From Thiobacillus denitrificans (GTDB taxonomy: Bacteria > Pseudomonadota > Gammaproteobacteria > Burkholderiales > Thiobacillaceae), in contig DYIY01000006.1 in the NCBI GenBank assembly GCA_020723405.1, positions 62,001 through 126,000 on the forward strand: a stretch of 64,000 nt of DNA. The letters run 5' to 3'. This document shows, piece by piece, positions 1 through 64,000 of this stretch. The position numbers and the translations under genes were made by a program. Each line of letters opens with the position of its first letter. Position 1 is the first letter of the stretch. The notes beneath the pieces were generated by a model. The model made no database searches. It worked only from the letters and a program-made list of their open reading frames with translations, and was not told the origin of the DNA.

Positions 1-487
1 CGTGGACGAGCGCTTCGGCCTGCCCACCGTGCGGGACATCCTCAAGGAACTGGAAAAGCCCGGCCGGGATCCCCGGCCCGCCTTCAAGACCGCCGCCTTC
101 CAGGAAGGGGTCCACGACCTCAAGGACCTGAAGCCCGGCATGCGCCTGGAAGGGGTGGTGAGCAACGTCACCAACTTCGGCGCCTTCGTGGACATCGGCG
201 TCCACCAGGACGGTCTGGTGCACATCTCCGCCCTGTCGGACAAGTTCGTCAATGACCCCCGGGAGGTGGTGAAGGCCGGCGACATCGTGCGGGTGAAGGT
301 CATGGAAGTTGACCTCCCCCGCAAGCGCATCGCCTTGTCCATGCGCATGAAGGACGAACCGCCGGCAGCCTCATCCAGTGCCGCCGGGGCGCCCATGGGC
401 AACCGGGAACGGGGCATGATGAAAAAGCCCCAGGAAGCCGCCGGCGGCGCCATGGCCGATGCCCTGAAGCGGGCCATCGGCCGCTGA
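1..487 (+). CDS. tex: Tex family RNA-binding transcription accessory protein (C-terminal part)
   Basis: Only the last 161 or so residues are present; the gene begins before the window and full Tex is usually near 780 residues. An S1 RNA-binding domain is clear at about residues 48-118 of the visible part (motifs [16 protein letters not shown] and DGLVHIS), preceded by the helical segment with [18 protein letters not shown] that typically leads into the Tex S1 domain. After the S1 domain comes a low-complexity basic tail. Tex acts in the cytoplasm on RNA and transcription complexes. It ends at TGA 485-487 and converges on the TauE/SafE gene, with a strong hairpin between them. Confidence 0.9.
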
Positions 488-503
488 CCCCAACCTGCTT
501 TTT

Positions 504-543
504 GCGCCCCTCCCCCCTCGATGGGGGAGAAGCCGGGGAGAGG
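504..543. repeat. C/G-rich dispersed repeat with imperfect palindrome
   Basis: The segment has the pattern CCCCTCCCCCCTCGATGGGG followed by a GGGGAGAGG block. A related arrangement (CCCCTCTCCC, short loop, GGGAGGGG, then CAGGGGCG) lies at 30026-30065. It resembles the small palindromic intergenic repeats common in betaproteobacteria. No coding role is apparent. Confidence 0.5.
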
Positions 544-571
544 CCACCCTCGTTCCACTCCCCCAAGTAAA

Positions 572-599
572 ACGGCCCTCCCCGTCTGGGGAGGGCCGT
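572..599. terminator. Strong hairpin between convergent genes
   Basis: A perfect 12-bp stem (ACGGCCCTCCCC / GGGGAGGGCCGT) with a four-base loop GTCT sits between the end of tex and the end of the TauE/SafE gene. A short T-tract follows only on the minus strand, so it probably terminates the exporter transcript best and may work in both directions. Confidence 0.7.
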
Positions 600-666
600 A
601 TCGGGCGACCGCGTGCTGGGCTTCTCGCGCAAGAGGCTCCATCACTGCCCAATGGAGTGTCCGCTT

Positions 667-1572
667 TCAGAATAGTTTCATCAGGGCCACGCCGCCAAGG
701 ACCAGGGTGCAGATGCCCACCACCCCGCGCAGTTTCGCTTCCGAGGCGCGGCGCACCGTCAGGGTGGCCATGGGCACGGAAAGCAGGGCCCCCAGGGCCA
801 GGGGGATGGCCAGTTCCCAGGCGATGGTCTTGCCGGCCGCCAGGTAGCCCAGTACCCCGATCAGGCAGGTCAGGGATTCCGCCACCGAAGTCACCGCCAC
901 CGCATGCTTGGCGGGCAGGCCGGACACCACCTGGCCGGCGGTCACCAGGGGACCGTAACCCCCGCCGGACAGACCCTTGTTGAAGGCCGCCACGGCGCCC
1001 ACCGCGACGATGCCGCCGGCCCGGTAGGGCACCTGGCGGTTGCGGGTGGCCAGGATGATCACGCCCATGGCCAGGATGATGGCGGTGATGAACAGGCCCA
1101 GCCAGAACTTGGAGATGCTCACCGCCACCCACACGGCCAGCAGGGCGCCGACGCCGGACAGGCTGCCCAGCAGCAGGGTGGTGCGACGGGCCCGGGCGTC
1201 ACGCAGGAAGTCCACATTGCCGTCCCGCTGGTGCAGCAGCCCGGCGGTGAGGCCGGTCATCAGTTCCGACAGCAGCACCGCCGGCACGATCTGCAGGGGC
1301 TCGAAGCCGGCCAGCAGCAGGAGGGGGGTGAGGGTGGTGCCGTAGCCCATGCCCAGGCTGGAATCCATGTATTCGCAGGCCAGGGCCGCCAGGAAAATCG
1401 CCATCATGATCAGGGTGGTGATGCCCAGGGTGCTTTGCGCTTCCACGTCCCAGCCGGGGGTGAAATGCAGGATGGTCAGGGTGGCCAGGACACCGGCCAC
1501 CAGCAGCAACCAGAGGCGGGTGCGGCGGCTGGACAGGGGGGGGAGGGCGGCGGGAAGGGACAGGGCGGGCAT
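667..1572 (-). CDS. TauE/SafE family membrane exporter
   Basis: A 301-residue, very hydrophobic protein with about eight predicted membrane segments. The two halves carry the family's glycine-rich loops (SSLGMGYGTTLTPLLL early, NKGLSGGGYGPLVTAGQ in the second half). The family exports sulfite, sulfonates or other small organic anions across the inner membrane; the substrate cannot be told from sequence. The N terminus has an extra segment before the first duplicated unit. The ATG is preceded by GAGGAG at good spacing. A near-consensus sigma-54 promoter lies about 20 bp upstream of the start, and a sigma-54 activator gene is divergent, so regulated expression by that activator is likely. Confidence 0.85.
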   Translation of the reverse strand: MPALSLPAALPPLSSRRTRLWLLLVAGVLATLTILHFTPGWDVEAQSTLGITTLIMMAIFLAALACEYMDSSLGMGYGTTLTPLLLLAGFEPLQIVPAVLLSELMTGLTAGLLHQRDGNVDFLRDARARRTTLLLGSLSGVGALLAVWVAVSISKFWLGLFITAIILAMGVIILATRNRQVPYRAGGIVAVGAVAAFNKGLSGGGYGPLVTAGQVVSGLPAKHAVAVTSVAESLTCLIGVLGYLAAGKTIAWELAIPLALGALLSVPMATLTVRRASEAKLRGVVGICTLVLGGVALMKLF

Positions 1573-1602
1573 GATGGACTCCTCGGATGAGTGCCCTTGC
1601 CT

Positions 1603-1618
1603 TGCATGGCCCGTGCCA
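1603..1618 (-). promoter_or_regulatory. Sigma-54 (-24/-12) promoter for the TauE/SafE gene
   Basis: Read on the minus strand the site is TGGCACG-GGCC-ATGCA. It keeps GG-N10-GC spacing and differs from TGGCACG-N4-TTGCA at one position. The predicted transcript start is near 1592, leaving a 20-nt leader that holds the GAGGAG ribosome site of the exporter gene. Confidence 0.75.
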
Positions 1619-1626
1619 GCTTTCCA

Positions 1627-1680
1627 TGACTGTCCCCCATACGCTGCCCGGGCCTCTGAATATGGGGTGGTGGACGGTCA
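1627..1680. promoter_or_regulatory. Interrupted inverted repeat, candidate activator site
   Basis: Arms TGACTGTCCCCCATA (1627-1641) and, 19 bp on, TATGGGG-tggtg-GACGGTCA (1661-1680) are inverted copies, with one mismatch and a 5-bp insertion in the right arm. It lies just upstream of the sigma-54 site and between the two divergent genes, where an enhancer-binding protein would bind. This role is inferred. Confidence 0.45.
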
Positions 1681-1723
1681 GTCCTGGCGGCGCCGATCCT
1701 CCTGGCCTAAGGTGAACCATGGC

Positions 1724-2932
<1,209 letters not shown>

Positions 2933-3094
2933 CGCCTTGGGCGCCACGACTCAGGGCAGGCACTGACGGAGCCATATTCATGCCGTGACCCCGGGGTTCC
3001 GTTGGGGGAATCTGGCACGTTGCACCGGCGAAGGTGTTGGATTACATTGCGTGTGCATTAATCACACACAAGCACATCAAACAAGGAACCCACA

Positions 3095-3799
3095 ATGAAC
3101 CTTCATATCGGGCGGTCGCTGGCCCTCCTCACCTGTCTCTTCCTGCCGTTGCAAGGGCACACTGCGGTCGATGTCTACTCCCAGGCCCCCACGGGCACCT
3201 TCGCCGATACCTCGGCGGTCTGGAACGACCCCCACGATCCCGGCTTCAATTGGAGCCTGGATGGCGACAAGGAAGTCTGGTCCTACTTCACACTGCCCTC
3301 CAGCGTCACTTTCGATCGCATCTCCTGGTACGGATCCAATACGGACGGTGACTTTGCCGTGGATCTGTTCGCGGCCACCTGCTATTCCTGCGGCCTGTCC
3401 TGGGCCGGTACCGAGGGTGATTTCACCAACAACCTCCTGGCCACCTCCCTGTTCAGCCAGGCGGAGGTCCACAAGACCCTGCTGTCCGGGAACACTTACT
3501 CCTATTACATCGACCTGCCCACGGCGATCACTCTGGACGGGTCCAGCCCCTATTACGCCCTGTCCATCGTCAACAACTACACGTCCAAGCCTTTCCAGTG
3601 GTCGGCGGCCAGCAGCGGCCTGGGTTCCCATCTCTACTTCATCGTCGGCCAGGCCATGGTGTTGAGCACTTCCGGGAACCTGGCCTTTACCTTGACCGAT
3701 ACCATGGCCGTGCCGGTCCCCGAGCCGGAAACCTATGCCCTGTTGATCGCTGGTCTGGGGATGGTCGGTGCTGCGGTGAGACGCCGCAGGAAGGCCTGA
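3095..3799 (+). CDS. PEP-CTERM sorting domain protein
   Basis: A 234-residue secreted protein with an N-terminal signal peptide (cleavage near residues 24-25), a beta-rich body without recognised catalytic motifs, and a C-terminal PEP-CTERM signal: VPEPETYALLIAGLGMVG followed by a basic tail RRRRKA. Such proteins are exported by Sec and processed by an exosortase in the inner membrane. Two cysteines in CYSC spacing may form a disulfide. AAGGA precedes the ATG. A good terminator follows, so it is probably transcribed alone. The function of the body is unknown. Confidence 0.85.
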   Translation: MNLHIGRSLALLTCLFLPLQGHTAVDVYSQAPTGTFADTSAVWNDPHDPGFNWSLDGDKEVWSYFTLPSSVTFDRISWYGSNTDGDFAVDLFAATCYSCGLSWAGTEGDFTNNLLATSLFSQAEVHKTLLSGNTYSYYIDLPTAITLDGSSPYYALSIVNNYTSKPFQWSAASSGLGSHLYFIVGQAMVLSTSGNLAFTLTDTMAVPVPEPETYALLIAGLGMVGAAVRRRRKA

Positions 3800-3831
3800 A
3801 CCCCTGCCTCCCTTCCACGCTTTTCAGCAGA

Positions 3832-3857
3832 AAGCCCCGCCCAGGCGGGGCTTTTTT
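3832..3857 (+). terminator. Rho-independent terminator after the PEP-CTERM gene
   Basis: Stem AAGCCCCGCC / GGCGGGGCTT with a two-base loop and a following T run, 33 bp after the stop codon. Confidence 0.85.
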
Positions 3858-3891
3858 CACGGGCATGGCACACCGCCCGAGTGGCAGGCAT

Positions 3892-5802
3892 TCAGCGTCC
3901 CCGCCGATGGGCCCTGAGCCGGAACCGCCCCGGGTCCATGGCATCCATCAGGTCCCCTTCCAGGGGCAAGGGATCTCCCTCCATCTGGCTGGCCAGGGCT
4001 TCCGCCGCCAGGCTGGCCCAGACCAGGCCCCGGCTGCCCAGACCCAGCAGGCCGTAGAGGCCGGGCTGGCGGGGCAGGGTGGCGAGACGGCAATCCCGGG
4101 CCAGGGGGGCGTCCGGGTCGGGCAGGGGGCCGGCCATGGGCAGCCGGTCCGGGGTGGCGGCGCGAAAGCCCACCCGGCCGTCCAGGCTGGCCGGGTCCAG
4201 GCCGGTTTCGGCGCCGGGCAGCATGTGGGCCAGGCGGATCAGGTTGCCTGCGTGTTCTTCGTTGCGCAGCTCGCTGCCTTCGTCCCAGGCGTAGGAGGCG
4301 CCCAGGCAGTGGATGCCGTCCACGGCGGGGGTCAGGTAGCCCTCCCGGCACAGGGCATGGTCCAGGGGGGGCAGGCGGCCGGCGGGGACGTGGCTCACCT
4401 GGCCGCGCACCGGGGTGAGGGGCAGATGGGGGGCCAGGGGTCGGGCGCCGGTGCCGTTGGCCAGGACCAGCACGGGGGCCTGGGCCAGGAGCCGGCCCTC
4501 GGCGTCCAGCAGGGCCCATTGGTCGTCGTGCCGCGCGATGCTGGCGACGGCGCTGTCGGTGCGCAGGGTGAGGGCGAGGCCGCCGGCTTCCAGCAGGCGC
4601 TGGCACACGCCGGGGGGATTGGCCCAGCCGGCGCCGGGGAACCACCAGCCGCCCAGGCCGGTGGGGTGGCCCAGGCGGGCGCCGGCTTCGTCCCGTTCCA
4701 GGAAGGTGACGAATTCGGCGGGGAAGCGCCGGGCCATGTCCCGCTGCCGGGCTTCGTGTTCCGGGTCCCGGGCCATTTGCAGCAGGCCGTTGAAGCGGCG
4801 GCGGGGCGGGTAGCCTTCCCGGTCCAGGCGGGCGAAGCTGCGGGCGGTGTGCAGGAAGCAGGCCCGGTTGAGGCGGGAGGCGATGTTGTCGTCCACGGAC
4901 AGCATGGGCCGGGCGATGCCGGCCTTGTTGCCGGAGGCTTCCCGGGCGGGTTGGCCGTGGCGTTCAAGCACGTCCACCTGCCAGCCCCGTTCCGCCAGGC
5001 GCCAGGCGATGGCGCTGCCGGCCAGGCCGGTCCCCAGGACCAGGGCCCTGCGTTCCCTCGGCAATGGCGTGGCGGGGGTGCCGGACGGGTTCGTGGGGTG
5101 GGCCAGGCGGCCCGTCAGCATGTCCCGCTTGCCGGCGTAGCCGGGCCGCTTTTCCCAGGCGAACCCTGCTTCCACCAGGGCTTCCCGCACGGCGCCGGCC
5201 ACGCACCAGGTGGCCAGGGTGGCGTCCGGGGCGGCCAGTTGGGCGCAACGGCGGAACAGGGGGGCGGACCACATGTCCGGGTTCTTCCTGGGGTCGAAGC
5301 CGTCCAGGTAGAAGGCGTCCACCCGGGCGCGCAACTGGCGCAGGCACTCGGCGGCCTCGCCCAGGAGCAGGGTGAGGACCACCCGGCCACCGGCGAATTC
5401 CAGGCGGTGGAAGCCGGGCACCGGCACCGGCCAGTCCCGGCGCAGGGCGTCGCTGAGGAATTCGAATTCCGGCCAGGCCAGGTGCAGCCGGGCCAACTGG
5501 GAGGCGGGGATGGGGTGCTTTTCCACGGCCAGGTAGTGGAGCCGGCCGGGACGGTTCGGGTCGGCCCGCCAGGCGGCCCAGGTGGCGAGGAAATTGAGGC
5601 CGGTGCCGAAGCCGTTTTCCAGGATGACGAAGCGTTCCCGCCCGGCCCAGCGCTCCGGCAGGCCGTTGCCGCCCAGGAAGACGTGGCGGGCCTGGCCCGG
5701 GCCGCCGGCGGCGGCGTGGTAGATGTCTTCGTAGTCCGCCGAGCGGGGCGTGCCGTCCGGGGCGAAGTCCAACCGGGGGCCGTGCAGGGGAGGCTGGGGC
5801 AT
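3892..5802 (-). CDS. mnmC: Bifunctional tRNA mnm5s2U biosynthesis protein MnmC
   Basis: A 636-residue fusion, close to the usual 660-690. Residues 1 to about 240 are the SAM-dependent methyltransferase half (FVILENGFGTGLNFLATW loop; YLDGFDPRKNPDMWS). From about residue 255 comes the FAD oxidoreductase half, with the Rossmann motif VLGTGLAGSAIAWRLAERG and the C-terminal GLLGLGSRGL. The enzyme finishes the 5-methylaminomethyl group at the wobble uridine of several tRNAs: the oxidase half removes the carboxymethyl group and the methyltransferase half then methylates. The start overlaps the hslO stop by one base (TGATG), indicating translational coupling. Confidence 0.93.
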   Translation of the reverse strand: MPQPPLHGPRLDFAPDGTPRSADYEDIYHAAAGGPGQARHVFLGGNGLPERWAGRERFVILENGFGTGLNFLATWAAWRADPNRPGRLHYLAVEKHPIPASQLARLHLAWPEFEFLSDALRRDWPVPVPGFHRLEFAGGRVVLTLLLGEAAECLRQLRARVDAFYLDGFDPRKNPDMWSAPLFRRCAQLAAPDATLATWCVAGAVREALVEAGFAWEKRPGYAGKRDMLTGRLAHPTNPSGTPATPLPRERRALVLGTGLAGSAIAWRLAERGWQVDVLERHGQPAREASGNKAGIARPMLSVDDNIASRLNRACFLHTARSFARLDREGYPPRRRFNGLLQMARDPEHEARQRDMARRFPAEFVTFLERDEAGARLGHPTGLGGWWFPGAGWANPPGVCQRLLEAGGLALTLRTDSAVASIARHDDQWALLDAEGRLLAQAPVLVLANGTGARPLAPHLPLTPVRGQVSHVPAGRLPPLDHALCREGYLTPAVDGIHCLGASYAWDEGSELRNEEHAGNLIRLAHMLPGAETGLDPASLDGRVGFRAATPDRLPMAGPLPDPDAPLARDCRLATLPRQPGLYGLLGLGSRGLVWASLAAEALASQMEGDPLPLEGDLMDAMDPGRFRLRAHRRGR

Positions 5803-6656
5803 CAGTGCATGCGGCCCGGGGCGGCGAAGATGGCTTCCAGGTCCTCGGCGTCGAAGCGGTAGTCCCGGTCGCAGATGTCGTCGCGCACGTGGATTTCGCC
5901 CTTGTCCTTCAGCACGGCTTCACATTCGGCCCGGCCCAGGCTGCGCAGCATGGCGTGGATCTTGTCCGGATCTTCGGGGCAGTGGTGGCTGACGGGCCGG
6001 GCGGGGAAGACCCGGAGGTCTTCTTCGGGGAACAGCCGGCGCAGCAGCTCCAGGGGCGGCAGGGCCAGGTGTTCGGCGGGCTGGAGGGTGTCCAGCAGAT
6101 GCTGGATGCGGTTCCAGCCATCCGGGTCCCGGGCGTCGGCGTCGGGCAGTTTCTGCACCAGCAGACCCACGGCCCGTTGGTCGTTGGCGGCCAGGATCAG
6201 GCGGGTGGGGAGTTGTTCGGAGCGGTCCAGGTAGTTCTGGAACACGCCGGCGATGCTGGTGCCTTCCAGGGGCACCAGGCTCTGCCAGGGCTGGCGCATG
6301 GAGGGAACGTCCAGGGTGAGCAGGAGCTGGCCGTCGCCCAGCAGTTCCGCCACGCCGGCTTTCTCCGCTACGGGGCCCTCATGGCGGGCCATGCCGCGCA
6401 GATGCAGGTTTTCGTCGCAATCCAGCACCAGCAGGTTCACGGCGCCGTTGCCGCGCAACTGGAAGGTCATGCGCCCGGGCTGCTTCAGGTTGGCGGCGAT
6501 TAGGCAGGTGACGGCGCTCATTTCTCCCAGCAGGGCGGCCACCGGCGGTGGGTAGGCCCGGCGGAGGGTGAGGTCCAGCCAGGACTGGTCCAGGCTGGCG
6601 AGGGCGCCACGGATGTCCAGGTGCTCGAACAGGAAGGGTTGTACGCAGTCTTGCAT
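5802..6656 (-). CDS. hslO: Hsp33 redox chaperone with incomplete zinc-binding cysteines
   Basis: A 284-residue Hsp33 family protein, normal length. The N-terminal substrate-binding fold is well kept (TCLIAANLKQPGRMTFQLRG; PLEGTSIAGVFQNYLDRSEQ). Hsp33 is a cytosolic holdase switched on by oxidation of four zinc-bound cysteines (CxC and CxxC). Here the first cysteine of each pair is replaced: the CxC position reads HHC (H224, C226) and the CxxC position reads DDIC (D259, C262). One other cysteine, C245, lies between them. A mixed His/Asp/Cys metal site or a zinc-free form is possible. ATG 6656 is chosen to match the family N terminus. It is followed by mnmC with overlap. Confidence 0.88.
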   Translation of the reverse strand: MQDCVQPFLFEHLDIRGALASLDQSWLDLTLRRAYPPPVAALLGEMSAVTCLIAANLKQPGRMTFQLRGNGAVNLLVLDCDENLHLRGMARHEGPVAEKAGVAELLGDGQLLLTLDVPSMRQPWQSLVPLEGTSIAGVFQNYLDRSEQLPTRLILAANDQRAVGLLVQKLPDADARDPDGWNRIQHLLDTLQPAEHLALPPLELLRRLFPEEDLRVFPARPVSHHCPEDPDKIHAMLRSLGRAECEAVLKDKGEIHVRDDICDRDYRFDAEDLEAIFAAPGRMH

Positions 6657-6740
6657 GGGGTTGGGAGGGCAGGGAAAGTGGCGGGATTTTAACCGGGTAC
6701 GGAGGAGGTTTTTCCTTGCCGGATCACGGGGGCGCAGGGC

Positions 6741-6778
6741 GTTGAATCCCCCCCGGCCCCCCTTTTTCAAAGGGGGAG
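6741..6778. repeat. Dispersed palindromic repeat (single unit)
   Basis: The unit reads TTGAATCCCCCCC-GG-CCCCCC followed by TTTTTCAAAGGGGG and lies between msrA and hslO. The same unit occurs at 18025-18060 and 27347-27384, and inverted at 17961-17999 and 27288-27327. The inner CCCCCC-TTT-AAA-GGGGGG part can fold into a small hairpin. Confidence 0.8.
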
Positions 6779-6808
6779 AGGCGTATGCGGGGGGGAGGAG
6801 GGGGCCGA

Positions 6809-7351
6809 TCAGGCGCCGGGCTTGAGGCGGGCGGCGAACTTCTGCCGGAACTTGGCCAGCTTGGGGGCCACCACGTGCTGGCAGTAAGGCTGATAGGGGT
6901 TCCGGTCGAAGTAGCGCTGGTGGTAGGTCTCGGCGGGCCAGAAGGTGGCGGCGGGGGCCAGTTCGGTGACGATGGGGGCAGGAAAGACCCGGTCATCCGC
7001 CAGTTGGGCCAGCAGGGCCTGGGCCTCGGCCTTCTGGGCGGCGTCGTGCCAGAAGATGGCGGAGCGGTACTGGGTGCCCACGTCGTTGCCCTGGCGGTTG
7101 AGGGTGGTGGGGTCGTGGAGGGTGAAGAAGATCTCCAGGATGTCCCGGTAGGCGATCACGTCCGGGTCGAAGTGCACCTGGACCACTTCGGCGTGGCCCG
7201 TGTCGCCGCCGCAGATGGCCCGATAGTCGGGGTTGTCCAGTTGGCCGCCCATGTAGCCGGACAGGGCTTCGGTGACCCCTTCCAGGCGGTTGTAGGCGCT
7301 TTCGATGCACCAGAAGCAGCCGCCGGCCAGGGTGGCAATGGCTTGGGTCAT
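6809..7351 (-). CDS. msrA: Peptide methionine sulfoxide reductase MsrA
   Basis: A 180-residue protein with the family active site GGCFWC at residues 10-15; C12 is the expected catalytic cysteine. The LDNPDYRAICGGDTGHAEVVQV segment and the DPTTLNRQGNDVGTQYRS segment are family signatures. It reduces methionine-S-sulfoxide in free and protein form using thioredoxin. ATG 7351 follows a GAGGAG ribosome site. It lies upstream of hslO on the same strand, 152 bp away with a repeat unit between. Both serve oxidative-stress repair, so co-expression is plausible but not shown. Confidence 0.95.
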   Translation of the reverse strand: MTQAIATLAGGCFWCIESAYNRLEGVTEALSGYMGGQLDNPDYRAICGGDTGHAEVVQVHFDPDVIAYRDILEIFFTLHDPTTLNRQGNDVGTQYRSAIFWHDAAQKAEAQALLAQLADDRVFPAPIVTELAPAATFWPAETYHQRYFDRNPYQPYCQHVVAPKLAKFRQKFAARLKPGA

Positions 7352-7398
7352 GATGGTTTCTCCTCGGGATGGCTGGATTATGAAGGCATCCTGGCCAC

Positions 7399-7425
7399 TC
7401 AGGTTCCGGGCGCCTTTGCCGATAG
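7399..7425 (+). promoter_or_regulatory. Candidate flagellar sigma-28 promoter for the HD-GYP gene
   Basis: TCAGGTTC (7399-7406) and GCCGATAG (7418-7425) separated by 11 bp match the sigma-28 consensus TAAAGTTT-N11-GCCGATAA at 5 of 8 and 7 of 8 positions. The predicted start is about 20 bp before the HD-GYP start codon. Confidence 0.5.
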
Positions 7426-7451
7426 AATGCCAACCCGGAACGCCCGTGACC

Positions 7452-8729
7452 ATGAACCCTTCAGAAGAACGCATCTCCATCGAGCAATTGCGCGTCGGCC
7501 TGTACGTCCGCCTGGACGACTGGATGGATCATCCTTTCCTGTTCAGCAGCTTTCGCATCCGCAATGAAAAGCAGTTGAAGGCCCTGCGCTCCCTGGGGTT
7601 GAAGGACATCCTCTACGTGCCTGCCAAGAGCGATTCGCCGCCCCTGCCGCCGCCCAAACCCGATGCTCCGCCCGCCGAGACGCCCCCGGTGGATCCGGAA
7701 GTGGAGGCCATGTGGCGGGAAAAAAAGGCCCGCCGGGAGGAACTGACCAAGCAGCGGGAAGCCTTCGGCCGGGTGGAGAAGAAGTTCCAGGGGGGCATGA
7801 CCACGGTGAAGTCCCTGCTGCGCAACCTGTTCTCCAGGCCCCAGGAATCCTTGGAGCAGGCCCAGGCCCTGGTCACCGACATGGTGGATTCCCTGCTGGC
7901 CGAGAAGGACGTGCTCATTCATCTGATGAACGCCAAGAGTGGCGACGAAGGGGCCTACTACCACGCCTTGAACGTGACCATGCTGTCCCTCATGCTGGCC
8001 AAGGAGGCGGGCTTCAGCGCCCAGGAGATGCATGCCCTGGGCCAAGGTACCCTGCTCCACGACATCGGCAAGGAGCGGGTGCCCACCCAGATCCTGTTGA
8101 AGAAATCGGCCTGGACCCAGGCGGAGCGCAATTTCTACCAGCAGCACGTGGTCTATGGCCTGGAGATGGCCACCAAGCTGCCTGACATACCGGCCGGAGC
8201 CCTGGAAGTCATCGCCATGCACCACGAATTCCTGGATGGCAGCGGCTTTCCCAATCGCCTGGCGGGGTCCCGCATCGGCCGTTTCGCCCGCATCGCCGCC
8301 ATCGCCAATGCCTTCGACAACTATTGCAACCGGCCCAATCCAGCCGATTCCATGATTCCCGCCGAAGCTTTGTCGCACATGTTCAGGAAGGAACAGGGCA
8401 AATACGACCCGGCCCTCATGCAGCACTTCATCCGCTGTCTGGGCGTCTATCCGCCGGGCAGCGTGGTGAAGCTCAACAACGACGCCATCGGCCTGGTGGT
8501 GAGCGTCAATTCCGCCCAGCTCCTGCACCCCATCATGATGCTTTACGACCCGGAGGTGCCCAAGGAGGAAGCCCTGTTGCTCAATCTGGCCGACGAACCG
8601 GACTTGAGCGTGGTGTCCACCCTGCGCCCGGCCAGCCTGCCCCGGGACGTCTATGAGTATCTGAACCCCCGGACCCGGGTCAGCTACTACGCCGAGGGCA
8701 ACAGCACTCCCCATCGTCAGGCGGGTTGA
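7452..8729 (+). CDS. HD-GYP domain c-di-GMP phosphodiesterase
   Basis: A 425-residue cytoplasmic protein. Residues 1 to about 125 match the DUF3391-type N-terminal domain found before many HD-GYP domains (ISIEQLRVGLYVRLDDWMDHPF), followed by a proline-rich linker and a charged helix. The HD-GYP domain spans about 140-370, with HDIGK near 203 and HHEFLDGSGFP near 257; GSGFP stands in for GxGYP. The family hydrolyses cyclic di-GMP. ATG 7452 sits close to a candidate sigma-28 promoter, suggesting expression with the flagellar regulon. Its last 13 bases overlap tail-to-tail with the M20 peptidase gene. Confidence 0.9.
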   Translation: MNPSEERISIEQLRVGLYVRLDDWMDHPFLFSSFRIRNEKQLKALRSLGLKDILYVPAKSDSPPLPPPKPDAPPAETPPVDPEVEAMWREKKARREELTKQREAFGRVEKKFQGGMTTVKSLLRNLFSRPQESLEQAQALVTDMVDSLLAEKDVLIHLMNAKSGDEGAYYHALNVTMLSLMLAKEAGFSAQEMHALGQGTLLHDIGKERVPTQILLKKSAWTQAERNFYQQHVVYGLEMATKLPDIPAGALEVIAMHHEFLDGSGFPNRLAGSRIGRFARIAAIANAFDNYCNRPNPADSMIPAEALSHMFRKEQGKYDPALMQHFIRCLGVYPPGSVVKLNNDAIGLVVSVNSAQLLHPIMMLYDPEVPKEEALLLNLADEPDLSVVSTLRPASLPRDVYEYLNPRTRVSYYAEGNSTPHRQAG

Positions 8730-9889
8730 AGCAGGCTTTCCGTCAGACGCACCCAATAGCTGGCGCCCAGGGCCAGCACGTCGTCGTTGAAGTCGTAGCG
8801 GGGGTTGTGCAGCATGCAGCCCCCTTCCGCCAGGCCGTTGCCGATCCACAGATAGCAACCGGGCTTCTCCTTGAGCATGTAGGCGAAATCTTCGGCGCCC
8901 ATGGAAGGGTTCATGTCCCGTCGCACGTTTTCCGGTCCCACCAGGCTTTCCAGCACCCGGGCACAGGCGGCGGCTTCAGCCCGGGAGTTGACGGTGGGGG
9001 GGTAGCCGCGGCGGTAGTCCAGGGTGGCCTGCACGCCGTGGGCGGCGGCGATGCCGGCGCACAGGCGCTCCATGGCGGCCTCCATGGCATCCTCCACTTC
9101 CGGCCGGAAGGCCCGCACCGTGCCGGCCACCCGGGCCTCGGCGGGAATGATGTTGTAGGCTTCGCCGCCGGCAAAGAACTGGGTCACGGAGAGCACGGCG
9201 GAATCCAGGGGATCCACGCTTCGGCTCACCACGGTTTGCAAGGCCTGGACCAGGGCGGCACCAGCCACCAGAGGGTCCCGGCCCTGCTGGGGCATGGCGG
9301 CGTGGGCGCCGTGGCCCTTGATCAGTACGTCGAACTGGTCGGCGCAGGCCATCACGGGGCCTTCATGGACGGCGAACTGGCCGGCGGGCAGGCCGGGCCA
9401 GTTGTGCATGCCGAACACGGCATCCACGGGAAAGCGTTCGAACAGGCCCTCCTCGATCATCACCCGGGCGCCGCCATCGGTTTCCTCGGCGGGCTGGAAG
9501 ATGAACACCACCGTGCCGTCGAAGCGGGGGTGGGCGGCCAGATACTCCGCCGCCCCCAATAGCATGGCCGTGTGGCCGTCGTGGCCACAGGCGTGCATGC
9601 GGCCGTCGTGGCGGGAACGGTGGGGAAACAGGTTCTGTTCCCGCACCGGCAGTGCATCCATGTCGGCGCGCAGGGCGATGGCCTGGCTACCGCTGCCATG
9701 GCGCAGCACCCCCACCACGCCGGTGCCCGCCAGGCCCCGATGGGTCTCGATGCCCCGGGCCTGGAGGAAGGCCGCCACCCGGTCGCTGGTGCGGTGTTCC
9801 GAAAAAGCCAGTTCCGGATGGGCGTGCAGATCGTGACGCAGGGCCACCAGATGTTCCCGCTGGGCCAGGATTTCAGGCAGGACGCTCAC
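8717..9889 (-). CDS. M20 family amidohydrolase (hippurate hydrolase type)
   Basis: A 390-residue metal-dependent amidohydrolase. Metal-binding motifs are present in order: ALRADMDALP, MHACGHDGHTAML near residues 98-110, QPAEE, and MGAEDFAY near the C terminus, with the GxxHAAMP dimerisation-domain motif between. Relatives hydrolyse N-acyl amino acids, hippurate or indole-acetyl conjugates; the substrate here is unknown. It has no signal peptide. The start codon lies one base after the stop of the upstream SirB2 gene on the same strand, so the two are likely co-transcribed. Confidence 0.9.
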   Translation of the reverse strand: MSVLPEILAQREHLVALRHDLHAHPELAFSEHRTSDRVAAFLQARGIETHRGLAGTGVVGVLRHGSGSQAIALRADMDALPVREQNLFPHRSRHDGRMHACGHDGHTAMLLGAAEYLAAHPRFDGTVVFIFQPAEETDGGARVMIEEGLFERFPVDAVFGMHNWPGLPAGQFAVHEGPVMACADQFDVLIKGHGAHAAMPQQGRDPLVAGAALVQALQTVVSRSVDPLDSAVLSVTQFFAGGEAYNIIPAEARVAGTVRAFRPEVEDAMEAAMERLCAGIAAAHGVQATLDYRRGYPPTVNSRAEAAACARVLESLVGPENVRRDMNPSMGAEDFAYMLKEKPGCYLWIGNGLAEGGCMLHNPRYDFNDDVLALGASYWVRLTESLLQPA

Positions 9890-9890
9890 G

Positions 9891-10274
9891 TCAGGCGGCT
9901 CCCGGAATGACCTGTTTGGTCAGTGCCACTGCCACGATGTAGGCGAACACCCCCAGGGCGGCCAGCAGGGCCTTGATGCGCAGGGATTTCGTTCGCCCGC
10001 GCTTGAGGGCCAGGGTGCCCAGGCCGATGTAGGCCAACAGACCGGCGATCTTGGCCAGCAGCCAGGGCTGGCCCAGGGGGTTCAGGTCGGCCACCAGCAG
10101 CATGGCGATGGCACTGCCCAGCAACAGGGTGTCGTTGGCGTGGGGCACCACCCTGATCCAGCGGGCCCGGAGAAGTCGGGAATCCGTGGCCATCCAGAAA
10201 CCGCGCAGGAGGAACAGAACCAGGGTCACGTGGACCGTGGCCACGTGAAATGTGCGCAACAGGGTGTAATCCAT
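9891..10274 (-). CDS. SirB2 family membrane protein
   Basis: A 127-residue protein with four predicted membrane helices, matching the SirB2 family in length and in motifs (LLRTFHVATVHVTLVLFLLRGFWM; PHANDTLLLGSAI; AKIAGLLAYIGLGTLALKRG). SirB2 was named for effects on invasion gene expression in enteric bacteria, but the biochemical role is not established. It ends directly before the M20 amidohydrolase start. Confidence 0.85.
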   Translation of the reverse strand: MDYTLLRTFHVATVHVTLVLFLLRGFWMATDSRLLRARWIRVVPHANDTLLLGSAIAMLLVADLNPLGQPWLLAKIAGLLAYIGLGTLALKRGRTKSLRIKALLAALGVFAYIVAVALTKQVIPGAA

Positions 10275-10342
10275 GGAACAAGGGGCTGAACCGGGGAGGG
10301 CGCATCTTAACCCGCTCCATCCGGATCCCGCCTTGTCCCAGG

Positions 10343-10606
10343 TCAGTGCAGGGCGGCGTCCTTGGAAGATTGGTAGCGCCGTTCGATGGCTGCCACCAGA
10401 AGCCGCACGTCCTGGGTGCTCAATCCTGGATAGGCTTCGTGGACCACCCGGTGGGCCAGGTAGTCGATGGGGCTGTTGGCCCAGTCGGTATGGGCATGGA
10501 AAAAATGGTCGATGCGCTGCCAGGCATCGTCGTAGATGGCCCGCAACTGGGGGTGATGGCGGCGTTCATGCTGCTGAACGCCCTGGATGTCCTGATAGGT
10601 CTCCAT
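10343..10606 (-). CDS. Conserved hypothetical protein, 87 residues
   Basis: A small soluble protein rich in His, Arg and Gln with no signal peptide or membrane segment. It reads as mostly helical (QRIDHFFHAHTDWANSPIDYLAHRVVHEAYPGL). I do not recognise the family. The ATG at 10606 has GAGGAG upstream at good distance, which favours it over the longer frame that starts at 10648. It lies between ychJ and the SirB2 gene on the same strand. A role cannot be assigned. Confidence 0.65.
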   Translation of the reverse strand: METYQDIQGVQQHERRHHPQLRAIYDDAWQRIDHFFHAHTDWANSPIDYLAHRVVHEAYPGLSTQDVRLLVAAIERRYQSSKDAALH

Positions 10607-10710
10607 GGGGTGTCTCCTCATTGTCTGGCGATGGGGCGGGGACTGCACCGCCTTCCTTTCTTTTTAGAACAGGAACACGGACTTACCACATTCCCTGTTC
10701 TGGAACCGGT

Positions 10711-11118
10711 TCAGGGATGGCCTGAATCGGCCACCTCCCCATCCAGGTAATACCACGTGCCCTCCCGGCGCTCGAACCGGCTGCGCTCCTGCATTCGATA
10801 GGCCCGGCCGGCAATCTTGTAGCGGGCCACGAATTCCACCCAGGCATGGTCCACATCCACCTGTCCGCTGCCTTTCACGGCCAGGCCCAGCCAACGGGGG
10901 TGGGGTTCCCGGTCCAGGTCCAGACCTTCGGGACGGGTGTCGGGGTGCCAGGTGGCCAGCAGGTAGGCCTCGTTGCCCAGGACGTAGGCGGTATAGCGGG
11001 AGCGCATGAGGGTTTCCGCGTCGCTGGCGGTCCGCTGGCCGGCCAGCAGGGGGGCGCAGCAGTCGCCAAGGAGTGGGCCCTTGCCGCAGGGACAGGGGGT
11101 GGGAGTGATCCGGGTCAT
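10711..11118 (-). CDS. ychJ: YchJ family protein with SEC-C zinc motif
   Basis: A 135-residue member of the YchJ/UPF0225 family. The N terminus carries the SEC-C type zinc-binding motif CPCGKGPLLGDCCAPLL (residues 9-25), followed by the conserved LMRSRYTAYVLGNEAYLLATWHP segment and an NTF2-like beta-rich part ending near residue 127 (EGTWYYLDG). The motif is like the one at the end of SecA, but function is unknown. It diverges from the OmpA-type lipoprotein gene. Confidence 0.88.
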   Translation of the reverse strand: MTRITPTPCPCGKGPLLGDCCAPLLAGQRTASDAETLMRSRYTAYVLGNEAYLLATWHPDTRPEGLDLDREPHPRWLGLAVKGSGQVDVDHAWVEFVARYKIAGRAYRMQERSRFERREGTWYYLDGEVADSGHP

Positions 11119-11217
11119 GGCTTGGAAGGATAAACCGTGGCTTCATCCGTGGGTCACCGGCCAGGGGGCATAATGCGCACCTGCCTATTCATCCATCGTT
11201 TCCGGGAGACCCAGGCC

Positions 11218-12663
11218 ATGCGCCATGACCACCACCCCCCCTTTGCACGCACCCCCATCCTCGTTTGCCTGGCCATGGCATTTGCCCTGGGGGGCTGCGC
11301 CACCCGGGAGGATGTGAAACGGGAAGTGGACCAGTACGGCGATCGGGTCAGCGGCATGGAGACCTGGTTCAAGTCCATCAACCAGGGCATCGACACCAGC
11401 ACACGGCGCATCCAGGCGGTGGAAGACCGGCTGGCCCGGTTGGAACGGCAGGGTGAAGGACTGAACGCCGGCCTGGCGGACACGAACCGGCAACTGGCCG
11501 GCGTCGCCGCAGATCTGACGGTCGCCAACCAAAGGCTGGCCAGCCTGGACGGAGAACTGGCCAAGCAGGCCGCCAGCGCCGGGACCCGGCTGGATGAGGT
11601 GGAGGGGCGCCTGGCCTCCGCCAGCCGCCGTCAGGAAGGCTTCAAGGCGGGATTGGCATTGGCCGAGGGGCGCATCACCGCGCTGGAGGGGCGGCCGCTC
11701 TCCATGTCTGCCGTCCCAGCGGCCGAGGTGACGGTCCGGGCGCCGGAGCCGGCACCGGCAGGTCCCGCAGCCACGGTAAGCTCCCCCGCTGCTCCTGCTC
11801 CTGCTCCTGTGTCAGTGGCCGCCCCTTTGCCCGGACCGGGGGCCGACGCCCCGGCAATCCAGGCCCAGCCGGCCATGGCCGGCCCAAGCGCCGGGCCGGA
11901 TCTGGCAACGGGCCGCCTGGCTGCTCTGGAGGAAGCCCTGGCCCAGGCAAGCCGCCAGGGTGAAGGCCAGGCCGCCTCCCTGAGCGAAACCCGTACCCGC
12001 ATCGCCGATCTCCAGGCCCAACTCGCGGAATTGCGCGGCCGTCTGGATGCCGACGCCGCCGCCATCCACCGCCTGGACGGCCGTCTGGGGCAGGTGGACC
12101 GTACCCTGGCCGATGCCCATCAGCGGGTGGAGGCCGGGGAGAAGGTGTTGGCGGAATCCGGCCTGCGCCTGACCCTGGTGCAGGATCTGCTCAAGGGCCA
12201 GAGTGAACGTCTGAGCCGCAGCGAAATCGAGAACGACAAGGTATCCGCCACCGCCTTGGAAGCCCTGGAGCGGGCCCGCCAGGCGGGCAAGCTGGCCGAG
12301 GGCAAGCTGCTGTTCGAGGCTGCCTTGACCGATGAAGTCACCCATTTCGGTGTTCAGGAAGCCGACCTGAACGAAGCCGCCCGCAAGCAACTGGGTGAAT
12401 TCGCCCAGAAGTTGAAAAGCGAGAACCGGGGGGTGTTCATCGAGATACAGGGGCACACCGACAACCTGGGCAGCGCCGCCGCCAACTTGCGCCTGTCCCG
12501 CGAGCGGGCCCAGGCGGTGCGCGACTACCTGCATGAGCAGGAAGGCATCCCCCTGCACCGGTTGGCCGTGGCTGCCTATGGCGAATCCAAGCCGGTGGCC
12601 GACAACAAGACCCGGGACGGCCGGGCCCGCAACCGCCGGGTGATGCTGGTGGTGCTGCAATAA
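11218..12663 (+). CDS. OmpA family lipoprotein with coiled-coil region
   Basis: A 481-residue lipoprotein. The signal peptide ends in the lipobox LGGC with C27 as lipidated residue. Residues 30-180 and 240-360 are rich in heptad-like repeats (coiled coil), split by an Ala/Pro linker at about 180-235. The C-terminal OmpA-like peptidoglycan-binding domain begins near residue 376 and has the signatures IEIQGHTDNLGSAAANLRLS and GRARNRRV. It probably tethers the envelope to peptidoglycan from the periplasm. ATG 11218 is preferred: it has GGGAG upstream and gives a normal signal peptide, while ATG 11173 would add 15 residues. Confidence 0.85.
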   Translation: MRHDHHPPFARTPILVCLAMAFALGGCATREDVKREVDQYGDRVSGMETWFKSINQGIDTSTRRIQAVEDRLARLERQGEGLNAGLADTNRQLAGVAADLTVANQRLASLDGELAKQAASAGTRLDEVEGRLASASRRQEGFKAGLALAEGRITALEGRPLSMSAVPAAEVTVRAPEPAPAGPAATVSSPAAPAPAPVSVAAPLPGPGADAPAIQAQPAMAGPSAGPDLATGRLAALEEALAQASRQGEGQAASLSETRTRIADLQAQLAELRGRLDADAAAIHRLDGRLGQVDRTLADAHQRVEAGEKVLAESGLRLTLVQDLLKGQSERLSRSEIENDKVSATALEALERARQAGKLAEGKLLFEAALTDEVTHFGVQEADLNEAARKQLGEFAQKLKSENRGVFIEIQGHTDNLGSAAANLRLSRERAQAVRDYLHEQEGIPLHRLAVAAYGESKPVADNKTRDGRARNRRVMLVVLQ

Positions 12664-12765
12664 CGGAGCGGGGCCCCTGGGGGGCTGTCTTTCAGGAAAA
12701 CGAAGGGCCGCCCCGGTTCCCTTGCAGCCCGGGAGGGTGTTCAGTGGGGAAAGGTGGGCGCTGCC

Positions 12766-13239
12766 TCAGTGGAGCTGGGCGAAGCGCCGGTCGCGAAATC
12801 TGTTGCGCGCCATGTCGGCCATTTCCGGCGTCATGGCCTTCAGGTTGCGTTGCATCTCCTGGTCGGCCAGGCGGTGGCCATGATCCTTGGCCAGGCTGAA
12901 CCAGTGGTGGGCGGCCATGCGGTCCAGACGGGTCCCCTTGCGATGCACGAACAACTGGCCCAGGGCGAAATAGGCATCGGCCAGACCCTGGGCAGCAGAG
13001 CGGGCGTACCAGTAGGAAGCCTCCACGTCATCCCGGGGCAGGCCCTGGCCTTCCTCGTAAAGCAGGCCCAGCATGTATTGGGATTCCATCTCGCCCTTTT
13101 CCGCCAGGGGCTTGAATTCCCGGGCCGCGCCCTCGAAGTCCCCGTTGGTATAGGCCTGGATGCCTTCGTCGTAGCCTGCCCAGGCGCTCGCACCGGCCAG
13201 CAGGCCGGACAGCATCAGGCTCATCAGTATTCGTCGCAT
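12766..13239 (-). CDS. Secreted Sel1-repeat protein
   Basis: A 157-residue protein with a signal peptide (cleavage after ASAWA, near residue 21) followed by about three Sel1-like helical repeats (AAREFKPLAEKGEMESQYMLGLLYEEG; DDVEASYWYARSAAQGLADAYFALGQLF; MAAHHWFSLAKDHGHRLA). Sel1 repeats mediate protein contacts in the periplasm or at the envelope. It stands alone between convergent and divergent neighbours. Partner unknown. Confidence 0.83.
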   Translation of the reverse strand: MRRILMSLMLSGLLAGASAWAGYDEGIQAYTNGDFEGAAREFKPLAEKGEMESQYMLGLLYEEGQGLPRDDVEASYWYARSAAQGLADAYFALGQLFVHRKGTRLDRMAAHHWFSLAKDHGHRLADQEMQRNLKAMTPEMADMARNRFRDRRFAQLH

Positions 13240-13442
13240 GGTGATTCCCGTTGGTTTCCCTGGAATATTAACGACGGCTGATATGCTGGACTTGAGGACT
13301 TTTGCCAAACCAGGAAAAAAACTTCCTGCTGGGGTGCTCCGGCTGCGTCGGGATTTCGTCAACCCGAGCCGTGCCAGTCAGGCAGGGAGCCATGCCGCGC
13401 CCGGATTGCTTGCCTGGATGACCAGGAAAATGCGTTTTTTTT

Positions 13443-13462
13443 GCCCGGGATCAAGCCCGGGC
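13443..13462. repeat. GC palindrome next to a T run in the 305-bp intergenic region
   Basis: The gap 13240-13544 between the Sel1 gene and the chemoreceptor gene holds a T8 run (13435-13442), a palindrome GCCCGGG-N6-CCCGGGC, and a candidate sigma-28 promoter at 13484. The T run lies on the wrong side of the stem for a terminator of either strand's genes. I see no small gene in the gap. Confidence 0.5.
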
Positions 13463-13483
13463 CAACAGTAGGAATCGTCTGCT

Positions 13484-13491
13484 GCCGATAA
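13484..13491 (+). promoter_or_regulatory. Candidate sigma-28 -10 element for the chemoreceptor gene
   Basis: A perfect GCCGATAA, the flagellar sigma-28 -10 consensus, lies 53 bp before the chemoreceptor start codon. The -35 part is weak (AACAGTAG, 4 of 8, with 12-bp spacing). Chemoreceptor genes are often in the sigma-28 regulon, which supports the call. Confidence 0.45.
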
Positions 13492-13544
13492 GCGGGGGCG
13501 GCTCCTTCCCGGCCGCATCGACGAACCGAAGCGGAGGCTGTCCA

Positions 13545-14696
13545 ATGAAATCCCTGTTTCTGCGCATGCGGATGGTGCATTGGCTGGGTGTCGCTCTCCT
13601 GCTGGGCAATGCCACCTTCCTGACCGACAACCTGTATGGTTCCCTCGTCCAGTACGTGGTGGCCCTGGTGGTCCTGGTCCACGATCTGGACGAGAAGCGC
13701 TGGGGTGTGGACACGGTGCGCCAGGTGTCCATGTACCTGGCCCATTTCAGTGCTCGGGATCTGTCCCGGGAGGCCAGCATCAACGCCCGTTTCAATCGGG
13801 AAATCCAGGACATGCTCGGCGTGATCGACGAATTCCGCGAGAACATCCGCCAGGCCCTCAACGAGGTGAAGGAATCCTCCGCCCGGAACCGCCGGGTTTC
13901 CAACGAGTTCGGCAGGGCATCCCAGGCCATCGGCAGGCACGTGGCCGAAGAGACCCGGCTGGCCGGCCAGGCTGGCGAGCAGGCGGCGCGCATTGCCGAG
14001 GTGGTGCGCGGCCTGGCCGAGGATGGGGCCCGGTGCGCCCAGGAAATGGCCGCCGCCAACCGGCAACTGGACCAGGCCCGGACCGAGGTGCAAGGCATGA
14101 TGGCGCGGGTGGAGGAAAGCACCCGGACCGGCGAAACCCTGGCGGAACAACTGGGCCGCCTGTCCGAAGCCGCCACCCAGGTGCACCTGATCCTGGCCAC
14201 GGTGTCCGAAGTGGCCGAGCAGACCAACCTGCTGGCCCTCAACGCCGCCATCGAAGCCGCCCGGGCCGGGGAGCAGGGCCGGGGCTTCGCCGTGGTGGCC
14301 GACGAAGTGCGCAAACTGGCGGAACGGACCCAGCGCAGCGTGGCGGAGATTGGCGAGACCCTGTCCGGCATCAATGCATCGGTGGCCGACACCAAGCGGG
14401 AAATGGCCCACCAGAGCGAAGTCTTCCAGGGCTTGTCCGCCGCTTCCCGGGAGGTGGATGGCAGCATCGGCGGCGCGGCCCGGTCGGTGGAAGGCATCAG
14501 CGATCTGGTGCAGCGTACGGCGGGGGTTTCCGGCCAGATTCACCAAGGGGTCGAACAGATCGTGGCCCAGATCGGCAGCATTCAGGTTTCTGCCCAGGCC
14601 AGCGCCCAGGCGGCGGGTGGAATCATCGACGGAGCGGTGCAGATGGCCGCCTTGGGCGATGAACTGGACGCCCGTCTGGCCCGTTTCAACACCTGA
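13545..14696 (+). CDS. Methyl-accepting chemotaxis protein lacking a large periplasmic domain
   Basis: A 383-residue chemoreceptor. Two hydrophobic segments near residues 10-26 and 33-48 are joined by only a few residues, so there is no periplasmic sensor domain. A cytoplasmic helical region follows, then the conserved signalling tip [21 protein letters not shown] and [16 protein letters not shown] at about 223-265. It should signal through CheA/CheW, sensing something in the membrane or cytoplasm, or through a partner. GGAGG precedes the ATG. A perfect sigma-28 -10 element lies upstream. Confidence 0.92.
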
Positions 14697-14750
14697 GGCC
14701 CGGGTGTCGTGAGCATGGCGCGCCCGGGCTGAGATGAAGCGCCCCCTGCC

Positions 14751-17291
14751 ATGAAGCTGAAGACCCGCATCTGGCTGCTCCTGGGCGCCCTGCTCAGCGT
14801 GGTGCTGGCCGTGGATCTCGTCTACAGCTATCGCAAGCTGGAGGCGGAAACCCGGCATGAACTGGAGTACGACGCCAAGACCGTGTACGGCTTCATGATG
14901 GCCACCCGGCGCATCTACCAACAGCAGTTCATCGCCAGCGGACTGCCGGTCAACGATGCCACCATCGGCTTCCTGCCGGCCCATTCCTTCTCGCGCATAT
15001 CCCGGGATTTCGCCAACTGGAACCAGAGCGGCATCATTTTCAACAACGTCTCCGACCAGCCGCGCAACCCGGGCAACCAGGCGGATCGCTTCGAACTGGA
15101 GGCCATGGCCTGGTTTCGCGCCAACCCCCAGGCCACTGAACTGCTGCGCGACATCGTCACGGTGGAGGGCAAGGGCTATCTGTTGTTCACCGCCCCCATC
15201 CGCATCGAGCCCTTCTGCCTGAAGTGCCATGGCCGGCAGGCCAACGCGCCGCCCAGCATCCAGGCCCGCTACGCCACGGCCTACGATTACCAGGTCGGGC
15301 AGTTGCGCGGCGTGGTGAGCATCCGCATTCCCACGGCCAAATTCCAGGAACGGGTGCTGCGCCTGTGGACCGGCACCCTGATCAAGAATCTGGTGGGTTA
15401 TGCCACCCTGTTCCTGGCCCTGGGTTTCATCCTGGACCGGCTGGTGCTGGGCCGCCTGTCACGCTTGGGGGAGGGCGCCCGGCGGCTGGCCCGAGGTGAC
15501 TATGGGGCGCGCATCGCCGCACCGGGCAGCGACGAAATCGCCGGTCTGGCCGCCACCTTCAACCGCATGGCCGACGAGGTGCAGAGCCGGGACCAGGCCC
15601 TGGGCAAGTTGTCCCAGGCGGTGGAGCAGAGTCCGGCCAACATTGTCATCACCGATCTGAAGGGCCGCATCGAATACGTCAACACCGCCTTCGTGCACAC
15701 CACCGGCTATGCCCGGGAAGAGGCCCTGGGCGCCACCCCCGCCCTCCTCAAATCGGGCCGGACCCCGGTGGAGACTTACCGGGAACTCTGGTCCACCCTG
15801 GGCCGTGGGCAGGCGTGGGAGGGGGAATTCATCAACCGCCGCAAGGACGGCAGCGAGTACGTGGAGTCGGCCATCGTCGCCCCGGTGCGCGACGCCTATG
15901 GCCAGATTACCCACTACCTGGCGGTCAAGCAGGACATCACCGAAAAGAAACGCGCCGAAGCGGCCATCCACAACCTGGCCTATTTCGACCCCCTCACCGG
16001 TCTGCCCAACCGGCGCTTGCTCCTGGACCGGCTGGAACAGGCCCTTCTGTCGGGCAAGCGGGGCCAGTCATACGGGGCCCTGCTCAACCTGGACCTGGAC
16101 AACTTCAAGGTGCTCAACGACACCCGGGGCCACGAGGCCGGCGACCGGCTGCTGGCCGAGGTGGCCCGCCGCCTGGTGGAATGCGTGCGGGAGGAGGACA
16201 CGGTGGCCCGGCCCGGGGGTGACGAGTTCCTGGTGATACTGGAAAACCTGGGCCGGGATGAGGCGGAAGCTGCCCGTGTGGCCGAACTGGTGGCTGAAAA
16301 GATCCACCAGGCCCTGGCCCGGCCCTACCGGCTCACCGGCCTTGAAGAGGCCCACGAAGCCACGGCCAGCATCGGCATCACCCTGTTCCAGGGCGGGCAA
16401 CCGGCTGGCGACATCCTCCTCAAGCAGGCCGATGTGGCCCTCTATCAGGCCAAGGATGGCGGCCGCAACCTCATCCGCTTCTTCAACCAGGCCATGCAGA
16501 ACGCCATCGACACCCGGGCCGAGATGGAGAATGCCCTGCGCCAGGCCCTGGCCCGCCAGGAACTGTGCCTGCACTACCAGCCCCAGGTGGATGATGCCGG
16601 CCGGGTCCTCGGCGCCGAGGCGCTGCTGCGCTGGCCCCGGGCCGGCGGTATGGAATCGCCGGCCCGCTTCATACCCCTGGCCGAGGAATCGGACCTGATT
16701 CTGGCCATCGGCGAGTGGGTGGTGCGCACTGCCTGCGATCAACTCAAGGCCTGGTCGGAATCGGAATTGACCCGGGATCTGCGCCTGGCCATCAACGTGA
16801 GTGCCCGCCAGTTCCACCAGGACAGCTTCGTGGGACAGATCGCCGCCTGCCTGGCCCGCAGCGGCATCAACCCCTCGCGCCTGAAGCTGGAACTCACCGA
16901 AAGCGTGGTGCTGGACAACGTGGAGGACGTGATCCGCCGCATGCACGAACTGCGTGCCCTGGGGGTGAGCTTCTCTCTGGACGACTTCGGCACCGGCTAC
17001 TCCTCCCTGGCCTATCTGAAGCGCTTGCCCCTGGACCAGATCAAGATCGACCAGTCCTTCGTCCGGGATCTCGGCAGCGACGCCAACGATGCGGCCATCG
17101 TCCGGGCCATCCTGGCCATGAGCCGTTCCTTGGGACTGGAAGTGATCGCCGAAGGCGTGGAAACCCCGGAGCAGCACGATTACCTGCGTGCCTGCGGCTG
17201 TCTGGCCTACCAGGGCTATCTGTTCGGCAAGCCCATGCCCATCGGTGCATGGGCCGACTGGCTGGCGGCACGGACCCGGCCTGGTGGCTGA
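14751..17291 (+). CDS. Membrane GGDEF-EAL protein with heme-c-type periplasmic sensor
   Basis: An 846-residue c-di-GMP enzyme. Layout: membrane helix near 5-25; periplasmic Tll0287-like/DUF3365 sensor at about 30-200 with a CLKCH heme-c motif (C156-H160); second membrane helix near 210-235; HAMP; PAS domain near 290-400; GGDEF domain with an intact GGDEF at about 490 and an inhibitory-site RxxD (REED) five residues before it; EAL domain from about 590 with AEALLRW, and DDFGTGYSSL later. Both catalytic domains look competent. The CxxCH suggests a covalent heme and redox or gas sensing. It follows the chemoreceptor gene by 54 bp and may share its transcript. Confidence 0.9.
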   Translation: MKLKTRIWLLLGALLSVVLAVDLVYSYRKLEAETRHELEYDAKTVYGFMMATRRIYQQQFIASGLPVNDATIGFLPAHSFSRISRDFANWNQSGIIFNNVSDQPRNPGNQADRFELEAMAWFRANPQATELLRDIVTVEGKGYLLFTAPIRIEPFCLKCHGRQANAPPSIQARYATAYDYQVGQLRGVVSIRIPTAKFQERVLRLWTGTLIKNLVGYATLFLALGFILDRLVLGRLSRLGEGARRLARGDYGARIAAPGSDEIAGLAATFNRMADEVQSRDQALGKLSQAVEQSPANIVITDLKGRIEYVNTAFVHTTGYAREEALGATPALLKSGRTPVETYRELWSTLGRGQAWEGEFINRRKDGSEYVESAIVAPVRDAYGQITHYLAVKQDITEKKRAEAAIHNLAYFDPLTGLPNRRLLLDRLEQALLSGKRGQSYGALLNLDLDNFKVLNDTRGHEAGDRLLAEVARRLVECVREEDTVARPGGDEFLVILENLGRDEAEAARVAELVAEKIHQALARPYRLTGLEEAHEATASIGITLFQGGQPAGDILLKQADVALYQAKDGGRNLIRFFNQAMQNAIDTRAEMENALRQALARQELCLHYQPQVDDAGRVLGAEALLRWPRAGGMESPARFIPLAEESDLILAIGEWVVRTACDQLKAWSESELTRDLRLAINVSARQFHQDSFVGQIAACLARSGINPSRLKLELTESVVLDNVEDVIRRMHELRALGVSFSLDDFGTGYSSLAYLKRLPLDQIKIDQSFVRDLGSDANDAAIVRAILAMSRSLGLEVIAEGVETPEQHDYLRACGCLAYQGYLFGKPMPIGAWADWLAARTRPGG

Positions 17292-17319
17292 AGAACCCGC
17301 CCGTCCCCGGACTGGTAGG

Positions 17320-17337
17320 AGCGGGCCATGGCCCGCT
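17320..17337. repeat. 18-bp perfect palindrome, REP-like
   Basis: AGCGGGCCATGGCCCGCT lies between the GGDEF-EAL gene and the next gene, preceded by GTAGG, the usual context of short extragenic palindromes in proteobacteria. No T run follows. Confidence 0.55.
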
Positions 17338-17364
17338 GTGGCTGTACATGGTCATAATCCCGCC

Positions 17365-17955
17365 ATGATCCAACGCAAAGCCTTCCTGCCCCGGATGGGC
17401 ATGCCCACACTGGCATTGCTCGTCTGCTTCCCGGCCGTGAACCCGGCCCGGGCCGACACCCTGACGCGCACTGACCCCGAAACCGGCGCCCTCACCTGGG
17501 AAACCCGCGCCCATGGCGTGAGCCTGCAACTCACCCAGATCCTGCCGGATCAGGCCCGGGCCTTCTACTTGAACCGGGGTTTTTCCGCCGACGCGGCGGA
17601 ACGCTTCGCCACCGCCTGCGTCTACATGACCGTGCTGCGCAACGATGCCGCGCCGGGGGAAGTGGCCTTCCATTTGGCCGACTGGCGGGTGCTGAATGGC
17701 GGCCAGGAACGTCCCCCCCTGTCCACCGAACACTGGCTGGCCCTCTGGCAGACCCTGGGCCTGGGCGAACCGGCCCGCATCGCCTTCCGCTGGGCCCAGT
17801 TCCCGCCGGAACAGGAATACGCCCCGGGGGAATGGAACCAGGGCATGCTGACCACCGGCCTGGCGCCGGGGGCCCAATTCGATCTGCTGGCCCGCTGGAC
17901 CGTGGCAGGCCAGATCTATGAAGGGAAACTGAACCATGTCGTCTGCGCGCGGTGA
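17365..17955 (+). CDS. Secreted protein of unknown function upstream of a TlpA-like gene
   Basis: A 196-residue protein with a signal peptide (PTLALLVCFPAVNPARA, cleavage near residue 30). The mature part has no domain that I recognise. It has single cysteines at VCF in the signal, at ACVYM and near the C terminus (VVCAR). Its 3' end overlaps the start of the TlpA-like gene by 20 bases, and the DUF255 gene follows with another overlap. The three are therefore one operon, pointing to periplasmic thiol chemistry or metalloprotein assembly. Confidence 0.7.
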   Translation: MIQRKAFLPRMGMPTLALLVCFPAVNPARADTLTRTDPETGALTWETRAHGVSLQLTQILPDQARAFYLNRGFSADAAERFATACVYMTVLRNDAAPGEVAFHLADWRVLNGGQERPPLSTEHWLALWQTLGLGEPARIAFRWAQFPPEQEYAPGEWNQGMLTTGLAPGAQFDLLARWTVAGQIYEGKLNHVVCAR

Positions 17956-18595
17956 GGGTGTTCCCCCCTTTGGAAAAGGGGGGCAGGGGGGATTCAAGGG
18001 GTGGATTTCCGCCATCGCCCAAAAAAATCCCCCGCCATCCCCCTTCAAGAAACGGGGGAGCGGGTTCCGGGCCGGGCTGGCGCTCATATTCAGTCTGAGC
18101 CTGTCCACGCTTCAGGCTTTCGCCGCCGACCTGCCGCCCCTGACCCACGGCCTCACCCCCATCGCCACCCCCTATCCCGCGCCTCCCCTGAAGCTCAAGG
18201 ACCTGGACGGCAAGCCCCACGACCTGGCGGACCTGAAGGGCAAGCTGGTGGTGGTCAACTACTGGGCGACCTGGTGCCCGCCGTGCCGCCGGGAGATGCC
18301 TTCCCTGGAGCGGCTCAACCAGAAACTCAAGGACCGGGGCCTGGCGGTGCTGGCCGTGGACGTGGGGGAAGACGCCGACACCGTGTTCTCCTTCACCGGC
18401 CAACTGGAACCGGCCCCCACCTTCCCCCTGCTCCTGGACCTGGATTCCCAGGCCATGCAGGCCTGGAAGGTGAAAGGCCTGCCCACCACCTTCGTGGTGG
18501 ATGCCCAGGGCCGGGTCACCCATCGGGCCGTGGGTGGCCGGGAGTTCGATCACGACATCCTGACGAAACAGTTGGAAGCCCTGTTGCCCAGGTGA
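17936..18595 (+). CDS. TlpA family thioredoxin-like protein with repeat-derived N terminus
   Basis: A 219-residue protein. The thioredoxin fold starts near residue 75 and carries the active site WCPPC (near residues 112-116) and the cis-proline LPTTF. Such proteins reduce disulfides in the periplasm. The hydrophobic signal (LALIFSLSLSTLQAFA, about residues 49-64) is preceded by about 45 unusual residues rich in Gly, Pro and Lys. These residues are encoded by two inverted copies of the dispersed palindromic repeat, at 17961-17999 and 18025-18060. The repeat pair seems to have inserted in frame just after the original start. Whether the long n-region allows normal export is open. No better start codon exists between the repeat and the signal. 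Confidence 0.85.
   Translation: MSSARGEGVPPFGKGGQGGFKGWISAIAQKNPPPSPFKKRGSGFRAGLALIFSLSLSTLQAFAADLPPLTHGLTPIATPYPAPPLKLKDLDGKPHDLADLKGKLVVVNYWATWCPPCRREMPSLERLNQKLKDRGLAVLAVDVGEDADTVFSFTGQLEPAPTFPLLLDLDSQAMQAWKVKGLPTTFVVDAQGRVTHRAVGGREFDHDILTKQLEALLPR
17961..18060. repeat. Inverted pair of the dispersed palindromic repeat inside a gene
   Basis: Left unit 17961-17999 (CCCCCC-TTT-GGAAAA-GGGGGG then CAGGGGGGATTCAAGG) faces right unit 18025-18060 (AAATCCCCC-GCCAT-CCCCC then TTCAAGAAACGGGGG), 25 bp apart. The same paired arrangement is at 27288-27384. Confidence 0.8.
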
Positions 18596-20394
18596 CCCGC
18601 TTCGCCCGCTTCCTCCTCGTCCTGCTCGCCCTGGCCCTGGCCGGACAGGCCCAGGCGGCGCCCCTGAGGAATGCCCTGGCGGGCCACGCTTCCCCCTACC
18701 TGGCCCTCCACGGCCAGGACCCGGTGGCCTGGCAGGAATGGAACGCCGACACCCTGGCCCGGGCCAGGCGGGAGAACAAGCTGCTGTTCGTGTCCCTGGG
18801 CTATTTCTCCTGCCACTGGTGCCACGTCATGCAGCAGGAGAGCTACCGCAACCCGGCCATCGCCGCCTTGCTCAACCAGCACTTCATCCCGGTGAAGGTG
18901 GACCGGGAACTGAACGGCGCCCTGGATGCGGCCCTGCTGGATTTCGCCGACCGCCTCAACGGCGTGTCCGGCTGGCCCCTCAACGCCTTCGTCACCCCGG
19001 AGGGCTTTCCTGCCTACGCCGTGCTCTATGCACCGCCGGAGGAGTTCCGGGAACTGCTCACCCGCCTGGCCAACGCCTGGCAGACCCGGGCCGAAGCCTT
19101 TCGTCAGGCCGCCCGGGAGGCCGCGCCGCCGCCGGAGCCCCTGCAGTTCCAGGCCCCCACCCCCGCCCTGGCCAGGGAACGGGAACGGGCCTACCTGGCC
19201 GCCGTCTGGCGCAGCGCCGACACCCTGCAGGGCGGCTTCTCCCGGGTCAGCAAATTCCCCATGGCCCCCCACCTGGCCCGCCTGCTGGAGATCCAGGCCC
19301 GGGAGCGGGACCCCCGGCTGGCCGGTTTCCTCCAGCTCACCCTGGACCAGATGGCGCGGCGGGGCCTGCGGGACCACGTGAACGGCGGCTTCTTCCGCTA
19401 TACCGTGGACCCGGACTGGCACACCCCCCACTTCGAGAAGATGCTGGCCGACAACGCCCAGTTGGCCCTGGTCTACGCCCGGGCCGCCGAGGTACTGAAT
19501 CGGCCCGACTACCGGCTGCTGGCCCACGAGACCCTGGATTTCCTCCTCACCGCCCTGGCCGCCCCCGGCGGCGGCTACTACACCGCCCTGTCCGCCCTGG
19601 ACCGCCGGGGTAGGGAAGGGGGGGCCTATCTATGGACCCGGGAAGCCCTGAAGGCCCGGCTCAGCGCCCAGGAGTACGCCCTGGCAGCCCGGGTCTGGGG
19701 CCTGGAGGCGGCCGCCGCCTTCCCCCTGGGCTACCTGCCCCAGGAGATGATCGACCCCAGCCCCGACGAACGGGCCCGGCTGCAGGCCATCCTGGCCAAG
19801 CTCAGGGCCCTGGGCCGGCAAGGGGAAGCCCCTCCGGACACCAAGATCAATGCCGGCCTCAACGGCCTGGCCCTGAGCGCCCTGGTCCAGGCCGGCCGGG
19901 GCGTGCCCCGCTTCGAAAAGGCCGCCCGGGAACTGGGGGCCTACATCGCCCAGGGCCTGATCCGCCAGGAACGCCTGATGAAGACCCGGGCCGGAAAGCG
20001 CTTCTTCCCGGACGCGGAACTGGACGACTACGCCTACACGATTACCGGCCTGCTGGACCTGGCCACCGCCCAGGACAACCCCAAGGCCGCCGTCCTGGCC
20101 CGCCAGCTCACCAGCCGGGCCTGGCAGGCCTTCTTCAGCCAACGGGGCTGGCGGGCCGAGGCCAAGCCCCTGCTGGCCACCGTCCAGCCCGCCCCGGCCC
20201 TGCCCGACGGCGCCCTGCCTTCCGCCTCCGCCCGGCTCATGACCGCCAGCGCCCGACTGCTGGCCAGCCAGCCCGATTTCAACCTGGCCCGCCAACTGGA
20301 ACGGGCCCGGGGCCTGGCCCTGGCGGCCATGGCGCTGGCGCCCTTCGAACATCCCTCCGGCTTGGGGAGCGTAGCCCATGGGAGTGCCCCTTGA
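18592..20394 (+). CDS. DUF255 (YyaL/SPATA20-type) thioredoxin-fold protein, secreted form
   Basis: A 600-residue protein with a signal peptide (FLLVLLALALAGQAQA, cleavage near residue 22). The N-terminal domain is the DUF255 thioredoxin-like fold with FSCHWCHVMQQESY (CHWC pair). The remainder is an alpha/alpha-barrel-like glycosidase-type region (NGGFFRYTVDPDWHTPHFEKML; KINAGLNGLALSAL). Most relatives are longer and cytoplasmic, so the export signal is notable. The start is GTG, overlapping the TGA of the TlpA-like gene, showing translational coupling. Function of the family is not established. Confidence 0.83.
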   Translation: MTRFARFLLVLLALALAGQAQAAPLRNALAGHASPYLALHGQDPVAWQEWNADTLARARRENKLLFVSLGYFSCHWCHVMQQESYRNPAIAALLNQHFIPVKVDRELNGALDAALLDFADRLNGVSGWPLNAFVTPEGFPAYAVLYAPPEEFRELLTRLANAWQTRAEAFRQAAREAAPPPEPLQFQAPTPALARERERAYLAAVWRSADTLQGGFSRVSKFPMAPHLARLLEIQARERDPRLAGFLQLTLDQMARRGLRDHVNGGFFRYTVDPDWHTPHFEKMLADNAQLALVYARAAEVLNRPDYRLLAHETLDFLLTALAAPGGGYYTALSALDRRGREGGAYLWTREALKARLSAQEYALAARVWGLEAAAAFPLGYLPQEMIDPSPDERARLQAILAKLRALGRQGEAPPDTKINAGLNGLALSALVQAGRGVPRFEKAARELGAYIAQGLIRQERLMKTRAGKRFFPDAELDDYAYTITGLLDLATAQDNPKAAVLARQLTSRAWQAFFSQRGWRAEAKPLLATVQPAPALPDGALPSASARLMTASARLLASQPDFNLARQLERARGLALAAMALAPFEHPSGLGSVAHGSAP

Positions 20395-20898
20395 TTGATT
20401 GAGGGGCGGACGTTGGCCCCGTCTGGCGGGCGCCCAGGACGTTTGCCGGATGGGAGCGAAACCATCTGTTTGGTTGGCCGACATTCATCCAAATGGTTGA
20501 TGTGCCACCGGAGGGTTGTTCCTAGAGTGGGAGTCATGGAAGCGGCACCCGGTCGATTTCCTTGACCCCGCTGGGTTGGAGATCGGGTGATGCGCTGTTC
20601 TGGATTCGGGCAAGGCCACAATGGACAAGGTGGTGTTCCATCCGTGTTTGCCGGTCCGGATTCGAAGTTCACAAAACAACATAAAGCCGAGATGAGGTTT
20701 ACCAGGGCAAAGGTGTCATGCGGTTCTTGGCCAGCCGGTCGGGTTCCGATGCCTTGAAGGGTCAGGTCGTACTGTTCGACGAGCAGCATCCTTCAGACGG
20801 CGGAGCGGCTATCCCCTGGTAGTCCGGTGTTCGTCATCCCCGGTTTTCCCAGCGCTAAAAACCAACCTGGTCCACGGCCAACCCGAGGAGGCAACGCC
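20395..20898. other. 504-bp intergenic region before the dockerin protein gene
   Basis: No convincing open reading frame, RNA gene or terminator is visible. Base composition is clearly less G+C rich than the flanking genes around 20640-20760 (AAGTTCACAAAACAACATAA). I looked for sigma-54, sigma-28 and c-di-GMP riboswitch patterns and found none. The long leader may hold the regulatory sequence of the dockerin/cohesin operon. Confidence 0.5.
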
Positions 20899-23800
20899 AT
20901 GTTCACGCATATTTTCAAGCAAAGGCTGTCGCCGGCGACACCCCCCTGTTCGCTCAACCCCAGGGCACCGGCATGGAGGGCCGGCCGCCGAGGGAGCTTG
21001 GAACTCTGGGTGTACTTGCTGACCTGGTGTCTGAGGCTGGGGCGCCTGGGCCTTGTCAGCGCTGCCATGGTGGGGTTGCCCGGCTTGGCCCTCGCCGATC
21101 CACCCCGGCCCTATTCCACCGTCCCGGGATCCTGTGACGGCTTCGCCAACTACGCCGACGAATTGCAGGTATCCGGCTTCCAGATCGTCAGCCAGACCGA
21201 CCTGGGGGACGGGACCTCGGAAGTCAGCTTGAGCTTCCAGATGAACAATCTGGACGTGGGCGTGTTCTTCGGCGCCAGCGTCCTGGTCGATATGGCGGCC
21301 CTGGCGGATCTGGGGGCGGTGGGCGATTCCCTGGTCCCGGCCACCCTGGGCAACATCGCCGCCCGGGCCACCGGCCTGGTTCCGGCCACCGACCTGCGCC
21401 TGCGCCTGGCCAGCGAGCGCGTGGCCGAACTGCTCGATCGACTGAACAGTGGCCAGGTGCCCACGACCGTCCATGGGGCGGAGAACAACGTTCTGCAACC
21501 CGACGTGCGGGAACTGCTTTGGACATCCGTTGAGAACCTGTACTACCTGAATGCCAAGATCCTGGACCCCAGTGCCAATCCAGAGCCTGTGCCTCCATTT
21601 TCGAACGACCAGACGTTCCAGTTCTCGCTGGTGGATCTGGATGATCCGAATGGCACGTCCAGGGTCGATGAATGGGCTCCCGGCCTCAAGGTCTACATTC
21701 GTGAAGACCCCGCTGATCCCACGCCGGACATACCCGAAGTGCTGCGCAATGTGAGGATCATCGATGTGGACAAGGATCCCGGCGACATGGCGAATCCCCG
21801 CACGATCTGGACTGTCACCGTTCAGCGCACCCTGAACGAACACCCGGCGGAACTGTTCGTGAGCGGCAGCGGCTGCAGCGGAACCAATGCCCATGTGGAC
21901 CTGCCGGTGCACGCATCCCGGCTCCTGGCCCTGGACGGCACGGTTCAGGAGGATGCGACCCGGGATGGCAATCCCCAGCCGATCCGTTTCAACGAGATCC
22001 AGGTCACCCCAAACCTCACCCTCAGCGGCCAGGTGCAAGGCCACATCCTCAAGCCTGGCCTGGAACTGCGTTTCCGCAATGGCCAGCAACGGGTGGTGGG
22101 CGTATTCGACAACGATCTCACCTTCATGGCCGAAGCCCACGCCAGTGCGCGGGTGGAAGAGAGCGGCGAATTCAACCTGTACACCCTGTGTTTCCCGGTG
22201 AGAAACCTGACGGTGGGCCCCCTGGTCCTCGGCGTGAACCTGCAACTGGCCCATTACGTGGGGTTCGAGGGCAGTCTGGGGGCCGGGGCGGTGGTGGGGG
22301 CCCAGAAGCGCTTCCACAACCAGATCACCACGGGCTATGACAGCCGCTTGCCGGTGGAGGACCGGTATTTCAGCGATGCCCATGACCTGTCGCCGGACAT
22401 GGAGTTCACGCCGCCCCAACTGACCGACGAGACCGAGGTCCACGGCAAGCTCTACACCCGGATCCGGCCCACCCTGAGGGTTGGCGCCGCCTATCCGGAC
22501 TGTTCCACCGGGGTCGGGGTGTGGGCGGAGGTCAAGGGCTACGGCACCGTGGATGTGACGCCCACCCAGGATCCCTGGTGGACCCTGGGCGCCGGGGCCG
22601 ACCTATATGGCGGGATCGAACTGGATCTCTGGGGCCTGGACCTGGCCTCCTGGCAGAGCCCGCCCCACACCCTGGCCAGCACGGAAACCCGCAGTGCCGG
22701 GGGATTGGCGCTTCCGGCTTCAGCCCGCAGGGCCGCCCCTGTCCTGGAGGCCAGCACGACCCTCCGGGAGTCGGGCCGCGACCAGCGCTGGGCCATGGCC
22801 ATCGACGACATGGACTTCGCGACGGGGATCAGCAAGACCTCCATCGCCGCCACGGCGGACAATGGCGTCGTCATTGCCGCCCGGGAGAGGATCAATGGCC
22901 GCTCCCGGCTCATCCGCCTGGACGACCATGGCCGTTTTCTCTGGAGCCAGAAATACCATCTGTTGCAGGACGTCACGAAAGTCCTGGTCTTGCCGGACGG
23001 CAACCTGCTGGTGGCGGGTTATCCGTCCTGGCTGGCCAAGCATGACGGCGCCGGCAACCTGCTGTGGAGCCGGGATTACAAGCTGGCCCAGTCCGGCTCC
23101 AGCACCAGCCTGCCCTGCAACGTGAATGACGCCGCATTCCTGGAAACGTCACCCGGTCAATTTGATGTGCTCCTGGTGGGAAGGGCCTCCGTCAACGGCG
23201 ACTACCGGGCCTGCGCCCTCCGGGTCGACGGTGACGGCGACGTGCTGTGGGCCAAGAGTTACGACGGGGTGTCCACCCAGGAGTTCTACGGGGCCCAGCT
23301 TGCCCGGGATGGCCGGCTTGCCGTGGTGGGCCGCTGGGATGGCTACACCGGCGCCCAGATCAAGACCGCCGGGGTCATCGCCAAGCTGGATGTCGCCACG
23401 GGCGCCCCCGTCTGGGCAAAACGCATGTCCAACACCCTCTACCGGAACGGCAGCTTCAAGGCGGTGGCCGAAGGCGAGGACGGCACCCTGTTTGCCGTGG
23501 GTTCCATGGGGGGCATCATCACCCAGCGGGGCTCGGCCTCCCTGGCGCGCATCGCGGCGGATGGCAGCGACCCCCGCCACGCCCTGCTCACCCTGGACCA
23601 GGACTGGGAAGCCCTGCTGGATTTCGAGCCCTACGACGAAGCCCCCATCGGCTCCCATGACACCAGTGATCTCCTGCTGGCCATCACCCCCATGGCGAAT
23701 GGCTTCGCCGTGGCGGGTCACAGTGGCAGCAGGGTGGAAAACGCCGAGGCGGCCTGGCTGGCTAAGATCAACCCCAACCTGGGGGTCGAATGGTTCAGTA

Positions 23801-24483
23801 GCCTGGATGGCCTGCTCACCGACAAATTCGACGCCATCGCCCACACGCCCGACGGCCTGTTGCTGTCGGGCTGGAGCAGTTCCCTGGCCAGCCTGGGCCA
23901 GCCCAGTACCGACAATTGGCTGGTGGTGGCCAAGTATCCGGGCAATGGCCGTATCGGCTTGCTGCCCGAGGCGGAGGTCATGACGCGCTTCATGGAGCCC
24001 GGCGTCAGGGATTCGGGCAACGACCCGGCGGTATCCAATCCCGAAGTGGTCCTGGACGCCGACGTGAGCGTGGAAGACCTGGTGGTCCTGTCCCAGTCCC
24101 CCCTGTCCACGCCCCTTGCCACCCCCTCCCGCCTGTGCGTGACCAGGCTGACCGAAATGGGCCTGACCAGCACCCTGGATGCCTGCCAGGTGGATGCCGA
24201 CGGCGACGGGGTCGATGATGCCCTGGACAACTGCCCCAAGGTGGCCAATGCCGATCAACGGGACAGCAACGGCGACGGGTTCGGCAATCTCTGCGACGCC
24301 GACCTGGACAACAACGGGGTCGTCGATGCGCTGGACATCACCGCCTTCAAGTCCGCCTTCGGCAGCAGTGGCAGCAACCTGGACGCGGATTTCAACGGCG
24401 ACGGCTGGGTGAACACCCTGGACCTGGCCATCCTGAAAGGCCAGGTGGGCAAAGCCCCGGGGCTGGCGGTCACCCGGCCATGA
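20899..24483 (+). CDS. Large secreted protein with beta-propeller region and C-terminal dockerin-like repeats
   Basis: A 1194-residue exported protein. The signal is unusually long: about 45 residues precede the hydrophobic core (GLVSAAMVGLPGLALA), with cleavage near residue 70. The first half is beta-rich with no recognised catalytic motif. Residues about 630-1030 carry repeated short motifs of propeller type (DDHGRFLWSQKY, GNLLWSRDY, GDVLWAKSYD, GAPVWAKRM). From about 1100 a thrombospondin-3-like calcium repeat (DADGDGVDDALDNCPKVANA) leads into two dockerin-type EF repeats, DLDNNGVVDALDITAFKSAF and DFNGDGWVNTLDLAILKGQV, which end the protein. Start ATG 20899 has GAGGAGG upstream. The next gene encodes a cohesin-like protein, the usual dockerin partner. 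Confidence 0.8.
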   Translation: MFTHIFKQRLSPATPPCSLNPRAPAWRAGRRGSLELWVYLLTWCLRLGRLGLVSAAMVGLPGLALADPPRPYSTVPGSCDGFANYADELQVSGFQIVSQTDLGDGTSEVSLSFQMNNLDVGVFFGASVLVDMAALADLGAVGDSLVPATLGNIAARATGLVPATDLRLRLASERVAELLDRLNSGQVPTTVHGAENNVLQPDVRELLWTSVENLYYLNAKILDPSANPEPVPPFSNDQTFQFSLVDLDDPNGTSRVDEWAPGLKVYIREDPADPTPDIPEVLRNVRIIDVDKDPGDMANPRTIWTVTVQRTLNEHPAELFVSGSGCSGTNAHVDLPVHASRLLALDGTVQEDATRDGNPQPIRFNEIQVTPNLTLSGQVQGHILKPGLELRFRNGQQRVVGVFDNDLTFMAEAHASARVEESGEFNLYTLCFPVRNLTVGPLVLGVNLQLAHYVGFEGSLGAGAVVGAQKRFHNQITTGYDSRLPVEDRYFSDAHDLSPDMEFTPPQLTDETEVHGKLYTRIRPTLRVGAAYPDCSTGVGVWAEVKGYGTVDVTPTQDPWWTLGAGADLYGGIELDLWGLDLASWQSPPHTLASTETRSAGGLALPASARRAAPVLEASTTLRESGRDQRWAMAIDDMDFATGISKTSIAATADNGVVIAARERINGRSRLIRLDDHGRFLWSQKYHLLQDVTKVLVLPDGNLLVAGYPSWLAKHDGAGNLLWSRDYKLAQSGSSTSLPCNVNDAAFLETSPGQFDVLLVGRASVNGDYRACALRVDGDGDVLWAKSYDGVSTQEFYGAQLARDGRLAVVGRWDGYTGAQIKTAGVIAKLDVATGAPVWAKRMSNTLYRNGSFKAVAEGEDGTLFAVGSMGGIITQRGSASLARIAADGSDPRHALLTLDQDWEALLDFEPYDEAPIGSHDTSDLLLAITPMANGFAVAGHSGSRVENAEAAWLAKINPNLGVEWFSSLDGLLTDKFDAIAHTPDGLLLSGWSSSLASLGQPSTDNWLVVAKYPGNGRIGLLPEAEVMTRFMEPGVRDSGNDPAVSNPEVVLDADVSVEDLVVLSQSPLSTPLATPSRLCVTRLTEMGLTSTLDACQVDADGDGVDDALDNCPKVANADQRDSNGDGFGNLCDADLDNNGVVDALDITAFKSAFGSSGSNLDADFNGDGWVNTLDLAILKGQVGKAPGLAVTRP

Positions 24484-24560
24484 GCCCGGGCGGCCCCGTC
24501 CCGCGACGAATGACCAGATCGACGAGCACCCCGAATCGCCAACCCTTTGAGGAGACTGCC

Positions 24561-25136
24561 ATGAAGTATCTGCTTGCCCTGACCCTCATCCTGTTTACCC
24601 CCGTGCAGACCTGGGCCCAGGCGACTGCCCGGGTCGACGTGGAGCCCATCTGCTGCGCCGTCCCCCTGGGCGACGAAACGGTCATCACCCTGCTAGGCCT
24701 CTACGAGGGAGACGGCAACCTGCTGGGGGGGGCGGTGAATCTGGCCTTCGATCCCACGGTCGTGCAGGTGCTGGACGTGACCCTGCAAGTCGCGGACGCC
24801 TTCTTCAGCAACTCGGGCAGCATCGACAACACCCTGGGCCAGGTCAGCAACATCGGCTTTGCCAGCTTTGACGGCGTCAGCGGCAGTTTCGCCCTGGCCA
24901 CCGTGACACTCCAGGCCGTGGGCGTCGGCACCAGCAACCTGACGGTCAGCGACGCCAACCACCCCATCTTCGTCTGGGCCAACGATGTGCCGCCCTTCGG
25001 CGAATTGGTGAGCTTCGTGCCGGGAAGCCCGGTGCAGTTGACCGTGGCGGCCGTGCCCGAGCCGGAAACCTGGGCCCTGCTGCTGCTCGGCCTGGGGTTG
25101 ATCGGAGTGCGGAGGGGTCCGGCCTGGAGAGCCTGA
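24561..25136 (+). CDS. Cohesin-like domain protein with PEP-CTERM sorting signal
   Basis: A 191-residue protein: signal peptide to about residue 20, a cohesin-like beta-sandwich at about 22-160, then VPEPETWALLLLGLGLIG and a short basic tail (PEP-CTERM). Cohesin features are the strand pattern LGGAVNLAFDPTVVQVLDV and FALATVTLQAVGVGTSNLTV. Cohesins bind dockerins with calcium; PEP-CTERM signals direct processing by exosortase. It lies 77 bp after the dockerin protein gene with its own GAGGAG site, so the two are probably one operon. A CC pair (ICCAV) near the mature N terminus is unusual. Confidence 0.8.
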   Translation: MKYLLALTLILFTPVQTWAQATARVDVEPICCAVPLGDETVITLLGLYEGDGNLLGGAVNLAFDPTVVQVLDVTLQVADAFFSNSGSIDNTLGQVSNIGFASFDGVSGSFALATVTLQAVGVGTSNLTVSDANHPIFVWANDVPPFGELVSFVPGSPVQLTVAAVPEPETWALLLLGLGLIGVRRGPAWRA

Positions 25137-25158
25137 TCGGGGCCGCGATAGAGGCCCG

Positions 25159-25563
25159 TCAAAGCGCGGCCAGGAAATCCGCCACGCTCTGCACCAGCAG
25201 GCCAGCCGCCTTGTCCCGGTCGTTCATCAGGAATCCGAAATCCCGCCGGTCTCCGGTCAGCAGTACGTCAGCCTTGCCCGCCAGGGCCGCCCGGAAAATG
25301 GGGCGGTCCTTTTCCGGCAGGGCGTCGGGACAGGCCAATCCAGGGTCGTCCGGCGCGAACCGAATTCCCTGGCATTGCTCGTTCAGCCGAACCAGGCAGT
25401 CGGGATACTTCCTGGCCAGATTGCGCCGGGCTTCCTCCAGGGCATAGGCGCTGGTCACCAGTTGCCAGAGACCTTCCCGGCCCAGTTCCATGACCAGGGC
25501 CGCCTTGCCTTGGGGGTTGTGAGCCGCCGTGAACAGCACGTTGGCGTCGAGAAACAGCCGCAT
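25159..25563 (-). CDS. PIN domain toxin (type II TA)
   Basis: A 134-residue PIN-fold protein: N-terminal FLDANVLF with the first acidic residue, conserved middle acidic residues, and LLTGDRRDFG near the C terminus. PIN toxins are metal-dependent RNases. The ATG overlaps the antitoxin stop by one base (TGATG); an in-frame GTG one codon earlier is possible. It converges on the cohesin gene with only 22 bp between stops. Confidence 0.85.
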   Translation of the reverse strand: MRLFLDANVLFTAAHNPQGKAALVMELGREGLWQLVTSAYALEEARRNLARKYPDCLVRLNEQCQGIRFAPDDPGLACPDALPEKDRPIFRAALAGKADVLLTGDRRDFGFLMNDRDKAAGLLVQSVADFLAAL

Positions 25564-25811
25564 CACTTGGCCTGGAGTCGGGCAAGGATGCGCTTTCTTT
25601 CGGAGGGCGTGAGTTTATCCTCCTTGTCCCACTGGACGATCTGTTCGTCGCTATAGCTGTCGATGCCCAGCACGGCGGCGGGCCGCAAGGTGAGTGCACC
25701 GTCCTTTTCCTCGATGAGGATCGCCCCCCCGGGTTCGATGCCCAGGTGTTTGCGCATGCTGGCGGGCAGAGTGATCTGGCCCCGTGGAGAGACGATGAGG
25801 GTTTCAGGCAT
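25563..25811 (-). CDS. AbrB/SpoVT-type antitoxin
   Basis: An 82-residue protein with the swapped-hairpin AbrB fold at residues 3-48 (VSPRGQITLPASMRKHLGIEPGGAILIEEKDGALTLRP), then a helical tail that would bind the toxin. It is directly upstream of and overlaps the PIN toxin gene. It should bind the toxin and repress the shared promoter in the 153-bp gap before rmuC, in which I see nothing else. Confidence 0.88.
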   Translation of the reverse strand: MPETLIVSPRGQITLPASMRKHLGIEPGGAILIEEKDGALTLRPAAVLGIDSYSDEQIVQWDKEDKLTPSERKRILARLQAK

Positions 25812-25964
25812 GGTGTAAATCCGATAATCAGAAATTCAACAATTCGTATCGTAGGACGAGCCATGATAAAGCGCCAGCAGCTCTCGGAGCTTACGGCGGA
25901 CCATCATTGAGCTTGTGGTCGGTCTCACCCGGTTATCATCCCCGCCATTCCCCAAGGAGCAGGC

Positions 25965-27224
25965 ATGGACTATCTGGTGGCGGCCCTGCTGGGCCTGGCG
26001 GTGGGTTTGTTGTTGCTGTTCTGGCAGCGGGGCCGCTGGCTGGCGGAGGCGGCGGGTCTTCGGGCGGAAGCCGCCGGCCTGGTGGCCCGGCTCGAAGAGG
26101 CCCGGCGCGGCGACGAGGAAAAGCAGGCCCTGCTGCGCAGCGCCGAGAAACAATGGGCCGACGCCTTCAACGCCCTGTCCGCCCAGGCCCTGGCGCGCAA
26201 CAACCAGGCCTTTCTCGACCTGGCCACCCAGAACCTGGCGGTGTTCCAGGAAACCGCCAAGGGGGACCTGGCGGCCCGCCAGCAGGCGGTGGAAGGCCTG
26301 GTGAAACCCCTGGCCGAGGAACTGGCCCGGCTGGCCGGCCAGACCCAGGCCCTGGAGAAGGCCCGGGCCGAGAGCTACGGCCAGTTGACCGAACAGGTGA
26401 AGGGCCTGCTCACCGCCCAGCAGGACCTGCGCGGCGAGACCGGCCGTCTGGTCAACGCCCTGCGCCGGCCGGAAGTGCGGGGCCGCTGGGGCGAGGTGCA
26501 GTTGAAGCGGGTGGTGGAGATGGCCGGCATGCAGGACCACTGCGACTTCTTTGAGCAGGAAGTGGCGGCGGACGGCAAGCGCCCCGACATGCTGGTGCGC
26601 CTGCCCGGGGGCAAGACCCTGGTGCTGGATTCCAAGGCGCCGGTGGCCACCTTCCTGGAAGCCGCCGAGGCCCTGGACGAGGTGGCCCGGGGCCGGGCCC
26701 TGGAACGCTTCGCCCAGCACGTGCGCACCCACATCCAGCAGCTTTCCCAGAAAACCTATTGGGACCAGTTCCCCGAATCGCCGGAATTCGTGGTGCTGTT
26801 CCTGCCCGGGGAATCCTTCTTCAGCGCCGCCCTGCAACAGGACCCGGAGCTCATCGAATACGCCAGCGAGCGCAAGGTGATCCTGGCCACCCCCACCACC
26901 CTGCTGGCTCTGCTCAAGGCGGTCTACTACGGCTGGCGCCAGGAGGCCCTGGCCGACAACGCCCGCCAAGTCAGCGAACTGGGCGCCCAGCTCTACGAGC
27001 GGCTGGCCAAGCTGGGGGAACACTGGGCCGGCGTGGGCAGGAACCTGGGACAGGCGGTGAAGGCCTACAACGACGCCACAGGGTCCCTGGAAAGCCGGGT
27101 CATGGTGTCGGCGCGGAAGTTCGAGGAATTGAAGGTGGCGCCCGCAGGGAAGAAGCTGCCGGAGTTGAACCCGGTGGATCAGGCACCGAGAGCCTTGCAG
27201 GTGCCGGAAGGGGGCGAGGGTTGA
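25965..27224 (+). CDS. rmuC: DNA recombination protein RmuC
   Basis: A 419-residue protein with an N-terminal membrane helix (residues 4-20), a long coiled coil (about 30-150) and the conserved nuclease-like RmuC domain with GRWGEVQLKRVVEMAGM, KTLVLDSKAPVATF and VVLFLPGESFFSAALQQDP. RmuC limits inversion at short inverted repeats in E. coli; this is of interest because inverted repeats are common in this window. AAGGAG precedes the ATG. Confidence 0.95.
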   Translation: MDYLVAALLGLAVGLLLLFWQRGRWLAEAAGLRAEAAGLVARLEEARRGDEEKQALLRSAEKQWADAFNALSAQALARNNQAFLDLATQNLAVFQETAKGDLAARQQAVEGLVKPLAEELARLAGQTQALEKARAESYGQLTEQVKGLLTAQQDLRGETGRLVNALRRPEVRGRWGEVQLKRVVEMAGMQDHCDFFEQEVAADGKRPDMLVRLPGGKTLVLDSKAPVATFLEAAEALDEVARGRALERFAQHVRTHIQQLSQKTYWDQFPESPEFVVLFLPGESFFSAALQQDPELIEYASERKVILATPTTLLALLKAVYYGWRQEALADNARQVSELGAQLYERLAKLGEHWAGVGRNLGQAVKAYNDATGSLESRVMVSARKFEELKVAPAGKKLPELNPVDQAPRALQVPEGGEG

Positions 27225-27287
27225 GGGGGACAGCGGCGGCAGGTGCTGAAGCAGGCGTGGTGGCCGACGATGCCGACGGTTTGGCCG

Positions 27288-27384
27288 TTCCCCCCTTTCG
27301 TAAAGGGGGGCAGGGGGGATTTAAGGCGGGTGGGGAAGGTGCGGTCTTGAATCCCCCCCAGCCCCCCTTTTTCAAAGGGGGGAG
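27288..27384. repeat. Inverted pair of the dispersed palindromic repeat
   Basis: Left unit 27288-27327 (CCCCCC-TTT-CGT-AAA-GGGGGG, CAGGGGGGATTTAAGG) faces right unit 27347-27384 (TTGAATCCCCCCCAG, CCCCCC, TTTTTCAAAGGGGGG), 19 bp apart, in the gap after rmuC. This is the same head-to-head layout as in the tlpA-like gene. Confidence 0.85.
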
Positions 27385-27490
27385 TCGATGGAGGGACTTT
27401 TCCAAAGGGGGGAGTTGGTGGAGAGGCTTATCCAAAGGGGGGAGTCAGTGGAGGGGATATTTCAGCAGGGGAAGTGAATTCGTGGAGGCA
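27373..27490. repeat. 30-bp tandem repeat, about four copies
   Basis: Copies start at 27373, 27403, 27433 and, degenerate, 27463. Each begins CAAAGGGGGGAGT followed by a variable GGTGGAGG-like half. The first copy starts inside the right unit of the dispersed repeat, so the array grew from its end. The fourth copy runs into the ribosome site of the EamA gene. Confidence 0.85.
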
Positions 27491-27498
27491 CCGGCCTA

Positions 27499-28362
27499 GT
27501 GGGCTCGACCTGGATGCTGGTGGCGGGGCTCTGCTTCGCCCTGATGAGCGCGGTGGTGAAGACCCTGGGCCATGCCTTCTCCGGGCCGGAGCTGGTGTTC
27601 TACCGCTCCCTCTTCGCCCTGCTGGCCATCGGCGTCACCTTGTTCGGCCAAGGCGGCGCGGCGGGGGTGCGCAACCTGCTGGGGGAGCACATCGGCCTGA
27701 ATCTGCGCCGGGGCGTCGTGGGTTTCATCGCTTTGGCCACCTTCTTCCACGCCCTGGTGGAACTCCCCATGGCGGTGGCCGTGACCCTCAACTACGCCTC
27801 CCCACTCTGGCTGGCCCTGCTCATGCCCTGGTGGCTGGGAGAGAAGCCGGGTGGGGCCCAGTATGGCGCAGTGGCCCTGGGATTCGTCGGGGTGGGCCTT
27901 CTGCTGCGCCCCTGGGAAGTGGACGGAGGCACTTTGGGGGCCGGGCTCATCGGGCTCTTTTCCGGGATCATGGCGGCCTTCGCCTACATCCACGTGCGCC
28001 AGTTGGGACGCCTGGGGGAGCCGGAATGGCGCACGGTGTTCTGGTTCGCCGCCGTGGCCCTGGTGGGCGGAGCGGCGGCGACCAGCGTGACGGGCTGGCA
28101 TGCACCTACCCTGGCCGACCTGCCGGCCCTCCTGGCCATGGGCCTGCTGGCCACCCTGGGGCAACTCGCCATGACCCGGGCCTATCGCAAGGGCAGCACC
28201 GTGGTGGTGGCCAGCTTCGCCTACAGCACCGTGGTGTTCAGCGGTATCCTTGAAGCCGCCATCTGGAACGAGGCCATGCCCGGCCTGTCCTGGGCCGGCA
28301 TGGCGGTCACCGTGGCCGCCGGCGTCTGGGCCGTCAAACTCAATGCGAGGAGCAACACGTGA
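27499..28362 (+). CDS. DMT superfamily (EamA) transporter
   Basis: A 287-residue inner membrane protein with ten predicted helices in two EamA halves; the first half has ALMSAVVKTLGHAFSGPELVFYRS and the second LGQLAMTRAYRKGSTVVVASFAY. Members export amino acids, nucleosides or other metabolites; the substrate is unknown. The start is GTG 27499, with GGAGG about ten bases before it. The end of a 30-bp tandem repeat array lies in this leader. The stop overlaps the next gene's start (GTGA). Confidence 0.87.
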   Translation: MGSTWMLVAGLCFALMSAVVKTLGHAFSGPELVFYRSLFALLAIGVTLFGQGGAAGVRNLLGEHIGLNLRRGVVGFIALATFFHALVELPMAVAVTLNYASPLWLALLMPWWLGEKPGGAQYGAVALGFVGVGLLLRPWEVDGGTLGAGLIGLFSGIMAAFAYIHVRQLGRLGEPEWRTVFWFAAVALVGGAAATSVTGWHAPTLADLPALLAMGLLATLGQLAMTRAYRKGSTVVVASFAYSTVVFSGILEAAIWNEAMPGLSWAGMAVTVAAGVWAVKLNARSNT

Positions 28363-28715
28363 TTGCGATCAAGAGCGAGGGCAACCTGATCTCCGTTTCC
28401 GTCATGGGGGAGTTCACCCTGGCGGACTACAAGGAATTCGAGCAGGAAGTGGAACACGACATCCAGTTTCAGGGGGGCGTGAACCTGCTCCTGGATCTGC
28501 GCGACATGGTCCGCTACACCCTGGACGTGGCCTGGGAGGAGATGAAGTTCTCCCGCCAGCACCGCTATGATTTCCGCAAGGTGGCGGTGGTCACCGGAGA
28601 TGAATGGATGGTGTGGATCGCCTGGCTGAACCGGCTGTTCGTGGACGCCGAGGTGCAGGTGTTCGACGAGCCGGGGATCGCTTTGGAGTGGATCGAGGCC
28701 GAAACGGTGGCCTGA
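28359..28715 (+). CDS. SpoIIAA-like STAS domain protein
   Basis: A 118-residue cytoplasmic protein matching the SpoIIAA-like family (VNLLLDLRDMVRYTLDVAWEEMKFSRQHRYDFRKVAVVTG). The start GTG overlaps the stop of the EamA gene and has GAGGAG upstream. No kinase or sigma factor partner is nearby. The role is unknown; a link to the transporter is suggested only by the overlap. Confidence 0.82.
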   Translation: MIAIKSEGNLISVSVMGEFTLADYKEFEQEVEHDIQFQGGVNLLLDLRDMVRYTLDVAWEEMKFSRQHRYDFRKVAVVTGDEWMVWIAWLNRLFVDAEVQVFDEPGIALEWIEAETVA

Positions 28716-28780
28716 GGGGCGCTTAAGTCCAGGCCCCTCGTCGCCCTGTCCGCACCCGTTTGCCGGTGAGGGGAGTGCGG

Positions 28781-29206
28781 TCAGGCCGCCCCTTCCTCGA
28801 TGATCTCGAAGTCGTGGGTCATGGCGGCAGTCTTGCCCAGCATGATGCTGGCGGAGCAGTACTTCTCGGCGGACAGCTTGATGGCCCGGTCCACCAGGTC
28901 CGCCTTCAGGTTGCGGCCCCGGACGATGAAATGCATGTGGATGGTGGTGAACACCTTGGGGTGGTCGCCGGCCCGGTCAGCGGAGATCTCCACCTCGCAA
29001 CTGGTCACGTCCTGGCGGCCCTTCTTGAGGATCATGATCACGTCCACCGAGGTGCAGCCGCCGGCGCCCATGAGCAGCATTTCCATGGGCCGGGGGCCCA
29101 TGTTGCGGCCGCCGATGTCCGGCGAGCCGTCCATGATCATGGCGTGGCCGCTTTCCGATTCGGCCATGAAGCAGACGTTTTCGACCCATTTGACGCGGGA
29201 TTTCAT
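28781..29206 (-). CDS. OsmC family peroxide-reducing protein
   Basis: A 141-residue OsmC/Ohr-type protein. Both family cysteines are present: GAGGCTSVDV near residue 51 and EKYCSAS near residue 117. Such proteins reduce organic hydroperoxides in the cytoplasm through a Cys pair. It lies 22 bp after the YdcF-type gene on the same strand and converges on the STAS gene. Confidence 0.9.
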   Translation of the reverse strand: MKSRVKWVENVCFMAESESGHAMIMDGSPDIGGRNMGPRPMEMLLMGAGGCTSVDVIMILKKGRQDVTSCEVEISADRAGDHPKVFTTIHMHFIVRGRNLKADLVDRAIKLSAEKYCSASIMLGKTAAMTHDFEIIEEGAA

Positions 29207-29228
29207 CGAGTTCTCCTGAAGGGGGTGG

Positions 29229-29972
29229 TCAGTTGCGGATACGGTACCAGACGAGGCCGAGCCATTCGTGGCAGGCCAGGTAGCTTTGGCTCAGGGCGTG
29301 GGCGTTTGGCAGCCAGTCAAAGACCGTGCGCGCCTGGGGCAGGTGATGGCCCGTGCCGGCGGGCACCACGACCAGCCCGGCGGCCGCGAATTCCGGGGTT
29401 GCTCGGGCCAGATGCCAGGAATGGCTGACCAGATAGATGCGCCGGATGCCTGCCGGGCGCAGCAATTCGGCGGATAACCTGGCGTTTTCCCGGGTGTTTG
29501 CGGAGCGCTGTTCAATCCAGCGGACCGAGACATTGAACTCCTGCCGGAGGGCGTCGGACATCAGTTCCCCCTCGCTGACGTCGCCACCGTCCGGCAGGCC
29601 GCCGGTCACCAGGACCGGTTTCTTCAGCCGCTTGGCCAGCCAGGCCCCGTAGCGGACCCGCTCCAGGGTATAGCGGCTCAGGGTGTCGCCCCCGAACTCG
29701 ATGTTGTTGCGGTCCCGGCCCCCCCCCAGGATGACGATGGCCTCGGCCTCCCGGCCGGTGAGGGGCACCGGCGCCGGCTTCAGGCTGTCCAGCAGGAGAT
29801 AGGAGACCACGGGGGTGGACAGGGCCAGCAGGCCCAGCAGGCTGGTGCCGATCAGCAGGCGGCCCAGGAGGCGCCGCCGGTTCAGGATGAACAGGCCCAG
29901 GAGGCCCAGCAGCAGCAGGTTCAGGGGAGGCAGGAAGAAAGCCGCCAGGAAGTTGGTGAGGGTCCAGGACAT
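29229..29972 (-). CDS. YdcF/ElyC family envelope protein (DUF218)
   Basis: A 247-residue protein with two N-terminal membrane helices (about 5-28 and 36-58) and a periplasmic DUF218 domain (AEAIVILGGGRDR; LVTGGLPDGGDVSEGELM; EQRSANTRENARLSAELL; LVSHSWHLARA). ElyC, in the same family, acts in lipid carrier/peptidoglycan metabolism in E. coli. It is upstream of the OsmC gene and 112 bp downstream of the flavin oxidoreductase gene, with a C/G-rich repeat in that gap. Confidence 0.87.
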   Translation of the reverse strand: MSWTLTNFLAAFFLPPLNLLLLGLLGLFILNRRRLLGRLLIGTSLLGLLALSTPVVSYLLLDSLKPAPVPLTGREAEAIVILGGGRDRNNIEFGGDTLSRYTLERVRYGAWLAKRLKKPVLVTGGLPDGGDVSEGELMSDALRQEFNVSVRWIEQRSANTRENARLSAELLRPAGIRRIYLVSHSWHLARATPEFAAAGLVVVPAGTGHHLPQARTVFDWLPNAHALSQSYLACHEWLGLVWYRIRN

Positions 29973-30025
29973 GGGGCGGAATTATCCTTGATTCCTCAGT
30001 TGAACACGTCCGAAGGCGTGACTGT

Positions 30026-30065
30026 GAGCCCCTCTCCCTCGAAGGGAGGGGCAGGGGCGAAGGGA
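30026..30065. repeat. C/G-rich dispersed repeat
   Basis: CCCCTCTCCC-TCGAA-GGGAGGGG followed by CAGGGGCGAAGGG lies between the oxidoreductase and YdcF genes. It is the same type as 504-543. Confidence 0.5.
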
Positions 30066-30084
30066 GCGCACGCCCCCCGCAGAC

Positions 30085-31548
30085 TCAGCGCCCGTTGGTG
30101 CGCCGCAATCTCGCCAGCAGGCGCCGGGACAGGTCGCCGAACAATTCCGTCTGGGTGGGGTGGGGGAAGATGGCCTTGGCCACCTGCTGCAGGGTGAGGC
30201 CGCCGCTGACCATCATCACCGCCGCGCCGATGAGGGTGTCCGTGTGATCGGCCAGGAAGTGGACGCCGACGATGCGGCCGCTGAGCTTGTCGGCCACCAG
30301 TTTGATGAGGCCGTGGGTTTCCAAAGCAATCATGGCCTTGGCGTCGATGCTCATGGGCATCTTCACTTCCGCCGCGTCGATGCCCCGGGCCTTGGCCTGG
30401 GCCAGGGTGAGGCCCACGAAGCCCGCCTGGGGGCGGCTGAAGATGACGCCGCAATCCAGGTCCTGGTCGTATTCCGCCGGTTCGCCCAGCAGGTTCTGGG
30501 CGGCCACCCGGCCCTGGGTGGCGGCGGTGTGGGCCAGCATGTAGCCGCCCACCACGTCGCCCACGGCGTAGATGTGGGGCACGTTGGTGCGGCCCCGCCG
30601 GTCAGTGTGGATAGCGGCGCCGGCCAGGGACACGCCGGCTGCTTCCAGGTTCAGCTTGCTGGTGTTGGGCCGCTTGCCGGTGGCCAGCAGCACGTAGTCG
30701 CAAAGGAATTCCCCCGGGTTGCCGGCGGCGTCGGCGTACTTGATGCGCATGCTGTCCGGCTGGCCGGTGATCTCCTCGATGCGGGCACCGGTAATCACCG
30801 GGAACTCGGTGACCAATAGGTCGGTGAGGTGTTTGGCGATCTCTTCCTCCACCTCCCCCAGGATGCGTTCCTTGCCCTCCAGCATCAATACGTCGGCACC
30901 GAAGTCCCGGCAGATCTGGGCCATTTCCACGCCGATGACGCCGCCGCCGATGATGCCCAGCCGGCGGGGGGCGCCGGGCAGGTTCCAGATGGTTTCCGAG
31001 GTGAGCACGCCGCCGCTGGCCAGGCTTTCCCGGGCCCCGGGGATGGGCGGCACGAAGGAAGGGGCGCCGGTGGCGATGACCGCAGCGCCGAAGCTCAGAG
31101 TGGATTCGCTGCCATCCGGGGCGGTGATCTTCACCGTGTGGGCATCGACGAAGCTGGCGAAGCCGTGGCGCACGTCGATCTTCACCCCCTTGTCGGCTTT
31201 CAGGGCCAGTTCGCCCCGGGTTTGCAGGACGTTCTTGCGGTGGGCTTCCAGGGTGGCCCAGTCCAGTTGCGGCGAATGGGTGCCCACCACCCCCTTGTCC
31301 GAATCCCGGGCCCGGTCCCGGATGATGTCCGCCGCATGGCGCCAGGCCTTGGAGGGAATGCAGCCCCGCCACAGGCATTCGCCCCCGGGCAGGGGGGCGT
31401 TGTTGATCATGGCCACCTTGACGCCGTGGTCTGCCAGATCCCGGGCGCAGTCCTCCCCCCCGGGGCCGCCGCCGATGATGGCGACCTGGACGTCCCAGTC
31501 CCCGGGGGGGATGGCGGCGGCTGCGGAAAGGGGGGCGGCGTTACTCAT
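30085..31548 (-). CDS. FAD-dependent pyridine nucleotide-disulfide oxidoreductase (dihydrolipoyl dehydrogenase-like)
   Basis: A 487-residue flavoprotein. FAD motif VAIIGGGPGGEDCARDLADHG near residue 23, redox-active pair GGECLWRGCIPSKAW near residues 51-65, NAD motif LGIIGGGVIGVEMAQ near residue 190, second FAD motif IYAVGDVVGG near 325, and HPTQTE near the C terminus. It resembles lipoamide dehydrogenase but lacks the lipoyl domain and differs in the active-site region (CLWRGC rather than CLNVGC), so the substrate may not be lipoamide. The true E3 is lpdA at 37106. ATG 31548 has AGGAG upstream. Confidence 0.85.
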   Translation of the reverse strand: MSNAAPLSAAAAIPPGDWDVQVAIIGGGPGGEDCARDLADHGVKVAMINNAPLPGGECLWRGCIPSKAWRHAADIIRDRARDSDKGVVGTHSPQLDWATLEAHRKNVLQTRGELALKADKGVKIDVRHGFASFVDAHTVKITAPDGSESTLSFGAAVIATGAPSFVPPIPGARESLASGGVLTSETIWNLPGAPRRLGIIGGGVIGVEMAQICRDFGADVLMLEGKERILGEVEEEIAKHLTDLLVTEFPVITGARIEEITGQPDSMRIKYADAAGNPGEFLCDYVLLATGKRPNTSKLNLEAAGVSLAGAAIHTDRRGRTNVPHIYAVGDVVGGYMLAHTAATQGRVAAQNLLGEPAEYDQDLDCGVIFSRPQAGFVGLTLAQAKARGIDAAEVKMPMSIDAKAMIALETHGLIKLVADKLSGRIVGVHFLADHTDTLIGAAVMMVSGGLTLQQVAKAIFPHPTQTELFGDLSRRLLARLRRTNGR

Positions 31549-31630
31549 GATGGGCTCCTGGCTGGGGGAGTGGAGGTGAAGCGATGAGAGGTCAGCAAAC
31601 AGGAAGGTCTTGTCGATGGATTGCGCGAAC

Positions 31631-32044
31631 TCAGTTCGTGCAGATTCGATATGGCGGAAATTTGCAGCAAGCGATAGGCCCAATGTTGGGTGGGCATTTC
31701 ATCAATGTGCAACCAGCAGGGCAAGCTCCGGATGAGCTTTTCAACTGCACCCCGGTTTTCAGGTTGGACATGAAGAACTCGTAGGTTCGGCCGTCGTTCT
31801 GATTGCACAGGTAACGGGGGGCCGACTTGCGCTTGGCCTTGTTGGTTTGTTCGCAGCCCAGTTCGCTGAAACGGGGATCCTTGCGCAGTTGTTCGTCCAT
31901 CATTTTCAGGGCTTCGCTGGAGCCGGAAAATTGGTAAAGGGTGAATGCTTCCTGGCTGGTGGCCGGGGCCAGGTCAGCAGCATGGGCTGCCGAGGCTGTC
32001 AGGGCCAGGATGGCGATTAGAAAAAGGCTGCGCAGGGATTTCAT
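31631..32044 (-). CDS. Small cysteine-rich secreted protein
   Basis: A 137-residue protein with a clear signal peptide (LRSLFLIAILALTASAAHA, cleavage near residue 22). The mature part has eight cysteines, six of them in the last 30 residues (ACPAGCTLMKC then ACCKF and CTN), so it is probably disulfide-rich. I do not recognise the family. It starts 24 bp after the TPR/beta-barrel gene and is followed by the disulfide oxidoreductase gene 82 bp on. Confidence 0.75.
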   Translation of the reverse strand: MKSLRSLFLIAILALTASAAHAADLAPATSQEAFTLYQFSGSSEALKMMDEQLRKDPRFSELGCEQTNKAKRKSAPRYLCNQNDGRTYEFFMSNLKTGVQLKSSSGACPAGCTLMKCPPNIGPIACCKFPPYRICTN

Positions 32045-32068
32045 GGCTTTTCCTCCTGAAGGTGTTGC

Positions 32069-34993
32069 TTAGTCAAATCGCCATTGCAGGCGCGCATAGG
32101 TGAAACGATGGGGCGAGAAACGGGGGCTCTGGATGTCCACTTCCTGGTAACTGCCGATGCTCTGGTTGCCCGCATTGCGGACACCCAGGCTGAATTGGCC
32201 CTGGCCCCCGCCCAGGCGTTTGGTGATGGCGAGATCCGTCATCCAGAACTGCTGGGAATCCCTGATGTTCGGGCTGAACGTGGGGATGAAAAGTTGCTCG
32301 GCATCCACCCGGGCCAGGCTGGCCAGAACGCCCAAACCCCGGGGGCCACTCAACTGGGCGCCCAGTGTCCAATTCCTGGCACGTTGCCACGCCAGGTCGT
32401 TGGTGTCGGTATAGAGGTTTGGGCGATCCTGTTCCAGCCGGTCATAGACCAGACGCAAACCCCCTTCCCAGGACCCTGGCAAGTCCCGGGGCAGACGCCA
32501 ATAGAGGCCGGCCCGGGTCCAGCGTTCGTATTGTTCGTCCAGTTGAGTGCCTGCACCACTGTTGATCGGAATGGATAGGCGATCATTGCCCAATCCGAGG
32601 ATCAGGCTGAGTGTGCCGGTTAGTTGCTGTTCCCAGTGCAGGTTTGCCCGGCGTACCACGGTTCCTGGCTCGTCCCCGAACCATTGCTGCACACCTGCAA
32701 TTTCCACGGGTTCCAGGGTGGCACCACCGGTTTTTGGCATGGCAACGGCTTCCAGGGCGGCAAGGCGTAGATGGGCTCCGGGAAAGGGCGACCAATGGAG
32801 TCCAAACTTGGGCAGGGTCCGCTCATAGTCGATTCCGATCACGAATTCCTGCTCATAATCCACCCGGCCCAAACCCAGGGTCATGGCCAGTTCCTGGGTG
32901 GGATGCCAGGTGACATACCCATAAGCCAAGCCTGCCGTGATGTCGGAGGAGGTGCTGAAGCCCCCATCGGTGTAGGTCCCGCTGTCCTTGAAACGGCTGG
33001 CACCCACATTCAGGGTGAACTGTTGCCAGTTCAACCGGTACTGGATTTCCGGCATCTCGCTGTGGGTCGGGAAATCTGCCACGGAGGAGAACGCAAAGGC
33101 TGGAAAAGTGTAAGTCCAGTCCAAATCCCGCCACTGTCTGGAATAAAGCAATCGCAGGCTGTTCCTGGGGTCGATTTGGATCCCCAAGCCAAGGCGTGCC
33201 ACCCGGGTGAGTTCATCAAGATCCAGATAGGAGTTAATCAACAAGTCAAAGGGGTTGTACTCCTCCTCCCGTGCACTATCGGCCTGGCGATACTCCAGGA
33301 AGGCCGAGGCAACCGGGCTGAGCCGCCCCTGCAGAAGCAACTGGACGTTCCGGTTGTCCAGGGCCTTGCCATCCACACCGTCGCTGACCTGGATCTGCTG
33401 TGCAAAGCCCAGGCCAAGACCCCCCGCCCTGCCTGACAGGCGAACCTGCTCGCCCCAGGTGTCATACCCGCCCAGGTTGCCGTCCACGGCCACTTGCCAG
33501 CCATCCGGGGCGAACAGGGTGGAATATTCGTTGAGACCTGCCGGCCGGGGCTCGATGCCCATGGGCAGGGCATGGTTCGGCACGTCGGCGCCGCCGCCCC
33601 CGGCACCCTGCGCCACATCCAGTTCCAGGGGCAGTTGCCCCAAAGGCGCATCGAACAGGCTTTGCAAGGCCAACGACCGGCGGGCTTGCAGGCCCCGGGA
33701 TCGGCTGGCGTACTGGTCGGCCAGATTGCGCAGGGCGGCGGGGCAGCAGCCGCTTTCCGCCGCCTGGCTGGCCTGGCTCAGGGCCAGGTCGTGGAAGCCC
33801 AGGGCCTGGTAGGCCCGGGACTGGTCGATGTGGTTGAGGGCCAGGTCGTCGTCCAGCAGGCTGCTGTCCCGATAGACCCGGCGGGCGGCGTTCAGCGCTC
33901 CGGCCAGGCGGATTTCGTCCAGGGCGCTGGCCGGGCGGTTTTCCAGCAGCTTCAATTGGCCCATGAACAGGCGCACGGCGGCGTTGTTGGGGTCCTTGCG
34001 GGCGGCGGCGCGCAGGTTCTCCCGGGCCTTGCCGTATTCCCCCTGGCTCATCTGCACCCGGCCCAGGTAGGCCAGGAAAAGGGCGTTGTCCGGGGCCCGG
34101 GTGACGGCGGTTTCCAGTTCGGCCTTGGCCAGTTCCGTCTTGCCAAGGAGCAGGTAGGCCAGGCCCAGGCCGAAACGGGCGTTGGCGTCGGACGGGTTGA
34201 GGCGCACGGCTTCGGCGAAGCCGGCCTGGGCCTGGTGGGCGTCCCGCTGCAACAGGGCCACCAGGGCCCGGTTGCCCTGGGCGATGGCCGAATCGGGCTG
34301 CAGGGCCACAGCCTGCTCGGCGCTGGCCCGGGCGGCGGGCAGGTGGCCCTGGGCCAGATGGAGTTCCGCTTCCCGCACCCGGGCGATGCCGTTGCGGGGT
34401 TCGGCGGCCAGGGCCCGGCCGGTGCTGGCCAGGGCGCCGGGCAGGTCGCCGGCACTTTGCTGCGTGTAGGACAGGGCCAGCCAGGCCGGTGCGCTGTCGG
34501 GGGCCAGACGGGTGGCCGTCCGGGCATGGTCCGCAGCCCGGTCCTGCTGGCCCAGGACGCTGGCCACCACGGCGGCCAGGGTGTGCACGCCGGCATGGTC
34601 CGGGGCCTGCTTCAGGGCCTCCGCCAGATCGGCCTGGGCTTCGTCGGCCCGGCCGATGCGCAGCAGCAGGTTGGCGCGGAACAGGTGCCATTCTCCGTCC
34701 CGGGCGCCGTTTTCTGCGGATTCCATGAACAGTACCGCTTCCGCCAGGGCGCCCTCGGCGGCGCTTTCCCGGATGTCCCTGGCCCAGGCGGCCCCCACCG
34801 GGGGAAGCAGGGGCATGACGGCGGGGTAGGAGAGCACCCAGTTGGCGCTGTCGATGCCAGTGACCACCAGGTCGTCACCGGGCTTCAGGTCCAGTTCGAT
34901 GATTTCCATCGTCGGGGCCGCCATGCCGTCGGCCGCTTTCCCCAGCATCGGCAGACAACAAGACAACAGAACCAGGCAAAGGCGATGGCGCAT
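32069..34993 (-). CDS. TPR and outer-membrane beta-barrel protein (FecR-TPR-barrel family without FecR domain)
   Basis: A 974-residue exported protein. A signal peptide (LCLVLLSCCLPMLGKA) is followed by about ten TPR-like repeats to roughly residue 420 (for example AWLALSYTQQSAGDLPGALA), the linker ENRPASALDEIRLAGALNAARRVYRDSSLLDDDLA, then about 450 residues of alternating beta strands ending in ARLQWRFD, consistent with an outer-membrane barrel. The order and linker match large betaproteobacterial proteins that also have an N-terminal FecR domain; here that domain is absent. ATG 34993 is chosen because it starts a normal signal peptide. Function unknown; likely surface or secretion-linked. 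Confidence 0.78.
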   Translation of the reverse strand: MRHRLCLVLLSCCLPMLGKAADGMAAPTMEIIELDLKPGDDLVVTGIDSANWVLSYPAVMPLLPPVGAAWARDIRESAAEGALAEAVLFMESAENGARDGEWHLFRANLLLRIGRADEAQADLAEALKQAPDHAGVHTLAAVVASVLGQQDRAADHARTATRLAPDSAPAWLALSYTQQSAGDLPGALASTGRALAAEPRNGIARVREAELHLAQGHLPAARASAEQAVALQPDSAIAQGNRALVALLQRDAHQAQAGFAEAVRLNPSDANARFGLGLAYLLLGKTELAKAELETAVTRAPDNALFLAYLGRVQMSQGEYGKARENLRAAARKDPNNAAVRLFMGQLKLLENRPASALDEIRLAGALNAARRVYRDSSLLDDDLALNHIDQSRAYQALGFHDLALSQASQAAESGCCPAALRNLADQYASRSRGLQARRSLALQSLFDAPLGQLPLELDVAQGAGGGGADVPNHALPMGIEPRPAGLNEYSTLFAPDGWQVAVDGNLGGYDTWGEQVRLSGRAGGLGLGFAQQIQVSDGVDGKALDNRNVQLLLQGRLSPVASAFLEYRQADSAREEEYNPFDLLINSYLDLDELTRVARLGLGIQIDPRNSLRLLYSRQWRDLDWTYTFPAFAFSSVADFPTHSEMPEIQYRLNWQQFTLNVGASRFKDSGTYTDGGFSTSSDITAGLAYGYVTWHPTQELAMTLGLGRVDYEQEFVIGIDYERTLPKFGLHWSPFPGAHLRLAALEAVAMPKTGGATLEPVEIAGVQQWFGDEPGTVVRRANLHWEQQLTGTLSLILGLGNDRLSIPINSGAGTQLDEQYERWTRAGLYWRLPRDLPGSWEGGLRLVYDRLEQDRPNLYTDTNDLAWQRARNWTLGAQLSGPRGLGVLASLARVDAEQLFIPTFSPNIRDSQQFWMTDLAITKRLGGGQGQFSLGVRNAGNQSIGSYQEVDIQSPRFSPHRFTYARLQWRFD

Positions 34994-35130
34994 GGGATGG
35001 CGTGGAACTGTCGAAATTTTTAACGGGCGAATCCTAGCAATCAAAACCCGCTTGTCGCTACCGATTCTTTATTCCCGTTCCGACCTTTGGGCGGCCGATA
35101 ATTCAGCCCATGTGAATCCCGGAAAATGCC

Positions 35131-35583
35131 ATGAACCTGCCCCTCACCGAAGCGGAAAACCGCTGGCTGGCGGATGAAGACTTCGCGCCCTGTCCCATGC
35201 CGGGCCCCTTCGCCCCGGCCCTGATGCCCGTGCTGTGCAAGGCGGAGGGCCGCTACCTGACCTTCCGGGTGGAAGCCCGGCCGGCCCACTGCAACGGCCA
35301 CGGCACGGTCCACGGCGGTTTCATCGCCACCCTGGCGGACGTCTGGCTGGCCTACAACGTGATCCACCTGCTGCCCAAGACCGTGGGCGTGGTCACCGCC
35401 AGCCTCACCGTGGACTACCTGGCCCCCTGCAAGGCGGGGGACTTCCTGGAAAGCCAGATGGACCGCATCAAGTTGGGCGCCAAACTGTGCCACGCTTCCG
35501 GCGCCATCCTGCGGAAGGGCCAGCCGGTGGTGGCCATGCGCGGCAGTTTCGCCGTGGTGGAGGGGCGGGCGGCGGGGGATTGA
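35131..35583 (+). CDS. PaaI-type hotdog thioesterase
   Basis: A 150-residue single hotdog domain with the family motif GHGTVHGGFIATLADVWLAY (residues 53-72) and the strand VTASLTVDYLAPCKAGDFLE. It probably hydrolyses an acyl-CoA or aryl-CoA. It stands alone, diverging from the TPR/beta-barrel gene. A 25-bp piece of its coding sequence (35427-35451) is repeated downstream at 35680-35704. Confidence 0.87.
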   Translation: MNLPLTEAENRWLADEDFAPCPMPGPFAPALMPVLCKAEGRYLTFRVEARPAHCNGHGTVHGGFIATLADVWLAYNVIHLLPKTVGVVTASLTVDYLAPCKAGDFLESQMDRIKLGAKLCHASGAILRKGQPVVAMRGSFAVVEGRAAGD

Positions 35584-35592
35584 GGGGGCAGT

Positions 35593-35677
35593 CATAGGGT
35601 GGGGTGAGCGCAGCGAATCGCATCATGGCTCGGTGCTTCATCACCGATGCGGTTCGCTGCGCTCACCACAACCTACG
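35593..35677. repeat. Inverted-repeat element of about 85 bp
   Basis: Arms of about 32 bp (35593-35624 and 35646-35677) are near-perfect inverted copies; the core is GTGAGCGCAGCGAA-C/T-CGCATC. The loop is about 21 bp. Sequences of this kind are scattered in many proteobacterial genomes. It separates the thioesterase gene from the toxin-antitoxin genes. Confidence 0.8.
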
Positions 35678-35679
35678 TG

Positions 35680-35704
35680 CTGCAAGGCGGGGGACTTCCT
35701 GGAA
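35680..35704 (+). repeat. 25-bp exact copy of thioesterase coding sequence
   Basis: The 25 bases match 35427-35451 exactly in direct orientation and abut the inverted-repeat element. Flanking bases differ on both sides. Confidence 0.85.
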
Positions 35705-35732
35705 CCCGCATGGCTGTAATGAGGCCGCTGTG

Positions 35733-36065
35733 TCAGCGAATCTCAATGACGCTCTGGCCGGTTTCCAACAAGGCCTTCAGGTCCGACAGAACGGCAGCGA
35801 AAGCGGAGAGCAGAGCAGCCTTGCGGCAGTTGCCCAAACGAACCCAGACAATTTGTGGGGATGCGGTTCCTTGACGGTCAGCCATGAGCGGGAAGTCCTC
35901 GTCTTTCGTGACGATGATCAGATGGTGACACTTGGCGTGTTCCCAAATCACATGGTCATCAGCCATACCCAGGTGGATATCCTGGACATGCTGGCATTCG
36001 AATCCGTTGGCGGCCAGATAGCGGGCCAGTGCCAGGGGCAACTGGTTGTCCACCAGCAGCTTCAT
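35733..36065 (-). CDS. DUF5615 PIN-like toxin
   Basis: A 110-residue PIN-like protein (MKLLVDNQLPLALARYLAANG; VTKDEDFPLMADRQG), matching the DUF5615 family that is usually paired with a DUF433 protein. It is a probable RNase-type toxin. The start overlaps the DUF433 stop by three bases (ATGA). Confidence 0.85.
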   Translation of the reverse strand: MKLLVDNQLPLALARYLAANGFECQHVQDIHLGMADDHVIWEHAKCHHLIIVTKDEDFPLMADRQGTASPQIVWVRLGNCRKAALLSAFAAVLSDLKALLETGQSVIEIR

Positions 36066-36292
36066 GCCGCGATCAGGATGGAATGATCGGTTTGGATAGA
36101 CGCGTATTCGAGGGCGGCGAGGATGTCCTCTTCTTCCAGGAAGGGATAGTCCTCGAGAATTTCCCCGTGGGAGGCACCGGCACTGAGCAAACCCAGAATG
36201 TCGGTCACCCGGATGCGATAACCGCGAATACAGGGGCGTCCCCCACATTTGCCGGGGTCCAGGGTGATGCGTTCAAGCCGTTTCGTGTTCAT
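36062..36292 (-). CDS. DUF433 antitoxin
   Basis: A 76-residue DUF433 protein with the family pattern ITLDPGKCGGRPCIRGYRIRVTDIL and LLSAGASHGEILEDYPFLEEEDI. These are small helical DNA-binding-like antitoxins. It precedes and overlaps the DUF5615 gene. ATG 36292 gives the expected family length. Confidence 0.87.
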   Translation of the reverse strand: MNTKRLERITLDPGKCGGRPCIRGYRIRVTDILGLLSAGASHGEILEDYPFLEEEDILAALEYASIQTDHSILIAA

Positions 36293-36417
36293 CGGGGGCC
36301 TCCAAGTTGTGCTTATCTTACCCACCAATGTCCAGAGAGATACGGGCCTTTTCTTTGTATTGTGTTGCGTCGCAAAGCAGTAGCGTTCAGTCCGTTGTTG
36401 TTGAGCCCGACCGGGGT

Positions 36418-36726
36418 TCAAGCCGCCAGCAAATCCGGAGCCCGTTCCACTTTGGGTATGGGCCGCTGTTCCGCCAGCCAGAGATCGTAGTCCATCTGCA
36501 TGCCCAACCAGAGTTCGGCGCGACCGCCCCGTTCCGGGCCCAGCCAGGCTTCGATCCTTCTCGCCATGTCCGGCGAGATGCCGGCATGGCCGTTGAGAAT
36601 CCGGGACAGTGCAGTGCGGGTGATGCCCAATTGTCTGGCTGCTTCGGTCACAGTCAGGCCCAAGGCGGGGAGAATGTCTTCGCGCAGCGTCTCGCCGGGA
36701 TGGGGAGGGTTGTACATGCGAGCCAT
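36418..36726 (-). CDS. higA: HigA family antitoxin
   Basis: A 102-residue protein: HPGETLREDILPALGLTV followed by an HTH (TEAARQLGITRTALSRILNGHAGIS), the HigA/XRE addiction-module pattern. It follows the HigB-type toxin gene by nine bases, the toxin-first order typical of higBA. Confidence 0.88.
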   Translation of the reverse strand: MARMYNPPHPGETLREDILPALGLTVTEAARQLGITRTALSRILNGHAGISPDMARRIEAWLGPERGGRAELWLGMQMDYDLWLAEQRPIPKVERAPDLLAA

Positions 36727-36735
36727 GCTGCTCTC

Positions 36736-37014
36736 CTAGTGATAATCCTGATAGTCGACCAGGATGGCGTCCTCGCCCTCGAAGGCGAAGGTCAGCCGCC
36801 AGTTGCCGTTCACCCAGACCGACCAGTGGCCGTTCATGTTTCCGGAAAGGGCGTGCAGTCGCCATCCGGGTACATTCATGTCGTCCGGGCAATTTGCCCG
36901 ATCAAGGTGCTTGAGCTGCCGTCCGAGACGGGCTGCATGATGCGGTTGAATGCCGGCCTTGGAGCCGGCGCTGAAAAACGCCTCGATACCTTTGTGTCGG
37001 AAGCCCTTGATCAT
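36736..37014 (-). CDS. higB: HigB/RelE-type toxin
   Basis: A 92-residue RelE-superfamily protein (MIKGFRHKGIEAFFSAGSKAGI; VPGWRLHALSGNMNGHWSVWVNGNWRLTF), the HigB form of ribosome-dependent mRNA endonuclease. ATG 37014 matches the family N terminus. The autoregulated promoter should lie between 37015 and 37105. Confidence 0.88.
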   Translation of the reverse strand: MIKGFRHKGIEAFFSAGSKAGIQPHHAARLGRQLKHLDRANCPDDMNVPGWRLHALSGNMNGHWSVWVNGNWRLTFAFEGEDAILVDYQDYH

Positions 37015-37105
37015 GTGTGTAGTGTAGCTTAACGATGCGCGGGTGGAATGTCCTCTGTAATGAACAAGGGCCGCATTCACGGCCCTTGTCGTCATGGGGC
37101 GAGAT

Positions 37106-38863
37106 TCAGCGCTTCCTTGGCGGCAACAAGTCGGTGATGGTGCCTTCGGCCATTTCGGCGGCGAAGCAGATCGTTTCCGACAGGGTGGGGTGGGCGTGGA
37201 CGGTGAGGCCGATGTCCTCGGCCGTGGCGCCCATCTCGATGGCCAGCACGGCTTCGGCCAGCAGTTCGCCGGCGTTGATGCCCACCAGGCCGGCGCCGAT
37301 GACCCGGCCGGTTTCCTTGTCCATGATCAGCTTGGTCATGCCCTCGGTGCGGGCGATGGACAGGGCCCGGCCGCTGGCGGCCCAGGGGAAGGCGCCCTTC
37401 TCGATGGCCAGGCCCCGGGCCTTGGCTTCGCTTTCGGTGACGCCCACCCAGGCCACTTCCGGGTCCGTGTAGGCCACGGAGGGAATGGCCAGGGCCTGGA
37501 ATTCGACTTTATGGCCGGCGATGACTTCCGCCGCCACCTTGCCTTCGTGGACCGCCTTGTGGGCCAGCATGGGCTGGCCGACGATGTCGCCGATGGCGAA
37601 GATGTGGGGGACGTTGGTGCGCATCTGCTTGTCCACGGCAATGAAGCCCCGCTCATCCACGGCCACCCCGGCGGCTTCGGCGCCGATGGTCTTGCTGTTG
37701 GGACGGCGGCCGATGGCCACCAGGACCCGGTCAAAGACTTCGGTGCTTTGTGTCTCTCCAGCCTTGAGGGTGACGTGGATGCCGTCTTCCCGGGCTTCCA
37801 TGGCGGTGACGCCGGTGTTGAGCAGGATCTTCTCGAAGCGCTTTTCCATGCGCTTGTGCAGGGGGCGGACCAGGTCGGCGTCGCAGCCGGGGATGAGTTG
37901 GCCCCCCAGTTCCACCACGGTGACCTTGCTGCCCAGGGCGTCGTAGACCGTGCCCATTTCCAGGCCGATGATGCCGCCGCCGATGACCAGCAGGCGCGGG
38001 GGCACGTCGGCCAGGGCCAGGGCGCCGGTGGAACTCATGACCCGGGGATCGGCCGGCTGGAAGGGTAGTTTGATGGCCTCCGAGCCGGCGGCGATGATGG
38101 CGTGGTCGAAGCTGACGGTCTGGCTGCCGGTTTCCGTGGCCACCTCCAGGCTGTTGGGGCCGGTGAACCGGGCTTCCCCGTGGATCACGGTGACCTTGCG
38201 CTGCTTGGCCAGTTGGGCCAGGCCGCCGGTGAGCTTGCCCACCACGTCGTGGGCCTTCCAGTGGCGGAGCTTGTCCAGGTCCACCTCCGGCTTGGCGAAG
38301 CTGACGCCGTGGGCGGCCATCTCCTCGGCCTCGGTGATGAGCCGGGCCGTGTGCAGCAGGGCCTTGGAGGGGATGCAGCCCACGTTGAGGCAGACCCCGC
38401 CCAGGCTGGCGTGGCGTTCCACCAGTACCACGGACAAGCCCAGGTCGGCGGCCCGGAAGGCGGCGGTGTAGCCGCCGGGGCCGGCGCCCAGGACCAGGAC
38501 GTTGGTCTGGTGAGGGGTGAGGGGTGAGGGGGAAGAGGAAGGGGCAGGGGCAGCGCTGGGCGGGGGCGTGACGGCTGCCGGGGTGGCAGACGTGGTTCCC
38601 TCTCCGCCGGGGGAGGAGGGGAGAGCGGCGGCGGCCAACATCAGGATCGGGGTGCCTTCCGAGACCTTGTCACCCACCTGCACCAACAACCTGTCCACCA
38701 CGCCGGCCTGGGGGCAGGGGATGTCCATGGCGGCCTTGTCGGACTCCACGGTGATGAGGGAGGTGTTGGCTTCCACGGCATCGCCGGGCTTCACCAGGAT
38801 GTCGATGACGGCGACGTCCTTGAAGCCGCCAATGTCGGGGACGCGGATTTCGGTGGTGCTCAT
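37106..38863 (-). CDS. lpdA: Dihydrolipoyl dehydrogenase with N-terminal lipoyl domain (PDH E3)
   Basis: A 585-residue E3. Residues 1-76 are a lipoyl domain with the modified lysine in ESDKAAMD. A low-complexity Ala/Pro/Ser linker follows (about 80-115). The flavoprotein part has FAD motif LVLGAGPGGYTAAFRAADLG, the disulfide GGVCLNVGCIPSKALLH, the NAD motif and HAHPTLSE. It reoxidises lipoamide in the pyruvate dehydrogenase complex. It is last in aceE-aceF-lpdA. Part of the linker is encoded by a repeated TGAGGGG tract (38511-38550). Confidence 0.95.
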   Translation of the reverse strand: MSTTEIRVPDIGGFKDVAVIDILVKPGDAVEANTSLITVESDKAAMDIPCPQAGVVDRLLVQVGDKVSEGTPILMLAAAALPSSPGGEGTTSATPAAVTPPPSAAPAPSSSPSPLTPHQTNVLVLGAGPGGYTAAFRAADLGLSVVLVERHASLGGVCLNVGCIPSKALLHTARLITEAEEMAAHGVSFAKPEVDLDKLRHWKAHDVVGKLTGGLAQLAKQRKVTVIHGEARFTGPNSLEVATETGSQTVSFDHAIIAAGSEAIKLPFQPADPRVMSSTGALALADVPPRLLVIGGGIIGLEMGTVYDALGSKVTVVELGGQLIPGCDADLVRPLHKRMEKRFEKILLNTGVTAMEAREDGIHVTLKAGETQSTEVFDRVLVAIGRRPNSKTIGAEAAGVAVDERGFIAVDKQMRTNVPHIFAIGDIVGQPMLAHKAVHEGKVAAEVIAGHKVEFQALAIPSVAYTDPEVAWVGVTESEAKARGLAIEKGAFPWAASGRALSIARTEGMTKLIMDKETGRVIGAGLVGINAGELLAEAVLAIEMGATAEDIGLTVHAHPTLSETICFAAEMAEGTITDLLPPRKR

Positions 38864-38897
38864 GAAGGGTTCTCTGATCAGGCTAGGGGAGCATGGT

Positions 38898-38919
38898 CAT
38901 TCCCGCCGGGGCGGGAATG
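38898..38919. repeat. 22-bp perfect hairpin between aceF and lpdA
   Basis: CATTCCCGCC-GG-GGCGGGAATG, a dispersed palindrome type common in proteobacteria. With no T run it may stabilise or attenuate the aceF-lpdA message rather than end it. Confidence 0.6.
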
Positions 38920-38944
38920 GTGGCCGAGACAAATGGTGCCGACA

Positions 38945-40273
38945 CTACAACAACAACCTTCTCACGTCCGACAGCATCAGGCGCAGGTGGCTGGTGAAGC
39001 GGGCGCCGTCGGCGCCGTCGATGACCCGGTGGTCGTAGGACAGGGACAGGGGCAGCATCAGGCGGGGTTCGAAGGCCTTGCTCTGCTTGTTCCACACCGG
39101 TTTCATCTCCGAGCGGGACAGGCCCAGGATGGCCACTTCCGGGCAGTTGATGATGGGGGTGAACATGGTGCCGCCGATGCCGCCCAGGCTGGAGATGGTG
39201 AAGCAGCCCCCCTGCATGCGCTCCACCTTGAGCTTGCGCTCCCGGGCCAGTTCCGACAGTTCCGCCAGTTCCCGGGCGATGTCCATCACGTCCTTCTTGT
39301 TCACGTCGCGCACCACCGGCACCACCAGGCCGTCCGGGGTGTCGCAGGCGAAGCCCACGTGGAAGTATTTCTTCAGCACCAGGTTTTCCCCGTCGGGCGC
39401 CAGGGAGGCGTTGAACTGGGGATAGGCGCGCAGGGCGTTGACCACGGCCTTCATCAGGAAGGCCAGCAGGGTGAGCTTGACGCCCCGCTTGGCGGCTTCT
39501 TCCAGCATGGACTTGCGGAAGTCTTCCAGGTCGGTGATGTCCGCCTCGTCGAACTGGGTGACGTGGGGAGCGCTGATCCAGTTGCGGTGCAGGTTGGCCC
39601 CGGACAGCTTCTTGATGCGCGACAGGGGCTGGCTCTCGATTTCGCCGAACTGGGCGAAGTCCACCACCGGCGCCGGGGGGAAGCCCAGGCCGATGGCTTC
39701 GCCGGTGGGCTTGGCCAGTTCCGCCTTCACCCATTCCTGCACGTCTTCCTTGAGGATGCGGCCCCGGGGGCCGCTGCCCTTCATGCGGCTCAGGTCGGCG
39801 CCCAGTTCCCGGGCGAAGCGGCGCACCGCCGGGCTGGCGTGGGCCGGCTTGCCGGCAGCGAATTCCGCATGGGCCGCCACCGGATCGGGCCGGTGCCGGG
39901 GGGGAATGTGGGCCGGGACTTCCGGGGCCGGGTGGGACGGCGGCGGAACGTCGGCACTGGCCACAGCGGCCGGTGGCGTGAAGGACTTCACCACCGGAGC
40001 AGCCGCCGACGGCGTGGGATTGGCATCGGTGGCGGCGGTGGTATCCAGCAACAACACCAGCGACCCGGCCGACACCTTGTCGCCCACCTTGATCTTCATC
40101 TCGGTGACGGTGCCGGCGAAGGGGGCGGGGATGTCCATGGCGGCCTTGTCGGATTCCACGGTCATGATGGAATCGTCGGCGGCCAGGCTGTCGCCGGGCT
40201 GCACCATGATCTCGATGACTTCCACATCCTTGAAACTGCCGATGTCGGGGACGATGACTTCCTTGATGCTCAT
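38945..40273 (-). CDS. aceF: Pyruvate dehydrogenase E2, dihydrolipoamide acetyltransferase
   Basis: A 442-residue E2 with one lipoyl domain (residues 1-75, ESDKAAMD), an Ala/Pro linker, a peripheral subunit-binding domain (about 128-165, ASPAVRRFARELGADLSRMKGSGPRGRI) and the catalytic acetyltransferase domain ending with SYDHRVIDGADGARF, which carries the catalytic His and Asp. It forms the core of the complex. It starts 11 bp after aceE and is followed by lpdA 81 bp on. Confidence 0.96.
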   Translation of the reverse strand: MSIKEVIVPDIGSFKDVEVIEIMVQPGDSLAADDSIMTVESDKAAMDIPAPFAGTVTEMKIKVGDKVSAGSLVLLLDTTAATDANPTPSAAAPVVKSFTPPAAVASADVPPPSHPAPEVPAHIPPRHRPDPVAAHAEFAAGKPAHASPAVRRFARELGADLSRMKGSGPRGRILKEDVQEWVKAELAKPTGEAIGLGFPPAPVVDFAQFGEIESQPLSRIKKLSGANLHRNWISAPHVTQFDEADITDLEDFRKSMLEEAAKRGVKLTLLAFLMKAVVNALRAYPQFNASLAPDGENLVLKKYFHVGFACDTPDGLVVPVVRDVNKKDVMDIARELAELSELARERKLKVERMQGGCFTISSLGGIGGTMFTPIINCPEVAILGLSRSEMKPVWNKQSKAFEPRLMLPLSLSYDHRVIDGADGARFTSHLRLMLSDVRRLLL

Positions 40274-40284
40274 CTCACGGCCCC

Positions 40285-42957
40285 TTACACGTTCACCGGA
40301 TTGGGCCGGTCGGCGTCAATCCCGTATTTCTTGATGGCTTCGGCGGCCTTGGCGGCGGGGATCACCCCCTCGTCGGCCAGGGCCTTCAGGGCGGCCAGGG
40401 TGACGTAGTGGCGGTCCACCTCGAAGAAGCGGCGCAGGGCCTCCCGGGAATCGGAGCGGCCGAAGCCGTCGGTGCCCAGGGTTACGAAGCGGCGCTGCAC
40501 GTAGGGCCGGATCTGGTCCGGGAAGGCGCGCATGTAGTCGGTGGCGGCCACGATGGGGCCTTCCGTGCCGTCCAGGCACTGCTCCACGTAGCTGGTCTTC
40601 TGCTTCTGGTCCGGATGCAGCAGGTTCCAGCGGTGGGTCTCCTGGGCTTCCCGGCGCAGTTCGTTGAAGCTGGTGGCGCTCCACACGTCGGCGGCCACGC
40701 CCCAGTCGGTTTCCAGCAGTTCGGCGGCGGCCATGACTTCCCGCAGGATGGTGCCGGAGCCCAGCAGCTGCACCCGGGGTTTCTTGGTCTTGCCCTTGCC
40801 CCTGGCCCCTTCCGACAGGCGGTACAGGCCCTTGAGGATGCCCGCCTCGGCGCCCTTGGGGCAGGCCGGGTGGCTGTAGTTCTCGTTCATCACCGTCAGG
40901 TAGTAGAAGATGTCCTCCTGCTCCTGGACCATGCGGCGCAGGCCGTCCTGGATGATGACCGCCAGCTCGTAGTGGAAGGTGGGGTCGTAGGTGATGCAGT
41001 TGGGGATCATGGCCGCCTGGAGGTGGGAATGGCCGTCCTCGTGTTGCAGGCCTTCCCCGTTCAGGGTGGTGCGCCCGGCGGTGCCGCCCAGCAGGAAGCC
41101 CCGGGCCCGGGAATCGCCGGCCGCCCAGGCCAGGTCGCCGATGCGCTGGAAGCCGAACATGGAGTAGTAGATGTAGAAGGGGATCATCTGCACGCCGTTC
41201 ACGCTGTAGGACGTGGCGGCGGCCAGCCAGGAGCTGAAGGCCCCGGCTTCGTTGATGCCTTCCTCCAGGATCTGGCCCCCCTTGTCCTCCCGGTAATACA
41301 TCACCTGGTCGGAATCCACGGGCTCGTAGAGCTGGCCCACGGAGGAGTAGATGCCCACCTGGCGGAACAGGCCTTCCATGCCGAAGGTGCGGGCCTCGTC
41401 GGGGATGATGGGGACGATGTGCCGGCCCAGGGTCTTGTCCCGCAACAGGGCGGTGAGGATGCGCACGAAGGCCATGGTGGTGGAGATTTCCCGCTCCCCC
41501 GTGGCTTCCAGCAGGGCCTGGAAGGTGGACAGGGGTGGCACGGTCAGGGCCTCGGCTTTCTGCCGGCGGCTGGGCACGGGGCCCCCCAGGGCCGCCCGGC
41601 GGGCTTGCAGGTACTGCATCTCCGGGCTGTTCTCGGCGGGCCGGTAGAAGGGCAGGTGTTCCAGTTGGTCGTCGGCGACGGGGATCTGGAAGCGGTCCCG
41701 GAAGGCCTTCAGGTCTGCCAGGGCCATCTTCTTGGCCTGGTGGGTGGGGTTCTGGGCCTCGCCGGAGGCGCCCATGCCGTAGCCCTTCACGGTCTTGGCC
41801 AGGATCACCGTGGGCTGGCCGGTGTGCTTCACCGCCGCCGCGTAGGCGGCGAACACCTTGTGAGGGTCGTGGCCGCCCCGGTTCAGGCGCCAGATGTCCT
41901 CGTCGGACATGGCCGCCACCATCTCCTTCAGCTCCGGGTACTTGCCGAAGAAGTGTTCCCGGGTATAGGCGCCGCCCTTGGCCTTGAAGTTCTGGTATTC
42001 GCCGTCCACGCACTCTTCCATGCGCTGGCGCAGGATGCCCTTGCCGTCCATGGCCAGCAGGGGGTCCCAGTAGGAGCCCCAGAGCACCTTGATGACGTTC
42101 CAGCCGGCGCCCCGGAAGGCGGCTTCCAGTTCCTGGACGATCTTGCCGTTGCCCCGCACCGGGCCGTCCAGGCGTTGCAGGTTGCAGTTGATGACGAAGA
42201 TCAGGTTGTCCAGCTTCTCCCGGGAGGCCAGGGTGATGGCGCCCAGGGATTCGGGTTCGTCGGTTTCCCCGTCCCCCAGGAAGGCCCAGACGTGGCGGCC
42301 GGAGGTGTCGGCGATGCCCCGGTCGTGCAGGTAGCGCAGGAAGCGGGCCTGGTAGATGGCCTGCAAGGGGCCCAGGCCCATGGACACGGTGGGGAACTGC
42401 CAGAAGTCCGGCATCAGCCAGGGATGGGGGTAGGAGGACAGGCCGTCGCCCAGGGATTCCTGGCGGAAATTGGCGAACTGGTCCTCGGTGATGCGGCCTT
42501 CCAGGTAAGCCCGGGCATAGACGCCGGGGGCGGAGTGGCCCTGGAACAGCACCAGATCGCCGCCGGTGGCCGCGTTCTGACCCTGGAAGAAGTGGTTGAA
42601 GCCCACCTCGTAGAGGGTGGCGGCGGACTGGAAGGAGGCGATGTGGCCGCCCACGCCGGGGGCCTTCTCGTTGGCGCGCATCACGCAGGCCACCGCGTTC
42701 CAGCGGATCAGGGCCTTGATGCGGGATTCCATGGCCACGTCGCCGGGGTGCTTCTCCTGGAGATGCACCGGGATGGTGTTCACATAGGCGGTGGTGGCGT
42801 TGTAGGGCAGGTAGGCGCCGGAGCGGCGGGCCTTGTCCACCAGGCGTTCCAGCAGGTAGTGGGCCCGCTCGGCGCCTTCTTCTTCGATGACGGCGGCCAG
42901 GGCATCCAGCCACTCCCGGGTTTCCTGGGGATCCACGTCAGGCTTGGCATTCGACAT
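40285..42957 (-). CDS. aceE: Pyruvate dehydrogenase E1, homodimeric type
   Basis: An 890-residue thiamine diphosphate enzyme, full length for the homodimeric E1. Conserved pieces include GDGETDEPESLGAITLASREKLDNLIFVINCNLQRLDGPVRGNG (ThDP and magnesium binding) and EDGHSHLQAAMIPNCITYDPTFHYE. It decarboxylates pyruvate and acetylates lipoyl-E2. GGAGAA lies upstream of the ATG. The divergent gene is an M17 aminopeptidase; the shared upstream region has two AT-rich palindromes. Confidence 0.97.
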   Translation of the reverse strand: MSNAKPDVDPQETREWLDALAAVIEEEGAERAHYLLERLVDKARRSGAYLPYNATTAYVNTIPVHLQEKHPGDVAMESRIKALIRWNAVACVMRANEKAPGVGGHIASFQSAATLYEVGFNHFFQGQNAATGGDLVLFQGHSAPGVYARAYLEGRITEDQFANFRQESLGDGLSSYPHPWLMPDFWQFPTVSMGLGPLQAIYQARFLRYLHDRGIADTSGRHVWAFLGDGETDEPESLGAITLASREKLDNLIFVINCNLQRLDGPVRGNGKIVQELEAAFRGAGWNVIKVLWGSYWDPLLAMDGKGILRQRMEECVDGEYQNFKAKGGAYTREHFFGKYPELKEMVAAMSDEDIWRLNRGGHDPHKVFAAYAAAVKHTGQPTVILAKTVKGYGMGASGEAQNPTHQAKKMALADLKAFRDRFQIPVADDQLEHLPFYRPAENSPEMQYLQARRAALGGPVPSRRQKAEALTVPPLSTFQALLEATGEREISTTMAFVRILTALLRDKTLGRHIVPIIPDEARTFGMEGLFRQVGIYSSVGQLYEPVDSDQVMYYREDKGGQILEEGINEAGAFSSWLAAATSYSVNGVQMIPFYIYYSMFGFQRIGDLAWAAGDSRARGFLLGGTAGRTTLNGEGLQHEDGHSHLQAAMIPNCITYDPTFHYELAVIIQDGLRRMVQEQEDIFYYLTVMNENYSHPACPKGAEAGILKGLYRLSEGARGKGKTKKPRVQLLGSGTILREVMAAAELLETDWGVAADVWSATSFNELRREAQETHRWNLLHPDQKQKTSYVEQCLDGTEGPIVAATDYMRAFPDQIRPYVQRRFVTLGTDGFGRSDSREALRRFFEVDRHYVTLAALKALADEGVIPAAKAAEAIKKYGIDADRPNPVNV

Positions 42958-43105
42958 GCGGCAAGTTCTCCGTATGGGGGCCGGTGGGCAGTTCCAGCGG
43001 GGCGCAGGCCCCGGGCGGCATCCGGCTATGGTTCAATGTTCTTCGGACAGCAGAAGTGTGAAGCGCGCGGATTATCCCGGGCACAGGTTTTACCGTCAAT
43101 TCTTC

Positions 43106-43136
43106 AATACTAAGTATTCACGTTTTTAATATTAAA
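43106..43136. promoter_or_regulatory. Two AT-rich palindromes in the aceE/aminopeptidase intergenic region
   Basis: AATACT-A-AGTATT at 43106-43118 and TTTAATATTAAA at 43125-43136 are perfect inverted repeats in an otherwise GC-rich genome. The second overlaps the ribosome site (AAAGG) of the aminopeptidase gene. They may be operator sites; neither matches the PdhR consensus. Confidence 0.4.
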
Positions 43137-43144
43137 GGTTGCTG

Positions 43145-44635
43145 ATGAACAAACGCGATGTCATTGCCCTGGCCAAAATCGGCCAGCAGGCCGATCTGGC
43201 AGGTTTTCGCGGCGGCAAGGTCCGCCACTTCCTGACCGTGTTGCCGGCGGGGGAAGACTGGCATGACGCCCCGGACGCCGAGGCCGTGGCCCAGTCCCTG
43301 GCCCGCAAGGACAAGAAGCCCGCCGACCTGGCCAAATCGCCCCTGGCCCTGGACCTGCCTGACGGTGCCCGTTCCGTGTTCCTGCGCCTGGACGAGGGCA
43401 AGGACGCCTTCGCCTGGCAGGCCGCCCTGCGCCAGGCCCTGAAACTTCTGCTGGACGAGCAACCCCGGACCCTGCACCTGGCCTTCTTCGGATCGGCCGC
43501 TTTCCGGGAGCGGGCGGCCCGCACGGCGGCCTACGTGGCCTGGCTCAACGGGACGGCCATGCCCACCTGGAAGAGCGGCAAGCCCCCCCGGGCCCTGGCC
43601 CGCCTGGATCTGTTCGGCGTGGAAGGCCTGGACCTGAAGCGGGAGCGGGCCCTGGCCGAGGGCAACGGCCTGTGCCGGGAACTGACCCTGCTACCCCCCA
43701 ACCTGCTCACCCCGGCCACCTACCGGGCCCGGGTAAGGGATCTGGCGGAACAGGCCGGCTGGGGCATCGACGAATACGACGTGAAGCGGCTGAAGAAACT
43801 CAAGGCCGGAGCTTTCCTGGCCGTGGCCCGGGGCAGCGGCCACCAGGACGCGGCCATCGTTCGGCTGAGCTACGCTCCGCCGGTGAGGGGTAAGGGGTCA
43901 GGAGTGAAGGGGAAAACCATTGCCCTGGTGGGCAAGGGCATCTGCTTCGACACCGGCGGCCACAACCTGAAGCCGGCCCGCTACATGAACAACATGCACG
44001 ACGACATGAACGGTTCCGCCGTGGCCCTGGGCATCCTCCTGGCCGCCAGCCGGCTGAAGCTGCCGCTGAACCTGGAGGTCTGGCTGGCCATCGCCCAGAA
44101 CCATCTTTCCCCCGAGGCCTACACCCAGAACGAGGTGGTCACCGCCCTCAACGGTACCACCATCGAGATCGTCCACACCGACGCGGAAGGCCGCATGGTG
44201 CTGGCCGATACCCTGGCCCTGGCGGCAAAAGAGAAGCCCGCCACCATCATGGATTTCGCCACCCTGACCGGCAGCATGGCCGTGGCCCTGGGGGAGCGCA
44301 TGAGCGGAGTCATCGCCAACCGGGCCGACCTGGCCGCCCGGGCCGTGGCCGCCGGCCAGTCCTGCGGCGAGCGGGTGGTGGCCTTTCCCCTGCCCGAGGA
44401 TTACGACGAGGCCCTGGATTCCCCCGTGGCCGACGTGAAGCAGTGCACCCTGGACTCCGAGGCGGACCACATCCTGGCGGCCCTGTTCCTGCAACGTTTC
44501 GTGGCCGATACGCCCTGGCTCCACGTGGATCTGTCCGCCAGCCGCTGCAAGGGCGGGCTGGGGGCGGCGGGGACGGACATCACGGGGTTCGGGGTGGGTT
44601 TGGGGCTGGGGATGCTGGAGGGGTTGGGGGGGTGA
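43145..44635 (+). CDS. M17 family leucyl aminopeptidase
   Basis: A 496-residue M17 peptidase. The N-terminal regulatory domain (to about 165) is variable. The catalytic domain has VGKGICFDTGGHNLKPARYMNNMHDDMNGSA with metal ligands (Lys, Asp) and the signature VHTDAEGRMVLADTL. The product removes N-terminal amino acids from peptides in the cytoplasm using two metal ions. ATG 43145 has AAAGG upstream. A G-rich 30-bp tract at 43883-43912 encodes an extra VRGKGSGVKG just before the catalytic motif. Confidence 0.92.
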   Translation: MNKRDVIALAKIGQQADLAGFRGGKVRHFLTVLPAGEDWHDAPDAEAVAQSLARKDKKPADLAKSPLALDLPDGARSVFLRLDEGKDAFAWQAALRQALKLLLDEQPRTLHLAFFGSAAFRERAARTAAYVAWLNGTAMPTWKSGKPPRALARLDLFGVEGLDLKRERALAEGNGLCRELTLLPPNLLTPATYRARVRDLAEQAGWGIDEYDVKRLKKLKAGAFLAVARGSGHQDAAIVRLSYAPPVRGKGSGVKGKTIALVGKGICFDTGGHNLKPARYMNNMHDDMNGSAVALGILLAASRLKLPLNLEVWLAIAQNHLSPEAYTQNEVVTALNGTTIEIVHTDAEGRMVLADTLALAAKEKPATIMDFATLTGSMAVALGERMSGVIANRADLAARAVAAGQSCGERVVAFPLPEDYDEALDSPVADVKQCTLDSEADHILAALFLQRFVADTPWLHVDLSASRCKGGLGAAGTDITGFGVGLGLGMLEGLGG

Positions 44636-44648
44636 TGCGCTCGACCCC

Positions 44649-47297
44649 CTACCCCGCCAGCCGCTGGCGCAACCATTCCCCGCATTCCCCCGCCGGCATG
44701 GGCTTGGCGAAGTGGAAGCCCTGGAAGACGTGCACGCCCAACCCGGCCAGTAGGGCGGCGGTGTCTTCGTTTTCCACCCCTTCGGCCACGATGGTCAGGC
44801 GCAGGGCCTGGGCCATGGCGACGATGGCCTGGATGAGGCGCAGGCCCTGGGGGTCGGCGGCCCGGCGCACGAAGGAGATGTCGATCTTCAGTTCGTCCAC
44901 GGGCATTTCGTGGAGTTGGGAGAGGGAGGAATAGCCCACGCCGAAGTCGTCCACGGCCAGTTTGAAGCCGGCCTCGTGGAGGTCCCGCAGGCGGACTTCC
45001 GCGTAGTCCACTTCGGACATGGCCAGGCTCTCCGTCACTTCCAGCATGAGCCGGCCCGGGTCCACACCGGCGTTGCTGGATTCCAACAGCAGCCGTTCCA
45101 TGCAGTTGGCCATGAACAGTTGCCGCTTGGAGATGTTCACTGCGAACAACAGGTCGTGGCCCTCGTCCAGCAGGCTGCGGGCGAAGCCCAGGGTGGCGGC
45201 GATGACCCGATCGCCCAGTTCGGCGATGAGGCCCAGGTTCTCAGCCATGGGGATGAAGGTGGCCGGGGAGACCCAGCCCAGGTCCGGGTCGTGCCAGCGG
45301 GCCAGGGCTTCCACCCCTCTGGGCTGGCCGGTGGCGGCATCCACCAGGGGCTGGAACCAGGTCTCGATGGCGCCAGCGGCGATGGCCGCCGCCAGCCGGC
45401 CCTGGATGTACAACTCCTTCTTGCCCAGGCCCTTGCGCGTCATGTCGGAGAAAAACTGGACCATGTTCCGCCCCTGGGACTTGGCGTAGAACATGGCCCG
45501 GTCCGCCTGGGAGAGCAGCACGTCCACGTCCCGGCCGTCATCGGGAAAGACGGTGAAACCCATGCTGAAGGTCACCGGCAGGCTGTGGCTTTCGATCTGT
45601 ACGGCTTCACGGCTGACGCGGGCCAGCTTGTCTCCCACCCGGCGGATGTCCTCCAGGTCGTGCATGTCAGGCAGCATGACCACGAACTCGTCGCCGCCCC
45701 AGCGGGCCAGGGTGTCGCCATTGCGCAGGGCTTGTTGCAGGTTGTCGGCGAAGGCCTTGAGCAACTGGTCGCCGGCCTTGTGGCCAAGGGCATCGTTGAT
45801 GTTCTTGAAGTGATCCAGGTCGATGAAGCCCACCCCCACCCGGCTGTGGCTGCGTCCCGCCAGGCGCAGGGCCACCTTGAGCCGGTCTTCCAGCAATACC
45901 CGGTTGGGCAGGCCGGTAAGGGCGTCATGCAGGGCCATGTGGGTGATGTGTTTTTCCTGGAGATAGGTCTGGGTGATGTCGCGCAGCACGCCGCGCACCC
46001 GGGTGGGCGGCTTGTCCACCGGCACGAAGCGGCATTCCATCCAGGCGCCGCTGCGCTGGGGGGCCGCCAGGCGCAGGCGCAGGTTGACCAGTTCCTTTTC
46101 GCCGCTGAACAGCTTGGCCAGTTGCCGGCGCAGGTTTTCGCCGTCGTCGGGATCGAAGCATTCCGTCAGGTACGCGCTGTCCAGACCCACGATGCCCTGC
46201 CAGGCGGGCGAAGCCCGGAGCAGGCGGCCTGTGCCGTCCAGTTCCACCACGGCCTCTTCGAGCATTTCCAGGGTCTGGAGATAGGCCCGTGATTCTTCCT
46301 CCCGGGCCTGGCTGGAATGCATGAGTTCCCGCAGACGGGATTGAAGGGTGCCGATCTCGTCGTCACCGGATCCCCCCCGTTCCAGGGCGCTCCGGGTTTC
46401 GTCGTCGAGCACGTGGCCTCTGCAGAACAGGTCTGCGGCCAGGGAGAGGGTGCGCACGCGGCGCACCAGACGGCGCAGCCAACGGCCGAAGACCACCAGG
46501 AGTGCCAGTCCCAGCAAGGCGCTGAGGAGGGTGCCGGCCAGGGCGAATTGCCAGGGTGAGAGGGCCTGGGGCAGGGCCTGCCAGATGTGCAGCAGGATGC
46601 CGGGTTCATGGAGGGCCAGGGTCTGGTGGGTCTGGCCCGGAACGTCCAGGCCGGCCAGTTGGACGGGCTGTCCCAGGTCGGCGGTACCCCGGCTGCTGGC
46701 GAAGATTTTTTCATCGACGGCCAGGGCCAGCCGGATGCCCGGGCCTGCCAGGTCGGCCATCAGCCGGTTGTCGATGACCTTGAGCAGGAACAGGCGTCCC
46801 TGGCCCCCATCCGGGCCCAGCCAGACGGGCGTCTCCAGGATTCTGTGGGTGTGGCGATAGCGGGTGCTGGTATACCAACCTGCCTGGATGGTGTTTGCGC
46901 CGCCTTCCAGTTCCTGGGCTTCTTCGCCGTGGAAGAACACCGGCTTCCCCCGGTTGTCCGCCACGATCAGGGTGTCGAACAGGAAGTTCTCTCCCAAGGC
47001 GTTGATGTAGGCCCGCAGGTGATCCCAGCGGGCCGGGCCGGCGGATTCGAGCATGCGGGTGTAGCCGATCTGGGTGGCCAGGGCATCCGCTTCCCGTTGC
47101 CATTCGGCCAAGCGGTGGCCCAGTCGGGATTGCAGCGCAGCCAGTCCGGTCTGGGACTGTTCCCTCTGGAAGGTGTCGTTCAGGCTGAACCAGGCCAGGC
47201 CGAGCATCAGGGTGGACAGGCCGCCGATGGCGGCAAACACCGCGACGAACCGCCAGGCGGCCTGGCGGGCGAGACGGTTGAATGCCACGCTGCCCAT
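44649..47297 (-). CDS. Membrane GGDEF-EAL c-di-GMP enzyme with periplasmic sensor
   Basis: An 882-residue protein. Membrane helix near 15-35; periplasmic sensor of about 210 residues (SLNDTFQREQSQTGLAALQSRL start, CHASE4-like pattern); second helix near 250-272; HAMP-like region; PAS-type domain near 350-450; GGDEF domain with intact WGGDEF; EAL domain with GVEALARW and DDFGVGYSSL. Both catalytic motifs look intact. It starts four bases after the stop of the periplasmic binding protein gene, so the two are co-translated. It converges on the aminopeptidase gene. Confidence 0.9.
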   Translation of the reverse strand: MGSVAFNRLARQAAWRFVAVFAAIGGLSTLMLGLAWFSLNDTFQREQSQTGLAALQSRLGHRLAEWQREADALATQIGYTRMLESAGPARWDHLRAYINALGENFLFDTLIVADNRGKPVFFHGEEAQELEGGANTIQAGWYTSTRYRHTHRILETPVWLGPDGGQGRLFLLKVIDNRLMADLAGPGIRLALAVDEKIFASSRGTADLGQPVQLAGLDVPGQTHQTLALHEPGILLHIWQALPQALSPWQFALAGTLLSALLGLALLVVFGRWLRRLVRRVRTLSLAADLFCRGHVLDDETRSALERGGSGDDEIGTLQSRLRELMHSSQAREEESRAYLQTLEMLEEAVVELDGTGRLLRASPAWQGIVGLDSAYLTECFDPDDGENLRRQLAKLFSGEKELVNLRLRLAAPQRSGAWMECRFVPVDKPPTRVRGVLRDITQTYLQEKHITHMALHDALTGLPNRVLLEDRLKVALRLAGRSHSRVGVGFIDLDHFKNINDALGHKAGDQLLKAFADNLQQALRNGDTLARWGGDEFVVMLPDMHDLEDIRRVGDKLARVSREAVQIESHSLPVTFSMGFTVFPDDGRDVDVLLSQADRAMFYAKSQGRNMVQFFSDMTRKGLGKKELYIQGRLAAAIAAGAIETWFQPLVDAATGQPRGVEALARWHDPDLGWVSPATFIPMAENLGLIAELGDRVIAATLGFARSLLDEGHDLLFAVNISKRQLFMANCMERLLLESSNAGVDPGRLMLEVTESLAMSEVDYAEVRLRDLHEAGFKLAVDDFGVGYSSLSQLHEMPVDELKIDISFVRRAADPQGLRLIQAIVAMAQALRLTIVAEGVENEDTAALLAGLGVHVFQGFHFAKPMPAGECGEWLRQRLAG

Positions 47298-47301
47298 GGG
47301 T

Positions 47302-48315
47302 TCAGGGGCTCCGGCCGGCCCAGCGGCTGTCCACCAGATCGCTGAAGCGCAGGGTTCCGGCGTTGGGGAGGTCCCGGCCCAACGCTTTGAAGAAGGCTTC
47401 GCTGTTGCGCAGACCTTCCTCGGTGAAGCTGCCATCCGGGCTGAAGATGCCCTGGTGCACGGCCAGGTACTGCTGCCAGGCCCGGGTTTCCTCGCCGTCC
47501 GGCATGCCCAGGATGGCCGTCACGTCTGCGGGGCCGTGGCTGGCCAGCCAGGCCAGGGTTTCACGCAGGGCGGTGACCAGCATGCGGGCCTTGTCCGGCT
47601 GTTCCCGGAGGAGGGTGCGGGTGGTGGCCAACTGGGTATAGATGAAGCGTCCCCCCAGGTGCCGTTTTGCCGTCTGCACGTCGTGCAAGTCGGCCAGTCG
47701 CCAGGCAATGCGCTGCTTTTCCAGGAGGGTGGCGGCCGGTTCGTTGACGACGATGGCATCCACCTGGCCCGATTTCAGGGCGGCCGCGTAGTCGGCCATG
47801 TTCTGGCCGGCATGGACGAAGTTCACCTGGTCGAGTTTGACGCCGGCGCCCGTCAAGAGATATTCCGCCATCTGCCGGGCGGTGGACTTGCCCTGCTTGC
47901 TGCCGGTATGGGTGCCGATGCGGCGGCCGCGCAGGTCGGCCACGCCGTGCACGGTCCAGTTGAGGGCCTGGCGGACCATGAGCACGTAGGCCGGCCGCTG
48001 GGTGATCACGGCAATGGACACCAGTTCCGGTTTGTCCAGATAGACATCGGCCAGGGCGGGCAGGCCCAGCCCGGCGAAATCGCTGTTGCCTTCCAGCAAA
48101 TCCTTGGCTGCCAGGGGGCCGCCACCGAAATAGCGCAGGGACAACTCGAATCCGGCCCGCCGATCGGCCCCCAGCCGATGCATGAGTTCCAGGGGCAGGT
48201 AGGGGGCCACATGGGGCCCGGGGGTGGCGATCTCGACACGCGGCGGGTCAGCCAGAGCCCATCCGGACAACCCCAGGCACAGAAGGCACAGGAGGCCCAG
48301 GAGCCTGGCGGCCAT
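47302..48315 (-). CDS. Periplasmic substrate-binding protein (NMT1/SsuA type)
   Basis: A 337-residue solute-binding protein with a signal peptide (LLGLLCLLCLGLSGWALA, cleavage near 22). The mature part has the NMT1/THI5-SsuA pattern: GGGPLAAKDLLEGNSDFAGLGLPALADV, DLRGRRIGTHTGSKQGKSTARQMAEYLL, and SGQVDAIVVNEPAATLLE. No ABC permease or ATPase gene is near. It is followed directly by a membrane GGDEF-EAL gene, suggesting a ligand sensor role. The start is uncertain: ATG 48315 gives a clean signal peptide; GTG 48333 has a better purine-rich site. Confidence 0.82.
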   Translation of the reverse strand: MAARLLGLLCLLCLGLSGWALADPPRVEIATPGPHVAPYLPLELMHRLGADRRAGFELSLRYFGGGPLAAKDLLEGNSDFAGLGLPALADVYLDKPELVSIAVITQRPAYVLMVRQALNWTVHGVADLRGRRIGTHTGSKQGKSTARQMAEYLLTGAGVKLDQVNFVHAGQNMADYAAALKSGQVDAIVVNEPAATLLEKQRIAWRLADLHDVQTAKRHLGGRFIYTQLATTRTLLREQPDKARMLVTALRETLAWLASHGPADVTAILGMPDGEETRAWQQYLAVHQGIFSPDGSFTEEGLRNSEAFFKALGRDLPNAGTLRFSDLVDSRWAGRSP

Positions 48316-48573
48316 TGGCTGTGTCTGCTGCACATTGCCCCCGCTGGTGCCCTTTTCGCCAGCTTCTCCGGCAGTCCTTCCACCCTTGCCCGGCGAAAGC
48401 GACAACCACGGGCCTGGACGGGGAGGCTTGTCACTTTCGGCGGCCGGTGTCCGACAGGCTCCTGGCAGTCGTAGCGGCAATGGGGCGCTGGGGAAGTTCA
48501 TGGTTTGGGCCGGGCTGGGCAATAAAGGGGTTATCGGCCCGGCTCCGGGCAAGTTGAATTTCCCCCGGGAAAA

Positions 48574-48933
48574 TCACGGCACGCCGTAGGGTCCGATCCG
48601 CTCCAGCGGGGTCCGGTCCATGGCGGCGAAGTAATCCGCCACGTCGGCCATGTCGGCTGCGTCCAGGGTCTGCATGAGCAGGCTCATGACCGGGTGGAAG
48701 CGGTCGCCTTCCTTGAAGCGGGCCATGTTGTAGAGCAGATGGAAGTAGTCCAGGCCACCGATGGCGGGCATCTCTCCCCCACGCCGTAGCCCGTCCAGGC
48801 CATGGCAGGTGGTGCAGGGGCGGGCTTTTTCCCGGGCGGCCGGGTCCGGCGGTTCGGCCTGGGCGGGGAGGGTGATGGCGGAACAGGCGAGGGCGCCGAT
48901 GATCAGCCAGTGAATGGGCCTTGTTGTGCTCAT
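48574..48933 (-). CDS. Small class I cytochrome c
   Basis: A 119-residue periplasmic protein with a signal peptide (LIIGALACSAITLPAQA) and one heme-c site CTTCH near residue 40; the sixth-ligand Met is likely in PVMSLLMQTL. Helical pattern fits a small class I cytochrome c (ADMADVADYFAAMDRT). It carries electrons; partner unknown. The 258-bp gap to the binding-protein gene downstream holds nothing I recognise. It diverges from aroC. Confidence 0.87.
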   Translation of the reverse strand: MSTTRPIHWLIIGALACSAITLPAQAEPPDPAAREKARPCTTCHGLDGLRRGGEMPAIGGLDYFHLLYNMARFKEGDRFHPVMSLLMQTLDAADMADVADYFAAMDRTPLERIGPYGVP

Positions 48934-49050
48934 GGTTGGTTTCCCGGGTTGTTGGATTGATGGGGCAAGCCTAACCAAGCCCGGATGGCCGGGCAAACAA
49001 CCGGGTTGCGGCGTGCGATAATGCACCCGTTTATCCGAATACCGCAGAAC

Positions 49051-50157
49051 ATGTCCGGCAACACCCTCGGTCTGGCCTTTTCCGTCACCTCCTTCGGCGA
49101 ATCCCACGGTCCCGGCATCGGCTGCGTGGTGGATGGCTGCCCGCCGGGCCTGGCCCTGGCCGAGGCCGACATCCAGAGGGATCTGGACCGGCGCAAACCG
49201 GGCACCTCCCGGCACGTGACCCAGCGTCGGGAGTCGGACACGGTGGAGATCCTCTCCGGGGTGTTCGAGGGCAAGACCACCGGCACCCCCATCGCCCTGC
49301 TGATCCGCAACGAGGACCAACGCAGCAAGGACTACGGCAACATCGCCAGCACCTTCCGGCCGGGCCACGCCGACTACACCTACAACCAGAAGTACGGCTT
49401 CCGCGACCATCGCGGCGGTGGCCGTTCCTCGGCCCGGGAGACGGCGGTGCGGGTGGCGGCGGGGGCCATCGCCCGCAAGTGGCTGCACGAGAAGTACGGC
49501 ACGGTGATCCGGGGCTACCTGGCCCAGTTGGGCCCCATCGCCGTGCCCTTCAAGGCCTGGGAGGAACTGGCCGTGGAGGGCAACGCCTTCTTCGCCCCGG
49601 ATGCCAGCTACCTGCCCCGTCTGGAAGCCTACATGGACGACCTGCGCAAGGAGGGGGATTCCGTGGGGGCCCGCATCAACGTGGTGGCGGAGAACGTGCC
49701 CGTGGGCCTCGGAGAGCCGGTGTACGACCGTCTGGACGCAGACCTGGCCCACGCCCTCATGAGCATCAATGCGGTAAAGGGCGTGGAGATCGGCGACGGA
49801 TTCGCCGTGGTGGCCCAGAAGGGCACCGAGCACCGGGACGAGATGACGCCCCAGGGCTTCCTGTCCAACCATGCCGGCGGCATCCTGGGTGGCATCTCCA
49901 CCGGCCAGGCCATCACCGCGTCCATCGCCATCAAGCCCACCTCCAGCCTGCGCATTCCCGGCCGGTCCATCGACGCGGCCGGCCAGCCCATCGAAGTGGT
50001 GACCCATGGCCGCCATGACCCCTGCGTGGGCATCCGCGCCACCCCCATCGCCGAGGCCATGCTGGCCATCGTGCTCATGGACCACGCCCTGCGTCAGCGG
50101 GGCCAGAACGCCGACGTGGTGCGCGCCACGCCCCTCATCGAGGGCGGGCCCGCCTGA
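49051..50157 (+). CDS. aroC: Chorismate synthase
   Basis: A 368-residue enzyme with the family signatures [39 protein letters not shown] and GQRG-like C-terminal residues ([13 protein letters not shown]). It converts EPSP to chorismate with reduced FMN, the last step of the shikimate pathway. ATG 49051 matches the family N terminus (MSGNTLG). A DUF465 gene follows after 27 bp. Confidence 0.97.
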
Positions 50158-50184
50158 ATTCTTTGTCCCTGCCAGGAGAAGCCC

Positions 50185-50427
50185 ATGATTGAAAGCCACG
50201 ACCTGTTCCACGAGTTTCCCGAGCATCAGGAGACCATCCGCAAACTCATGCTCAGCAACGATGGCTTCGTCCACCTGATGCGCGACTATGACGACGTGGA
50301 TCTGAAGATCGCCCGTATCGAACAGCGGGTGGATCCCGCCACGGACCTCTACGCCGAGGAACTGAAGTACCTGCGCGTGCGCCTCAAGGACCGGCTCTAC
50401 AACATGCTGGTCCAGGCCAAGGGCTGA
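50185..50427 (+). CDS. DUF465 (YdcH) family protein
   Basis: An 80-residue helical protein matching DUF465 (FPEHQETIRKLMLSNDGFVHLMRDYDDVDLKIARIE; YLRVRLKDRLYNMLVQ). It has AGGAGA upstream and probably shares the aroC transcript. A strong terminator follows. Function unknown. Confidence 0.85.
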   Translation: MIESHDLFHEFPEHQETIRKLMLSNDGFVHLMRDYDDVDLKIARIEQRVDPATDLYAEELKYLRVRLKDRLYNMLVQAKG

Positions 50428-50441
50428 CCCGCCAACCGCCG

Positions 50442-50479
50442 AATCGGCCCGGAGGTTCACTCCGGGCCGATTTGTTTTT
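50442..50479 (+). terminator. Rho-independent terminator after aroC-DUF465
   Basis: Stem AATCGGCCCGGA / TCCGGGCCGATT, seven-base loop, then TGTTTTT. Confidence 0.9.
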
Positions 50480-50488
50480 GCCGCCCCC

Positions 50489-51658
50489 ATGCCCCACCGC
50501 CCTCCCGCCCCCCACGATCTACCCTACTGGCGCCTGTCCGGCTTCTATTTCTTCTATTTCGCCTTCGTAGGCGCCATGGCCCCTTTCTGGGGCCTCTATC
50601 TGCATTCCCTGGCGTTCAACGCCTTCCAGATCGGTGTGCTCATGTCCCTGCTCCAGGTCATGCGCATCTTCGCCCCCAACATCTGGGGCCACATCGCCGA
50701 CCGCAGCGGACAGCGGGTGGCCATCGTGCAACTGGCCGCCGGGGTCTGCCTGGTGGCCTTCGTCGGCGTGTTCTGGGCCACTTCCTTCTGGGCCCTGTTC
50801 GCGGTGATGAGCCTGATCAGCTTCTTCTGGAGCGCCTCGTTGCCCCTGGTGGAGGCCACCACCCTGTCCCACCTGGGGGACCGCACCGACCGCTACGGGC
50901 GCATCCGCCTGTGGGGCTCGGTGGGTTTCATCCTGGTGGTGGTGGGGCTGGGTGCGGCCCTGGACCACGCCTCCATCCGCCTGGTGCCCTGGGTGGTGCT
51001 GGGCCTGCTGGTGGGCATCGTCCTCACCGCCCGCTTCATCCCCGAGGCGGACGTGGCCCGGCTGCACGTCGAGCACGTGCCCCTGGGCCACGTGTTGCGC
51101 CGGCCCCAGGTCTGGGCCCTGCTGGCTGCGGCCCTGTTGATGGCGGCGGCCCACGGACCCTACTACACCTTCTTCACCATCCATCTGGTGGAAACCGGCT
51201 ACAGCAAGTCGGTGGCCGGCTGGCTGTGGGCCCTGGGGGTGGTCTGCGAGATCGGCATCTTCCTGGTCATGCCCCGGGTGTTCGCCCGGATCAAGCCGGA
51301 GACGGTGCTGCTGGCCACCCTCCTGATTGCCGCCCTGCGCTTCCTGCTCATCGGCTGGCAGGCGGACAACCTGCCCGTGCTGCTGCTGGCTCAGCTCATG
51401 CACGCCTTCACCTTCGGCGCCTACCACGCCTCGGCCCTGGCCCTGGTGCATCGCCACTTCACCGGCAAGAACCAGGCCCGGGGCCAGGCCATGTACAACA
51501 GCCTGGCCTTCGGGGTGGGCGGCACCCTGGGCAGCCTCTATTCCGGCGCCGCCTGGGATGGGCTGGGGGCGGGCTGGACCTTCAGCATCGCAGCGGGCTG
51601 CGCCTTGCTGGCCACCCTGGCCTTCGCCTGGCGGGGGCGGCTTGCCCCGCCGGGTTAA
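50489..51658 (+). CDS. MFS transporter (MFS_1-like, HcaT-type)
   Basis: A 389-residue protein with 12 predicted helices. The pattern LSGFYFFYFAFVGAMAPFWGLYL, RRPQVWALL and ARGQAMYNSLAFGVGGTLGSLYSGAAWD matches the HcaT/PPP-type MFS branch. Substrate unknown. It starts ten bases after a terminator, so a promoter must be inside or the terminator is partly read through. It ends in a convergent arrangement with the PEP-CTERM array. Confidence 0.88.
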   Translation: MPHRPPAPHDLPYWRLSGFYFFYFAFVGAMAPFWGLYLHSLAFNAFQIGVLMSLLQVMRIFAPNIWGHIADRSGQRVAIVQLAAGVCLVAFVGVFWATSFWALFAVMSLISFFWSASLPLVEATTLSHLGDRTDRYGRIRLWGSVGFILVVVGLGAALDHASIRLVPWVVLGLLVGIVLTARFIPEADVARLHVEHVPLGHVLRRPQVWALLAAALLMAAAHGPYYTFFTIHLVETGYSKSVAGWLWALGVVCEIGIFLVMPRVFARIKPETVLLATLLIAALRFLLIGWQADNLPVLLLAQLMHAFTFGAYHASALALVHRHFTGKNQARGQAMYNSLAFGVGGTLGSLYSGAAWDGLGAGWTFSIAAGCALLATLAFAWRGRLAPPG

Positions 51659-51742
51659 CAAAGACACTCCATTGCAGCAGGGTGATGGCGCAAGAATTCC
51701 GGCACCCGTCACCCAACCGGGCTGTCTGTCCAGGTACGCTTC

Positions 51743-52432
51743 TCAGTTGCGGATTCCCTTACGGGTGGACCAGCCCACCAAGCCCAGCCTTGCCAGAAGC
51801 AGGGCCCAGGCCCCAGGTTCGGGAACGGCTAGTGGCGCAACCAGGCTGCGATACACCACATAGCCGGGATCCCAGGCATGGGTGTTGAATTCCGTGTCAT
51901 AGCTGATGAAGCGGGCGTCCTGATGCAAACCCGGTATCGCCCCCCAATCGAGTTGGATCCATCGTTTGCACTTTCCACTTGTACATCGAGCCAGATTGCG
52001 CCAGCGCTGAGGTCAGCCAGTTCGGAGGAGGCGACGGGCGGGGAAGCCGCGCCGACGAAGGCATCCATGTTCGCGGTGATGAGGTATTCCCAGTTGGCCA
52101 GATTGGTCGGTGTGCCGGACCGGGTTATCCGGATCGCTGGCATCCTCGAAGCCGATGCCGATGGGCAGGCGCCAGACGTCATAGGTCGTGCCGTGCCAGG
52201 TGACGCTGAATCAGCTGGCCCATCATAGCCTCGTACCAGGTCATGAAGCCGGTCTGGTAGCCGGAGTTCCAGGCCCGGTTGGTGTCCCGCAGCCAGATGA
52301 GGTTCTGGCCGGTGTCCCTGACCAGTCCGGGGGACTCCCCGGGGGTGCCGGGTCCAGGATGTCCAGGCCGGCCGTGGCGAACCCGGGCAGCAGGCCGAGG
52401 AGCAGGGCTGCAACAAGTTGCTTCGCCTTCAT
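51743..52432 (-). pseudogene. PEP-CTERM gene broken by several frameshifts
   Basis: A signal peptide (MKAKQLVAALLLGLLPGFATA) starts at 52432. Coding sense then moves between frames at least four times: DTGQNLIWLRDTNRAWNSGY, TYDVWRLPIGIGFEDASDPD, LITANMDAFVGAASPPVASS and HQDARFISYDTEFNTHAWDP are in different frames. It ends with AVPEPGAWALLLARLGLVGW and a basic tail. The pieces resemble PEP-CTERM proteins with a DUF1566-like body. The number of shifts argues for real decay and not a single base-calling error. Confidence 0.82.
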
Positions 52433-52440
52433 GATGGCCT

Positions 52441-52817
52441 TCAGTCATCAACTTGATGGGGCCTGCCCAGGCGCCATGCCAGCATTCCGAGGGCTACGCC
52501 CATCAGGGTCCAGGTTTCCGGTTCGGGCACCGGGGCCAGGAAGCCGGCCTTGGAGGTGATCCAGGCGCCGTCCGGCAGGTCGAAGGCGAGTTGGCCCGTC
52601 GCGTCCACCCAGGAATTCGCATGGGTGGCGCCCCCGATCAGGTATTAGCGCAGGCGGAAGTAAGGATGGGCGTCGGTCAGGGTGATGGCCTGGGTCTGAT
52701 CGTAATTGACGGTCAGCAGGCCGCTTTCGATGGTGCCCCAGTCCCCCACCACCCATTGGGGCCGGTTGCTTTGGGCGCCAGTTTCCCGGTCTTGCGGTCC
52801 ATGGTGGCGTGGGGCGA
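52441..52817 (-). pseudogene. PEP-CTERM gene remnant with in-frame stop
   Basis: One frame encodes WVVGDWGTIESGLLTVNYDQ, then AITLTDAHPYFRLR, a TAA at 52645-52647, then YLIGGATHANSWVDATGQ, ending VPEPETWTLMGVALGMLAWRL. The sorting signal is intact, but no signal peptide or start codon is found upstream, only a ribosome-site-like GAGGAGG. It is 5' truncated and interrupted. Confidence 0.78.
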
Positions 52818-52828
52818 TGCCTGCCTCC

Positions 52829-53431
52829 TCAGTCGATGCGGGTTTCCTGGGTCCGCGCCAGGCGCAGGCCGATCAGGCCCAGGCCGGCGAGCAACATGGC
52901 CCAGGTTTCCGCTTCGGGCACCGGACGGACGGCCATGACGCCCACGTAGGCGTAGGCATTGCCCGGGTACACCGCCACGTAGGCGCCGTTGCCGAAACTG
53001 AGGCCCCAGTAATTGGCCGTCCCGGGTACCGGGTCGTCGGTGTAGATGATCCGGCCGCCGTAGTCCTCGGCACCCAGGCCAAAGGGCCATTGGCTCCTGT
53101 CGGCCAGGGCTGTGGACAGATCGACGAACAGTTGTCCCAGGTCGCCGCCCATGGCGGCCGGCGGACTGCCGTCAGGGGGGGCTTCGACGCTGGGTAGCGC
53201 CCAGTCCGAGTAGCCACCCACCTTTTCCAGGTTCAGGCCGGCGACCCAGTCGATGGCGAAACCGGGAAAGCCATAGCTGGAGCCAAAGCCGATGCCGTGC
53301 AGCAGCCACATCCGCTGGGCCTCGGTATCCGTGAGGATGCCGGTGGCCGGGTCGTAGTCCAGGGCGGCCGCCGCCGGGGTGGGCAGGGCGGCGCAGATCG
53401 CCAGGGCCAGAGCATGGAGGAGGGTTTTCAT
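52829..53431 (-). CDS. PEP-CTERM sorting domain protein with variant PEA motif
   Basis: A 200-residue protein with a signal peptide (ALALAICAALPTPAAA), a body of DUF1566 type (MWLLHGIGFGSSYGF; GGYSDWALPSV; YYW-like GTANYWGLSFGNGAYVAVYPG), and a C-terminal signal reading VPEAETWAMLLAGLGLIG plus a tail with two arginines. PEA replaces the usual PEP, which may weaken exosortase recognition. It lies 26 bp after the upstream PEP-CTERM gene, so both are co-transcribed. Confidence 0.82.
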   Translation of the reverse strand: MKTLLHALALAICAALPTPAAAALDYDPATGILTDTEAQRMWLLHGIGFGSSYGFPGFAIDWVAGLNLEKVGGYSDWALPSVEAPPDGSPPAAMGGDLGQLFVDLSTALADRSQWPFGLGAEDYGGRIIYTDDPVPGTANYWGLSFGNGAYVAVYPGNAYAYVGVMAVRPVPEAETWAMLLAGLGLIGLRLARTQETRID

Positions 53432-53457
53432 GGGACTTTCCCTTTCAGCGTGGCCGT

Positions 53458-54147
53458 TCAGGTGCCGCGACCCCGCAACCGCAGGGCGGTCAGTCCGAGG
53501 CCGACGAGCAACATGGCCCAGGTTTCAGGTTCGGGGACCGGGGCCAGGGTCAGGCTGACCTGGGTGCCGGGATAGGCGGATTGTTGGACGCCCAGGGATT
53601 CATCCAGCCGATAGGAAATGGTGCCGTAGAGGAGGGCGGTCTGGCCCGGGTCCAACCAACCGTCGCCATCGTCGTCGAACGCCACGTAGTGGTCATATTG
53701 GGACAGGCCGGGCAGGCCCGAGGCCGGGTACAGGGCCGTGGCCAGGTCATAGCCGTAGGCCTGGTCGGTTTCGATGGCCAACTGGAAGATGACGTTCACA
53801 TAGGCCGACGACCAGGCGTGGGGGGGCTTCACCTGGCTGAACAAATCCCCGAAGCCGTTGATGTCGATTTGCAGTCCCCCATTGGCCAGGGGGGTGACCT
53901 GGGTATCCAGATGGGCGAAGGCCAGGGCGAACAGATCTTCGTCCGCCGCCTGGGCGTTCAGGTTGCCCGGATCGACGCCGGGATCGTACTGGTCGGCGAA
54001 GACCTGCAAGGCGAGCCCACCGTTGGCGCCCACCGAGGCGTTCGTATAGCGAATCTGCCAATCCAGGTCGGCGGCAGCCTGGGCCGAGGTGGCCGTACAG
54101 GCAAGCAAGCCCAGGGGGAGCAGGGATTTGATGGCTGAGGTTCTCAT
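53458..54147 (-). CDS. PEP-CTERM sorting domain protein
   Basis: A 229-residue protein: signal peptide (LLPLGLLACTATSAQA), a beta-rich body with an EF-hand-like stretch FDDDGDGWLDPGQTALLYG that could bind calcium, and the signal VPEPETWAMLLVGLGLTA with a tail RLRGRGT. It is the first gene of the PEP-CTERM array. ATG 54147 has AAGGAG upstream. A candidate sigma-54 promoter lies about 116 bp before the start. Confidence 0.83.
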   Translation of the reverse strand: MRTSAIKSLLPLGLLACTATSAQAAADLDWQIRYTNASVGANGGLALQVFADQYDPGVDPGNLNAQAADEDLFALAFAHLDTQVTPLANGGLQIDINGFGDLFSQVKPPHAWSSAYVNVIFQLAIETDQAYGYDLATALYPASGLPGLSQYDHYVAFDDDGDGWLDPGQTALLYGTISYRLDESLGVQQSAYPGTQVSLTLAPVPEPETWAMLLVGLGLTALRLRGRGT

Positions 54148-54501
54148 GATGACTCCTTTCGAGAGTTCCCCAACCGTTGCTGGCGCTTCGTCTTGCTTTG
54201 TCTTGGACGTGGGGCGACAGCCTCGAACTTCCTGGCGCCGTTCCTGTCGCTGATTTACCACAAGCAAAAACCAGGCCCAGGATTAAGTAAAAGCCTTATC
54301 GTGATGATTGTGCAGTGGTTTTCAAGACCGCTATATCCGAGTATTTGAATCGGAAAGTAAACAAATTCGACAATGACAATCAGAAGGGTGGGTCAGGAAC
54401 GCAACGGCATGCTGCGGCAAGAGTCACTGGGCCTGGGAGCAGGACCGTAGGCTGGGCTGTGTCATAATCCCAACCTTTCATTTCCAGCAATTTCCGCGTC
54501 C
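54148..54501. other. 354-bp divergent intergenic region, PEP-CTERM array and leuC
   Basis: It holds a candidate sigma-54 site for the PEP-CTERM array (54263-54278), an AT-rich stretch (54285-54375), and, close to leuC, CATAAT as a possible -10 element. I see no leader peptide with leucine codons and no T-box or terminator that would point to attenuation of leuC. Confidence 0.45.
54263..54278 (-). promoter_or_regulatory. Candidate sigma-54 promoter for the PEP-CTERM array
   Basis: Read on the minus strand: GGGCCTG-GTTT-TTGCT. GG-N10-GC spacing is right and the -12 element TTGCT is consensus; three of the other positions of TGGCACG differ. PEP-CTERM genes in some relatives are driven by sigma-54 with the PrsK/PrsR regulators, which supports the call. 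Confidence 0.45.
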
Positions 54502-55938
54502 ATGAACGCCTCCACCCTCTACGACAAACTCTGGGACGCCCACGTGGTCCACGTGGAGCCGGACGGCACGGCCCTGATCTACATCGACCGGCAACTGGTC
54601 CACGAAGTCACCAGCCCCCAGGCCTTCGAAGGCCTGAAGATGAACGGGCGGAAGCCCTGGCGATTGGCCTCCCTGCTGGCCACGCCGGACCACAACATCC
54701 CCACCATCCACCGGGATCAGGGCATCGCCGATCCGGTGTCGCGCACCCAGGTGGAGACCCTGGACGCCAACTGCGCCGAGTTCGGCATCACCGAGTTCGG
54801 CATGAACGATCCGCGCCAGGGCATCGTCCACGTCATTGGTCCGGAACAGGGCTTCACCCAGCCGGGCATGACCCTGGTGTGCGGCGACTCCCACACCAGC
54901 ACCCACGGCGCCTTTGGCACCCTGGCCTTTGGCATCGGCACCTCGGAAGTGGAGCACGTGCTGGCCACCCAGTGCCTGTGGCAGAAGAAGGCCAAGGCCA
55001 TGCAGGTGCGGGTGGAGGGGGAATTGCCCTTCGGCGTCACCGCAAAGGACGTGGCCCTGGCGGTGATCGGCAGGATCGGCACCGCAGGCGGCACGGGCTT
55101 TGCCCTGGAATTTGCCGGTTCGGCCATCCGCAGCCTGTCCATGGAAGGGCGCATGACTCTGTGCAACATGGCCATCGAAGCCGGGGCCCGGGCGGGCATG
55201 GTGGCGGTGGACGAAAAGACCGTGGAATACATGCGCGGCCGGCCCTATTCCCCCCGGGGCGAGCAGTTCGAGCAGGCGGCCGCCTATTGGCGCAGCCTGG
55301 TCTCCGATGCGGACGCCCGGTTCGACGCCGTGGTGGAACTGGATGCGGCCGCCATCAAGCCCCAGGTCACCTGGGGCACGTCCCCGGAGATGGTGGTGGC
55401 CGTGGACGAGCAGGTCCCCGACCCGGCCCAGGCTCCGAACAGTGTCAAGAAATCCGACTGGGAGCGGGCCCTCGCTTACATGGGGCTTCGTGCCAACACC
55501 CCCATGGCCGATATTGCCGTGGACAAGGTGTTCGTTGGCTCCTGCACCAACTCCCGCATCGAGGACCTGCGCGATGCGGCCAAGGTGGCCCAGTGGGCGG
55601 TGGCGCGGAACCGCAAGGTTGCGGGCAACGTCAAACTGGCCATGGTGGTGCCGGGTTCCGGGCTGGTGAAGGCCCAGGCGGAAGCCGAGGGCCTGGACAA
55701 GGTGTTCACCGCCGCCGGCTTCGAGTGGCGGGATCCGGGCTGCTCCATGTGTCTGGCCATGAACGCGGACCGGTTGGAGCCGGGCGAGCGTTGTGCGTCC
55801 ACCTCCAACCGCAATTTCGAGGGCCGCCAGGGCCAGGGCGGGCGCACCCATCTGGTGAGCCCCGCCATGGCGGCGGCGGCGGCCGTGTTCGGCCATTTCG
55901 TGGACGTGCGTGATCTGGCAAACGAGGTGATGCAATGA
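54502..55938 (+). CDS. leuC: 3-isopropylmalate dehydratase large subunit
   Basis: A 478-residue aconitase-family enzyme with three [4Fe-4S] cluster ligands: C348 in VGSCTNSR and C414/C417 in GCSMCLAMN. With LeuD it isomerises 2- to 3-isopropylmalate in leucine synthesis. The stop overlaps the start of the entericidin gene (ATGA). Confidence 0.97.
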
Positions 55939-56096
55939 CGACCCCGCAAAAATGGATCCTGTTGGGCGTGGTGAAGGTGGCGGTGCTGGCCGTGGCCATC
56001 GGCGTGGTGTTCAGCATGTACGGTTGCAATACCGTGCGCGGCATCGGCCAGGACATCGAGAAGGCCGGTGACGCCATCCAGAGGTCTGCCAAATGA
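55935..56096 (+). CDS. Entericidin-like small lipoprotein
   Basis: A 53-residue protein. A hydrophobic signal ([21 protein letters not shown]) ends in YGC at C31, followed by [19 protein letters not shown], which matches the entericidin A/B pattern of small outer-membrane lipoproteins. Its lipobox (SMYGC) is not canonical. It sits between leuC and leuD and overlaps both by four bases (ATGA twice), so translation of the three genes is coupled. A tie to leucine synthesis is not known; entericidins are linked to stationary-phase envelope effects. Confidence 0.85.
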
Positions 56097-56731
56097 AGCC
56101 CTTCGTCAAACTGGACGGGCTGGTGGCCCCCCTGGACCGGGCCAACGTGGACACCGACGCCATCATCCCCAAGCAGTTCCTCAAGTCCATCAAGCGGGCC
56201 GGTTTCGGCCCCTACGCCTTCGACGAGTGGCGCTATCTGGACCACGGGGAGCCGGGCATGGATTGCAGCACCCGGCCCCTGAACCCGGATTTCGTCCTCA
56301 ACCAGGCCCGCTACCAGGGCGCCTCCGTGCTGCTGGCCCGGGAGAACTTCGGTTGCGGCTCCAGCCGGGAGCACGCCCCCTGGGCCCTGGAGGACTACGG
56401 CTTCCGGGCCATCATCGCCCCGTCCTTCGCCGACATCTTCTACAACAACTGCTTCAAGAACGGCGTGCTGCCCATCGTGCTGCCCGCCGAGGCGGTGGAC
56501 CGCCTGTTCGGGGAAACCCTGGCCGCCGCGGGCTATCGCCTGACCGTGGACCTGGCCGCCCAGACGGTGGCCACCCCCGCCGGCGAAACCTTCGCCTTCA
56601 CGGTGGACCCGGAGCGCAAGCACCGGCTGCTGAACGGTCTGGACGACATCAGCCTGACCCTCAAGTTCACCGACAAGATCCAGGCCTATGAAGCCCGTCG
56701 CAAGGGCGAGGCCCCCTGGTTGTTTGCCTGA
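56093..56731 (+). CDS. leuD: 3-isopropylmalate dehydratase small subunit
   Basis: A 212-residue LeuD ([59 protein letters not shown]). It completes the LeuCD active site. The start overlaps the entericidin stop; leuB follows after 10 bp with AAAGGA upstream. Confidence 0.97.
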
Positions 56732-56741
56732 AAGGAAAGAA

Positions 56742-57803
56742 ATGAAGATCGCGGTTCTGCCGGGTGACGGCATCGGCACGGAAATCGTCGCCCAGGCCAT
56801 GAAGGTGCTGGACGTGCTCAAGCGCGACGGCATGAAGATCGAGACCGAGGAGGCCGCCATCGGCGGAGCCGGCTACGACACGGCCGGCGATCCCCTGCCC
56901 GAGTCCACCCTGAAGCTGTCCCGGGCCGCCGACGCGGTGCTGCTGGGCGCCGTGGGCGGCCCCCAGTACGACACCCTGGACCGGCCCCTGCGTCCGGAAC
57001 GGGGCCTCCTGCGCATCCGCAAGGAACTCAACCTGTTCGCCAACCTGCGGCCGGCCCTGCTTTACCCGGAACTGGCTTCCGCTTCCACCCTGAAGCCCGA
57101 GGTGGTGTCCGGCCTGGACATCATGATCGTGCGGGAACTGACCGGCGACGTGTATTTCGGCCAGCCCCGGGGCATCGAAGTCCGGGATGGGGAGCGCTGG
57201 GGCTACAACACCATGATCTATTCCGAGAGCGAAGTGCGCCGGGTGGCCCACGTGGCCTTCGGCATCGCCATGAAGCGGGGCAGGAAGCTGTGCTCCGTGG
57301 AAAAGGCCAACGTGCTGGAATGCTCCGAGCTGTGGAAGGAAGTGGTGGCCGAGGTGGCCAGGGAATACCCGGAAGTGGCCCTGTCCACCATGTACGTGGA
57401 CAACGCCGCCATGCAACTGGTGCGCAACCCCAAGCAGTTCGACGTGATCGTCACCGGCAACATCTTCGGCGACATCCTGTCCGACGAGGCCTCCATGCTG
57501 TCCGGTTCCATCGGCATGCTGCCCTCGGCTTCCCTGGACGAGCACAACAAGGGCATGTACGAGCCCATCCACGGTTCCGCCCCGGACATCGCCGGCAAGG
57601 ACCTGGCCAACCCCCTGGCCACCATCCTGTCCGTGTCCATGATGTTCAAGTACACCTTCAACGACCAGGCCACCGCCGACCGCATCGACAACGCGGTGAA
57701 GAAGGTCATCGCCCAGGGTTACCGCACCGGCGACATCTGGACCGAGGGGTGCCAGCGGGTGTCCTGCTCCGGCATGGGCGACGCGGTGGTGGCGGGGATG
57801 TGA
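56742..57803 (+). CDS. leuB: 3-isopropylmalate dehydrogenase
   Basis: A 353-residue enzyme with the NAD-dependent isocitrate/isopropylmalate dehydrogenase signature [24 protein letters not shown] and the [18 protein letters not shown] segment. It oxidises and decarboxylates 3-isopropylmalate. The start ATG 56742 follows AAAGGA. Confidence 0.97.
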
Positions 57804-57807
57804 ATCT

Positions 57808-57902
57808 GGTCGGTAGCTGGTAGTTGGTAGTCTGTAGCTTTGAGCTTCCGCGCCTTTGGCGCGCAAACATAAGCTACCGACTACCGACTACCGGCTACCC
57901 GC
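57808..57902. repeat. Inverted repeat between leuB and asd
   Basis: Left arm 57808-57840 and right arm 57870-57902 are imperfect inverted copies built from GGTAGTCGGTAGCTT-like units; a smaller hairpin (CGCGCC-TTT-GGCGCG) sits in the loop. Each arm is itself an internal short tandem repeat (ACTACCG). It ends just before the asd ribosome site. Confidence 0.8.
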
Positions 57903-57918
57903 TAAAAAGGAGATTGCA

Positions 57919-59031
57919 ATGAAACGAGTTGGATTGATCGGCTGGCGCGGCATGGTGGGCTCGGTGCTCATGGGCCGCATGAAGGAAGAACGGGATTTCG
58001 ATCTCATCGATCCGGTGTTCTTCACCACCTCCAACGTGGGCGGCAAGGGTCCCGACATCGGCAAGGACGTGCCCCCCCTCAAGGATGCCAACAGCGTGGA
58101 CGAGCTGAAGGCCATGGACGTGATCATCACCTGCCAGGGCGGCGATTACACCAAGGCGGTGTACCCGCAGCTCATGGAAAGCGGCTGGAAGGGCTACTGG
58201 ATCGACGCGGCCTCCACCCTGCGCATGAAGGACGACGCCATCATCATCCTGGACCCGGTCAACAAGGGCGTGATCCAGGACGGCCTGGCCAAGGGCGTCA
58301 AGACTTACGTGGGCGGCAACTGCACCGTGTCCCTCATGCTCATGGCCATCGGCGGCCTGTTCGACAAGGGTTTGGTGGAATGGATCGCCCCCCAGACCTA
58401 CCAGGCGGCCTCCGGCGCCGGTGCCCGCAACATGCGGGAACTGCTGCAACAGATGGGCGCGGTGAACGGCGAGGTCAAGTCCCTGCTGGACGACCCGGCC
58501 TCCGCCATCCTGGACATCGATCGCAAGGTCACCGACTTCATCCGTTCCGACCGCTATCCCCTGGACGCCTGGCCGGTGCCCCTGGCCGCTTCCCTGATTC
58601 CCTGGATCGACGTGCAACTGGAATCCGGCCAGTCCAAGGAAGAGTGGAAAGCCCAGGTGGAGGCCAACAAGATCCTCGGCCGCTCGGACCGGCAGATCCC
58701 CATCGACGGCCTGTGCGTGCGGGTGGGCGCCATGCGCTGCCACTCCCAGGCCCTGACCATCAAGATGACCAAGGACGTGCCCCTGGACGAGATCCACGGC
58801 ATCATCGCCGAGCACAACGCCTGGGTGAAGGTGGTGCCCAACGACCGGCAGATCACCATGGAACAGCTCACTCCCGCCGCCGTCACCGGCACCCTCACCG
58901 TGCCCGTCGGGCGCATGCGCAAGCTCAACATGGGCCAGGACTACCTGTCTGCCTTCACCGTGGGTGACCAGTTGCTGTGGGGGGCCGCCGAGCCCCTGCG
59001 GCGGATGCTGCGCATCCTGCTGGAAGGCTGA
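57919..59031 (+). CDS. asd: Aspartate-semialdehyde dehydrogenase
   Basis: A 370-residue enzyme of the gamma-proteobacterial-type Asd. N-terminal NADP loop [14 protein letters not shown], catalytic C135 in [10 protein letters not shown], and [15 protein letters not shown] later. It makes aspartate semialdehyde for lysine, threonine, methionine and diaminopimelate. AAGGAG precedes the ATG. Confidence 0.97.
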
Positions 59032-59032
59032 G

Positions 59033-59971
59033 TTGGCGACCCGGGAAAGCGGTTCCCAATTCGATCTGGCCATCCTGGGGGCGGACGATCCCCTGGGCGG
59101 GGCCATCCTCGGCCTGCTGGACAGCAGGGAAATGCCGGTGGGGCGGCTCCATGCCCTGACTCTGGGGGAAGCCGAGACCTCGGTCTCCTTCCAGGGGCAG
59201 GATTGGCCCTGTGAATCGGCAGAGCAGTTCGACTTCGGCCAGGCCCAGGCCCTGGTGGTGGCCAGCCGTCGTCCGGCAGCCCAGCGCCTGGTGGAACAGG
59301 TCAGGGCCCGGCATCCGCACATGCCCATCCTCCTGGTGGACCAGGTGGACCCGGCCCCGGTTCAGGCCGTGACCCCGATCCTGCGCGCCCTGACCGCCCT
59401 GGGCGGGGCCGCGACGGGCGATGCCTGGGTGGCTCTGCCGGCCGCCTATGGGGGCCAGGATGGGGTCGAGGAACTGGCCAGCCAGGCCCGGGCCCTGTTC
59501 CAGATGGAAAGCCCCGATGCCGAGGTGTTTCCCATCCAGATGGCATTCAACCTGCAACCTTACGGCGGCCCGGCCGAAGAATCCCAACAGGAAAATCGCC
59601 TGGCCGAGGCACTGGCCCATCGGGTGCCCGATGCGGAGGTGGGTTTCAGCCAGATCTGGGCTCCCCTGTTCTTCGGCGCCGCCATCGTACTTCACGTCCG
59701 CACTACCCGGCCGGTGACCGTGGAAGCGGTGCGGGCCAGCCTGGCCCACCGGGAGGAGGTGGTGCTCATGGAGGCGGAACTGCCTGCTGCCACGCCTACG
59801 CCCGCCACCGATGCCCAGGCCAGCGACGCGGTCTTTGTCAGCCGCATCCGCCACGACGGTCGCCGCCTGCGCTTCTGGCTGGTGTGCGATCCCATCCAAC
59901 TGGAAGCCGCGCGGATGGTGGAGATTGTGGAAAATTGGATTGATAAGCCCGTTGATTCAATGCTAACGTAA
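59033..59971 (+). CDS. USG-1 type Asd paralog lacking the catalytic cysteine
   Basis: A 312-residue protein of the aspartate-semialdehyde dehydrogenase fold. N-terminal FDLAILGADDPLGGAILGLLDSRE keeps the Rossmann pattern, and the C-terminal half (FGAAIVLHVRTTRPVTVEAV) aligns in layout with Asd. The catalytic cysteine region is replaced by VALPAAYGG. It resembles the E. coli USG-1 protein, of unknown function. The start is probably TTG 59033, with GGAAGG nine bases upstream; it begins one base after asd ends. Confidence 0.8.
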   Translation: MATRESGSQFDLAILGADDPLGGAILGLLDSREMPVGRLHALTLGEAETSVSFQGQDWPCESAEQFDFGQAQALVVASRRPAAQRLVEQVRARHPHMPILLVDQVDPAPVQAVTPILRALTALGGAATGDAWVALPAAYGGQDGVEELASQARALFQMESPDAEVFPIQMAFNLQPYGGPAEESQQENRLAEALAHRVPDAEVGFSQIWAPLFFGAAIVLHVRTTRPVTVEAVRASLAHREEVVLMEAELPAATPTPATDAQASDAVFVSRIRHDGRRLRFWLVCDPIQLEAARMVEIVENWIDKPVDSMLT

Positions 59972-60085
59972 GAATTCCTTCAGATAGTGCGCCTAACTCC
60001 ATGACATGCTTCAAGAAATCGGGTTGGTGGGGAGTCGGGACTACGCAGTTTCCTGCGCAGGTTTGAGGTCAATAAAGGCGAAGCG

Positions 60086-62794
60086 ATGAATAAGTCCATG
60101 AAAATCAGTGGGTTGGTATGGGCATTACTCCTGGCATCCGGGGTGGCCGGGGCAGCGGGATTGGGCAGGTTGACCGTCCAGTCATCCCTGGGGCAGCCCC
60201 TCAGGGCGGAAATCGAACTGCTTTCCGTCAGCAAGGATGAGTTGTCAGGCATCACGGCCAAGGTGGCCAGTGCCGAGGCCTTCCGCCAGGCGCGGATGGA
60301 CCGGACCGAGGCGCTGGGCAACCTGCGCTTTGCCGTGGACCAGCGGGCCAACGGCCAGCCCGTGCTGCGCATCTCGTCCACTTCCAGCCTCTCCGACCCT
60401 TTTCTGGACCTGTTGATCGAACTCAACTGGAGTTCCGGCCGCCTGATCCGCGAATACACCATCCTCCTCGACCCGCCCACGGACGGCAAAGCCGCGGAAA
60501 CGCCCAAGGCGCCGGTCCTGCCCGAAGCCGGCCGGAACGGCGAAAGCAAGCCGGCTCCTGCCCCGGCCGCCAGCCAGGAGCCCAGGCCCACCGAGACTCA
60601 ACCGGCCAAGCCCGCCGTGAGCACCCCGCCGGCCCCGAGCCGTTACGGCCCGGTCAAATCCGGCGAAACCCTGCGCGGTATCGCCGGCAAGGTGAAGAGT
60701 GACGAAGTCACCCTCGAACAGATGATGGTGAGCCTGTTCCAGGCCAACAAGGGCGCCTTCTACGAAGGCAACATGAACCGCCTGAAGAAGGGCCAGGTGC
60801 TGAGCGTGCCGGAAGCCAAGACGGCCATCGTCACCCCACCCCGAGAGGCCGCCCGCACCGTCCAGGGCCACTACGAGCAGTGGCATGCCTACCGCCGCAA
60901 AGTGGCGGAAATGGCCGACACCCTGCCGCCCGCCGCCGATCAGGCAGCCGGCAAGATCACCCCCAAGGCCCAGGACAAGGCCGCTCCGCCCCCCGCCGTA
61001 GCCCAGGACGTGCTGAAACTGTCCAAGGGGGAGCCCGGTGCTGCCGGCAAGGCCGACGCCAAGACCCAGGAACGGCTGCGGGCCATGGAAGAGGAAGTGG
61101 CCGCCAAGAGCCGGGCCCTGCAAGAGGCCCAGGATCGTGTGGGCCAGTTGGAACGCACGGTGCGGGACATGCAGAAGCTCCTGGAAATGAAGGCCCAGGA
61201 AGCCGCCAAGGCCCCTCCGGCCCCAACCCCTGCCCCGGCGCCCGTCACGCCCCCGCCCGTTGTGGCCCAGCCCCCGGTTGCGGAACCTCCCGTCGCCGAA
61301 TCCCCGGCGCCGGCTCCAGAGGTCAAGAAGCCCACCGTCAGCCCAGCGCCCGCCAAGCTGCCGGAAAAGGAAGCCGAGTCTCCGAGCTGGATCTCCACTT
61401 TCTTCCAGAACCCCCTTTACATCGGCGGGGTGGTGGTGGCCGTGCTGCTGTCCGGTCTGCTCTGGATGATGATGGTGGGCAGTCGCCGCCGCCAGGGACT
61501 CACCAAGTTCGAGGACAGCGTCATGACCGGCGGCGAGTTCAAGCCCACCGGATCCGTCTTCACGTCCCCCGCCGGCACTACGGCCCCCGCTCCGGGTGCC
61601 ACCACCGAGGGCAGCATGCTGCTCACCGACTTCAGCCGGCTGGGCATGGGAGCCATCGACAGCCATGAAGTGGACCCCATCGCCGAGGCCGAGGTCTACA
61701 TGGCCTATGGCCGGGATGCCCAGGCCGAGGAGATCCTCAAGGAGGCCCTGGGCAAGGATCCCAGCCGCCACGAGATCGCCCTGAAGCTGCTGGAGATCTA
61801 CGCCTCCCGCAAGGACACCATGGCCTTCGAGACCACGGCCAGCGAGCTCTACGCCGGCCTGGGCGGCCAGAACACCCCGGTCTGGCAGCGGGCCGCGGAA
61901 ATGGGCCGCAGCATCGATCCGGACAATCCCCTCTACCGGGTGGCTCCCAGCGTGGGCGGCATGGCACCTGCGATGGCCGCCGCCGCAGCGGCAGTCGTGG
62001 CGCCAGCGCCCGTCGCCGAGCCGGTGTCTGCACCCGAACCTGTCCAGGACCAGGGGCTGGAATTCCCCACGTCCCTGGATGCGGGATGGGGCGATGAGGC
62101 CCCCGTGGCCCCGCCCGCCAAGGAAGAACCCGCCTACAACCTGGACGACACCCTCATCTTCGAGCGGAACCCTGCCTTCGCTGAGGCCGCAGCCCATGGA
62201 ATCCCGCCCGTCCCTGAACCGGAGCCGGCCCCGGTTTCCGCCGAGCCCATGGAGATGACCCTGCCGGATACCGGCCTGGACATGCTGGAACCCTTCCCGG
62301 CGGACAACAGCCTGGAGATGCCTGCGGCGGACGTGGCCGAGGCCGTGGCCCAGGAAGCGGACGATCTGGACGGCGGCATGGACTTCGACCTGCCTGCCCC
62401 GAGGCCCGAACCCGAGTCCGTTGCCGTCCCGGAACTGGATTTGACCGGAATCGACCTGGACCTGGAAACCCCCAGCCTGGAGCCGGTCGAACCGGCCGAG
62501 GTGGAGTTTGCCCCGGATCTGGACTTCGCCCCGGAGGCGCCCGCTGAAGTGGTTCCGGCGGCTTTGGAGGAAATTCCCATCGCGCCCATGGAAGAAACCA
62601 TGGCCGAGACCCCCGCCAGTGAGGACATCGATCCGGAACTGCGCGAGGAAGTGAACACCAAGCTGGATCTGGCCAAGGCCTATCTGGAAATGGGTGACCG
62701 GGAAGGTGCCCGGGAGATTCTCCAGGAAGTCCTCAACGAGGGGGACGGCGGCCAGAAGGCGGAAGCCAACCGGCTGCTGGCAGAGGCGGGCTGA
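60086..62794 (+). CDS. fimV: FimV/HubP family polar hub protein
   Basis: A 902-residue protein. Signal peptide to about 24; FimV N-terminal domain (LGRLTVQSSLGQPLRAEIELL; STSSLSDPFLDLLIELNWSSGRLIREYTILLDPP); LysM domain at about 186-248; coiled coil at about 325-375; Pro/Ala-rich stretch; one membrane helix at about 446-466; long acidic cytoplasmic region; C-terminal FimV domain (849-901) with TPR-like ELREEVNTKLDLAKAYLEMGD. FimV/HubP proteins organise the cell pole for type IV pili, chemotaxis and c-di-GMP control. The preceding gap (114 bp) shows no clear promoter. Confidence 0.93.
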   Translation: MNKSMKISGLVWALLLASGVAGAAGLGRLTVQSSLGQPLRAEIELLSVSKDELSGITAKVASAEAFRQARMDRTEALGNLRFAVDQRANGQPVLRISSTSSLSDPFLDLLIELNWSSGRLIREYTILLDPPTDGKAAETPKAPVLPEAGRNGESKPAPAPAASQEPRPTETQPAKPAVSTPPAPSRYGPVKSGETLRGIAGKVKSDEVTLEQMMVSLFQANKGAFYEGNMNRLKKGQVLSVPEAKTAIVTPPREAARTVQGHYEQWHAYRRKVAEMADTLPPAADQAAGKITPKAQDKAAPPPAVAQDVLKLSKGEPGAAGKADAKTQERLRAMEEEVAAKSRALQEAQDRVGQLERTVRDMQKLLEMKAQEAAKAPPAPTPAPAPVTPPPVVAQPPVAEPPVAESPAPAPEVKKPTVSPAPAKLPEKEAESPSWISTFFQNPLYIGGVVVAVLLSGLLWMMMVGSRRRQGLTKFEDSVMTGGEFKPTGSVFTSPAGTTAPAPGATTEGSMLLTDFSRLGMGAIDSHEVDPIAEAEVYMAYGRDAQAEEILKEALGKDPSRHEIALKLLEIYASRKDTMAFETTASELYAGLGGQNTPVWQRAAEMGRSIDPDNPLYRVAPSVGGMAPAMAAAAAAVVAPAPVAEPVSAPEPVQDQGLEFPTSLDAGWGDEAPVAPPAKEEPAYNLDDTLIFERNPAFAEAAAHGIPPVPEPEPAPVSAEPMEMTLPDTGLDMLEPFPADNSLEMPAADVAEAVAQEADDLDGGMDFDLPAPRPEPESVAVPELDLTGIDLDLETPSLEPVEPAEVEFAPDLDFAPEAPAEVVPAALEEIPIAPMEETMAETPASEDIDPELREEVNTKLDLAKAYLEMGDREGAREILQEVLNEGDGGQKAEANRLLAEAG

Positions 62795-63397
62795 TTGCAG
62801 CCGGCCAGCCGGATCCTCACCTACCTCCTGGCAGCCCTGGCGATCCCAGGGCTGCCTTTTTTCATGCTGGCCCTGTTGCTGCTCCCCCCCTTGATCCTGC
62901 TCATCCGTCTGGGACGCAATCCTCTGGGCCTGGTCTGGCGGACCCGCTGGCTGCTGCTGGTGCTGGCTCTGGGTTATGCCTGGGGATTGCCGGGGGTGCC
63001 CTTGTTGCCCGCCGTCGGTGATCTTTCGCCCAGTCTGGAAGGGTTCCTGCATGGGGCCCGGCAGTCCGTGGGATTGCTGGTCCTGCTGCTGTGGCTGGAC
63101 GTGCTGGTCCTGGCCTTGTCCCCCGACGATCTGTTGGGCGGCATCTATCAACTGGCCAGGCCCCTGGGGGCCATGGGACTGGACCGGGGACGCCTGGCCC
63201 TGCGTCTGGGCCTTACCTTGAAGGCCATCGAGGGCCTGGAACGGGGCCGGGGCAACCTGCTCCGGCTTCTGGATCCCAGGGTGGCGTTGGACTTGCCCGG
63301 GGAGGTCCGGTTGACCATGCCGCCGCCCCGCGGGCTGGATTTCCTCTTGCCCGCCGTCCTGCTGGCCGGCCTGTTGCTGCAATGGTTCAGCGCATAG
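62795..63397 (+). CDS. Membrane protein between fimV and truA, possibly EcfT/CbiQ-like
   Basis: A 200-residue hydrophobic protein with about five predicted helices. The first codon is probably TTG directly after the fimV stop, with GAGGCGGG upstream. The segment LARPLGAMGLDRGRLALRLGLTLKAIEGLERGRG resembles the cytoplasmic coupling region of EcfT/CbiQ energy-coupling proteins, but no S component or ATPase is near, so the call is tentative. The last 16 bases overlap the truA start. Confidence 0.6.
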   Translation: MQPASRILTYLLAALAIPGLPFFMLALLLLPPLILLIRLGRNPLGLVWRTRWLLLVLALGYAWGLPGVPLLPAVGDLSPSLEGFLHGARQSVGLLVLLLWLDVLVLALSPDDLLGGIYQLARPLGAMGLDRGRLALRLGLTLKAIEGLERGRGNLLRLLDPRVALDLPGEVRLTMPPPRGLDFLLPAVLLAGLLLQWFSA

Positions 63398-64000
63398 CCC
63401 TGGGCCTGGAGTACGACGGCAGGGGATTCCAGGGTTGGCAGACCCAGCCCGGGGGAGGCGCCCTCCAGGACCACCTGGAAGCGGCCCTGGCCATCATCCA
63501 TGGGGCGCCCTTGGCCACCCGGGTGGCCGGCCGAACCGATGCCGGCGTCCATGCCCTCCAGCAGATCGTGCACTTCGATGCCCTTCACGGACGGCCCGTG
63601 CAGGCCTGGGTGAAGGGCGTCAACAGCCATCTGCCGGACGGAATGGCCGTGCTCTGGGCCCGCCCGGTACCGGAAGCCTTCGATGCCCGCCGTTCGGCCC
63701 TGGAGCGGACCTACCACTACCTGCTGCTGCGCCGGCCGGTCCGCTCCCCCTTGCTGGCCGGCCGGGTGGGCTGGGTGCACGGCCATCTGGACGCGGCGGC
63801 CATGGAGCGGGCCGCCCGCCATCTCCTGGGCACCCACGATTTTTCCGCCTTCCGGGCCGCCGAATGCCAGGCACGCTCCCCCATCCGCACCCTCCACGAA
63901 GCCGGCCTGGCGGCCCGCGACGACCTGCTGTGTTTCACGTTCCGGGGCAATGCCTTCCTGCATCACCAGGTGCGCAACATGGTCGGTGCCCTGGTCTGGG
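63382..64000 (+). CDS. truA: tRNA pseudouridine(38-40) synthase TruA (5' part)
   Basis: The first 206 residues are present and the gene runs off the window. The N terminus IALGLEYDGRGFQGWQTQP and the catalytic motif GRTDAGVHALQQIVHFD (Asp near residue 53) identify TruA, which isomerises U38-U40 in the anticodon arm. FRGNAFLHHQVRNMVGALV near the window end is the usual C-terminal signature. ATG 63382 lies inside the end of the upstream membrane protein gene. Confidence 0.96.
   Translation, partial: MVQRIALGLEYDGRGFQGWQTQPGGGALQDHLEAALAIIHGAPLATRVAGRTDAGVHALQQIVHFDALHGRPVQAWVKGVNSHLPDGMAVLWARPVPEAFDARRSALERTYHYLLLRRPVRSPLLAGRVGWVHGHLDAAAMERAARHLLGTHDFSAFRAAECQARSPIRTLHEAGLAARDDLLCFTFRGNAFLHHQVRNMVGALVW

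Follow-up and report, generated by a model that had tools for sequence, protein, structure and literature searches.

A dockerin-bearing exported protein and its neighbouring exosortase-tailed cohesin: a likely cargo-anchor pair in Thiobacillus denitrificans

Two adjoining genes in a 64,000-nucleotide stretch of Thiobacillus denitrificans DNA (the window) likely form a cargo-anchor unit: the cohesin encoded by gene B, sorted by exosortase, would hold the dockerin-bearing product of gene A at the cell surface or in exopolysaccharide. The domains, their folds, the sorting tail, the exosortases and a conserved neighbourhood with unrelated cargos are shown here by computation; binding, processing and location are inferred. 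Pairs of this kind occur again in many Proteobacteria, with very different cargos, and may therefore represent a general, apparently undescribed means of attaching secreted proteins to the cell surface or to a polysaccharide matrix, a possibility that likewise rests on inferred binding and location.

Results

Gene A (20899-24483, plus strand) encodes an exported protein of 1194 residues, the proposed cargo. Its N-terminal export signal (20899-21096, plus strand) has a long n-region when read by eye, with cleavage suggested after Ala66, and the start codon is uncertain. The C-terminus matches Pfam Dockerin_1 (PF00404) at 32.7 bits against a cut-off of 22.9 over residues 1135-1182 (24301-24444, plus strand), and a predicted model of the dockerin (pLDDT 85.2) has the dockerin 2y3n_B as its top fold match, with a target TM of 0.79. 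Calcium ligands are intact in both EF-type (F-hand) loops (24301-24336 and 24388-24423, plus strand), reading D-D-N-D-D and D-N-D-N-D. Upstream of the dockerin lies a thrombospondin type 3 calcium repeat (PF02412, 43.7 bits against a cut-off of 25) with its best stretch at residues 1094-1120 (24178-24258, plus strand), and TSP3 structures appear among the fold matches of the C-terminal model. A search of 349 genomes from the same order found no relatives of the cargo part of the protein. An initial sequence-only reading had called this protein a propeller, which remains unproven, the only support being a delta-60 match below threshold (E 0.076); its claim of two dockerin-type EF repeats at the C-terminus is upheld by both the Dockerin_1 score and the predicted fold.

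Gene B (24561-25136, plus strand) encodes a 191-residue protein, the proposed anchor, comprising a signal peptide recognised by eye (residues 1-19; 24561-24617, plus strand), a cohesin domain delimited by model, Foldseek and family profile (residues about 20-163; 24618-25049, plus strand) and a C-terminal PEP-CTERM tail (25050-25133, plus strand). The tail consists of a VPEPETW motif, a hydrophobic helix (residues 170-183, helical in the model) and a basic end, and it scores above cut-off with both PF07589 (31.6 bits; cut-off 20.7) and TIGR02595 (22.6 bits), as the sequence-only reading had proposed.

That reading had also called the domain cohesin-like, and the first searches did not bear this out: scanned as a single sequence, gene B gave no match to Pfam Cohesin (PF00963), its own genome contains no PF00963 match, a single-sequence search of the PDB returned no cohesin, and the genome contigs searched with the gene B sequence alone gave no matches. 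Because a full-length search was dominated by the PEP-CTERM tail, returning mostly unrelated proteins with only that feature in common, the tail was cut off for the homology search. The resulting picture overturned the negative searches, which were misleading. PF00963 is matched by 16 of 38 aligned members of the gene B family; the family profile matches solved cellulosomal cohesins in the PDB (best 3l8q, E 9.6e-9; also 5lxv); and the AlphaFold model (pLDDT 89.2), in which the domain is beta strand almost throughout, has cohesins as all of its first 40 PDB matches by Foldseek. On these three grounds we identify gene B as a cohesin. The missing single-sequence PF00963 match thus reflects the sensitivity of one model and not the fold or homology of the protein.

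The two genes are separated by a 77-bp spacer (24484-24560, plus strand). The sizes, positions and spacing given in the sequence-only reading are all correct. The spacer carries a Shine-Dalgarno-like GAGGAG at 24549-24554. Because no terminator-like site was found between the genes, they are likely co-transcribed, an inference made from sequence alone. A sigma-54 site was looked for near the pair and not found.

Across the 4.15 Mb genome there is a single recognisable dockerin and a single such cohesin, and they are each other's neighbours. The same genome encodes two exosortases above cut-off, XrtB (393 bits) and XrtA (320 bits), and has 37 PEP-CTERM sites. It contains no match to a GH5 cellulase or to CBM3. 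Membership in a cellulosome can be rejected: there is one dockerin, one such cohesin, no multi-cohesin scaffoldin, no CBM3 and no GH5.

We then considered whether two unrelated exported proteins might lie side by side by chance. In a sample of 77 named loci chosen by dockerin sequence alone, a dockerin open reading frame adjoins 41 of 41 cohesin open reading frames, whereas random placement gives a mean of 3.9 and a maximum of 12 (adjacency at one locus, L187, whose frames overlap by 22 bp, was counted by reading). The pair is also seen across different families and orders. We found no support for chance neighbourhood, which the survey rejects and which we regard as practically ruled out. PEP-CTERM or VPxPA-type tails occur on 37 of the 41 cohesins, compared with none of 107 dockerin open reading frames at these loci; the cohesins lacking one are the second copy at L146 and those at L177 and L193, while that at L180 appears truncated. 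About two dozen groups of cargo, unrelated to one another, are represented, among them C25 and S8 peptidases, PhoX and MtrC-like cytochromes. A flagellar-hook-like protein at L035 was a weak match, judged to be chance. In other genomes, anchors of this kind are paired with many unrelated cargos, so the two-gene picture of the sequence-only reading falls short of what was observed. Distances between cohesins correlate with those between dockerins (r 0.76; shuffled maximum 0.26), although this is confounded by shared descent. Against the pairing, when the search began from cohesins instead, roughly 7 of the 17 short cohesins with a tail, by reading, had no adjoining dockerin gene.

A further alternative is that the dockerin-type repeats serve only as a calcium-stiffened C-terminal spacer, with the cohesin gene a neighbour but no physical partner. 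In its favour, calcium modules such as TSP3 and EF-type repeats are common, and cohesin-dockerin binding is here only inferred. The symmetry of the repeats bears on this point. The two repeats of the dockerins agree at loop positions 9, 10, 11, 13, 14, 17 and 20, and the same symmetry test found no agreement at positions 2, 4, 15, 18 and 19. Positions 10 and 11 are established determinants of cohesin specificity (PMC8063739); there, the repeats agree in 15 of 20 against 3-4 expected, a level met in at most 1 of 5000 shuffles, and the residues vary between dockerin proteins. In gene A itself the match is imperfect (AL/TL). We infer that agreement within a protein combined with difference between proteins is a dual-binding signature, in the absence of binding data. 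A mere calcium spacer predicts no such match at the recognition positions, nor does it fit the same neighbour being common to unrelated cargos, and we consider it very improbable.

Discussion

In the mechanism we propose, protein A would be exported with its C-terminus folded as a calcium-loaded dockerin, while the C-terminal helix of protein B would keep it, once exported, in the inner membrane. There, XrtA or XrtB would process protein B by removing the tail, and the cohesin domain would move on either to the cell surface or to the exopolysaccharide matrix. This cohesin would receive the dockerin of A in a calcium-dependent manner, and the cargo would be retained and not lost to the medium. 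The anchor and cargo of a surface display unit suggested by the sequence-only reading are thus supported, with binding inferred and with the choice among outer membrane, cell surface and exopolysaccharide matrix undecided. None of the outcomes that reading had named as refuting it with regard to cohesin fold, dockerin fold or conservation of the genes together was met: the models fold as expected, and the pair is conserved far beyond this genome.

The closest rival shares the cohesin-dockerin step and differs in destination, and our confidences in the two overlap. After exosortase cleavage the cohesin protein may become a soluble or EPS-bound matrix protein, loading cargo into the extracellular matrix and not onto the cell. 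Exosortase genes sit among exopolysaccharide genes (PMC1569441); PepA, a PEP-CTERM protein, is required for floc formation and is a proposed EPS component (PMC9850573); and relatives of gene B weakly resemble PepA. Where PEP-CTERM proteins finally reside is, however, unsettled, and the present evidence does not separate surface from matrix; we lean slightly against this version.

A secretion adaptor, in which the cohesin is no permanent anchor but keeps the cargo periplasmic or at the inner membrane until a type II secretion machine takes it over, appears unlikely. In many genomes of this order, secretin-like proteins have a related cohesin-like module close to the C-terminus, which links cohesins to type II secretion elsewhere. 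By contrast, this genome has no cohesin-bearing secretin, gene B being the only profile match, and the exosortase tail on 37 of the 41 paired cohesins implies export of the cohesin itself.

Returning to the cargo-anchor reading, the pair shares with the cellulosomes of Clostridium thermocellum and Ruminococcus flavefaciens the cohesin and dockerin folds, the calcium loops, recognition positions 10 and 11 and the anchoring logic of cargo dockerin to anchored cohesin, as in ScaE and OlpA. It differs in having one cohesin per protein, one adjoining cargo gene and no scaffoldin array, in its exosortase tail and Gram-negative host, and in that the surveyed cargos are mostly not glycosidases. The ScaE type of R. 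flavefaciens is a sortase-anchored single-cohesin protein of Gram-positives. Gene B resembles it as a small anchored single-cohesin protein receiving dockerin partners; ScaE, however, uses a Gram-positive sortase in place of an exosortase, and its partner is a scaffoldin, not the product of a neighbouring cargo gene. With PEP-CTERM/exosortase and VPLPA-CTERM/XrtD sorting (Haft 2006, PMC1569441) the pair shares the tripartite tail, XrtA and XrtB and the many other substrates in the genome. Here, unlike in those systems, a second protein without a tail would depend on the sorted one as its adaptor, adding an indirect class of substrate.

A bolder reading, which we narrowly favour, is that these pairs constitute a widespread, exchangeable display system of Proteobacteria. 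The tailed single-cohesin protein, sorted by exosortase, would be a socket for any exported protein that has gained a TSP3-dockerin plug. Dockerin positions 10 and 11 would determine specificity, and the partner genes would stay adjacent; the cargos would include peptidases, phosphatases, MtrC-like multihaem cytochromes, oxidases and large repeat proteins. If this is true, display would rank among the main functions that noncellulosomal cohesins and dockerins have in Gram-negative bacteria. The function of exosortase-sorted proteins is largely open, and what cohesins and dockerins do outside cellulosomes has been described as unknown (PMC5244752). Through this pairing, noncellulosomal dockerins acquire a likely partner, and one class of PEP-CTERM proteins a likely function. 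The pairing predicts that many exported enzymes that have no anchor themselves, among them outer-surface cytochromes of methanotrophs, are held via a neighbour. It also provides a natural display pair from Gram-negative bacteria for use in engineering.

Noncellulosomal cohesins and dockerins have been surveyed (Peer et al. 2009, cited from PMC5244752), and the present pair, like Clostridium perfringens NagJ-NagH (PDB 2ozn) and those of ANME archaea, lies outside a cellulosome. It is unlike them in that the literature examined describes no cohesin that has both an exosortase tail and a cargo gene as its partner. The C. perfringens cohesin 2jh2 is among the top fold matches of gene B.

A dockerin protein and a cohesin protein are encoded by neighbouring genes

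Gene A (20899-24483, plus strand) encodes a 1194-residue protein whose N-terminus carries an export signal and whose C-terminus holds thrombospondin type 3 (TSP3) repeats and, beyond them, a type I dockerin. In a Pfam profile scan, the dockerin scored 32.7 bits against PF00404 (cut-off 22.9) and the preceding TSP3 repeats 43.7 bits against PF02412. A predicted model of this dockerin-TSP3 part (pLDDT 85.2) found the dockerin 2y3n_B as its top fold match, and thrombospondin type 3 structures ranked close behind it. The remainder of gene A matched no Pfam family in the scan and has no relatives in the 349 genomes of the order that were searched.

Gene B (24561-25136, plus strand; 191 residues) follows after a 77-bp spacer where a ribosome-binding-like site is present and a terminator-like site is absent. 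Its product combines a signal peptide with a beta-rich domain and ends in a PEP-CTERM tail. As a single sequence, gene B matched neither PF00963 in a Pfam scan nor the cohesins of the PDB in a sequence search, and without its tail it drew five weak matches from 399 genomes of the order, one of them a secretin-like protein and one a chance match. Gene B is nonetheless a cohesin, because 16 of the 38 members of its family alignment A4 (gene B and 37 relatives) match PF00963, the A4 profile retrieves cellulosomal cohesins of known structure (3l8q, E 9.6e-9; 5lxv, 5.5e-6; 1qzn, 1.7e-5), and the first 40 matches of the AlphaFold model of gene B (mean pLDDT 89.2) in a PDB fold search are all cohesins. 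The A4 profile's other matches were for the most part weak and spurious, for instance antibody light chains aligning with the signal peptide.

The sequence-only reading had claimed an exported 1194-residue dockerin protein and a cohesin-like domain with a PEP-CTERM tail. With fold prediction and HMM searches run on both, the first held through PF00404 and fold, and the second through family profile and fold, the single-sequence PF00963 scan being negative. Its "propeller" for gene A has only a delta-60 match below threshold (E 0.076) behind it.

Just ahead of the cohesin core, two consecutive cysteines of gene B (EPICCAVP, 24651-24656) have no counterpart in its relatives in alignment A1. A small PIN-like gene (25159-25566, minus strand; VapC-type by eye) converges with gene B, their stop codons 22 bp apart, and apparently has no relation to the A-B pair.

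The pairing recurs in other families

The window genome has one recognisable dockerin gene and one cohesin of the gene B kind, and these are mutual neighbours. In a first genome survey, genomes from other families also had gene B relatives that directly adjoin dockerin ORFs (loci L032, L034, L036 and more). For a larger test we used 77 named loci chosen by TSP3-dockerin sequence alone, in 40 of which a cohesin profile search found 41 cohesin ORFs. By script, 40 of the 41 lie at most 600 bp from a same-strand dockerin ORF and the remaining one (L187) overlaps its dockerin ORF by 22 bp; for comparison with these 41, random placement gave a mean of 3.9 and a maximum of 12 (2000 trials). The fetched loci extend only ~6 kb in either direction, and the profile used to count cohesins had itself been refined on these 77 loci. 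Because the dockerin query was derived from paired dockerins, 40/77 is no estimate for dockerins overall. Starting from cohesins in whole genomes, 10 of 17 short tailed cohesins have a dockerin neighbour by our own count; the pairing is therefore common but not universal. The proposed two-gene unit thus recurs in other families, though not for every tailed cohesin.

Two dockerin matches (G065:C2:109808 and G313:C17:270056) lie within open frames of ~14,000 codons, with a tailed cohesin gene roughly 26 kb away on the same contig. At L146, two cohesins (1313-1879 and 5081-5575) flank one dockerin gene; one is VPLPA-tailed, and the other is tail-less with a start that looks lipoprotein-like (imperfect lipobox).

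Dockerin repeats agree at recognition positions

Dual binding rests on internal dockerin symmetry, and positions 10 and 11 are established determinants of cohesin specificity (PMC8063739). We compared the two repeats of each of 20 non-redundant dockerins with shuffled repeats. Within-protein agreement was far above shuffles at loop positions 9, 10, 11, 13, 14, 17 and 20; at positions 10 and 11 the repeats agree in 15 of the 20 dockerins (3.1 and 4.0 expected), a level reached in at most 1 of 5000 shuffles. Agreement was weaker at positions 7 and 16, and did not exceed shuffles at positions 2, 4, 15, 18 and 19 in these 20 dockerins. A simple recent duplication would be expected to give likeness at all positions. 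Across pairs, distances among the cohesins track those among the dockerins (r 0.76; shuffled maximum 0.26), with r at 0.56 once the C25 group is left out; shared descent contributes to this correlation.

Most cohesins carry sorting tails, and dockerins come with varied cargo

Among the 41 cohesins, 17 have PEP-CTERM tails, 20 VPxPA-type tails and 4 neither; no such tail occurs in 107 dockerin ORFs. The PEP form prevails in Burkholderiales (Aquabacterium, Rubrivivax and others); gammaproteobacteria, among them Methylomonas and Thiohalobacter, mostly have the VPxPA form. The window genome encodes exosortases XrtA and XrtB and has 37 PEP-CTERM sites.

One cohesin adjoining a dockerin ORF (L177:1761-2240) has a signal peptide and no tail, so some pairs may leave the cell as soluble complexes. 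Within the window, four PEP-CTERM tails fall in 1.8 kb (51761-53541, minus strand). Two belong to open frames of only 67 and 89 aa, and the stretch looks like a local PEP-CTERM cluster that may include gene fragments.

Sorted by sequence, the cargo parts form about two dozen groups (largest n=14), a few fragments being too short to assign. Identified parts include peptidase C25, subtilase S8, alkaline phosphatase PhoX, MtrC-like multihaem cytochromes, di-haem peroxidase, multicopper oxidase, RHS, and FG-GAP and beta-helix repeats, to which inspection by eye adds metallophosphoesterases, a glucose/sorbosone dehydrogenase-like protein and a reprolysin-like protein. Unrelated cargos thus share one neighbour type, as an anchor role predicts.

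In Methylomonas, MtrC-type multihaem cytochromes with terminal dockerins (L149:3529-6309 and L164:4246-6291, assigned by Pfam; L150:3718-6291, by similarity to L164) adjoin VPLPA-tailed cohesins and might be surface electron-transfer cargo. A 1500-aa RHS protein (L134:7001-11500) has its TSP3-dockerin internally (1179-1261), with an RHS part after it, rather than at the C-terminus.

Cohesin anchors with dockerin cargo are the likely arrangement

Computation shows the domains, folds, tail, exosortases, conserved neighbourhood and recognition symmetry, and their best reading, which we consider likely, is a set of exosortase-sorted cohesin anchors with dockerin-bearing cargo. Binding, tail processing and location are inferred: the cohesin protein would undergo exosortase processing of its tail, the dockerin cargo would bind this anchor, and the end location would be the cell surface or exopolysaccharide (cf. 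PMC1569441, PMC9850573). The proposed anchoring step resembles that of the cellulosome; the system differs in that CBM3, GH5 cellulase and a scaffoldin array were not found in the window genome, on which ground cellulosome membership was rejected.

In the open-access literature searched (subscription papers were outside its scope), PEP-CTERM occurs as a term on its own and was not found named together with cohesin or dockerin; the sole co-mention of exosortase, cohesin and dockerin does not present them as a pair.

A related cohesin-like module lies near the C-terminus of secretin-like proteins of the type II secretion type (~800 aa; L033:19-1857 and many genomes of the order), where it may link dockerin cargo to secretion.

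Follow-up and report, generated by a model that had tools for sequence, protein, structure and literature searches.

To our knowledge, the signals of most GGDEF/EAL receptors are unknown, and we know of few c-di-GMP receptors that are driven by a separate binding protein. Receptors driven by a periplasmic binding protein (SBP) are nevertheless already known as a kind, as the available part of one account sets out (PMC9602780). The available portions of the work on NspS-MbaA of Vibrio cholerae and Sinorhizobium meliloti describe docking of the SBP on its receptor as a switch between synthesis and breakdown of c-di-GMP, with no transport involved (PMC8967002, PMC9993111, PMC8079147); the closed, receptor-bound SBP favours synthesis, and the free receptor degrades c-di-GMP (PMC8967002, PMC8079147). 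LuxQ, in the excerpt available to us, senses AI-2 through LuxP and not directly (PMC8534201). According to the accessible part of a 2022 review, SBP_bac_3 alone among the PBP-clan families has been studied in c-di-GMP networks, a statement that refers to domains within proteins (PMC8846402). In the accessible parts of the open-licence literature no account was found in which an NMT1-type SBP is the partner of a c-di-GMP receptor, and no such pair was found in the available text of a paper on c-di-GMP in Acidithiobacillus (PMC6416229).

Here we describe such a pair in a stretch of 64,000 nucleotides, the whole of which is referred to as the window. By analogy with the systems above, the two genes would encode a dedicated two-part receptor in which docking of the SBP sets c-di-GMP synthesis against breakdown. 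We give this reading a probability of about three in four; the docking, the ligand, the sign of the response and the cell behaviour under control are all inferred.

The gene pair and its neighbours

The features of the two genes are collected in Table 1. The initial annotation had placed the binding-protein gene four bases before the GGDEF-EAL gene, and this is borne out, with ACCC standing between the TGA stop of the SBP and the ATG of the receptor; a GGAG motif lies 11 bases 5' of that ATG, within the end of the SBP gene. Pfam, the predicted model and hydropathy together give the SBP an NMT1/SsuA fold and a secretion signal. Among the five Pfam and eight NCBIfam families that match it at E<=1, the best are NMT1 and SsuA_fam, respectively (SsuA_fam below its cut-off), and the PotD/spermidine family is absent. 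In the receptor, some 210 periplasmic residues lie between the two TM segments, and a motif scan found the GGDEF, RxxD and EAL catalytic motifs intact. Metabolic genes flank the pair, going by names read from translations: a group encoding pyruvate dehydrogenase, together with an aminopeptidase gene, on one side, and a small c-type cytochrome and aroC on the other. No Rfam RNA, riboswitches included, reached the gathering score anywhere in the window. Between 44300 and 49000 no promoter for the pair was found; the sole sigma-70-like site there is on the other strand, within the SBP gene.

Table 1. Features of the binding-protein and receptor genes, in window coordinates
Feature	Position	Strand	Basis
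SBP gene, SsuA/NMT1-type, 337 aa	47302-48315	-	Pfam NMT1 E 2.2e-13
SBP signal peptide (putative), ~residues 1-23	48247-48315	-	hydrophobic residues 5-23, then ALA|D
Intergenic gap, 4 bases (ACCC)	47298-47301	-	sequence read
Receptor, TM - periplasmic LuxQ-like domain - TM - PAS - GGDEF - EAL, 882 aa	44649-47297	-	Pfam + hydropathy
Receptor TM segment 1, residues 17-35	47193-47249	-	hydropathy
Tandem PDC/Cache-like sensor domain of the receptor, periplasmic, residues 36-248	46554-47192	-	predicted model
Receptor TM segment 2, ~residues 251-278	46464-46547	-	hydropathy
Receptor PAS domain, residues 346-444	45966-46262	-	PAS_4 E 9.7e-08
Receptor GGDEF domain, GGDEF motif and RxxD inhibitory site (RNGD) intact	45465-45935	-	Pfam E 4.8e-47, motif scan
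Receptor EAL domain, with EAL, EVTES, DDFGVG, KIDISFV and VAEGVE motifs	44700-45398	-	Pfam E 6.4e-64, motif scan

It had also been noted that no ABC permease or ATPase is near the pair, and this holds for the sulfonate-type class, to which the probes were confined. An NMT1-type ABC permease and ATPase from the same genome (locus L149) had no tblastn match in the 64 kb window at E<=1e-6, and both controls, L149 itself and L150, another NMT1 locus of the same genome, were matched. Genes of other ABC classes were not apparent on our reading of the open reading frames from 37 to 56 kb. The same probes were applied to 111 sequences, made up of the window, 40 loci from the same bacterial family and 70 loci from named genomes; 27 contigs are present twice in this set, and a few of the family loci have distant SBPs only. 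A permease match was obtained once, at L097, about 5 kb off and on the other strand, and ATPase matches at three loci, L096, L123 and L074. The L096 match was rejected as an ABC link, since the protein there appears to be of a tandem ABC-F type that lacks membrane parts. At L123, in an arrangement seen once, genes reading as a zinc-type ABC ATPase and permease lie directly upstream of the SBP.

These counts bear on the alternative that the SBP belongs to an ABC transporter whose genes lie elsewhere, its co-expression with the receptor being incidental, or that it takes part in both transport and signalling. Permease and ATPase genes are present at no fewer than two further NMT1 loci of the genome (L149 and L150), with which an SBP could in principle be shared, and L123 has its ABC genes beside the SBP; however, L149 and L150 each possess an SBP gene of their own, and one permease and three ATPase matches, one of them ABC-F-type, are few for 111 sequences. 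We regard the alternative as improbable. Transporter genes co-regulated with the SBP had been named in the initial annotation as evidence that would count against a sensory role; of this, what the probes covered gave no sulfonate-type genes beside the SBP in the window and a single permease match near its relatives.

Conservation of the gene pair

Some match to the SBP was found in 40 of 117 genomes of the same bacterial family. The loci used were the 35 strong matches (E < 1e-20), weaker ones, many of them in long fused or distant proteins, being excluded. Three of the 35 end at a contig edge, and the receptor follows the SBP in 30 of the 32 judgeable loci, the exceptions being G020 and G021; the pair at G006 contig 293 was judged from coordinates only. 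Some of the family SBPs are frame-broken or cut (e.g. G010, G097 and G006 contig 293). Named genomes were scanned with one SBP peptide motif taken from an alignment made up almost entirely of paired SBPs, a choice that may favour paired ones; this gave 70 loci with a related SBP, 27 of them on contigs also present in the family set, as matched by length. Two of the 70 break off immediately after the SBP; of the other 68, 65 have directly downstream a receptor that shares the periplasmic domain (41 of 42 judgeable loci among the 43 outside the family set). The adjacency of SBP and receptor in these named loci exceeds chance. The unpaired SBPs are those of L080 and L082, which correspond to G020 and G021, both near-complete genomes, and of L089. 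At L089 the GC content, about 0.65 up to the SBP, is 0.47 immediately after it, and the next gene encodes an XRE-like regulator; for these reasons foreign DNA may occupy the expected position of the receptor.

The same relationship was seen from the side of the receptor. Full-length copies of the periplasmic domain (E < 1e-50) made up the family receptor set, and weaker matches, mostly to the end formed by the second TM segment and linker, were excluded. Among 36 such domains in the 117 genomes, 30 have an SBP upstream, one has a remnant and five have none. In G020, and likewise in G021, one SBP and one receptor lack an adjacent partner, possibly a pair split within the genome, and G088 has an unpaired receptor and no SBP match. 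Since five of the 36 receptors lack an adjacent SBP and one has a remnant, some of them may act alone or be served by an SBP from elsewhere. In an even draw of 369 genomes from the class, with at most five candidates scored per genome, four receptors were found outside the genome of the window, in three genomes, and the SBP was directly upstream in all four; the module is therefore rare but tightly linked. The spacing is close as well: a codon that could start the receptor (ATG, GTG or TTG) is found no more than 30 bases from the end of the SBP gene in 60 of 66 pairs (67 table rows, one being the second fragment of a frame-broken SBP), and a four-base overlap of stop and start is common. The pair proposed from the window is thus conserved in other genomes, whether counted from named loci, family loci or receptors. 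Because it recurs in many bacteria, the binding protein is probably part of a sensor and not of a transporter.

Predicted structures and output domains

The model of receptor residues 1-345 (mean pLDDT 92.4) predicts a tandem PDC fold for the periplasmic domain. VIA ranks 1-5 for this domain are all LuxQ periplasmic domains, LuxP-bound ones included, with Z of 12.2-14.0 (best match: Z 14.0, 3.6 A over 183 residues; 12% identity to LuxQ 2hj9_C); the next row has a Z of 11.5, and the fifth LuxQ entry is tied with it. The runners-up are directly sensing tandem-Cache receptors, among them chemoreceptor domains and DctB (Z 10-11.5), and by Foldseek E-value LuxQ comes third, after a chemoreceptor model and PctD. 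At the level of sequence, Pfam gave just two matches to the window's periplasmic domain, both at chance level. The LuxQ family profile did not match that domain at E<=1 and is absent among the best 25 of 58 families for 63 members of the sensor-domain set; the Pfam matches of these members, among the same best 25 of 58, comprise HAMP in 18 of 63, one weak dCache_1 (E 0.0069) and otherwise scattered families. Sequence relatives in the PDB are weak (best E 0.098) and mostly helical or designed chains. The sensor domain is apparently undescribed so far.

Tandem-Cache domains are usually direct ligand binders. The receptor's domain might accordingly bind the ligand itself, with the SBP buffering or delivering the same ligand without docking, and both the similarity of fold to directly sensing chemoreceptor domains and DctB and the five family receptors with no adjacent SBP would fit. 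We consider this unlikely, as the top structure matches are to LuxQ, an SBP-docked receptor, and the tight two-way pairing exceeds what buffering needs.

For the SBP (model pLDDT 92.5), the best PDB match is 3qsl, an exported Bordetella protein of unknown function (Z 37.9), and the scores against SsuA, NrtA and TauA are 28.5, about 28 and 26. Enzymes with an SBP-like fold (Thi5, MqnA/MqnD and DszB) are also among the structure matches, with scores below those of SsuA and NrtA. As a common fold by itself demonstrates no function, the secreted protein could conceivably be an enzyme of the Thi5, MqnA or DszB kind whose product the receptor senses; yet the best solved match is 3qsl, followed by SsuA and NrtA ahead of the enzymes, and at family level NMT1 and, below cut-off, SsuA_fam match best, so that an enzyme seems very improbable. 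In 68 SBPs the residues L118, D186, A187, E192, P193, L207 and W256 never vary, but they point to no ligand.

We favour docking of the SBP on the receptor. The secreted SBP would capture a small molecule in the periplasm and dock on the membrane enzyme at its LuxQ-like periplasmic domain. From there the change would travel through the second TM segment and the linker to the PAS-GGDEF-EAL part and shift the balance between making and breaking c-di-GMP. The original suggestion, that the SBP presents a ligand to the periplasmic sensor and so controls c-di-GMP, finds support in the conserved pair and in a predicted domain nearest to LuxQ; the docking, the ligand and the effect on c-di-GMP are what we infer. 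The support drawn from sequence comprises the anatomy of the pair, its intact catalytic motifs, co-inheritance, the lack of an adjacent sulfonate-type transporter, and the retention of SBP and sensor across exchanges of output.

These exchanges were seen among 65 receptors (the window and 64 named loci). GGDEF and EAL lie in one frame in 36, and two more with a frame break (L088 and L122) are counted with them, making 38; two have GGDEF only, 23 have a histidine kinase and two are of undecidable class. GGDEF and RxxD are intact in all 39 receptors scanned, and a pattern scan of the 36 GGDEF-EAL proteins found EAL in 35, DDFG in 35, KxD in 33 and EGxE in 36. Three of the 23 kinases are cut; 12 of the other 20 are followed within 1.6 kb by a receiver and a GGDEF domain, in that order, and in nine of these 12 the distance is about 0.4 kb. 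At least six changes of output are needed on a quick SBP tree and seven on the sensor tree. The kinase of L100, compared with the GGDEF-EAL receptors of L098 and L111, has an SBP 87% identical and a sensor domain 67-71% identical. Distances between SBPs and between sensor domains correlate at r 0.78 (n 61; highest of 2000 permutations 0.14), partly through shared descent. Because both are kept while the output changes, in L100 against L098 and L111 and on the trees, SBP and sensor domain behave as a single input unit.

Carriers in the named scan include Thiobacillus, Sulfuricella, Sulfuritalea, Gallionella, Sideroxydans, Magnetococcales, Thiotrichales and Desulfobulbaceae, which we take to be sulfur or iron bacteria living in redox gradients; Rhodoferax, Methylibium, Hylemonella and Dechloromonas are also on this list, one carrier being Rhodoferax lacus IMCC26218 (L092). 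A broader proposal, to which we give even odds, is that an NMT1-type SBP and its own putative LuxQ-like docking domain form a portable sensing cassette, plugged into GGDEF-EAL or GGDEF-only proteins or into kinases ahead of a receiver and GGDEF, leading mostly to c-di-GMP, and that the many carriers from sulfur and iron redox gradients hint at a common diffusible signal or nutrient. With natural pairs numbering in the dozens, and a secreted protein fit for ligand screening in them, the input of a whole receptor family becomes testable, and constant input with exchanged outputs amounts to a natural experiment on receptor rewiring.

Comparison with known systems

SsuA, TauA and NrtA belong to Pfam NMT1 and share the fold of the window SBP (Z 22-29). 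They feed ABC permeases, whereas near the window SBP and its relatives a single sulfonate-type permease match was found in 111 sequences. Fused hybrids of NMT1, PAS, histidine kinase and receiver domains from the same bacterial family (L074 and L076) resemble the pair in having an NMT1 domain inside a sensor protein, but their SBP is in the same polypeptide, identity is 28-40% over partial stretches, and they had no match to the sensor-domain model at E<=1e-5.

LuxP is in a different SBP family from the window SBP. In LuxP-LuxQ of Vibrio harveyi the likeness lies in the receptor, as the predicted periplasmic fold of the window is nearest LuxQ, to which, in the excerpt available, an SBP relays the signal (PMC8534201). 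LuxQ, like the kinase-type relatives, is a membrane histidine kinase; in contrast, the output of the window receptor consists of c-di-GMP domains. In NspS-MbaA, as in the window, the SBP gene immediately precedes that of a GGDEF-EAL receptor with two TM segments, with genes that overlap or touch (gene order and topology from the accessible part of PMC9993111). It differs in that NspS is a PotD-type polyamine binder and the window SBP is NMT1/SsuA-type, and in that a PAS domain precedes GGDEF in the window receptor, whereas S. meliloti MbaA is described, in the text available, with HAMP, cyclase and PDE domains. What is new relative to NspS-MbaA and LuxP-LuxQ is a different SBP family, an apparently undescribed sensor domain and swappable outputs.

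Binding proteins without an adjacent receptor

In two Thiobacillaceae genomes, G020 (loci L042 and L188) and G021 (L039 and L187), the gene for the secreted NMT1/SsuA-type solute-binding protein (SBP) still adjoins a gene reading as aroC, and the sole full-length receptor found is unpaired and located elsewhere in the genome. The SBP and receptor of each genome may represent a split pair. At L089, the GC content falls from about 0.65 to 0.47 directly behind a receptor-less SBP, and an XRE-like regulator gene is present there; this stretch is likely foreign DNA inserted behind the SBP.

Variation in pair composition

A single receptor is preceded by two SBP genes in tandem at L083/L044, L091, and L116, as if two binding proteins could be read by one receptor. 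Genes reading as a zinc-type ABC ATPase and permease lie directly upstream of an SBP-kinase pair at L123. At L074 and L076, NMT1, PAS, histidine kinase, and receiver domains form one fused hybrid protein; some 0.9 kb further along the same strand, GGDEF and EAL domains are encoded downstream of it. A pair from Desulfobulbaceae (L148) has a receptor that carries the sensor domain, and the domain models used recognised no output domain in it.

Other genes in the source genome

The genome from which the window derives (G000) contains a second pair of SBP and GGDEF-EAL receptor (L071, contig C5), the SBP of which shares 32% identity with that of the window. On contig C34 (L153), the ORF list gives a secreted protein gene followed by putative histidine kinase and response regulator genes. 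The window itself encodes a second GGDEF-EAL protein, beside which no match to the window-type SBP family was found. A small secreted c-type cytochrome with a CTTCH motif is encoded upstream of the window SBP, on the same strand and about 260 bases away, and two further secreted proteins carry C-terminal PEP-type sorting signals, as judged by eye.

Coordinates of the features described
Location	Positions	Strand	Feature
Window	14751-17291	+	GGDEF-EAL protein (domain matches 15957-16481 and 16527-17240)
Window	48576-48932	-	Cytochrome
Window	52829-53431	-	PEP-type secreted protein
Window	53458-54267	-	PEP-type secreted protein
L071	6025-9611		Second pair
L089	7000-8937		GC drop behind the SBP
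L123	3733-5477		Putative zinc-type ABC ATPase and permease genes
L153	5635-9575		Secreted protein gene, putative kinase and regulator genes
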